This document shows positions 1 through 37,281 of a stretch of DNA of 37,281 nt, piece after piece (within the stretch, counting starts at the first letter, position 1; every line of letters begins with the position of its first letter). This DNA is from Desulfobulbus sp. (GTDB lineage Bacteria > Desulfobacterota > Desulfobulbia > Desulfobulbales > Desulfobulbaceae). Both the position numbers and the translations under genes were made by a program. Under the pieces are notes generated by a model that saw only the letters and a list, made by a program, of their open reading frames with translations, was not told where the DNA came from and did no database searches. The stretch lies in the NCBI GenBank assembly GCA_012729435.1, contig JAAYDD010000135.1, positions 1 to 37,281 on the forward strand, read 5' to 3'.

Positions 1-317
1 AAATGGTTCCTCTCATCAACATACCGGTCCTCATGCGGATACGCATACATGCCGCCGAGTTCGAACACACCCCGGCATCCCGCCGTCACCCAGACGCCTC
101 GTCGGTCATATCCCCAGGTTTGCCCCTCATAACAGCCGGATTTACTGAGTTGCCGAACAAGCTGGACTCCGCCCCTTGTGTCGGCACGACAGTAACGGGA
201 CTGACCGTCAATGGACTCACAGACGAGCGACCAGGCATTCGCTGTGCCGTGACAGAAAAAGAGAAAAATGCCTAGTATCACCGGAAAAAACGTGCCTTTA
301 CATGTTGCAGAGAGCAT
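1..317 (-). CDS. DUF3011-like exported protein, C-terminus truncated by the left window edge
   Basis: Manual minus-strand translation from ATG at 317: MLSATCKGTFFPVILGIFLFFCHGTANAWSLVCESIDGQSRYCRADTRGGVQLVRQLSKSGCYEGQTWGYDRRGVWVTAGCRGVFELGGMYAYPHEDRYVDERNH. Signal peptide followed by the DUF3011 pattern (SxDxxxxxCxxDTRGGVxLVRQLSKSxCxEGxTWGYDRRGVWVxxGCRGxFE). No stop before the edge, which explains its absence from the ORF track. Confidence 0.85.
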   Translation of the reverse strand, partial: MLSATCKGTFFPVILGIFLFFCHGTANAWSLVCESIDGQSRYCRADTRGGVQLVRQLSKSGCYEGQTWGYDRRGVWVTAGCRGVFELGGMYAYPHEDRYVDERNH

Positions 318-630
318 ACGGTTCACCTCTGTCTTCTGTTCGGTAAGCAATGGCTCATCGTCCGGATATCATGCCCGAAGTGAATCTGCTTGCCAATGCA
401 AATCATAGAGAGGTCGCCTGAAAAAATAAGGGCATTTCCAGACCCGTGTGCCCACATTCTCCACAGATACAACTGTATTCCGGCTTCCTGTCCTGTTGAG
501 GACTCTCTTCATGACAGAACACAACCTGTCTGCAGATCATCTGTTGTTCATCGGGTTCAGCCGGACTTCTTGCAAGATTGGGCTGGTAAAAAATAAAAAC
601 TACGGTATTATCTTCTGCAAGTACATATTC

Positions 631-778
631 AGGTTCCGCATGGATGAAAAGGGAACTCCGTGTAAATCGGAGACGGGCCCGCCGCTGTAACCGGGAGACG
701 AACGCTGCAAAAGGTCACTGATTGTACGATTGGGAAGACGCAGTCAGTAGAGTGATCCGGAAGTCAGAAGACCTGCCT
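631..778 (+). ncRNA. Cobalamin (B12) riboswitch aptamer
   Basis: Ordered consensus blocks: AGGTTCC...GATGAAAAGGGAACTCCGTGTAAATC...CGGGCCCGCCGCTGTAA...GGTCACTG...TTGGGAAGACG...GTGATCCGGAAGTCAGAAGACCTGCC. These match the B12-box architecture. Confidence 0.93.
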
Positions 779-840
779 GGAGATGAAAACGTTTTCTCTA
801 TGGACCGGAGAAGACACCGATACGCGGATAAACCAGGGCA

Positions 841-877
841 TCCCCGGATCAATTCGAATTGATCCGGGGATTTTTTT
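841..877 (+). terminator. Rho-independent terminator downstream of the cobalamin riboswitch
   Basis: Perfect 15-bp inverted repeat TCCCCGGATCAATTC/GAATTGATCCGGGGA (841-870) followed by TTTTTTT (871-877). Confidence 0.9.
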
Positions 878-1111
878 GCCATGAAACATGGTGGGCTGTC
901 CTGTCCGAAACCGCGGACGTCGGTCGGTGACGCACCGATACAGCAGAACAGGCAACCCGCTCATGGTTATTCACTTCATGCTGCCGCAAACCTCCCCCAA
1001 AAAAGCGGCAAGCGATCGCGTGTCGGTCAACGATAATAACGGGTTGGATTGTCAATCCGGTACTGTTTTGTTCTGTTACAGCACAATAAACTTTTACCAA
1101 GGAGCAAGACC

Positions 1112-1987
1112 ATGACACATCACTCCAGAGCCACTGCTACCATCGCTTTGGCCTGTCTGCTCGGATTCACCCTGCCGGTTCAGGCCGCAGATGCAGAATT
1201 CGAGATCGAACACGGCAAGATCAACACACCTGACGCCTCCCCGGTGGATCCCGGGCAGTTCGAATTTGAAACCACTTTTGCTCAGACCCGTGCCGATCGG
1301 AGCTGGAGCGGCAGCGGCCATGCTCATGGTCGCGGTACATACCGTGAACGCACCCTTGGTTTCGCATTCACCGCGGGCCTGATCGAAAACGTGGATGCCA
1401 GCATCAGCGGCGGCTACAGCTGGATCAAGGATAATGACAACGTGTTTGACGAGGAAGCCGAGGAGCTCGGACCTTTTCGTGGTGAAGATTTTACCGATAT
1501 TGAGCTGAGCGGCCGGTACCGCTTCTTTAACGATGAGGCCCGAAATCTTGAAATTGCCTATATTGCCGGAGTCACCATCCCGGTCGGCAGCGATTCAGAC
1601 CAGGAAGAGATAGGCACCAGCCAGGAGTACTGGAGCTTTAATCAGACCCTGGTTGCAACAAAAGACTGGGGACAATGGACGCTCAACGGAGACATCGGGT
1701 TCTCTCTGCCCATCGGCAATAAACGGGAAAATGTCCGGGGAACACTGAACGCCGACCTGGCTCTCGGATACCAGATACTCCCCTGGCTGCAGCCCGAGGT
1801 AGAGCTGAACTACAGCCACGATTATCTGAAAGATGAGTCAGATGCGCAGGTTTTAGCCGTTACGGCAGGCTTTGTTATGCCGATCAATGACACATGGCTC
1901 GTCAACCTGGGTGTTCAGCAGGATATCTGGGGACAGAACATTGAAAAGACCACAACATGGACAACAACCGTCAAGATCGCATTCTGA
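1112..1987 (+). CDS. Outer-membrane beta-barrel / channel-like protein (MetA-pathway-like transporter style)
   Basis: ATG at 1112 with SD AAGGAG at 1099-1104; signal peptide MTHHSRATATIALACLLGFTLPVQAADA; amphipathic beta-strand pattern and C-terminal aromatic Phe (TTVKIAF). The ORF-track start at 1049 is probably too early. Confidence 0.75.
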   Translation: MTHHSRATATIALACLLGFTLPVQAADAEFEIEHGKINTPDASPVDPGQFEFETTFAQTRADRSWSGSGHAHGRGTYRERTLGFAFTAGLIENVDASISGGYSWIKDNDNVFDEEAEELGPFRGEDFTDIELSGRYRFFNDEARNLEIAYIAGVTIPVGSDSDQEEIGTSQEYWSFNQTLVATKDWGQWTLNGDIGFSLPIGNKRENVRGTLNADLALGYQILPWLQPEVELNYSHDYLKDESDAQVLAVTAGFVMPINDTWLVNLGVQQDIWGQNIEKTTTWTTTVKIAF

Positions 1988-2459
1988 GCTTAAAAATCCC
2001 GGGTACCGCGGACGCACTCTGCGGTGCCCGGAAAGCCGCTGCCGCCAGCACATCCACTTAAATCTGTGGTCATCTCTTTTCAATATTTTCCCCGGCCGGG
2101 AACAAAACACCCCTGCGGCGAAATCCTTTTTCACCCACACCTCTCTCATCACTCCGTAAAAACGGACAGAGCACTCAGAGATTTTCCTGATTTTTCATCC
2201 GGTGCGCCCGATGAACCGCGGGCGGGCATCGCTCTGCGCCGGCACCGATCACAAACAGCGTGTCAGGTGAGAATCTTTTGGCTGACCGATAAACACTGAA
2301 TCAGATGCGGCCGCCGAGAGGAACAAAAAAAGAAATTCTCCTGTCTTCACCAAAATAAGATTGTGCATCAAGACAGATCGTAGAACAATCAGATGGTATA
2401 TTTCTTACCAGCGTCCCGTTCTCTGGCCGTCTTACGTCCAACCTCAAGGAGAATGTATC

Positions 2460-3926
2460 ATGAATGTACCGCTTCACGAAAAATCATTACTCAGAACCCG
2501 GGGATATATTAACGGACAATGGCAGGATGCCGATGATCAGCGGGTTTATCCGGTGACCAACCCTGCAACCGGTCAGACCATAACCATGGTGGCTGACATG
2601 GGTGCCTCTGAAACCCTGGCGGCAATTAACGCTGCGAATCAGGCCTGGCCGGAGTGGAGATCGTTACCGGCAAAGAGCCGGGCCGAGATCCTTAAACTGT
2701 GGTTTGAACGTATCAGGGCCAACGCTGAAGACCTGGCACGGCTCATTACTCTTGAACAGGGCAAACCGCTGACCGAGTCCAGAGGCGAAGTCGCATACGG
2801 AGCCTCTTTCGTTGAATGGTTCGCCGAAGAGGGCAAACGTGCCTACGGCAGTGTCATCCCAAGTCCGCTTGCAGACCGTATGCTCCTGACCATCAAACAG
2901 CCCATCGGTGTCTGTGCGGCCATCACTCCCTGGAACTTTCCATTGGCAATGATCACCCGCAAGGTGGCCCCCGCCCTGGCCGCCGGGTGTACCGTGGTCT
3001 GTAAACCGGCTGAAGCCACGCCGCTTACCGCCCTCGCCCTGGCAGTGCTCGCAGATCAGGCAGGCATTCCGCCCGGTGTGTTGAACATCGTCCCCTGTGA
3101 TGCGGCCCGCGTACCCGAGGTCGGCGAAACCCTCTGCAACAGTCCGGTGGTGCGAAAACTCTCCTTCACCGGTTCCACTGAAGTGGGACGCCTGCTCATG
3201 GCGCAGTCGGCGTCTACCGTCAAAAAGCTTTCACTTGAGCTCGGTGGCAATGCTCCGTTCATTGTTTTTGACGATGCGGATCTGGATGCGGCTGTTGAAG
3301 GTGCTCTGGCCTCCAAATACCGTAATGCCGGACAAACCTGTGTCTGCGCCAATCGGATATATGTCCAGAATGCTGTGTATCAGGTCTTTGCGGAAAAGCT
3401 TGCTGCCAGAGTGCAGACAATGAAGGTTGGCACAGGCACCGAGCCGGGGGTAACAATCGGACCTCTCATCAACTCAGAAGCGCTCGCAAAGGTACAGGCA
3501 CATATCGCAGATGCGCTGGCCGGGGGTGCCAAGGTGATTCTGGGCGGAACAGTCCATCCGCAGGGCGGTCTTTTTTTCGAGCCCACCATTCTCATCGATG
3601 TTTCCCAGTCAATGCGAATAGCCCGCGAGGAGACCTTCGGTCCGGTGGCTCCCCTGTTTCGTTTTCACTCCGAAGAGGAAGTCATCAGCATGGCCAATAC
3701 CAGTGAATTCGGTCTGGCCGCCTACTTTTACGCGCGCGATATCGGACGGGTACTGCGAGTTGCGACAGCCATCGAAGCCGGAATGGTTTGCGTTAACAGC
3801 GGTCTCCTTTCCAACGAAGTCGCCCCTTTTGGAGGTATCAAGCAATCAGGTATCGGCAGAGAAGGCGCAAAGGAAGGGTTGGAGGAATATCTGGAAATCA
3901 AATATGTAACGCTTGCCGGCCTGTAG
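2460..3926 (+). CDS. gabD: NAD(P)-dependent succinate-semialdehyde dehydrogenase
   Basis: ATG at 2460 after AAGGAG; ALDH motifs ITPWNFPLAMITRKVAPALAAGCTVVCKPAE, SFTGSTEVGRLL, LELGGNAPFIVFDDADLD, NAGQTCVCANR. Confidence 0.92.
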   Translation: MNVPLHEKSLLRTRGYINGQWQDADDQRVYPVTNPATGQTITMVADMGASETLAAINAANQAWPEWRSLPAKSRAEILKLWFERIRANAEDLARLITLEQGKPLTESRGEVAYGASFVEWFAEEGKRAYGSVIPSPLADRMLLTIKQPIGVCAAITPWNFPLAMITRKVAPALAAGCTVVCKPAEATPLTALALAVLADQAGIPPGVLNIVPCDAARVPEVGETLCNSPVVRKLSFTGSTEVGRLLMAQSASTVKKLSLELGGNAPFIVFDDADLDAAVEGALASKYRNAGQTCVCANRIYVQNAVYQVFAEKLAARVQTMKVGTGTEPGVTIGPLINSEALAKVQAHIADALAGGAKVILGGTVHPQGGLFFEPTILIDVSQSMRIAREETFGPVAPLFRFHSEEEVISMANTSEFGLAAYFYARDIGRVLRVATAIEAGMVCVNSGLLSNEVAPFGGIKQSGIGREGAKEGLEEYLEIKYVTLAGL

Positions 3927-4095
3927 GACGGTTGCCGGACAGTAGGCAGAAACGGGTAGTTCCCTTCCCTGATCCCGGATGTAAAGACGGTGCCGTGATT
4001 CCGCACAATGCCGATCGCTTCTGCCCGCAGGACCAGAATACTCAGCACAACACCGGCTGACCCGCTTTCTGAATCAGCCGGTGCCATCCCCTCTT

Positions 4096-4512
4096 TCACG
4101 GGCACTTCGGCCCCACACGACGGCGCAGAGCCTCGGCATCCGTCCCCGGTGGACAGTCCTCTTCTCCACAGGCAATCTCTTCGACAACCCAGCGTTGTGC
4201 ATGACGTTTTAATGTGGCGTTAACGGTCTCATAGCTGTTCTTTCCATCGGCTGAACGCGGATCTGCACTCAGCCAGCCACTGGTCGAAGAGATGCACAAC
4301 TCTCGCACCACAAACACCATCTGACGGGCGTGCGGATGAAACTGTGCAAGTTCGGTGCGCAAGGCATCCATAATCTGAGCCCGTTCCGGATCACCAGGAC
4401 TCGGTGTTCGCCATCCTTCAGCGGAAATGGCTGTGACAGCAGCCGACAGAGCCAAAAGGACAGTCACCGTAAAGGATACGGACAGAAACAATCTACAAAG
4501 ACGAAAAGCCAT
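4096..4512 (-). CDS. Exported protein of unknown function
   Basis: N-terminal signal sequence (MAFRLCRLFLSVSFTVTVLLALSAAVTAISA), then a compact domain with PERAQIMDALRTEL and VFVVRELCISSTSGWLSADPRS resembling a widespread small exported domain. Confidence 0.65.
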   Translation of the reverse strand: MAFRLCRLFLSVSFTVTVLLALSAAVTAISAEGWRTPSPGDPERAQIMDALRTELAQFHPHARQMVFVVRELCISSTSGWLSADPRSADGKNSYETVNATLKRHAQRWVVEEIACGEEDCPPGTDAEALRRRVGPKCP

Positions 4513-5104
4513 AATGCCCCCGTTCTGTCTATGAAACTCATTGTAAAAAATACACCTGCCGGCTGTACGCAGCTCAGCTCTAGCTGAGACAGAAATTCAA
4601 CAAGAAGAGTCTCCATTCCGGCACAGAGGCAAGCGTGTGCATAAACCTGCCATGATCATTTCTTTGTCGGGCAGATTCGGCAGCAGCCCCTGTACTTCGC
4701 AGACGGTGTTTTAAAACGCAAAAATATTCTGAAAAAAATTACCGTGCAACCGGTCAGTGAAACTGCATCTCTGCACAAACAAAGCATGAGAAAAACTGCT
4801 TTTCTCCTTCCTTAGGCATCAGAAGGGTAAAATCATGCAACCTCCCGGAACTACAGATAATATAGCATTTCGTTATCCTGATGAACTCAACCGGGAACAA
4901 ACGAGCGGACAGCTGATCTGTCTCAGATCAGCAACCCGGGTCCAAGTCTTGAGGGTGCATATTGTTGGCCGACTCATGTTGAAATTTTATGTCAGACGTG
5001 CAAATATACTGCAAAGGGTCAAAATGACACCTGCAAAATAAACTAAAACGACGTCGGATAATCGACTGAACGTTAAACTCTTATCTGTTGAGAAGGGATC
5101 AAGT

Positions 5105-5566
5105 ATGAACAAAACTGCACCATTCAAGATACTGCGTACCTGTCTGCTGGCCACACCCCTTATCTTTAGTCTGACCGGTCCGGTCAATGCAAAGAGCATC
5201 GGAAAAGACCAGGTGAATATCCGCGAACAACCCAATCTCAACAGCCCGGTGCTGTTCATTGCTCCCCTTGGCTATCCGATCAAAATAGTCAAAGAAAGCA
5301 ATGGATGGGTATACTTTAAAGACTGGCAGAACAATAACGGCTGGGTCCACAAACCACTGGTCTCCAACATAGACACCGCTGTTATTATTGTTGAAAAAGC
5401 AAACATCCGCAGCACCTCCAATACGAGTGGCAACGTTGTCGCCACTGCGGAATTCGGAGAAATTTACACCATTCAGGCAAGAGCCAAGAACTGGGTGAAA
5501 CTCGGGTACTACGAGAGTGGCGCCACGGTTGGTTGGATACGTAACGATCTGATCTTTGGTCATTAA
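5105..5566 (+). CDS. Exported protein with two SH3b-like domains
   Basis: Signal peptide (ending GPVNAKS) followed by two SH3b-like units: DQVNIREQPNLNSPVLF...GWVYFKDWQNNNGWVHKPLV and ANIRSTSNTSGNVVATAEFGE...NWVKLGYYESGATVGWIRNDLI. Confidence 0.85.
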   Translation: MNKTAPFKILRTCLLATPLIFSLTGPVNAKSIGKDQVNIREQPNLNSPVLFIAPLGYPIKIVKESNGWVYFKDWQNNNGWVHKPLVSNIDTAVIIVEKANIRSTSNTSGNVVATAEFGEIYTIQARAKNWVKLGYYESGATVGWIRNDLIFGH

Positions 5567-6063
5567 CATTTCTTTGCAGGTCAGCCGATCACCAAAAGTC
5601 CGGTGATGAATCCGCTGTTCGCAGTGTCTGTGTACGTATCTGCGATCATCACGGTAAAGAGTTGTACAATTTAGAGAGTTGAGTGATCGGCTGCACTCCC
5701 TTCATTCCGGCTGTATCTCCTGCCGATTTTGGAGCAGCAAGCTGTAACCCGGCTTTGATGAATCAGAGTACCGGAATTATTTCTACATCTGTTTTTAGCC
5801 CGGAACTCGCTGGTTCCTACAAACCGGGTATTTGACAAGACCCATCATCCGGCATCCGGACACCGAGGATTTAAATGAGACGAGGATTCGGATCACTGGG
5901 TGAACGTCTGACTGTATGATGCGGATCAGAAACTGAGACTGGCTTTATGGCCGTCCCGGGATTTGAGGCTAGGCCTGCATGGTAATCGCCCCTCTGTGCC
6001 TGCTCTCGCTCAGAGCACAGACTGCAATCAGCGGCAATACAGCAAGAACACCGCAGGTCCGCA

Positions 6064-8397
6064 TCAGATATCTTTGACCCACATCAAGACAACTCGACGC
6101 AACAGATTCATCATCACCGCAAGCAGGAGCGATCCAAGAAAGACGGCGACGATCACCGAACCGGGCAAAGGTGCTGTGATCTGTCCCGAAACCGCCACCG
6201 CGACACCGATGATAATATCGATAACAGAGGCTGCAACCAGCCTGCCGGATGGCAATGTCTCCCAGAGAGCATGGCGGGTGCGAATTGCATATAGTGCTGC
6301 CTGACCGGAAAAAACCAGGGTTATGAAGGCCAGGGTTGTCAGTGCCTCAGGTGCGAGGTGCAGCTGAAAAGTACCGATCGCCAGAACAGTGCCTGCAAAG
6401 ATCAGTTGCACCACCCCGAGCACGGCGCCGGTTATCACCAGGGCATCAACACGCCAGACATTCGGCTTCTGTGACGGCACAACCCGGTCTACGGCAATGG
6501 CCATTGACAGAAAATCACCAACGACCAGCAGGACAATCATTAACAGAGGAGTAAGAATTGCATGTCCGGTCATGAAAAACCCGACCGCAATGAACAGTAC
6601 TGTAGATATTTTCTTGACAATCGAATTGAGAGCATACGTCTGGACCTTACGAAACGCCTTCCGTCCCTCCTCGACCGCAGCCATAACACCGTTCAGTCCC
6701 GGCTCGGTCAGAACAAGCCCGGCAGCAGCCTTGGCTATGTCTGTTGCCTGTGAAACGGCAATGCCCATATGCGCCTGACGCAATGCCGGAGCATCGTTGG
6801 CACCGTCTCCACACATCCCCACAGTATGCCCTGCCGTCTGCAGGTTGTGAACCAGGGTAAACTTATCCTCCGGCAACACACCAGCAAATACGGTGCAGCC
6901 ATCGGGCTGAAGTTGCACCGCGACATCATCCTTTGAGCAGACACGGCCGGTCAGACCAACCTGACGTGCCACTGCTTCAGCAGTAGCCGGCGCATCGCCG
7001 GTCACCATCAGCATTCTGACACCATGATCTTGCAGACGACTGATCAAAGCGGCAGCATCCTCACGCGGCGGATCGCTCAACGCTATGAGGCCTGCAATCT
7101 CCAGCCCCTTTTCGGTACCCTGTGCCACTGCCAGAACCCGATAGCCCTGTGCTTCCAGTTCCATGGCATCTTTGTGCAGATCATGGTCCGCATTCACCGC
7201 CGTCTCAGCAATAACAGCAAAGGCTCCCTTCACAACGTGTCGAACCGGTCCCCCCTGAGGATCTGCGATAAACGCCTCCGCCCTTTTTGTTGTCGGGTCA
7301 AAAGGGAGAAATGACAGACGGTACGACAGGTCATCAACCGAAGGCGCCGCGATACGGATCGCCGTGTCCACCGGATCCGCCCCGCCATCGGAGCTCGCCA
7401 GGACCGCCAGTTCAAGGAGTTGGGGCCCGGTGAGCTGTCCGGCAGGACGCGTCTGAGTAACCTGCAGCGAATTACGGGTCAGAGTTCCGGTCTTGTCCGA
7501 ACAGAGCACATCCATGGTCCCCGCCTCATCAAGTGCAGAAAGACGGGTGGCCAGTACACCGCGTTGTGCCAGGGTATGGGCGGCAAGAGCGGCTACCATG
7601 GTGAATGTTGCCGGCAGAGAGACAGGAATCGAGGCAAGCACCGCTGTCAGAATGATCGGTTCAATCACCGCAAACTCCAAACCGCGGTACCGGGCATAGC
7701 CAACAAGACCGATAATGATAATCCCATTGAAAAGGGCGAGATTACGTACGATGTGAAGCACGGCGGTCTGCTGAGAACCCGTTGCATGTGCTGTTTCAAT
7801 GAGTTCGGCGGTCCGTCCGAACTTTGTACGTATTCCCGTTGCTGTGACCACCGCCTCCGCTTCTCCTCTGCGCACAAGAGTACCGGCATGGGCAACAGCG
7901 TTACTGCCGATCTCGACCGGTATGGACTCGCCGGTGAGCATTGACTGATCCAGTAGCAGTTCACCGGACGTCAACCGGACATCGGCAGGGACCACTCCGC
8001 CCAGAGTCAACTTGACAAGATCTCCAGGGACAACCTCCCGGGCGGGAATCGTCTTCCATACCCCATCTCTGTGTACAGTGGCATTCAGAGCAAGCCGCGA
8101 TTTTAAAGCGGCAAGTGCTGCACGGGCGCGTCCCTCCTGAATCATTGCCACCACTGCGTTGAAAACAATAAGCGCGGCAATGATGGCACCCTCGAAATAC
8201 TTGTCGAGCCAGAGCTCGAGCCCGATGGCCGCCTCAAGCATCCAGGGGACTGGGGCCCAGAATTTCTCAAGTACACGTTTAACAAAACGTGCCTGCGGCA
8301 CTGCGATTTCATTGAGACCGTATCGTCGCAGCTGTTCCTCTGCCTCAGCAGCGGTCAAACCTGTGACCGTAATATTTCCATCTGATTGAAACTTCAT
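6064..8397 (-). CDS. P3A-type plasma-membrane proton-translocating P-type ATPase
   Basis: 777 aa with TGES (MLTGESIPVE), DKTGTLT phosphorylation motif, MVTGDAPATAEAVARQVG and MCGDGANDAPALRQAHMGIAVSQATDIAKAAAGLVLT. Confidence 0.93.
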   Translation of the reverse strand: MKFQSDGNITVTGLTAAEAEEQLRRYGLNEIAVPQARFVKRVLEKFWAPVPWMLEAAIGLELWLDKYFEGAIIAALIVFNAVVAMIQEGRARAALAALKSRLALNATVHRDGVWKTIPAREVVPGDLVKLTLGGVVPADVRLTSGELLLDQSMLTGESIPVEIGSNAVAHAGTLVRRGEAEAVVTATGIRTKFGRTAELIETAHATGSQQTAVLHIVRNLALFNGIIIIGLVGYARYRGLEFAVIEPIILTAVLASIPVSLPATFTMVAALAAHTLAQRGVLATRLSALDEAGTMDVLCSDKTGTLTRNSLQVTQTRPAGQLTGPQLLELAVLASSDGGADPVDTAIRIAAPSVDDLSYRLSFLPFDPTTKRAEAFIADPQGGPVRHVVKGAFAVIAETAVNADHDLHKDAMELEAQGYRVLAVAQGTEKGLEIAGLIALSDPPREDAAALISRLQDHGVRMLMVTGDAPATAEAVARQVGLTGRVCSKDDVAVQLQPDGCTVFAGVLPEDKFTLVHNLQTAGHTVGMCGDGANDAPALRQAHMGIAVSQATDIAKAAAGLVLTEPGLNGVMAAVEEGRKAFRKVQTYALNSIVKKISTVLFIAVGFFMTGHAILTPLLMIVLLVVGDFLSMAIAVDRVVPSQKPNVWRVDALVITGAVLGVVQLIFAGTVLAIGTFQLHLAPEALTTLAFITLVFSGQAALYAIRTRHALWETLPSGRLVAASVIDIIIGVAVAVSGQITAPLPGSVIVAVFLGSLLLAVMMNLLRRVVLMWVKDI

Positions 8398-8727
8398 CTG
8401 TCATGTTTTCGGCGGATACTGCATTCTCACAGATACGTACAGAGAGTCCGTATCTCCAGCCTATGACCGGAGTCCGGCAAGACTGTACAAACCCTGCAAA
8501 GTATATAGCGACAACAGAATGCACGCTCCATAAAAAAGTCGATCAGTTGCAGCCTGAGGTTACGGACAGTCAGTTACAACGAACAACTCGTAATTCCCTG
8601 TAATGAGCTCTCTCTCAGCGTCGGTCCTCTACGCTTATGGTTCCAGGAAGTGATGGTGGGTATGACCGGGAAATGTCTCATCGGTGCTGCCAGAGACGGG
8701 GGGATCAATCTGCCCGGCTGAAATGTT

Positions 8728-8743
8728 CCGTCGGGACCGACGG
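8728..8743 (-). terminator. Stem-loop immediately downstream of the M50-HlyD gene, possible terminator of the export operon
   Basis: Inverted repeat CCGTCG-GGAC-CGACGG just after the TGA at 8745-8747; no convincing T-tract, so only a weak candidate. Confidence 0.35.
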
Positions 8744-8744
8744 A

Positions 8745-10850
8745 TCAAAACCCGCTTTCCCGGATAAGAACCGCGAGCAGCTGCCGGCCCATTTCCGCCA
8801 GCCTGCTCTTTCCCGGGGTCTCGATACGGGCGGTTCCCCGCACTTCCCTATTCATCGGCAACGGCTCTGCAAGTTCTAGCCGCACCCGATAAAGGGTATC
8901 TGCCGGCGTCATGGTTGCAGGTTCGTCACGTGTAGCAATGGGCCCGCCCCGCCGGGCATCAAACAGTGGTGAAACCAACTGACTGCAGGGGCTGGTCTCG
9001 ATATCCGTGACCGTTCCGGAAAACGCCTGCCATCCCCGTTCGGGGCGGAACAGAGCGGATGCACCAAGATACACCTGATCCACCTGCCGCTGCTCAACGT
9101 ACACATCAACCACCCATCTGGCCGGGTCAATCAGAAGACCGACCTGAATTTGCGGGCTGATCCATGTTCCTTCCCGCAGCAGCGGATCATTATCCAGCCA
9201 GAGACCGGTGAAGCCGGCGCGCACCTCAAGGCGGTTCTGTTCATCTTGCACCGCTGCTGTCTCTGCTAGCTGCATTGCCAGCTGCCCGCTGACAACCGGA
9301 CGCTGATCCATCTCGTCGGACTGGACACTCAGACCCGCCAACTTTTGCTGGAGACCTTGGACCAGGGCCTGATTCTGTTTATTCCGGGCAACAAGATCCG
9401 GAGACTCAAACTGGGCCAGCACCTCTCCTGCCTGCACCATTCCTGTCGGGTGCAGGTAAACAACCTGTGCCGCAAAAGGGCTGAACACCAGCTGCTGTCG
9501 GCCGGGATGCGCCACAGCCGGAGCACCGACATGGGATTCCCAGGGCCAGGCCAGTGCAGTTATCCCTGTCATCAGTACAACAACAAGTCCCGCAAGGCGG
9601 CCACGACCGATCTCACGCCAGCGCCGGATCCATAATCCGAGCTCCGTGGTAATCGGCCGGAGGATAAACCAGCTGATCTCGACCACAAACAGTATCACTC
9701 CCAAGGCTTTGAAAAAGAAAAAGTAGACTGCAGCAGCGATTCCGGCAAATACCACAAGACGATAGCACCAGGTCATGAAGGCAAAGAGGATCAGCCAGAA
9801 TCGCATCTGTCGGGAAAAAGACTCGGTATCGGTCTCCTGCCATCCGAACAGCCGGTTACGCAGCCAGTTCCTGGCCAGATTTCCTGATCGTTCGTGAAGA
9901 TTGGGAATATCGAGCAGATCGGAGAGGATGAAATAGCCGTCAAAACGCATGAACGGGCTGGCGTTGATGGCCAGAGAGACAACCAATCCGGTGGTGGCTG
10001 CATAAAGGGCAGCCTGGCGAGCCGGTCCGTCGACCAGCAGCGCCCATGCCAGGGTTGCAAGTCCGGCCAGTACGAGTTCACAGCCGACTCCGGCAACGGA
10101 GACCGCCAATCGTTGTCTTGCTGAACGAAGTTTCCATGACTCGCCGACATCGGTGTACAACATCGGCCACAACACCATCAAAGCTATTCCCATATGACCG
10201 ACACGCACACCAAAGTGCGTTGCCACCAGGGCATGCCCTAGCTCATGACAGGTTTTACAGACAATGATCGCCAGCAGAAAACCGAGTATACCGGCTGGTG
10301 TGATCAAACCGGCCACACTGTGGGTAAACACATCCCACTGGCGGGTGGTAAGAAATACACCCAGCAGACTGGCAACAACCAGGAAGATACGTCCGCTGCG
10401 ACTTGCAAGCGGTCGTACCAGGGGCAGTATCATCCTGAGTATCCGTTCCGGTCGGACCAGCGGGATCCGGACAAACAGGTAATGACATAACCACCAGCGC
10501 CAATGGTGCCAGGTCAATACCCTGGAGGTGGCGGCCATCCGGGCCATGGCTTCACCATCAAGGCGCAGCAGCTGATGATATTCAAGAAAACGGGCAAAGG
10601 CCGCGACCTGTTCAACGGCCACGGACATGGGAGTTGACGCGGTAACTGCAGCAGCAATCCGGTCGGCCTGCGGCGACCAGTGCCGCAGACACTCGAACTC
10701 CAGCCAGCCGATACGGAAAAATCGATTGGAAACAGGATCCTGGATCGTCCAGGCAGGAGAGCCGTCCCGGTTCGGTGCCGCCTGATGCAACTGCAGATCC
10801 TGGCGTAACGGCGGCAGGAGTGGCGTTGCAGTACTCACCATCCGGTCCAC
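8745..10850 (-). CDS. M50 (site-2-protease-like) membrane metalloprotease fused to a C-terminal HlyD/lipoyl-type adaptor domain
   Basis: 701 aa; zinc motif CKTCHELGHALVATHFGVRVGHMG, downstream NASPFMRFDGYFILSDLLDIPN; several TM segments; then adaptor-like region (GRQQLVFSPFAAQVVYLHPTGMVQAGEVLAQFESPDL...VRAGFTGLW). N-terminal WTIQDPVSNRFFRIGWLEFECLRHW resembles a PqqD-like module. Confidence 0.85.
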   Translation of the reverse strand: MDRMVSTATPLLPPLRQDLQLHQAAPNRDGSPAWTIQDPVSNRFFRIGWLEFECLRHWSPQADRIAAAVTASTPMSVAVEQVAAFARFLEYHQLLRLDGEAMARMAATSRVLTWHHWRWWLCHYLFVRIPLVRPERILRMILPLVRPLASRSGRIFLVVASLLGVFLTTRQWDVFTHSVAGLITPAGILGFLLAIIVCKTCHELGHALVATHFGVRVGHMGIALMVLWPMLYTDVGESWKLRSARQRLAVSVAGVGCELVLAGLATLAWALLVDGPARQAALYAATTGLVVSLAINASPFMRFDGYFILSDLLDIPNLHERSGNLARNWLRNRLFGWQETDTESFSRQMRFWLILFAFMTWCYRLVVFAGIAAAVYFFFFKALGVILFVVEISWFILRPITTELGLWIRRWREIGRGRLAGLVVVLMTGITALAWPWESHVGAPAVAHPGRQQLVFSPFAAQVVYLHPTGMVQAGEVLAQFESPDLVARNKQNQALVQGLQQKLAGLSVQSDEMDQRPVVSGQLAMQLAETAAVQDEQNRLEVRAGFTGLWLDNDPLLREGTWISPQIQVGLLIDPARWVVDVYVEQRQVDQVYLGASALFRPERGWQAFSGTVTDIETSPCSQLVSPLFDARRGGPIATRDEPATMTPADTLYRVRLELAEPLPMNREVRGTARIETPGKSRLAEMGRQLLAVLIRESGF

Positions 10851-12187
10851 TCACGTAAGGTGGCCAACGGGCGGCGCAACAGGACATAGACAAGGGGCAC
10901 CCGTTCACCGTATATCTTGGCAGTACCACGCAACCCGAGACGAACAGAGAGCACGGCATCGGTAAACTCTGCACGCAACCGGTAACCGGCCACACCGGCA
11001 GGTGATACCACCGCCTGAAAACTGCTTTCACTGACAACAGCCTGAAGAGGGTGAAGCGGATCAACAGTGAGAAATAATCTGGCCGGGGCATTGACCTCAA
11101 AGGCGACCGCCTCTGCTGCCGGTACATGGATCAGCACACCGGGTTTTTCGGGGTTGGCCAGTTGCATGATGCGCTCACCGGTGCTCACCGGCCGGCCTAT
11201 CCAGTCATCAGGATCACTGAAAACAACCACCCCGTCACGTTCGGCAGTGATATCCACCCGATGCAGCTGAGCCTGGATTGCCGCCAATTCAGCACGTTTT
11301 TCCTGGGCACGTCCGGATAACAGGGCCAGGCTGCTTCTGCCCTGCGGGGTATCAAAGGCCTTCTGAGTTGCAGCCAGCAGTTCAGCATCAGCAACAGCCA
11401 CCGCTTTCTGAACAATTTCCCGACGACTGCGAAGTGTCGTATCATCCAGGGAAAAAAGGGGCTGGCCGCTCTTCACCGGTTGGTTGGGCCGGACATGTAC
11501 ACTTTTAATAACACCGTCCAGAGGTGAAGCCACAACCACCGTGTCCAGAGAAATGACCTCGGCCGGAGCCAGCACACTCTGCCGCACCGGAATCAGAGAC
11601 AGGACGATGAGTGCTGCCACGGTCAGCCATTTAAAACGGCTCACTCTTTTCAATCTGCTGCGCCAGGTGTCGGAATGCCGGGCGGCAAGCATCTCCCAGC
11701 AGTACCCCCAGGTCTGAGCAACCCGCTGCAGGATCGCTTTCTGAACCGGCGACGGCGGATTTTCAAGCAGGAAACACACCCACCCAAGAACATCGCCCGC
11801 ACGGTCGGTCAGCGCCAGAACACATACCCCGATCGGCCACCACTCCTCCCACCCCTCTCGAAGATCCGCCGGTAGAATCCGTCCCATCTCTTCGAGGGTC
11901 AGCCAGCTGCAAGGTTCGGCAGACTGCTTTTTCAGCCATGGCCACAAACGACGCAACCAGAGCACATAGGGGGTATCTTCACCGATCCTTGCCAGGCCGG
12001 AAATCGCCAGTAAAGAACCGTCCGTGTCATCCAGGACAAGGGCCTGACGAAACGGCAGCGCGGTAAAGGCATCGTTGGCAATGGAAAAGGTTAACTCTTC
12101 AAGAGATACGGCCCGGCGGGCACGGGCCTCCAGTGCGGTTGCCACAGCATCAGGCAATGCAGTATCGGCATGCATAATGACCGACAT
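10835..12187 (-). CDS. HlyD-family efflux adaptor with an N-terminal soluble (possibly GAF-like) region
   Basis: About 190 aa soluble N-terminus, one TM (WLTVAALIVLSLIPV), then HlyD/lipoyl motifs (VVASPLDGVIKSVHVRPNQPVKSGQPLFSLDD; ITAERDGVVVFSDPDDWIGRPVSTGERIMQL). Overlaps the downstream gene start by 16 bp. Confidence 0.85.
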   Translation of the reverse strand: MSVIMHADTALPDAVATALEARARRAVSLEELTFSIANDAFTALPFRQALVLDDTDGSLLAISGLARIGEDTPYVLWLRRLWPWLKKQSAEPCSWLTLEEMGRILPADLREGWEEWWPIGVCVLALTDRAGDVLGWVCFLLENPPSPVQKAILQRVAQTWGYCWEMLAARHSDTWRSRLKRVSRFKWLTVAALIVLSLIPVRQSVLAPAEVISLDTVVVASPLDGVIKSVHVRPNQPVKSGQPLFSLDDTTLRSRREIVQKAVAVADAELLAATQKAFDTPQGRSSLALLSGRAQEKRAELAAIQAQLHRVDITAERDGVVVFSDPDDWIGRPVSTGERIMQLANPEKPGVLIHVPAAEAVAFEVNAPARLFLTVDPLHPLQAVVSESSFQAVVSPAGVAGYRLRAEFTDAVLSVRLGLRGTAKIYGERVPLVYVLLRRPLATLREWTGW

Positions 12188-12990
12188 CAGAAAGTGACAG
12201 GAAAGCGGGCTACGCCGGTCATACCGGGAAGAAGTTCCTTTTCCGGACTGTCCAGTCTGCCCTCCAGTTCTACAGTCTGGGCCGCAGCATCAACCCTGGC
12301 GTTCACCGCAGTTACCCTGGCTGCATAGCTTTTACCGGTCTCATCAATATCAACCTCAAAGGGAGTGCCCTCCTTGAGACTGATGAGCATCGTGGAGGGC
12401 ACATTGAGACGGAGTTTGAGCGGCCCGCTGCCGATCAGATCAATGAGCGGAGCGCTGAGCTGCACTCCCTGATAGGCTTTGACATGCACCTTGGCCACCC
12501 TGCCGGTGAACGGAGCGGTCACCGTGCACTGGGAGACGTGGGCCTGTGCCAGACCGACTGCTGCAGCAGCCTTGTCAGCTGCTGCCGATGCCTGTAAGAC
12601 CTCCAGATCTCCGGCAGCATCAAGTTTGCGCAACTGTTTCTTGGTTACCAGCGTCTCCCGGGCTGCGGTCTGCTCGGCCTGGGCTATGCGCAACCTGGCG
12701 GTCTGCTCCTTGCAGTCAAAAGCGGCCAGTACGTCTCCCCTGTTCACTGATCCGCCGAGTGTGGTATTCAGACTGATCAGGGTACCGGTCATCTGAGCAG
12801 CCAGAGTGGTCTCTGTCTCCGGACTCAGGAGGACCCGGATTGCGTTGGGATCAACGAGAAGATCCGGTTGGTCAGCCCTGCCGGCATCTCCGGTTCTGGC
12901 AGATGTTGCAAGAGGAAGCGCCAGCAGAACGGTCAGCAAAACCGCACAGACTAACAGTCTACTTTGTAGCGTCATGACGGGTACCTGCAA
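12187..12990 (-). CDS. RND/HlyD-type periplasmic adaptor subunit
   Basis: 267 aa; N-terminal signal region; lipoyl halves (LAAQMTGTLISLNTTLGGSVNRGDVLAAFDCKEQ; VTAPFTGRVAKVHVKAYQGVQLSAPLIDLI), C-terminal EKELLPGMTGVARFPV. Real start may be the ATG at 12975. One-nt stop/start overlap (TGATG) with the next gene. Confidence 0.88.
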   Translation of the reverse strand: MQVPVMTLQSRLLVCAVLLTVLLALPLATSARTGDAGRADQPDLLVDPNAIRVLLSPETETTLAAQMTGTLISLNTTLGGSVNRGDVLAAFDCKEQTARLRIAQAEQTAARETLVTKKQLRKLDAAGDLEVLQASAAADKAAAAVGLAQAHVSQCTVTAPFTGRVAKVHVKAYQGVQLSAPLIDLIGSGPLKLRLNVPSTMLISLKEGTPFEVDIDETGKSYAARVTAVNARVDAAAQTVELEGRLDSPEKELLPGMTGVARFPVTF

Positions 12991-14506
12991 AGGTTACAAG
13001 TTGCCACTGTTCCATGGTCTTCTTGATGGCATCGGATACCGTGTACACATCGGAGCTCTCAATTGCCTCAGGGAGCACATCCAGGCCAATGGAGTTATAC
13101 AGCCGGCCCCAGGCAGCCTGGGCATTGGCATAGGAGGCATACCGCTGGTATTCGGCCAGCAGGGCACGCGCCTCCGTGCGGATGACCTCCAGTTCGGAAT
13201 CAAACTGGGCTTTGGCTGCAGACCGGGCATAGGTCAATAACCGCTGGTCAACCCGCAGACTCTCCTCGGCAAACTCCAATTCCGCCAAAGCCATACCGTA
13301 CCGCTGGGCACCGATCCGAACCTGGGTCAGCACTGCCATGGACAGGGCAGTTCGGCGCAGGTCATCGGTCTTGTTCTGATGCTCTAAGGATCTTTCCAGT
13401 GCCGGCCACTGCGCCAGCTTCATCACGTTCCAGCTCAGGCGGGCACCGACATCGGCCCAGTTGGCATTGTAGTTGTACGTGTTGGAGTCATAGTGTATCC
13501 CGGCATCCAGGCCAAGATTCGGCCAGAGCAGCAGTTTGGCAGCCTTGATATCGTTTTCAGTCACCCTCTTCCGATACCACTCCTCCATGATCTCCGGTCG
13601 TTTTTCCAGAGCCACGCGCTCCAGGGTTTCAAGGTTAACCGGTAGCGACGGTAACGGCTGTTCCTTTTCATCGGCAAGGGTGTAACTCACACCTGGCGGC
13701 AAGGACATGAGTGCGGTCAGTTCTGTTCGTGCCAGATCAAGATCCTGCCGACGAAGGGTAAGCAGACTGACAGCATCCAGCAGAGCCCGCTCATAGGCCA
13801 GGACCTCTGCCTGCGGCATCAGACCGTCCTTCTCCACCTGTTTGGCGCGACTCAGGGCATGGTTCACCCTGCCAAGCAGGGCATCAACCCGGCCGACCAG
13901 ACGCTGCGCTCCAAGCGCCCGCCAGTAACTGTTGCGTACATCCTGTAAAACGTTCTGCGCCACCTTGCGCCGGCGCTCCTCAGCCATCAGTGACTGATCA
14001 GCCTTCTGTTTGGCACGGTAATAGGAAACACCGAAGTCAAGCACATTCCAGGAAAAGGTGAGATCCGCCAGAGTGCGCTCCCGCTCCTGAGAAGTGGAGG
14101 GCCGCAGGGTTTCTATACCATCCTCTATCCCGATGGAACGTCCCCCGGAATCGTTGTTCCGGTTGACATAACCGGCACCGGCCACGACCTTTGGCAGCAT
14201 CTCATACGTTGCCGCATCATGCAGATCTTTGGCCAGAGCCTGCTCCATAAGTTTGAGACGGTAATCAAGATTGTACTTCAATGCCCGTGCACCGACATCG
14301 TAAAAGGTGATGGGCCTTGTGACCGGCTCCTGATCCGCGTACATCAGCTGGTGGTCCTGATCGACCCGGGCCTTGATCTCATCGTCGGTATAGGGTTTTG
14401 GCTGTACCGCACCGCATCCGCTCACTATCAGAGCCACACCGCACAAACTCACCAGACGGCGAACCAGGGGAAACTGTAACAAAGAACAGGTGGTAGATAC
14501 ATTCAT
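12959..14506 (-). CDS. TolC-family outer-membrane efflux protein
   Basis: 515 aa lipoprotein-like N-terminus (LIVSGCGAVQPKPY) and two coiled OEP-like halves (YYRAKQKADQSLMAEERRRKVAQNVLQDVRNSYWRALGAQRLV; QYASYANAQAAWGRLYNSIGLDVLP style). Confidence 0.87.
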   Translation of the reverse strand: MNVSTTCSLLQFPLVRRLVSLCGVALIVSGCGAVQPKPYTDDEIKARVDQDHQLMYADQEPVTRPITFYDVGARALKYNLDYRLKLMEQALAKDLHDAATYEMLPKVVAGAGYVNRNNDSGGRSIGIEDGIETLRPSTSQERERTLADLTFSWNVLDFGVSYYRAKQKADQSLMAEERRRKVAQNVLQDVRNSYWRALGAQRLVGRVDALLGRVNHALSRAKQVEKDGLMPQAEVLAYERALLDAVSLLTLRRQDLDLARTELTALMSLPPGVSYTLADEKEQPLPSLPVNLETLERVALEKRPEIMEEWYRKRVTENDIKAAKLLLWPNLGLDAGIHYDSNTYNYNANWADVGARLSWNVMKLAQWPALERSLEHQNKTDDLRRTALSMAVLTQVRIGAQRYGMALAELEFAEESLRVDQRLLTYARSAAKAQFDSELEVIRTEARALLAEYQRYASYANAQAAWGRLYNSIGLDVLPEAIESSDVYTVSDAIKKTMEQWQLVTFAGTRHDATK

Positions 14507-14529
14507 AATCGCTCAATTCACAGTAAAAG

Positions 14530-17439
14530 TTATCGGTTGGAAGAGGTAACGGCCAGTTGCCCGTTCCCGGTTGTCAGCGGTGCCTGCGTCCCTGCGGCAC
14601 GAAGTTGTTCACCAAAAGACAGTGCACCCTTTGCAGATGCCTGGTGCCGGTTTGACGGCCCTGCAGCCGGCTCTGACCCAGGAACGGTCTCTCCGGTGGT
14701 GCGGTCAACAGACTGACCCGCAGGCAGCAGCTCCTGCATATCAAATGCACCCAGATCAGGAGTGGGCAGTAACCGGTCACTTCCCAGAGAAAGCCTCGTT
14801 ACCCGGCCCTGGACAAACTGATCAATAAAACTGCCCTGGGCCTGTGCATCCCGCACGGCGGGCGTCACAAAAACCGCAGGATCCATGCCCAGTCCGCTGC
14901 CCAGTGATCTGCTTCGAACCTCCGGCGGCTGTACCTGCTCAGGACGACTCAGAACCCGCCACTGATCAGCTCGACTCTCGGCCTGGGCCTGTTCCACCAC
15001 CTGCAGGACATACATTGCCGGATCCATGTCAAGGGAGGGTCGGATAATGCCGTGGCGCACCTCCTCTCCAAACCAGACACCGGGTAAATCTACCTGGTCA
15101 CCAAACAATGGCGGCTGACCCAGCGGCGGTAACGAGGGAGTGGGCGGATCAATCACTGCCTCGGGAGTCACCTGTACCGTGACCCATCCGTCAGCAGTTC
15201 CCCCCTGACCGTCGCTGATTGTGTAGGAAAACCGGACCGCCCCCTGGACCCCCGGATTGGGTGTAAAGACCACAACACCGTCATCCTGGAGGGTAACGAC
15301 TCCTTCAGGAAGAACAGTTGACTCACCGGGGAGCAGAGGAACTCCGGCAATATGGGTGACTGTTAACGGATCGCCATCCACATCATAATCGTTTGCCAGC
15401 AGAGGAATATTCACTGCGCGGCCGTCAGGTGAGGCTGCATGGTCATCCACTGCCACCGGCGGATCGTTCACCGGGCCCACGCGGATAACCACCTGGGCTG
15501 AGGAGAATCCCCCGGCACCGTCACTTATGGTGTAGCTGATGACCGCAGTACCGTAAAAATCCCGGGCCGGATCAAAACGCAGGGTGCCGTCCGCATTGAT
15601 GGAAACATTGCCCTGGCCCGGATCAACGGTCGCGGCCACAACAGTCAGCGGATCATCTTCAGGATCAGTATCGTTTGCCAGCACATCGATGCTGTCCAGG
15701 GGTGTATCTTCCAGGATGTCATAAGGTCCGTCATCCCGTGCAACGGGCGGATCGTTGGTACCGTGGATGGTGATCGTCAGGGAGGCGGTACTCCGGTCAC
15801 CGTCCCCATCGGCAATTGTATAGGTGAAGGTTTCAGTTAATGTTTCTCCGGGGCGAAGCGCGTTGACAACCGGGTTGTCATTATCCAGCGTGTAGGTATA
15901 ACTGCCGTCTGCTGCAAGTACAAGCTCGCCGTACGCTCCGGACAGTGGTGTGCCTACGCTTCCTGGTGTTGCCCCGAATGCAACCCCAACCACCGGCGTG
16001 TCGGTATGATCCGCACCGATACGGTCAGCAGCATCGCCCGATGCACTGCCGGTGACAACGTTACCCGAGGTAACAGAGGTCTCATCACCCACCCCCTCCA
16101 CAACGCTGTTGACATCATCTTCGGCAGTGGGCATGTCATCGACCACACGAATGATCAGGCTGCCATGTCCTGCTGCACCGCCCGCATCCGTCACTGTCAG
16201 GGGTACGATTTCCTGCCATGCATCCTCACCCGGAGTGGATCGTGGCCGCTGCAGGGTATAGGTATAGGTCAACTCGCCGCTCACCGGTACACCACCAACC
16301 TCGGCCGTTGAAGTGAACCCGGTTAACGTTATACTCCCCTCTACAGTGGGAATCGTGACCGGATTATCACCAAGGTTCTGGAGCTGCCTTAATGGAAGTG
16401 TAGTACCGTTGATCGTAACTGTACTTAAACCATCAGCTGTTGCCAGCGAAATGCGGCCTTCATTGGTTTCCCTGGTATCGGTCTCTGAGGTCAATCCGGC
16501 CTCAAACACAGTCAGATGCCCCGGTTCCGCTCCATTTTCATCCACCGCCCCGATGGTTGGGGCACCGTCGGTGACTCCATTGATGGTAATCGTCAGCTGA
16601 GCTGTATCGGAAAGATCAGTGGGATCTGTTAACTCGTAGGTAAAGTATTCCTGCAATGTCTCTCCGGTTTTAAGAGCATTGACAATCGGGTTTTCATTAT
16701 CAAGGCTGTAGATCCAGCTGCCGTCAGCACCGAGACGTAATGTACCGTAAAGCCCGATGACTGTCGTTCCGTTGGTGCTGTCCGTTGCAGGTGGAACACC
16801 GGTCATGGATCCACCCTGAGCCTCTGTACCGTGACGTATCCCGGTGATGTTCAGCTCGTTATTCGTGTTATCCACATCATAATCGTTTGTTTTGACGTTG
16901 CCGCTGACTGAAACGTCATTTTCACTGATCACAGCCTGATCATTCACAGCAACCGGCGGATCAGGAACAGAGATCACCTGCAGTCTGGTCTCCACAACAT
17001 TTGACCACTGTGCGCCGTTTGTTGCCAGATCACTGTTGGCATCACGCACCTGCCACCTGATGACCCGCTCATCCTCGGTCGGATCTTCGCTTTCGTTGGA
17101 GTAGGTCACAGTCTGCATCGCTGTGATCACCGCTGCAGTCCCTGCTGCAGGTCCGCTTAGTGTCAGAACTCCTGTGGTGGGATTGTAATTCTGCGACCAC
17201 CCGGAAGGCAGAGCCGTGTCTTCAGCACTGAGGACATCGTCATTACTCAGGCCGGAGACGATCTGCACCCGGACTTCGGTCATCTGTGTATCATCCACAT
17301 CAGTTAACAACCAACCCATCGGCTCCAGAAGCAAAGGGGGATCATTTTCAGTAAACACCCGCTCTGATGCTGGTTTGGATAAAACCGGTGCATCGTTAAC
17401 AGCCACCACATTGACTGTCCGGGTGGTGGTGCCCTCGCC
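14530..17439 (-). CDS. C-terminal part of the giant cadherin/VCBS-repeat surface protein, in frame with the upstream ORF after an amber codon
   Basis: Open frame directly continuous with 17440..23145 (same phase). Contains repeats ending in VAVNDAP, GTNDPP and GPVNDPP, and VCBS-like units (YGELVLAADGSYTYTLDNDNPVVNALRPGETLTETFTYTIADGDGD). The track's start is a GTG at 17409 with no obvious SD. Confidence 0.8.
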   Translation of the reverse strand, partial: GEGTTTRTVNVVAVNDAPVLSKPASERVFTENDPPLLLEPMGWLLTDVDDTQMTEVRVQIVSGLSNDDVLSAEDTALPSGWSQNYNPTTGVLTLSGPAAGTAAVITAMQTVTYSNESEDPTEDERVIRWQVRDANSDLATNGAQWSNVVETRLQVISVPDPPVAVNDQAVISENDVSVSGNVKTNDYDVDNTNNELNITGIRHGTEAQGGSMTGVPPATDSTNGTTVIGLYGTLRLGADGSWIYSLDNENPIVNALKTGETLQEYFTYELTDPTDLSDTAQLTITINGVTDGAPTIGAVDENGAEPGHLTVFEAGLTSETDTRETNEGRISLATADGLSTVTINGTTLPLRQLQNLGDNPVTIPTVEGSITLTGFTSTAEVGGVPVSGELTYTYTLQRPRSTPGEDAWQEIVPLTVTDAGGAAGHGSLIIRVVDDMPTAEDDVNSVVEGVGDETSVTSGNVVTGSASGDAADRIGADHTDTPVVGVAFGATPGSVGTPLSGAYGELVLAADGSYTYTLDNDNPVVNALRPGETLTETFTYTIADGDGDRSTASLTITIHGTNDPPVARDDGPYDILEDTPLDSIDVLANDTDPEDDPLTVVAATVDPGQGNVSINADGTLRFDPARDFYGTAVISYTISDGAGGFSSAQVVIRVGPVNDPPVAVDDHAASPDGRAVNIPLLANDYDVDGDPLTVTHIAGVPLLPGESTVLPEGVVTLQDDGVVVFTPNPGVQGAVRFSYTISDGQGGTADGWVTVQVTPEAVIDPPTPSLPPLGQPPLFGDQVDLPGVWFGEEVRHGIIRPSLDMDPAMYVLQVVEQAQAESRADQWRVLSRPEQVQPPEVRSRSLGSGLGMDPAVFVTPAVRDAQAQGSFIDQFVQGRVTRLSLGSDRLLPTPDLGAFDMQELLPAGQSVDRTTGETVPGSEPAAGPSNRHQASAKGALSFGEQLRAAGTQAPLTTGNGQLAVTSSNR

Positions 17440-20400
17440 CTAGCCGGCGCCGCTTGATCCGTTATCCTGAACTGTATATGTCAGGGTACGGCTGGTTCTC
17501 GTGGCATCGCTGGTGGGATCCTCACTCGTACTCTCATAGGTCAGGCTACGTAGTACCTGCTGGTAGTGCTCCACAGTGTCGACACCTGTCAACATCAGGA
17601 CACCGGTCTCTTCATTGTACACAGCGGTGATACCGGTGCCGGTCACATCAACTGCCAGTACATCACCACTGACAAAACCGGAGCTGATCGCCACCTGGGC
17701 ACTCAGCATATGGGTGTCATCAAGATCAGTGATGGTCAGACCGGAATCCACAGTCTGTGGAGGATTATTTTCGGTATACGTTATTCCACTGCCACTGGAG
17801 AGGACCGGGTTGTCAATCCTCTGTTCGATGTTCACTGTCACATTCTGTGAGAAAGACAATGATCCGCCGCTTCCCTGATCCTGACCTGATCCGGCCGTCC
17901 CGCCGTCAGCATTCGAATTCTGGTCGTTGACAGTGAAGGTCAGCTCCACCGAATCCGGTGGCGCCTCGCTCGTGTTGCGGTAGGTTATGGACTGGAGCAC
18001 ACGATCAACAACATTTGCAGTGGCGTTACTGTTAAAGGTGATATGCAGCCGACCGTCAGTATTGGTGACGGTGCCGATCACAGTTGTACCGTTACGAAGG
18101 TCAGTGCCGTTCTGGTTGATCCCGGTACCACCGGATCCGGTAAAGCCAAAAACATCTTCACTGTCCTGTCCTTGACTGCGGTTGACGGTCAACTGTGCGC
18201 CGGCCCAGCTCGGATATATATCAAGCTCCGGATCCGTCAGTTGTGCATCCGGATCTATGACCACCGGAGGACCGTTTTCAACATAGGTGTTCGCAGAGAC
18301 CGCATCCAGATCTGCAAAACCTGGAGGGTCGTTCGTATCAGTGACATAAAAGGTACACTCACCTGTTGCAGTGAGGGAACCTCCAGAGCCGCCGATGGCC
18401 TCTCCACCGTTGCCCAGATCGTCAACTCTCATGCGGAAGGTAATGGCGCTATTGACGTTAGCATCCCCTGGCCGATAACTGACCGTGGCCAGAGCTGCAT
18501 CCAGATCTGCCTTGGTACCGGTAAGGGTGACGCGACCGGAATGAAGTCCGGTTACCGTGAGACCGGAGGTTTCAGTCACTTCAATATGGCCGTAGGGATT
18601 ACTGTGCGGATCAAGAGCTTCCAGGGTGATGGTGTACTCATCAGATGACACTTCAAATCCGGGCAGAGTATGGCTTCTGTCACGAATATCATCAAAGCCC
18701 AATGCATCACCACCTGTGAAGGTGAAGACTCCGGTCGAACCTGTTAAATAACGGGCTCCCACCGGCATGGTCACAGTCGGCGGGTCATTCACCGGAGTGA
18801 TGGCTATGTCAATCGTGGCAACAGCTGTGGAGGTCCCGCCGTCTTGACCTGTGTTCCCGTGATCGTCAACTTCAATGGTCAGACTATCATCACCGTTGTA
18901 GTCGGTGGCTCCCAGGTAGTGCAGGGCGGCCAGGGCCGCGTTCAGTCCATCTGTTGTTCCGCGAAGGGTCACATTCGACGAGCCCACTGCCCCGGCAACA
19001 ACGGTAACCCCTGCGGGCAGACCCGAACCGGAAGCACTGAAATAGATCCTCCCTTCACGTTCAGCTGTCAGGGTGACGGTCGTGGTATTGCTGTCAAAGG
19101 CATCGTCATCGACAAACGACAGCCCGTTGATACGGGTGCGTGTGTCCTCCAGGAGAGTAACCTGCGTTGGCGCAGTAATAACCGGCGGGTCATTCGTACT
19201 TGAGGCTGCAACCCGGATAGTGACACTGGCAACGTTGTTTGTATCATCAACTGCTGACCCGTCCTCATTGACCGGACCGCCGTTGGCACCACCGATCAGT
19301 TCACCGGATTCGTTACGGAGGCGATCATCTGCAGAAACCCTGATGGAGTATCCATCGCTATCAGGATCACTGCCATCAGCCAACCGGACCTGAACACGAT
19401 CCAGCGCAGCCTGCACATCGGCAAGCGAGCCCTGAAAGACAAGAGAGGACCCCTCTGCTGCACCGATGACTGTCACATTTGCCGGCACACCGCCGTTGAA
19501 ACTGAGCACCCCATACGGGTTCCCCCCGTCATCACGGAAGTCAACCCGTACCTGCATGAAGTCCTCCTCACCGGGACGCATGTCACCTCCAACATCCGGA
19601 TCTGCCAGGGTAATTGCGGGAAGGCTCACCCAAGTGACAGCCGAATCAACGGTCAGTCGTGCGGCTGAAACAGTGATGGCGGGAGGATCGTTGGCCGGCA
19701 GAATCTCAATATGGAAGGTTGCCGGGTCAGCGGTGGTTCCCTGGGGAGACGAACCATCTTCGTTGGCGCTGTAATCACCGTCACTGACCACATAGCTGAA
19801 GGAGTCAGAGGATGTTTCACTGCCGTTATGCCGGTACCGGATCAGCCCATGATCAAGATCGTCCTGGGTAAACACTGATCCTGTTGACAGTACCGTGCCA
19901 CCCAACATCAGCACACCGTTGGCCGGAGCCGAAGTTATCCGGTACTGCCGCTGTTCGGTCGTATTGTCAGGATCCTGATACACGAGATATCCGGTATCGT
20001 CTGTTCGCAGATCAGCCGATCCTTCACCGTTGGGGCCGGAGTAACCGGCGGCTCCCCAGATGGTGGTGGTTGATCCTTCAAGTACGGCTCTGCTCCCGAT
20101 AAGTTCCTGTTTACCTGCAAATTCCGGCGCATCGTTGACCGGAGTCAGTGTAATGGGAACGATCAGAGGTGTGCCTTCACTTGGCTGATTGGTCGCAGTG
20201 ACATCATCTTCTCCCACTCCCTGATCGTCAATTGGTACCAGGGTGAAAGCATCAGCATGGTTTTCACTGCCATCGTGCCGGTACTCGAGCCTGCCAGCGG
20301 AGAGGTCAGCAGCACTGATCACGGTACCGACAGTAACGAGCGTACCGTCCAGATACAGGCCACCGTGGCCGGGGACTTCTGTGATCCGGAAACTCAGGAC

Positions 20401-23145
20401 ATTGTCAACAGCATATCCCCCGGCCGGAGATGATCGATCCGCATCGGTCAGCACAATGTGAGCCTGAGTGATGGGAACAGTCTCTCCTTCCGCCCCAAAT
20501 ACCCGTTCACCCACCCGGGCCACCGGAGTGTCGTTTTGTGGAGTGATGTCCAGTTGAAAAACATGCGCGCTGCTTTCTGCAACACCGTTGGAAACCGTAT
20601 AGGTAAAACTGTCACTGAACACCTCATCACCGGCATGTTCGAAACGAATCCGCCCCTGATCAACGTCGTCCTGAGTAAAACTGTCGGAGTAGCTCAGGGC
20701 TGTACCGTTCAGGTACAGGGTACCGCTCTCGGGAAGAGAGATAAGCCGGTAGACCAGCTGACCGGCCGGAGTTGCAGGGGCAGAGGCCTGCAGGTCCGCA
20801 CTGGTGAGAACCACAGACCCGCTTTCAAAAAGTTCTGCAGCATTGTCTCCGCTGACTGACGGCGTACTGTGCGTTACAGCTGCGCCGGGTGTGTCACCGC
20901 CAAAAACCGGGGAGTTCTCGTTGATCTCCACAGTAAAGGTATTGACTGTCAAGGTGTCTGTTCCGTCATCATAGATGCCCCCATCCCGGGGGGTAGGATA
21001 GAGGCGACGATCGCCGTCCTTGACAGTGAACGACAGTTCCGCGGTGTGCGCCTCGCTTGCACGGTTGTAATACACGACCCGACCGGCATCGATATCAGCC
21101 TGGGTAAAACTTGATCCGATGATTAAACGTTGCCCGTTCACTGTGAAATAGCCCTCAGCCGGATCCGGTGCTGCGGTGACTGTATAGGTCAGGGTAATTG
21201 GCGGTGAATCCACATCCTCCACCTTCAGCATGTCCGCAGTGATGGTGAGAGAGAACTGTCCATCGGGCATGGTCTGGGGCACGTTTGTTACCAGAACCGG
21301 ATCATCGTTGTTGTTGATCACATCGATGACCACTCTCTCTACAGTGGACAGCGGCGTATCGGTTCCTCCGCCGCTGTCTGTGACACGAAGATCAAAACCG
21401 TCCGGAACACCGTTGGCCTCGGAACCGTCATGCGAGTAGGTAAGCAGGGTGAGATCATCAACTGCAAAAGGGACATCTGCACTTTCAATGGGCTCTCCTC
21501 CATAAAAGAGGGTCCCGTGTTCCGGCAGACCGGTGACCGCATAGCTCAGACGGTCAGAAGAGTCATCAGGGTCACTCACCGTCACGCTGCCCCGGGGACT
21601 GCCTGTGGCTGGAATAACACCTCCCCCGGCAAGGTTCACATGCGCTTCACCTTCAATGACCGTCACCCGGCCGATCACACTGGGTGGCTGATTCACCGGT
21701 GTTACAGTAATAGAAACCTCTTGATGAAAAAGCTGGCCACCGGCACCGTCGTCAACGATCACGGTGAAGCTGTCGCCGGTATTCGCCAGAACCTGGCTGC
21801 CGTTGTGGGTATAGCTCAGGTTGCCCAGTTGACTGGCCGCAAATGTTGAGCCCACGGCAAGCTCTGTTCCGGACAGCCGGATCGTCCCCTGACCGGGCAG
21901 ACTGGTTATTTTAAAGATAACCTGGTTCGCGGTGTTATCGATCTCGCGCAGGCCGAGCTGACTCTGCTCAAAACCGATGTCCGGAAACGGATCCACAGGC
22001 TGGAAGAAGACTTCCTCCCCTTCAGCAACCTCGACACCGGTACCGCCGGACCAGGTTGGCGCATCGTTCACCGGTGAAATGATGATACTGATGGTTCTGC
22101 TGATCGAGCTCTCACCGTCACTTACCTCCATGGTAACCTCTGCCGGACCGTTCTTGTCAGGCAGTCCCTGAAAGGTAAGGGTGGCAAGGGCCGTATTGAT
22201 ATCAGCAACTGTTCCGGAAAAACTGAGAGTGTCAGTACCGTCACCGCTGATGTTGCTCAGCCCTCCACTCTCTCCCAGCCTCAGGGTTCCGTCGGCCGTA
22301 GTGAAGGTTACGGTGAGCTGATCATCATCCGCATCCTCCACCGAGAGTCCGCTTAAAGGTAAAGGTTGATCTTCAGCCACAGTACGGGTTTCGACAGCTG
22401 TGTCGTTGATGACCGGTGCAGCCAGCAGATACTGATAGCTGTCACGCGCCGAAGCAGTGATGGCCGGCAAGGCCTCAATGGATCCGGTGCTGACCTCCAG
22501 GATCCAGTTGCCGCCCAGAGACATGGCACCGGTTGCATCGACCGAGGCCGCCACATCAGCACCGGTCATACCCGCCAGCTGAGAAAGAAGAAGAGCACCC
22601 TCTGCTCCTGCACCGATGTGACATCCGTACAGGAGGATATCTCCGCCGTCTGTCAATGAGGCGCCCCACAGTTGCAGCTGTTTGCTGTACTGAACCACGG
22701 TCGCAGCATCAATGTAGTCGCTGCCCAGAAAAAAACCGCCGCCCGTGCCGTGACTGATGATCTGAATCGAATCAACTGCTTCAAGGCTATCCAGCGCAGC
22801 GGCCGCTGCGGCAAAACCTGATTCGCCGACCTCAACAACAATAGCAGTGACATTGGCCGGCATATCGTCAAGCAGAGTGGCAGTATCGCGCACCCTGCCA
22901 TCAACAATGAGCAGCGTTGCCGATGCAGCGGCGCCGGCATCCGGTGGAGCATCCTGTTCAGTCTGCACCTCGGCCCTGTTGGTTACCGCCTCTGTCACCT
23001 GGTGACTGATCGTCTCTACTGTAAAATGGTGTTGCTCGGCAACAAGGTGATCATCCACCGCAGCCATTGCGGCACCATCAAAGAGGATACGCGGTTCAAG
23101 TGCAAAGGTGCATGCACGGGGAGGAAATGTTGGCAGGTTGTTCAT
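17440..23145 (-). CDS. Giant LEPR-XLL / DUF4347 / cadherin-CSPG-repeat surface protein, N-terminal part ending at an in-frame TAG
   Basis: ATG at 23145 (MNNLPTFPPRACTFALEPRILFDGAAMA; LEPR-XLL-type motif) is preferred over the TTG at 23271. DUF4347-like domain with IISHGTGGGFFLGSDY and ILLYGCHIGAGAEG. Many repeats ending in (P/x)VNDxP and CSPG/cadherin-3-like YxHxGSE units. Confidence 0.88.
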   Translation of the reverse strand: MNNLPTFPPRACTFALEPRILFDGAAMAAVDDHLVAEQHHFTVETISHQVTEAVTNRAEVQTEQDAPPDAGAAASATLLIVDGRVRDTATLLDDMPANVTAIVVEVGESGFAAAAAALDSLEAVDSIQIISHGTGGGFFLGSDYIDAATVVQYSKQLQLWGASLTDGGDILLYGCHIGAGAEGALLLSQLAGMTGADVAASVDATGAMSLGGNWILEVSTGSIEALPAITASARDSYQYLLAAPVINDTAVETRTVAEDQPLPLSGLSVEDADDDQLTVTFTTADGTLRLGESGGLSNISGDGTDTLSFSGTVADINTALATLTFQGLPDKNGPAEVTMEVSDGESSISRTISIIISPVNDAPTWSGGTGVEVAEGEEVFFQPVDPFPDIGFEQSQLGLREIDNTANQVIFKITSLPGQGTIRLSGTELAVGSTFAASQLGNLSYTHNGSQVLANTGDSFTVIVDDGAGGQLFHQEVSITVTPVNQPPSVIGRVTVIEGEAHVNLAGGGVIPATGSPRGSVTVSDPDDSSDRLSYAVTGLPEHGTLFYGGEPIESADVPFAVDDLTLLTYSHDGSEANGVPDGFDLRVTDSGGGTDTPLSTVERVVIDVINNNDDPVLVTNVPQTMPDGQFSLTITADMLKVEDVDSPPITLTYTVTAAPDPAEGYFTVNGQRLIIGSSFTQADIDAGRVVYYNRASEAHTAELSFTVKDGDRRLYPTPRDGGIYDDGTDTLTVNTFTVEINENSPVFGGDTPGAAVTHSTPSVSGDNAAELFESGSVVLTSADLQASAPATPAGQLVYRLISLPESGTLYLNGTALSYSDSFTQDDVDQGRIRFEHAGDEVFSDSFTYTVSNGVAESSAHVFQLDITPQNDTPVARVGERVFGAEGETVPITQAHIVLTDADRSSPAGGYAVDNVLSFRITEVPGHGGLYLDGTLVTVGTVISAADLSAGRLEYRHDGSENHADAFTLVPIDDQGVGEDDVTATNQPSEGTPLIVPITLTPVNDAPEFAGKQELIGSRAVLEGSTTTIWGAAGYSGPNGEGSADLRTDDTGYLVYQDPDNTTEQRQYRITSAPANGVLMLGGTVLSTGSVFTQDDLDHGLIRYRHNGSETSSDSFSYVVSDGDYSANEDGSSPQGTTADPATFHIEILPANDPPAITVSAARLTVDSAVTWVSLPAITLADPDVGGDMRPGEEDFMQVRVDFRDDGGNPYGVLSFNGGVPANVTVIGAAEGSSLVFQGSLADVQAALDRVQVRLADGSDPDSDGYSIRVSADDRLRNESGELIGGANGGPVNEDGSAVDDTNNVASVTIRVAASSTNDPPVITAPTQVTLLEDTRTRINGLSFVDDDAFDSNTTTVTLTAEREGRIYFSASGSGLPAGVTVVAGAVGSSNVTLRGTTDGLNAALAALHYLGATDYNGDDSLTIEVDDHGNTGQDGGTSTAVATIDIAITPVNDPPTVTMPVGARYLTGSTGVFTFTGGDALGFDDIRDRSHTLPGFEVSSDEYTITLEALDPHSNPYGHIEVTETSGLTVTGLHSGRVTLTGTKADLDAALATVSYRPGDANVNSAITFRMRVDDLGNGGEAIGGSGGSLTATGECTFYVTDTNDPPGFADLDAVSANTYVENGPPVVIDPDAQLTDPELDIYPSWAGAQLTVNRSQGQDSEDVFGFTGSGGTGINQNGTDLRNGTTVIGTVTNTDGRLHITFNSNATANVVDRVLQSITYRNTSEAPPDSVELTFTVNDQNSNADGGTAGSGQDQGSGGSLSFSQNVTVNIEQRIDNPVLSSGSGITYTENNPPQTVDSGLTITDLDDTHMLSAQVAISSGFVSGDVLAVDVTGTGITAVYNEETGVLMLTGVDTVEHYQQVLRSLTYESTSEDPTSDATRTSRTLTYTVQDNGSSGAG
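22450..22930 (-). other. DUF4347 domain region (clan CD peptidase-like His/Cys motifs) within the giant protein
   Basis: LLIVDGRVRDTATLLDDMPANVTAIVVE...DSIQIISHGTGGG...GGDILLYGCHIGAGAEG...LGGNWILEVSTGSIEAL. His codon at 22750-22752, Cys codon at 22621-22623 (plus coordinates). Boundaries approximate. Confidence 0.8.
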
Positions 23146-23438
23146 ACACGGTACCTGGGTGGAAGTTACAGGGGCAGGAGTCGGGCAACAGGATAGGCAG
23201 CCTGGTGGTGCTGTATTGCCGCTGTTTGAATGAGTTGTTTCCGGTTCCAAGGAAGAGCTGCCATGCGTCAATTACACTGCAGCAGCAGCCTTTATGAGAA
23301 AGGCTATCACAAATATTCTCAGATACAAAAAAAAATTATGTTTTTATCACAACACATCCGGCTGGAAGTACCGGCAAGGAGAGAGGGACAAACGAAAAAA
23401 CGAGGAGAAAGATCAATACAGAGGCTGTGCTGATCTGC

Positions 23439-24377
23439 CTACCGATGAGCCCGGATATACCAGCTGCGGATCAGCTCGTAGTGATTGCTGTGGGTGCGGA
23501 GTGTCCACCAGAGACTGCGAGGTTCGGTAACCTGCCAGACCGGTGTCAGTTCACCTTGAGAATCGGTGAGCAGACGGGCGATATTGGCCACTCCCTTACC
23601 GGCAAACCGGCCTGTCGGTGTGCCGCCCAGCCATTTGGCAGGTGGTGTAATTGTGGTGGACCAGGAAAACGGATCGGACAGGAGGAATTGAGCGTTTTGC
23701 CTGCGGGTAACCCGATTCATTTCCTGTAGATGCCTAAGGGGCGAGGGCACCTTGTCCACCAGGTTGAGCGAGGAGAAAATCGCCGACGAGTTGCGGGGAA
23801 ACGGCAGGGCCAGGGCATCGGCAACAATAAACTCCACCTGCTGCCTGCGCCAGTGTTCGGGCAGGGTGATGGTCACCTCACGGTGAAGGAGCCCCTCCTC
23901 TTTCAGCCAAAAGGTGATCGTCCCTTCCTGCATGAGGCGCCGGGCAACCCGGATAAAGGCAAGAGAGGTGTCAATACCCACCGCCAGGTCACAACGGGTG
24001 CTCAACTCAAAGGTAAAACGCCCCACTGCCGCTCCGGCGTCCAGAGCTATCCCGCGCTGCGGCTGGATCAGGGCCGCCCAGTCAGCATAGGCGGTTGATG
24101 CCTGCTCCTCCCCGAGCAGATCACCGTACTGACCCCACAGGTATGCAGAAACCGCTGCATCGGTTTCATAGGGATCATCCATTGAATGGTTATCCAACGG
24201 CTGCGGGGTAAGCATGGCCACTCCGTCAACAATGGGGAACCGGCAGCCGTGCCGTGTGCAGATCAGGGTACCAGTATCAATATCCTCACCAACTGTACAC
24301 TCCTCTTCAAGTGTGAGACAGTGTTCGGCGGGCAGGCAACGGGGGCAGATCAGATGATTGAGCAGCAACTGTTTCAT
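23439..24377 (-). CDS. SAM-dependent methyltransferase with N-terminal Trm112-like zinc-ribbon region
   Basis: ATG at 24377: MKQLLLNHLICPRCLPAEHCLTLEEE...TLICTRHGCRFPIVDGVAMLTP (Trm112-like) then GIALDAGAAVGRFTFELSTRCDLAVGIDTS and VEFIVADALALPFPRNSSAIFSSLNLVDKVPSPLRHL. Confidence 0.82.
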   Translation of the reverse strand: MKQLLLNHLICPRCLPAEHCLTLEEECTVGEDIDTGTLICTRHGCRFPIVDGVAMLTPQPLDNHSMDDPYETDAAVSAYLWGQYGDLLGEEQASTAYADWAALIQPQRGIALDAGAAVGRFTFELSTRCDLAVGIDTSLAFIRVARRLMQEGTITFWLKEEGLLHREVTITLPEHWRRQQVEFIVADALALPFPRNSSAIFSSLNLVDKVPSPLRHLQEMNRVTRRQNAQFLLSDPFSWSTTITPPAKWLGGTPTGRFAGKGVANIARLLTDSQGELTPVWQVTEPRSLWWTLRTHSNHYELIRSWYIRAHR

Positions 24378-24529
24378 AAGCCTTCTCCATGGACCGGTTC
24401 TCGGAAGACACCCTCTTCCCGTATCGGGGGTGCAGGCAGATGCATGGCTGTGGTTTACAAGCATTCACAGATCGGCTAGATTCGCAGCCGAACCAAACCT
24501 ACCACATCATCAGTTTCAGGAGTACCACT

Positions 24530-25555
24530 TTGAACAGACGCCTACCGGCTGAATGGGAAGAGCAGGATGGAGTGCTGCTGGCCTGGCCGCACGCGGACAC
24601 GGACTGGCAGAGCACTCTGACCCAGGTTCAGGGGGTATTCATCGAGATTGCCCGGGCTGTGAGTTGTTATGAACGCCTGGTGATTGTGGCACCTGACATT
24701 GCCCCGGTGAGGGAGCAACTCCTCCGGGCCGGAATCGATCCGGACCTGGTTGCCCTTTATCCGGTGGCCACCAATGATACCTGGTCGCGTGACTTCGGAC
24801 CGATCACTGTCTACGAAGATGACCGCCCCGTCCTGTACGACTTCGGCTTTAACGGCTGGGGCCTGAAATTTGCAGCTTACCATGACAATCTGGTTACTGC
24901 TCAACTGAAAGCCCAGGGGGCCTTCGGGAACAACCCGGTACGCAGGCCGGGTCTGATACTTGAAGGCGGCAGTATTGACAGCGATGGAGCCGGCACAGTC
25001 CTGACCACCGCCAGATGTCTGCTCAGTCCCAACCGCAACCCCCACCTCGATCAACACAGTCTTGAACAGACCCTGGCCGAACTGCTCGGCGCAACCCGTT
25101 TTCTCTGGTTAAACAACGGGTCTCTGTACGGTGATGATACCGATGCCCACATCGATACCCTGGCCAGGTTCTGTTCTGACAGCACCATTGCCTATGTCTG
25201 CTGTGACGATCCCCGCGATGAACACCATGTTCCCCTTGCAGCCATGAAACAGGAACTCCACGCCCTACGTACCGCTGACGGACGTCCTTATCAACTCGTG
25301 CCCCTGCCCTGGCCGCAACCGTGTTATGCACCGGACGGGCACCGTCTTCCTGCCACCTATGCCAACTTTCTGGTCATCAACAAGGCGGTGCTGGTGCCGA
25401 CCTACGGGGTACCCCAGGACACAGCAGCCGTGGAGACCATTGGCCGTCTTTTTCCAGACCGGAAACCCATTGGCATCAACTGCCGGCCGCTCATCAGCCA
25501 GCACGGTTCATTACACTGCGTCACCATGCACCTTCCCCGAGGAGTGTTATCATGA
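24530..25555 (+). CDS. aguA: Agmatine deiminase
   Basis: Likely TTG start at 24530 after AGGAG; (M)NRRLPAEWEEQDGVLLAWPHADTDW, NDTWSRDFGPITVYED, EGGSIDSDGAGTVLTT, YGDDTDAHIDTLARF, CRPLISQHGSLHCVTMHLP. Confidence 0.92.
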   Translation: MNRRLPAEWEEQDGVLLAWPHADTDWQSTLTQVQGVFIEIARAVSCYERLVIVAPDIAPVREQLLRAGIDPDLVALYPVATNDTWSRDFGPITVYEDDRPVLYDFGFNGWGLKFAAYHDNLVTAQLKAQGAFGNNPVRRPGLILEGGSIDSDGAGTVLTTARCLLSPNRNPHLDQHSLEQTLAELLGATRFLWLNNGSLYGDDTDAHIDTLARFCSDSTIAYVCCDDPRDEHHVPLAAMKQELHALRTADGRPYQLVPLPWPQPCYAPDGHRLPATYANFLVINKAVLVPTYGVPQDTAAVETIGRLFPDRKPIGINCRPLISQHGSLHCVTMHLPRGVLS

Positions 25556-26436
25556 AAACCGTTCGTCTTGGTGTCATCCAGCATCGCTGCACCGCAAACC
25601 GCGAAGACAACATCGCCCGTTCTCTCAAGGGCATTCACGAGGCAGCTGCGCAAGGAGCACAGCTGCTCGTACTGCCGGAACTGCACACAAGTCTCTACTT
25701 CTGCCAGACCGAGGATACGCGCTGTTTTGACCTGGCCGAACCCATTCCCGGACCGAGCTCAGCACAGTTTGGCAGGGTTGCCAAAGAACTCGGTGTCGTG
25801 ATCGTAACCTCACTTTTTGAGCGCCGTGCTCCGGGCCTCTATCACAATACCGCCGTGGTCTTTGAAACTGACGGCAGCATAGCCGGACAGTACCGTAAAA
25901 TGCACATTCCCGATGACCCCGGCTATTACGAGAAGTTCTATTTCACCCCGGGTGATCTCGGCTTTACACCCATTGCCACCTCCCTTGGCTGTCTCGGCGT
26001 ACTCATCTGCTGGGACCAGTGGTTTCCAGAGGCAGCCCGCCTCATGGCCATGACCGGTGCAGAACTCCTCATCTATCCGACAGCCATCGGCTATGATCCC
26101 AACGATTCACCCCCGGAACAGAAGCGCCAGCGTGACGCCTGGGTCACAATTCAACGCAGTCATGCTGTTGCCAACGGTATTCCGGTGATCAGTGTCAATC
26201 GGATCGGTTTTGAGAGTGATCCTTCCGGTGCCAGTGCCGGCGCTCAATTCTGGGGCAACAGTTTTGTTGCCGGCTGTCAGGGGGAACTGCTGGCGGTGGC
26301 TGCAACAGAAAGTGAAGAGGTGCTGATCGCTGATGTTGATCTGCGGCGCAGTGAACAGGTCCGGCGGATCTGGCCCTATTTTCGAGACCGCCGTATTGAC
26401 GCCTATGGCGATCTTGTCCGCCGGTACCGTGATTGA
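25552..26436 (+). CDS. aguB: N-carbamoylputrescine amidase
   Basis: MKTVRLGVIQHRC...LVLPELHTSLYFCQTED...YRKMHIPDDPGYYEKFYFTPGD...GVLICWDQWFPEAARLMA (nitrilase E-K-C triad). ATGA overlap with aguA. Confidence 0.94.
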   Translation: MKTVRLGVIQHRCTANREDNIARSLKGIHEAAAQGAQLLVLPELHTSLYFCQTEDTRCFDLAEPIPGPSSAQFGRVAKELGVVIVTSLFERRAPGLYHNTAVVFETDGSIAGQYRKMHIPDDPGYYEKFYFTPGDLGFTPIATSLGCLGVLICWDQWFPEAARLMAMTGAELLIYPTAIGYDPNDSPPEQKRQRDAWVTIQRSHAVANGIPVISVNRIGFESDPSGASAGAQFWGNSFVAGCQGELLAVAATESEEVLIADVDLRRSEQVRRIWPYFRDRRIDAYGDLVRRYRD

Positions 26437-26664
26437 AGCGAAACTCACCTGCCCTTTATCGCACAGAAGACAGATCTCTCACTCCTCTCTCTTTACTGTT
26501 GCACACTCTCTTGACGCAGACCATGGTCTTTTGTATTTATTAATAGAGCAGGTATGCACCGACCAGCTGCTGTATTTTTCAGACAGATGTTGTCACGCAG
26601 CCCGTCTACCAACAGGACTGACGGGGCACAGCATGAACCATCTGTTCTTCACCGGATCTTGTTC

Positions 26665-27249
26665 ATGGAGGCCATTGTGAAACCCTTTCTGGCTCATCTA
26701 AGCTGTGTCCTCTGTATACTCTTTGTCTCGGCCACACCTGGAGGTGCTCAGCTCAGCCCCAAGGAACTTGCTGCAGAGTCCGAAGCCTATGTCAGGGAAA
26801 CTGCAAAGGACACCCCGACCTCACCGGAAACCATTGTCGCCAAGGTGGAGGAGGCCTGCGCTCTCCTGGAAAAGGAGGGACCGGCGATCTTCCCCAAATT
26901 CAAAGGGAAAGACAGCCCGTTTATTTTTGAAGGCACATATGTCTGGATCCACAGACTTCAGGATGCGAAGATGCTCATGCATCCGGTCAAGTACAAGATG
27001 GAGGGTAATGACTTCATTGACCTGAAGGATGAAAAGGGCAAGCCCTTTTTTGTTGTCATGAACACCATTGCCAATGAACTCGGACACGGCTGGGTGGAGT
27101 ACTACTGGCCGATTCCCGGCACGAAAAATCTTGCCCGCAAAGTCTCCTATGTCCAGAAATGCACCATGGCCGACGGCACCGAGGTGGTCATCGGTTGCGG
27201 TCTCTACAATGGTGACCCGAAGGCCCTGGCTGAACTTGATATCAAATAG
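26665..27249 (+). CDS. Exported Cache-domain-like sensor protein
   Basis: Signal sequence then VEEACALLEKEGPAIFPKFKGKDSPFIFEGTYVWIHRLQDAKMLMHPVKYKMEGNDFIDLKDEKGKPFFVVMN...GWVEYYWPIPG, typical of single Cache_2-type domains. Confidence 0.8.
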   Translation: MEAIVKPFLAHLSCVLCILFVSATPGGAQLSPKELAAESEAYVRETAKDTPTSPETIVAKVEEACALLEKEGPAIFPKFKGKDSPFIFEGTYVWIHRLQDAKMLMHPVKYKMEGNDFIDLKDEKGKPFFVVMNTIANELGHGWVEYYWPIPGTKNLARKVSYVQKCTMADGTEVVIGCGLYNGDPKALAELDIK

Positions 27250-27302
27250 CCGCGCCATCCGGGCAGCAGCTCTCCGCCTTCACCAGTAAGAACAGCCCAG
27301 GC

Positions 27303-27337
27303 AAAAAAGCCGTTTCCTGAAGGAAACGGCTTTTTTT
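27303..27337. terminator. Bidirectional rho-independent terminator between convergent genes
   Basis: AAAAAAGCCGTTTCC-TGA-AGGAAACGGCTTTTTTT: stem of GCCGTTTCC/GGAAACGGC flanked by A and T tracts, between the plus-strand Cache gene and minus-strand asd. Confidence 0.93.
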
Positions 27338-27387
27338 ATGACAGTAAACCGCAGGAAACGGTTCAGAAACAGCTGCCGGACGCCGGC

Positions 27388-28506
27388 TTATCCCAGATAT
27401 TCCAGAACGATCTTCAACATCCGCCGAACCGGTTCGGCAGCACCCCAGAGAAGCTGATCACCCACGGTAAAGGCGCTGACATACTCACTGCCAAGGTTCA
27501 TCTTGCGCAGGCGACCTACCGGAATATCAAGGGTGCCGGTAACCCGGGCCGGAGTCAACTCCTTCAGGGTCTCCTCCCTGGTGTTCTCCACGAGGTATAC
27601 CCACTGGTTATGACCGGCTATGGCCTGTTCAATTTCCGCCAGCGGCACATCTTTCTTCAGTTTAATGGTAAAGGCCTGACTGTGGCAGCGCATGGCCCCA
27701 ACACGGACACAACAACCGTCCACCGGAATTGTTCCAGGCGGAAGGCCAAGGATCTTGTTACTCTCAGTGCCGCCCTTCCACTCTTCCCGGGTCTGTCCGT
27801 TCTCCATCGCAGAATCGATCCAGGGAATAAGGCTGCCGGCCAGCGGTGCTCCAAAATTAGTGATCGGAAATATCGGATTGCGCAAGGTTTCGACCACATT
27901 CCGGTCAAGATCGAGAATAGCGGTAGCCGGATCATCAAGTAAACTTTCTGCATTTTCACCAACAAGCCGCATCTGACTGACCAGCTCGCGCATATTTTTG
28001 GCACCGGCCCCGGAGGCGGCCTGATACGTCTGACTGCTGATCCACTCCACCCAGCCCTCGGCAAACAGACCACCCAGCGCCAGCAGCATGAGTGACACCG
28101 TGCAGTTACCACCGATGTACTTCCTGATTCCCCGGGCCAGTCCCTCGTCAATGAGCTGACGGTTGACAGGGTCAAGGACAATGATCGAATCATCATCCAT
28201 ACGGAGCTTGGAGGCTGCATCGATCCAGTAGCCGGACCACCCCCTGGCCATCAGCTGCGGATACACCTCCCCGGTGTAGCTGCCGCCCTGACAGGAAACA
28301 ACAATATCCATGTCTGCAAGCAAAGCCGCGTTGGTGCCGTCAAGCAGTTCATACACCGTGCCGTTCACCTCAGGGCCGGCCTGTCCTGCCTGTGAGGTGG
28401 AGAAGAAGTAGGGAGTATACCCCGTAAAATCCCCCTCCTGCCGCATCCGATCCATGAGCACTGAGCCGACCATACCGCGCCATCCGACAATACCTACCTT
28501 TTTCAT
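27388..28506 (-). CDS. asd: Aspartate-semialdehyde dehydrogenase
   Basis: [88 protein letters not shown]. Confidence 0.96.
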
Positions 28507-28544
28507 AACTTCCTTTTGCTGTTGTTTGTAGTGTTATGCCTGAC

Positions 28545-29465
28545 TCAGTGCAGGCGGAAATACCTTTTCAACTCATCGGCGATGACCGGAGCCACCGAAT
28601 ACACCCGAAGCAGATCATCGCTTACCCTTCCCGGATAGGTATCGGCACCAAGGATACAGCTGATCCCCCGGTCAACAAATCTGGCACGGGCATCCCCGGC
28701 CAGGACGAGATGAGTGGCCATCACCATCACACTCACCGCACCGGCCTCATAGCAGCGGTCCACGGTCTGCAGCATAGAACCGCCGGTCCGGATCATATCG
28801 TCACAGATAATGGCATGACGGCCTTTCACCGCTCCGGAGAGCTGGCCGACAATGGTCTTGTCAATGTCGTAACGATCCTTGTTGGCAGCGGTATGCGGGC
28901 AGTCAAGCAGCCCGGCCAGTCGTGCGACTCTCTTGGAGAAACCGTAGTCCGGAGAGACGAGGACAATATCGCTCAGCTCCATTTGACGAATCTTTTCCGC
29001 AGCCACCTGCTCCGTCCAGAGGTGGCGGGTTCGAACCTCGCCGGTGTGGGCGTGCATGACCGACTCTGAATGGAGATCGAGAAAGGCTACATAATCCGGA
29101 CGTGCCCGGAAAATCTGCCGGGTCCGGGTGATACCTTTCGGGATCTCTCCGGATTCCGGTTTTGCCCGCTCCATGGTTGAATAGCCCAGGTAGGGGATAA
29201 CAACGTTGACCGACAGGGCGTTCCAATACCGGGCACCGGCAATCAGATCAATGAGTTCCTGGTGGGCGCTGTCGTCCTCGGTGTTGGCAATGATCACGAG
29301 ATCGCAGCCGGCGATGTCACAGGGGAAAGCATGGTAGAACTCACCGTCGGCAAAAGTGCGGGTGATCATCTGTGTCACCGGAACACCGAGCTCCAGACCG
29401 ACCTTGACAGCCATATCAGCTGCCGAACGGTTCGAAATGAGGATCATATTTTCACGCTGTGCCAT
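28545..29465 (-). CDS. prs: Ribose-phosphate pyrophosphokinase family protein (divergent)
   Basis: TRTFADGEFYHAFPCDIAGCDLVIIANTEDD, IPYLGYSTMERAKPESGEI, DYVAFLDLHSESVMHAHTGEV, IICDDMIRTGGSMLQTV. Confidence 0.85.
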   Translation of the reverse strand: MAQRENMILISNRSAADMAVKVGLELGVPVTQMITRTFADGEFYHAFPCDIAGCDLVIIANTEDDSAHQELIDLIAGARYWNALSVNVVIPYLGYSTMERAKPESGEIPKGITRTRQIFRARPDYVAFLDLHSESVMHAHTGEVRTRHLWTEQVAAEKIRQMELSDIVLVSPDYGFSKRVARLAGLLDCPHTAANKDRYDIDKTIVGQLSGAVKGRHAIICDDMIRTGGSMLQTVDRCYEAGAVSVMVMATHLVLAGDARARFVDRGISCILGADTYPGRVSDDLLRVYSVAPVIADELKRYFRLH

Positions 29466-29488
29466 ACCTCACCTCCTGATTGTGCACC

Positions 29489-30601
<1,113 letters not shown>

Positions 30602-30748
30602 TTAAAAAAATCGTGAAAAGAAAAACATTTTTTACCAGATTACGATCCCCTGTGTCAACCTTGACAGCCCGGCCTGCAGACGGGATATGCACTGGAAAAA
30701 TTACCTCATCGTCAACCCCCTCTCTCACCTGATCATACTGCCTTATGA

Positions 30749-31429
30749 TCAGGGGGAGCTGACAACAGCAAGAAAACGCGGCGCCCGGGAAAACGGCAGG
30801 ATAAAATGGGCGGAATCAACAGTACGCCAGAATCCCGTACCGATCCCCTCAACATGTGCCAAAGCCTCCTCCCTGGTCAGCATGAGGATAACCTTTGTTG
30901 CCGGTGTGGTCAGAGGATGGATCAGCCGTAAGAAGGCATCCGGTTCGGCCACGGCACGACCCGTCACATGAGAAAAACGTCCATGCCAGGTGGTAGCGCG
31001 GGACTCGATCCGGTCAACAACCACCTCAACATGAGGCAGACCGAGCTGACGGATGAGATGACGCAAAAAGCTCGCCCGTTTCTGGCGCGGCTCTGCCAAG
31101 GTGAAGTGTACGCCGGGCAGGGCGCAGGCTAAAACGAGCCCGGGGAACCCGGCGCCACTGCCCACATCAAGCAGATGCACAGCGCCGTCATTCCGGCCCA
31201 GCAGAGGAAGAAGTGTCAACGAATCAAGAAAATGACTCTCCATGGCCTGCTTTTCGTCGGTGTTGCGGGCAATGAGATTGATACGCCGGTTCCACCTCAT
31301 AAGCTCGGCCAGATAAACCAGTAACCGGTCACAGGCAGCCGGTGCCAGGTCAATACCCAGTTGGGCGGCACCGTCCAGAAGCAAGAACCGGTTACTCTCG
31401 TTCAAGGCGGACAACCACTGAATTGGCAT
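30749..31429 (-). CDS. rsmG: 16S rRNA (guanine-N7)-methyltransferase RsmG
   Basis: LMRWNRRINLIARNTDEKQAMESHFLDSLTLLPLL, HLLDVGSGAGFPGLVLACALPGVHFTLAEPRQKRASFLRHLI, HVTGRAVAEPDAFLRL. Overlaps the hisD 3' end by 38 bp. Confidence 0.93.
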   Translation of the reverse strand: MPIQWLSALNESNRFLLLDGAAQLGIDLAPAACDRLLVYLAELMRWNRRINLIARNTDEKQAMESHFLDSLTLLPLLGRNDGAVHLLDVGSGAGFPGLVLACALPGVHFTLAEPRQKRASFLRHLIRQLGLPHVEVVVDRIESRATTWHGRFSHVTGRAVAEPDAFLRLIHPLTTPATKVILMLTREEALAHVEGIGTGFWRTVDSAHFILPFSRAPRFLAVVSSP

Positions 31430-32702
31430 GGGCGGTCAGCCCTTCAAGCTCTGCCAAACGCCGGATATGGGCAGCATCGGCCTGCAGCGCCTCCCTGCTG
31501 TAGCTGATGAGGGAACTCTTTTTCAAAAATGTCTCCACACCAAGTGCGGAGGAGATCCGGGCCATGCCCATGGTCGGCAGCACGTGATTCGGGCCGGCAA
31601 CATAGTCTCCGGCAGCCTCCGGTGTCCAGGAGCCAAGAAAAACAGCGCCGGCATGACGGATTCTGGCAACCCATTTCCAGGGGTCATCCACCTGCAGCTC
31701 AAGGTGCTCAATGGCAATCTCGTTGGCAAGTTCAACAGCCTCGTCCAAGCTGTGAGCCACCATGATGAGGCCGCGGTCGATCAGGGATGTCCGGGCTATA
31801 TCGGCTCTGGGAAGAAGGGGCAGCTGGCGTTCAAGCTCCCGGTCCACGGCCGTGGCAAGTGTCATGCTCGTGGTGATGAGCACAGCCAGAGCCTGCGGGT
31901 CATGCTCAGCCTGGGCCAGCATATCAGCGGCAACAAAGGACGGTTCAGCGGTCTCATCGGCAACGATGAGCACCTCGCTCGGTCCGGCAAGCATATCAAT
32001 GCGCACCCGTCCCATGACCTGACGCTTGGCCTCGGCCACATACTGGTTCCCCGGGCCGACGATCACATCAACGCGCGGAATGACATCGGTACCGTAGGCA
32101 AGGGCGCCGATGGCCCAGGCAGATCCCACCTTATAGATCTCATCAATGCCGACCTCCTGAGCCGCTACAAGCAGTGCCGGACTCACCCGGCCGTCACGAC
32201 CTGGAGGAGTGACCATTACCCGGCGGGCAACACCGGCAATCCGCGCCGGGATACCGTTCATGAGCACTGATGAGACCAGCGGGGTAGAGCCTTCCCTGCC
32301 GCCCGGCACATACAGGCCGGCAGAATCCACCGGCCTTACCAGCCGTCCGGTGATCGTGCCGTCGTCCCGGGTCAGCAGCCAGGAATCCTCCATCTCCCGC
32401 TCATGAAAATGACGGATCCGTTCAGCTGCAAAACAAAGAGTTTGCCGGAATGTATCGTCAACAAGCTCCCTGGCACGGGCAAACTCCTCGGAACTGACAC
32501 GCAGGCCGGCCAACTCCATGGCCGGGCAGTCGAACTCACGGCAGTACGCCAAGAGGGCAGCGTCTTTTTCCTGTCTCACCCTGTGCAGTATTTCCGAAAC
32601 TGTCTGCCGACAGCTGTCATCACTCTCTTCACTGAACCGGTTACAGATCTCCTCCGCAACCTTTTGTCCCTCCACCGAACTCAGAAGAACTGGTGTTATC
32701 AT
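31392..32702 (-). CDS. hisD: Histidinol dehydrogenase
   Basis: GLYVPGGREGSTPLVSSVLMNGIPARIAGV, DVIVGPGNQYVAEAKRQVMGRVRIDMLAGPSEVLIVAD, DMLAQAEHDPQALAVLIT, AGDYVAGPNHVLPTMGMARISSALGVETFLKKSSLISYS. Confidence 0.97.
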   Translation of the reverse strand: MITPVLLSSVEGQKVAEEICNRFSEESDDSCRQTVSEILHRVRQEKDAALLAYCREFDCPAMELAGLRVSSEEFARARELVDDTFRQTLCFAAERIRHFHEREMEDSWLLTRDDGTITGRLVRPVDSAGLYVPGGREGSTPLVSSVLMNGIPARIAGVARRVMVTPPGRDGRVSPALLVAAQEVGIDEIYKVGSAWAIGALAYGTDVIPRVDVIVGPGNQYVAEAKRQVMGRVRIDMLAGPSEVLIVADETAEPSFVAADMLAQAEHDPQALAVLITTSMTLATAVDRELERQLPLLPRADIARTSLIDRGLIMVAHSLDEAVELANEIAIEHLELQVDDPWKWVARIRHAGAVFLGSWTPEAAGDYVAGPNHVLPTMGMARISSALGVETFLKKSSLISYSREALQADAAHIRRLAELEGLTAHANSVVVRLERE

Positions 32703-32808
32703 GACATGTACCTCATGTGCAAAACTATCAGGTCATTCAATGTATATTAATGATCAGCGTAGGTATACTTTTTCAAGCCCGCCAGTCAGTAATGTAAAAA
32801 ACAGTTTC

Positions 32809-33759
32809 TCAGGGGGAATCCCCGGTAAGCAGCTGACAACAGTCTTCGAGAAAACTCCGCCATCTCCTGCTGATGCGTTGCCCCTGAGAAAGTGACACCT
32901 GAACAAAAACCACTCCGCCGCCGGGCTGGACCTGGGCCAGTCGCCAAAGATCAGCAGAGATGACAGTTCCAATACTGGTATAGCCTCCCATGGTCTGTTC
33001 ACCGAGTACCACGATCGGTTGTCCTTCAGCCGGAATCTGAATGTTTCCGGCAACAACCGGTTCTGATATGATGCTTGCCGGAGCACCGTCATCACGCTCT
33101 ATCGCCGGTCCAAGCAACCGGTACCCCATCCGGTTGCTCTGGGGGCTGACAGTGAACACTGTTCCCCAGAAGTCAGCCTCATGCTTCTGAAACCAGTGAT
33201 CGTGCGGCCCGGCAACGGTCCGCAGGACTGCTGTATCGGGATACACCGGCACCCAGGGGAGCCGGCGTCCTGAAGAGAGCAAGGGTTGCGTCTGCTGGGT
33301 CAGGATATCACCAGCCCTGACGGGGCGACCTTCCAGGCCGCCAAACCGGCCCCCTAGATAGGTCGATCGGCTGCTCATCACCCGATCACCGGCGAAACCG
33401 CCGGAGACGGCCAGGTAAGACAGGCAGCCATTAAGAACACCGCCAAGGTCAAGAACATCACCGGGATAAACCCGGATGGACTGCCATTGCCGATGCTCGG
33501 CCCCGTTGATCCGCAATTCCATCTGTGCTCCGGTAACAGCAATATCCGTTTCCACCAGCACCTCGATCTCCGGACCCAGCAATGGCATCTCCAGTGTGGC
33601 GCAGGCAGCTCTGTTACCCACCAGCCAGTTGGCCACCTTGTGAGCATAGTCATCCAGGGCACCTGATGGCGGTACACCGAGATGTCTTGCCTGCGGTCGG
33701 CCCAGATCCTGGATCGTTGCTGCCGGCCCTGCTCTGAGCACACGCATGGCAGCTCTCAT
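32809..33759 (-). CDS. pxpC: 5-oxoprolinase subunit C / biotin-dependent carboxyltransferase family
   Basis: VLRAGPAATIQDLGRPQARHLGVPPSGALDDYAHKVANWLVGN, SYLAVSGGFAGDRVMSSRSTYLGGRFGGLEGR, PIVVLGEQTMGGYTSIGTVISADLWRLAQVQPG. Confidence 0.94.
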   Translation of the reverse strand: MRAAMRVLRAGPAATIQDLGRPQARHLGVPPSGALDDYAHKVANWLVGNRAACATLEMPLLGPEIEVLVETDIAVTGAQMELRINGAEHRQWQSIRVYPGDVLDLGGVLNGCLSYLAVSGGFAGDRVMSSRSTYLGGRFGGLEGRPVRAGDILTQQTQPLLSSGRRLPWVPVYPDTAVLRTVAGPHDHWFQKHEADFWGTVFTVSPQSNRMGYRLLGPAIERDDGAPASIISEPVVAGNIQIPAEGQPIVVLGEQTMGGYTSIGTVISADLWRLAQVQPGGGVVFVQVSLSQGQRISRRWRSFLEDCCQLLTGDSP

Positions 33760-34457
33760 CGTCCCTGCTCCGTACTGAGCCGGGCAAACTCCTCCGCAGA
33801 GATCGGCAGGAAACGGATCGTATCACCGGGCCGGTACGGAACAGGCGGTGATCTGTCCGGTACAAAAAGCTGAAGCGGTGTACGGCCGATCAGCTGCCAG
33901 CCGCCTGGACTGGGCAGCGGATACACACCGGTCTGTGCGCCGGCGATACCGACGGAACCTGCAGGGACCAGGACACGGGGAGCAGTCAGCCGGGGCGTGT
34001 GGATACGGGGATCAAGACCGCCCAGATAACAGAATCCCGGTGCAAATCCAAGCGCATAGATACGGTACAATGGGGTACAGTGCAACCGGATCACCTCCTC
34101 CATTCCAAGGCCGGCACAGGCTGCCACTGTACCAAGATCCGGACCGAATGCACCGCCGTAACAGACCGGAATCTCAACAACCCGTGAATCCGGTCTCTTC
34201 TTTGTTGTGGCCCTCCTCTCACAGGAGAAGAGCAGGTCGGTCAGTTCTTTCCAGGTAATCCTTTCCGGATCATAGTAGAGCGCCAGCGTACGGTAGGAGG
34301 GGACCACCGCCTCAACAGCCGGATGCTCTGCCGCCCGGATCAACACAGCCAGACTCTGTACCCGATCATTCAATGCCGGATCAATACCATCCCCGAGCTC
34401 AACGATCAGCATGCGATCACCGCTCAGGCGGATCTGCATTGGTTCCATCCCGCTCAC
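33756..34457 (-). CDS. pxpB: 5-oxoprolinase subunit B
   Basis: LYRIYALGFAPGFCYLGGLDPRIHTPRLTAPRVLVPAGSVGIAGAQTGVYPLPSPGGWQLIGRTPLQLFV. ATGA-type 4-bp overlaps with both neighbours. Confidence 0.95.
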   Translation of the reverse strand: MSGMEPMQIRLSGDRMLIVELGDGIDPALNDRVQSLAVLIRAAEHPAVEAVVPSYRTLALYYDPERITWKELTDLLFSCERRATTKKRPDSRVVEIPVCYGGAFGPDLGTVAACAGLGMEEVIRLHCTPLYRIYALGFAPGFCYLGGLDPRIHTPRLTAPRVLVPAGSVGIAGAQTGVYPLPSPGGWQLIGRTPLQLFVPDRSPPVPYRPGDTIRFLPISAEEFARLSTEQGR

Positions 34458-35215
34458 ATCGAGCGTATGGTCACACCGGCTGCTTCCAGGTGGTGACGGA
34501 TCGAGTTTGCAATCTGCACACTATGCGGATGGTCACCGTGCACACAGAGCGTCTGTGCATGCAGTCCGATCTCCGGACCATCAATGGTCTGCACCACCCC
34601 ATGGGTGACCATACGTACTGCCCGTGCAGCCACCTGCTCAGGATCATGAATCACTGCGGCAGGGTGTTGGCGGGATACAAGCGTGCCCCCGGCAGTATAG
34701 GCACGGTCAGGAAAGGCCTCAAACACTGCTGTCACGCCCTCTTCTGCAGCAAGAGCAGCCATCCGGGTATTATCACTGCCGGCCAGTAACACCAGAATCA
34801 GGCTGTCATCGATGCGGGCAATGGTTTTGGCCATGCTTCGCACCAGCTCCTCGTTGCCCACAGCCATATTGTAGAGTGCTCCATGCGGTTTCACATGATG
34901 CAATCGACACTGGAGTGCGGTGCAAAACGCCTGCAGTGCGCCGATCTGATAGGTCAGGTACGCCTCAATCTCCTCAAAACTGCAGGCCAGATTCCGGCGG
35001 CCAAATCCAAGAAGATCCGGAAAACCAGGGTGGGCACCAACAGCAACACCATGATCACGTGCAAGTCTGACGGTTCTGGCCATTACCTGGGGATCGCCGG
35101 CATGAAAACCGCAGGCAATATTGGCCGATGAGATCACTCCTATGATCTCGCGGTCCTCACCCATTCTGTAAGCCCCGTACCCCTCACCCAGGTCACAGTT
35201 AATGTCAATATGCAT
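34454..35215 (-). CDS. pxpA: 5-oxoprolinase subunit A (LamB/YcsF family)
   Basis: ATG at 35215: MHIDINCDLGEGYGAYRMGEDREIIGVISSANIACGFHAGDPQVMARTVRLARDHGVAVGAHPGFPDLLGFGRR, VKPHGALYNM. Confidence 0.96.
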   Translation of the reverse strand: MHIDINCDLGEGYGAYRMGEDREIIGVISSANIACGFHAGDPQVMARTVRLARDHGVAVGAHPGFPDLLGFGRRNLACSFEEIEAYLTYQIGALQAFCTALQCRLHHVKPHGALYNMAVGNEELVRSMAKTIARIDDSLILVLLAGSDNTRMAALAAEEGVTAVFEAFPDRAYTAGGTLVSRQHPAAVIHDPEQVAARAVRMVTHGVVQTIDGPEIGLHAQTLCVHGDHPHSVQIANSIRHHLEAAGVTIRSM

Positions 35216-35249
35216 GGGGTCTCTCTGGCAAAAACGGTGGCACAAAAAC

Positions 35250-35900
35250 TTAGTCCAGGCCCTGTTGAAAAGAGCGTATGAGCCTGTGCACCTGGGCAAG
35301 CTCTTCCTGCAGCAGGGCTACCTGTTCCTCCAGCGCCGACAGACGCTCTTCCACCTGCGCAGATGTATCCTCTCCCTGCAGCTCCTGGGTCTGTTTCGGC
35401 TCCACTGGTGATGATTCGGCAGCAAGCAGATGAACATACCGTTGCTCCTTCTGGCCCGGCTGGCGCGGCACCTGTGCCACCAGTTCCAGCGCCTGCAGGT
35501 GTTCCAGCGCTGACGTGACCTCCTCCAGACTTTCAAAAAGGTACAGTGAAGTCGAACGTGATCGTAACTCGCCCGGTGTCTGTGGTCCGCGCAAAAGAAG
35601 CACACTTAAAAGCGCCGCATCCCTGTTGTCAAGATCATGCTCCTTGGTAAAGGCCTGCCAGAATTTCGGTACTCTGCCGGCGTCACTCTGGTAGACAATA
35701 CGCTGCTCTTTTAATGACTGCACAGCCTCCAGCACAGACTGTTCATCCAAGTTCATGACCGGCAGTCTGTTACTCTTCTGATTGCAGGCATTACGCAGGG
35801 CATTAAGTGACAGAGGGTAGTACTCCGGCGTGGCCAGTTCTTTTTCTATCAGGCTGCCCAGAATACGGGTTTCAAGGAGTGCAAGACGAAGAGTACTCAT
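35250..35900 (-). CDS. yceH: YceH/DUF480 family protein
   Basis: LLETRILGSLIEKELATPEYYPLSLNALRNACNQKSNRLPVM...LLLRGPQTPGELRSRS, followed by a C-terminal coiled coil. Confidence 0.92.
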   Translation of the reverse strand: MSTLRLALLETRILGSLIEKELATPEYYPLSLNALRNACNQKSNRLPVMNLDEQSVLEAVQSLKEQRIVYQSDAGRVPKFWQAFTKEHDLDNRDAALLSVLLLRGPQTPGELRSRSTSLYLFESLEEVTSALEHLQALELVAQVPRQPGQKEQRYVHLLAAESSPVEPKQTQELQGEDTSAQVEERLSALEEQVALLQEELAQVHRLIRSFQQGLD

Positions 35901-36282
35901 GATATTGCGACTGTTAAAGTAAAAACTATGACTGACCGGCTGTTCTCTCTTCAGATGGACTGTTGATGCTGATCATGAACACATGCGGTCAGCCGATTAC
36001 TGTACCTACGGTAAATAACAGGGTGACAGCCGCATCGGATGCCGCCTGACAGTTGAAACCTCTGCAGCCGGTATCCGGCGGACATGATATATCGCCGGGC
36101 AGCAACAGCCGCTTGAGTTGCTTGCATCCGGTCGGGAACAGATTAGTGGTTACGCTGACGAAAACTGCTCTGCCACTGATCAGTCTGTGGATCTTCCACC
36201 GGCTGCCGCCCCAGCGGCCATACAAAACGTTGTAACGCGCCTACCTGCTGCCGAATGTGACAGGCAACCGGTAGGCCGCATC

Positions 36283-36999
36283 TCATCTGAACACTCTGTA
36301 CACTCTATCGCAGAGATATCCGCCATCTGAATCAACGCGAACGGCCTGGAGAAAGATATACCAGACAATAAGGCTCATCGAGAGCAACTCACCGCCGTCT
36401 TCTATCACCCCCAGAATAAAACTGACCTTCCAGCCCATGTCAATGGCACCGTGCACCATGTCAACACCGACGGCAAAACAAACCAACAGAAAAATGAGCA
36501 GAGCCAGGTCGTGGGATACCTTTCTGAACACCGTCGACCCGCTCTTGTATGCCAAAACCAGTGGAATAAACAGCACCCCTCCGGCGACAACGGAAGCGGT
36601 CAGTTCGCCGATATCTTCAAGTCGCAAGCCAAAGGGAGGAACAAAACTGAACTGTGTTGCAAATATACTTCCGACCCATTCATGGATCTGAAAAAAATCA
36701 TCGACTAGAAAGTACAGGAAAAGAGGCACCCAGGCACTGTACTGCCATGTCTTCTTTTTCCAGGTAATGAACAGCAGAAGAACAACCACCCAGCAGTATT
36801 TCAGGTACTGAAACATCTCAGCATAGCCCCTGTCCTCTTCAAGATTGAGAATGATGTCAAGAAAGGGACTCTTAAAGACTGGAATTTTAAGGTTGGCGAA
36901 GTGCAAAAAAATGAAAAGCAGATCACTGACAAGCAGTAAAAACAAGAAAAGTGATGCGCTCCGCTCATGCAGTGACCGTCTGTAATCCCGGGTACTCAT
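36283..36999 (-). CDS. Polytopic membrane protein of unknown function
   Basis: ATG at 36999 preceded on the minus strand by a strong SD (AGGAGGTC); about 6 or more hydrophobic segments; conserved-looking VDDFFQIHEWVG, RLEDIGEL, GVDMVHG, VIEDGGEL. Confidence 0.75.
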   Translation of the reverse strand: MSTRDYRRSLHERSASLFLFLLLVSDLLFIFLHFANLKIPVFKSPFLDIILNLEEDRGYAEMFQYLKYCWVVVLLLFITWKKKTWQYSAWVPLFLYFLVDDFFQIHEWVGSIFATQFSFVPPFGLRLEDIGELTASVVAGGVLFIPLVLAYKSGSTVFRKVSHDLALLIFLLVCFAVGVDMVHGAIDMGWKVSFILGVIEDGGELLSMSLIVWYIFLQAVRVDSDGGYLCDRVYRVFR

Positions 37000-37281
37000 C
37001 AAAGACCTCCTCATACCGGAAAGGGTCATCTTCTGTTGAACCATTATCCCGCAAAACACCGGAAAATATCTTGAACAGCATGAACTGGTTTACAAGATGA
37101 GAACATTCCCACAGTCGGTATCTTCTGCACTGTTCCCGCAGATAGCGCTCCGTCTGATAAGCCGGGCATTGTCTCAACGTATAAAAATATACCGGCAGAA
37201 GACACTGGTAAAAGACAGCTTCTGACAGCAGATTACAGGTATCCTGAAACAGACAGGATGACAGAGCTCATCGGACCGCCA

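Follow-up and report, generated by a model that had tools for sequence, protein, structure and literature searches.

The 37,281-nucleotide stretch of Desulfobulbus sp. DNA analysed here (the window) carries a five-gene unit that encodes a giant, motif-tagged repeat protein together with a TolC-like outer-membrane protein (OEP), a short periplasmic adaptor, a second HlyD-type protein with a GAF-like domain (GAF-HlyD) and a fusion of an M50 peptidase with HlyD (M50-HlyD). The partnership of such giants with a TolC/HlyD/M50 apparatus devoid of an ABC exporter is real, conserved, mobile and specific; its role in export, processing or both is what we infer from it. On balance, we lean towards the view that the unit is a mobile cassette dedicated to exporting and processing one giant surface protein, and that M50-HlyD and GAF-HlyD would replace the ABC exporter in it. 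The cassette is read on the minus strand from the ATG at 23145 and comprises:

17443..23145, minus strand, giant protein, N-terminal part, 1,901 aa: LEPR-XLL, DUF4347, six Cadherin_3 and Cadherin_4
17440..17442, minus strand, in-frame TAG splitting the giant ORF, not in the orthologue of G010 (same genus)
14530..17439, minus strand, giant protein, C-terminal part after the TAG, 968 aa: Big_9/Cadherin_4/5/VCBS/tandem-95 repeats
12959..14506, minus strand, TolC/OEP-family outer-membrane protein, 515 aa
12187..12990, minus strand, short periplasmic adaptor, 267 aa: RND_mfp/HlyD_D23
10835..12187, minus strand, GAF-like domain, TM, HlyD (GAF-HlyD), 450 aa
8745..10850, minus strand, M50-HlyD, 701 aa

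A first-pass annotation of this DNA had described five minus-strand ORFs packed head to tail. Strand and packing were right; the count was not, since the TAG splits the giant and makes the ORFs six. The spacings it gave were all recovered at the start and stop coordinates. The giant stop lies 23 bp from the TolC ATG (14506), TolC and adaptor overlap by 32 bp with a TTG start (12990) or by 17 bp with an internal ATG (12975), adaptor and GAF-HlyD by 1 nt (12187), and GAF-HlyD and M50-HlyD by 16 bp (GTG 10850). The domains named there, LEPR-XLL, DUF4347, OEP, the HlyD types and M50, were likewise matched by Pfam or NCBIfam profiles. Promoter and terminator scans at both ends of the cassette yielded nothing usable above chance.

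The giant starts with a short leader, followed at residue 17 by the LEPR-XLL motif LEPRILFDGAA (NF012209, residues 15-32, 18.1 bits against a curated cut-off of 17). DUF4347 (PF14252) occupies residues 78-241 with 156 bits, compared to a gathering score of 24.6 (E 9e-46), and Pfam identified the repeats as Cadherin_3/4/5 and Big_9. The window giant showed no Sec-type signal and no RTX match in Pfam. Its N-terminal ORF extends over 1,901 aa from the ATG at 23145 to the TAG at 17442-17440, past which the same frame stays open for 968 aa more. In G010, where the five genes stand in the same order, the giant is intact as a single ORF of 2,883 aa. Repeats cross the stop, the G010 copy is uninterrupted and purifying selection is alike on the two sides of the TAG (dN 0.123/dS 0.469 versus 0.098/0.451). 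The TAG is therefore very recent or a sequencing or assembly error; the source of the window is a fragmented metagenome-assembled genome (2.56 Mb, 376 contigs, 82.7% complete). Recoding of the TAG is unlikely because the neighbouring gene at 23439-24464 also terminates in TAG and because the same-genus giant contains no stop.

Within DUF4347, His132 was found in 79 of 81 sequences and Cys175 in all 81; this near-invariant pair may correspond to the His-Gly/Gly-Cys dyad of clan CD (caspase-like) cysteine peptidases. The core of the AlphaFold model had a pLDDT above 90. Foldseek returned Tce1 as best match (3.8e-5) and caspase and legumain at about 2e-3 to 5e-3 with probabilities up to 0.98; these two and a cysteine protease domain were interspersed with Rossmann-type and flavodoxin folds. 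The model is consistent with a His/Cys domain of predicted caspase-like fold, at E-values that are weak (about 2e-3), and DUF4347 may reasonably be supposed to process itself in a caspase-like way.

M50-HlyD consists of an N-terminal soluble domain, a multi-TM M50 region, a C-terminal adaptor domain and a conserved LIRESGF tail. Its zinc motifs are HELGHA (202-207) and NxSPFxRFDGY (296-306), and H202, E203, H206, N296, P299 and D304 are invariant across 48 M50-HlyD sequences. Peptidase_M50 (PF02163) matched with 28.3 versus 27.2 bits, and profile matches included MjS2P and RseP (3b4r, 7w6x); the C-terminal part is MacA/EmrA/MexA-like. The protein thus resembles these site-2 proteases in its HExxH and N-x-x-P...DG motifs, its TM context and its profile match, whereas the additional N-terminal soluble and C-terminal adaptor domains set it apart from them. 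M50 enzymes are proteases and are not known to act as channels, and the unit shows no evident energy source, both of which weigh against an export role. The nearest curated families to the M50 part were daptide HExxH (NF041824, E 2e-48) and YydH/LiaK (NF058609, E 2e-7), both below cut-off. These RiPP-maturation metalloproteases act on peptide precursors; here, however, the M50 part is fused to a HlyD adaptor and has a giant protein as its partner, and no RiPP modification genes were seen beside the cassette. An AlphaFold model of M50-HlyD (pLDDT 87.8) gave a bbb-aaa N-terminal domain, and the likeness of this domain to PqqD lies in that predicted topology only. A PqqD/RRE identity was dropped: no Pfam, NCBIfam or PDB profile matched, and hhalign against real PqqD stayed inside the shuffled range. 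Leader recognition by this domain found no sequence support in these PqqD homology tests.

The TolC-like protein matched PF02321 (E 1e-33), missed the TolC threshold specific to T1SS (48.5 versus 225 bits) and has a lipobox-like N-terminus (LIVSGC), and the short adaptor carries a Sec-type signal. Pfam recognised three HlyD-type proteins in the cassette (HlyD_3/RND_mfp, HlyD), none of which reached the type I HlyD model TIGR01843 (36 versus 209 bits). GAF-HlyD has one TM at about residues 188-206, behind an N-terminal soluble domain. A Pfam GAF match to this domain was found in 4 of 33 close relatives (best 4e-4) and in homologues of the second architecture described below (2e-9), and is absent from the window protein. 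Judged from the relatives, with the window protein itself unmatched, the domain may be regarded as GAF-like.

The unit is not particular to the window. With each species represented by one genome, the scan recovered at least 581 relatives of M50-HlyD, the best 80 of which were used for the counts of gene order. These 80 stem mainly from beta- and gammaproteobacteria, plus Desulfopila, Magnetococcales and alphaproteobacteria, and 70 of them show the complete order TolC, adaptor, GAF-HlyD, M50-HlyD. An ORF of at least 1,000 aa lies directly upstream in 54 of the 70, and most of the others reach a contig edge. Of 31 genomes, 28 had a DUF4347 ORF on the same strand as M50-HlyD and no more than 25 kb away; the matching went by coordinates and strand, and one case (G065) is possibly due to chance. 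The usual distance was 11-18 kb on the upstream side or 1.5-2 kb on the downstream side. At four loci (L036, L066, L097, L103) the DUF4347 giant is situated directly downstream of M50-HlyD and not upstream of TolC.

Co-occurrence was counted in 276 genomes of one class, whose selection was independent of the finding. DUF4347 and M50-HlyD were found together in 28, singly in 8 and 15, and neither was found in 225 (p 1.6e-20, kinship ignored). For LEPR-XLL (only frames of at least about 490 aa counted) and M50-HlyD the corresponding numbers were 26/4/17/229 (p 4e-21, kinship ignored). The latter association persisted within DUF4347-negative genomes (p 4e-6, kinship ignored), which indicates that the machine is paired with the motif as such and rules out DUF4347 as its sole partner. 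M50-HlyD and giant counts were equal or nearly so in 13 genomes, in 12 of which several DUF4347 proteins were scored complete; this agreement covers most of the multi-copy genomes. The first-pass annotation had called the apparatus dedicated to the giant and had named conserved gene neighbourhood as the check. With gene order, same-strand giants nearby and co-occurrence all pointing the same way, the linkage is confirmed and the word dedicated is well supported. Its further proposal, secretion or surface anchoring with M50-HlyD and a second HlyD protein instead of the ABC exporter, stays a hypothesis, as linkage and motif pairing are no proof of transport.

In the M50-HlyD tree, the window protein and that of G010 are nested in a group of copies from Desulfopila and from beta- and gammaproteobacteria (100/99), and copies from the same genus (G019/G005, G020, G023, G004) are placed elsewhere. 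Because these copies occupy separate clades, the cassette was gained more than once within one genus, by horizontal transfer between lineages. Such repeated acquisition is as expected of a self-contained functional unit.

The N-termini of 80 DUF4347 proteins show the pattern LE-x-R-x-[LMIV]-[FLYM]-[DSA] (the LExR motif) after a short, often basic leader, and none of the motif-bearing giants has a Sec signal. Two types of machine accompany them. In type 1, GAF-HlyD has about 450 aa and occurs with TolC; in type 2, it has about 600 aa and occurs with M50-HlyD. At the two type-2 loci examined (L187 10130-18232, L188 7527-19083), M50-HlyD is followed by a HlyD adaptor that matches SPOR weakly and then by a giant with a LEPR-LLSAD-type motif. 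Position 8 of the motif was D in 9 of 9 type-1 versus 0 of 16 type-2 genomes (p 5e-7), the flavours having been assigned by eye. In three genomes (G051, G057, G060) an additional giant shows the second flavour; the type-2 M50-HlyD is also present there, so that they own both machines. Motif-less DUF4347 proteins are few. Those of G098, G178 and G214 have a Sec-type signal and those of G260 and G286 neither motif nor Sec-type signal, all five genomes being without a machine; in G134 the motif-less protein and M50-HlyD lie on different contigs. Since the flavour tracks the machine type and motif-less proteins occur largely in machine-less genomes, the LExR motif is a good candidate for an address tag; co-inheritance of cassette and giant could give part of the pattern. 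Type-1 giants share a further motif near the C-terminus, [FLI]-x-x-Q-[LVI], found in 62 of 69 compared to 8.5 expected in shuffled tails, an excess to be read as descriptive because the expression was picked after viewing the tails. It typically takes the form SFxxQLRxAA about 14-50 residues before the end, and the window giant has SFGEQLRAA. Several LEPR ORFs of 5,000-14,000 aa were seen in G279 and G158.

From these elements we infer the following scheme. M50-HlyD and GAF-HlyD would make up an inner-membrane platform that takes the place of the ABC exporter, and the periplasmic adaptor and the TolC-like lipoprotein would finish the conduit to the surface. The N-terminal LExR-x-[LMI]-[FLYM]-[DS] motif with its short leader, in a protein free of a Sec signal, would serve as the giant's address for the M50-HlyD platform, with processing probably at or near this motif. 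DUF4347, positioned right behind it, may mature or release the giant by self-cleavage once outside or engaged. The C-terminal FxxQL(R/K) motif could be a second machine-specific determinant, acting in a late export step or in retention. The unit itself includes no ABC exporter.

This last point has to be weighed against what is known of large adhesins secreted by type I systems (LapA/LapBCE, BapA, SiiE). As in those systems, a giant repeat-rich protein without a Sec signal is encoded beside a TolC-like OEP and HlyD-type adaptors, and the repeats match the NCBIfam models BapA/LapF, VCBS and T1SS-143, in most cases with scores under the cut-off. In contrast to them, the giant has a conserved N-terminal LExR motif, and of the three adaptors one is joined to M50 and another to a GAF-like domain. 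It is conceivable that an unlinked ABC transporter of the HlyB/LapB type, working together with the TolC and adaptors of the cassette, exports the giant by reading its C-terminal motif, the task of M50-HlyD and DUF4347 then being confined to processing. Full-length LssB/LapB-type T1SS ABC proteins indeed exist, one each, in the window genome (G000) and in G010, both unlinked to the cassette. T1SS substrates are moreover giant, repeat-rich, without Sec signals and equipped with C-terminal signals, and the FxxQL motif is conserved here. One published LEPR-XLL giant has RTX/serralysin domains at its end (PMC10868602), a feature of T1SS substrates, and this counts against export without an ABC protein. 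The gene neighbourhoods speak otherwise. T1SS ABC and HlyD genes are usually adjacent, and yet no ORF with ABC-ATPase motifs stood among the cassette genes at any locus of the best 80 of at least 581 M50-HlyD relatives, nor in the window unit. Furthermore, three draft assemblies with M50-HlyD (G005, G029, G047) contained only partial matches to the T1SS ABC model, of about 330 bits at most, which resemble those of general ABC exporters; none above that value reached across the N-terminal portion of this model. We regard an unlinked exporter as unlikely, if still worth serious attention.

Also unlikely in our eyes is that the giant crosses the inner membrane in another way, that TolC and the HlyD proteins retain it on the cell surface and that a GAF-controlled M50-HlyD cleaves it on a signal to release or activate it, much as LapD/LapG act on LapA, by other means. 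The intact S2P zinc motifs, the GAF-like sensory domain in front of a single TM and the His/Cys peptidase-like DUF4347 close to the N-terminus would all suit such a release. However, motif-bearing giants have no Sec signal to take them across the inner membrane, and a full set of OEP and adaptors exceeds what release needs. Chance proximity of multidrug or metal efflux genes to an adhesin gene is strongly disfavoured: the TolC and RND_mfp matches are general ones, but the cassette has no RND, MFS or ABC pump, its gene order is kept between phyla, motif and machine covary and copy numbers agree. For the export-and-processing cassette that we prefer, a wider version can be put forward tentatively, and we would rather expect it to fail than to hold: a widespread ABC-independent, TolC-dependent secretion of giant proteins, in which a fusion of intramembrane metalloprotease and adaptor would read the N-terminal LExR tag, a caspase-like domain would mature the product and two machines would serve two flavours.

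Many of the largest proteins of bacteria bear LEPR-XLL (NF012209) or DUF4347 (PF14252), and the window giant belongs to both families. Among 5.39 million open papers, 4 contain DUF4347 and 2 LEPR-XLL; the passages on them name the domains only in passing, and we found there no account of how these giants get to the surface. Nor did we find in that open literature a description of the operon or of a machine reading the motif; the novelty of the cassette/giant partnership is accordingly provisional. New here are the two LExR flavours with their machines, the C-terminal FxxQL motif, and the His/Cys pair and caspase-like predicted fold of DUF4347. The pairing of motif and machine offers a testable answer on surface delivery, with a short tag and four named genes. 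If transport without an ABC protein proves true, it would be a distinct export route for giants, spread over beta-, gamma- and alphaproteobacteria as well as Desulfobacterota, and it could account for surface adhesins of many environmental bacteria.

Two neighbours of the cassette may be mentioned. A P-type H+-ATPase of the plasma-membrane type (6064-8397; TIGR01647, 594 bits, just under the cut-off of 615.5) starts 347 bp past M50-HlyD on the same strand. It was dropped as a candidate energy source, since the 2 kb following M50-HlyD in G010 gave no match to it. The gene just upstream of the giant (23439-24464) encodes a methyltransferase with a Trm112-like N-terminus and a partial match to the OvoA C-terminal domain, and it adjoins the giant in G010 too.
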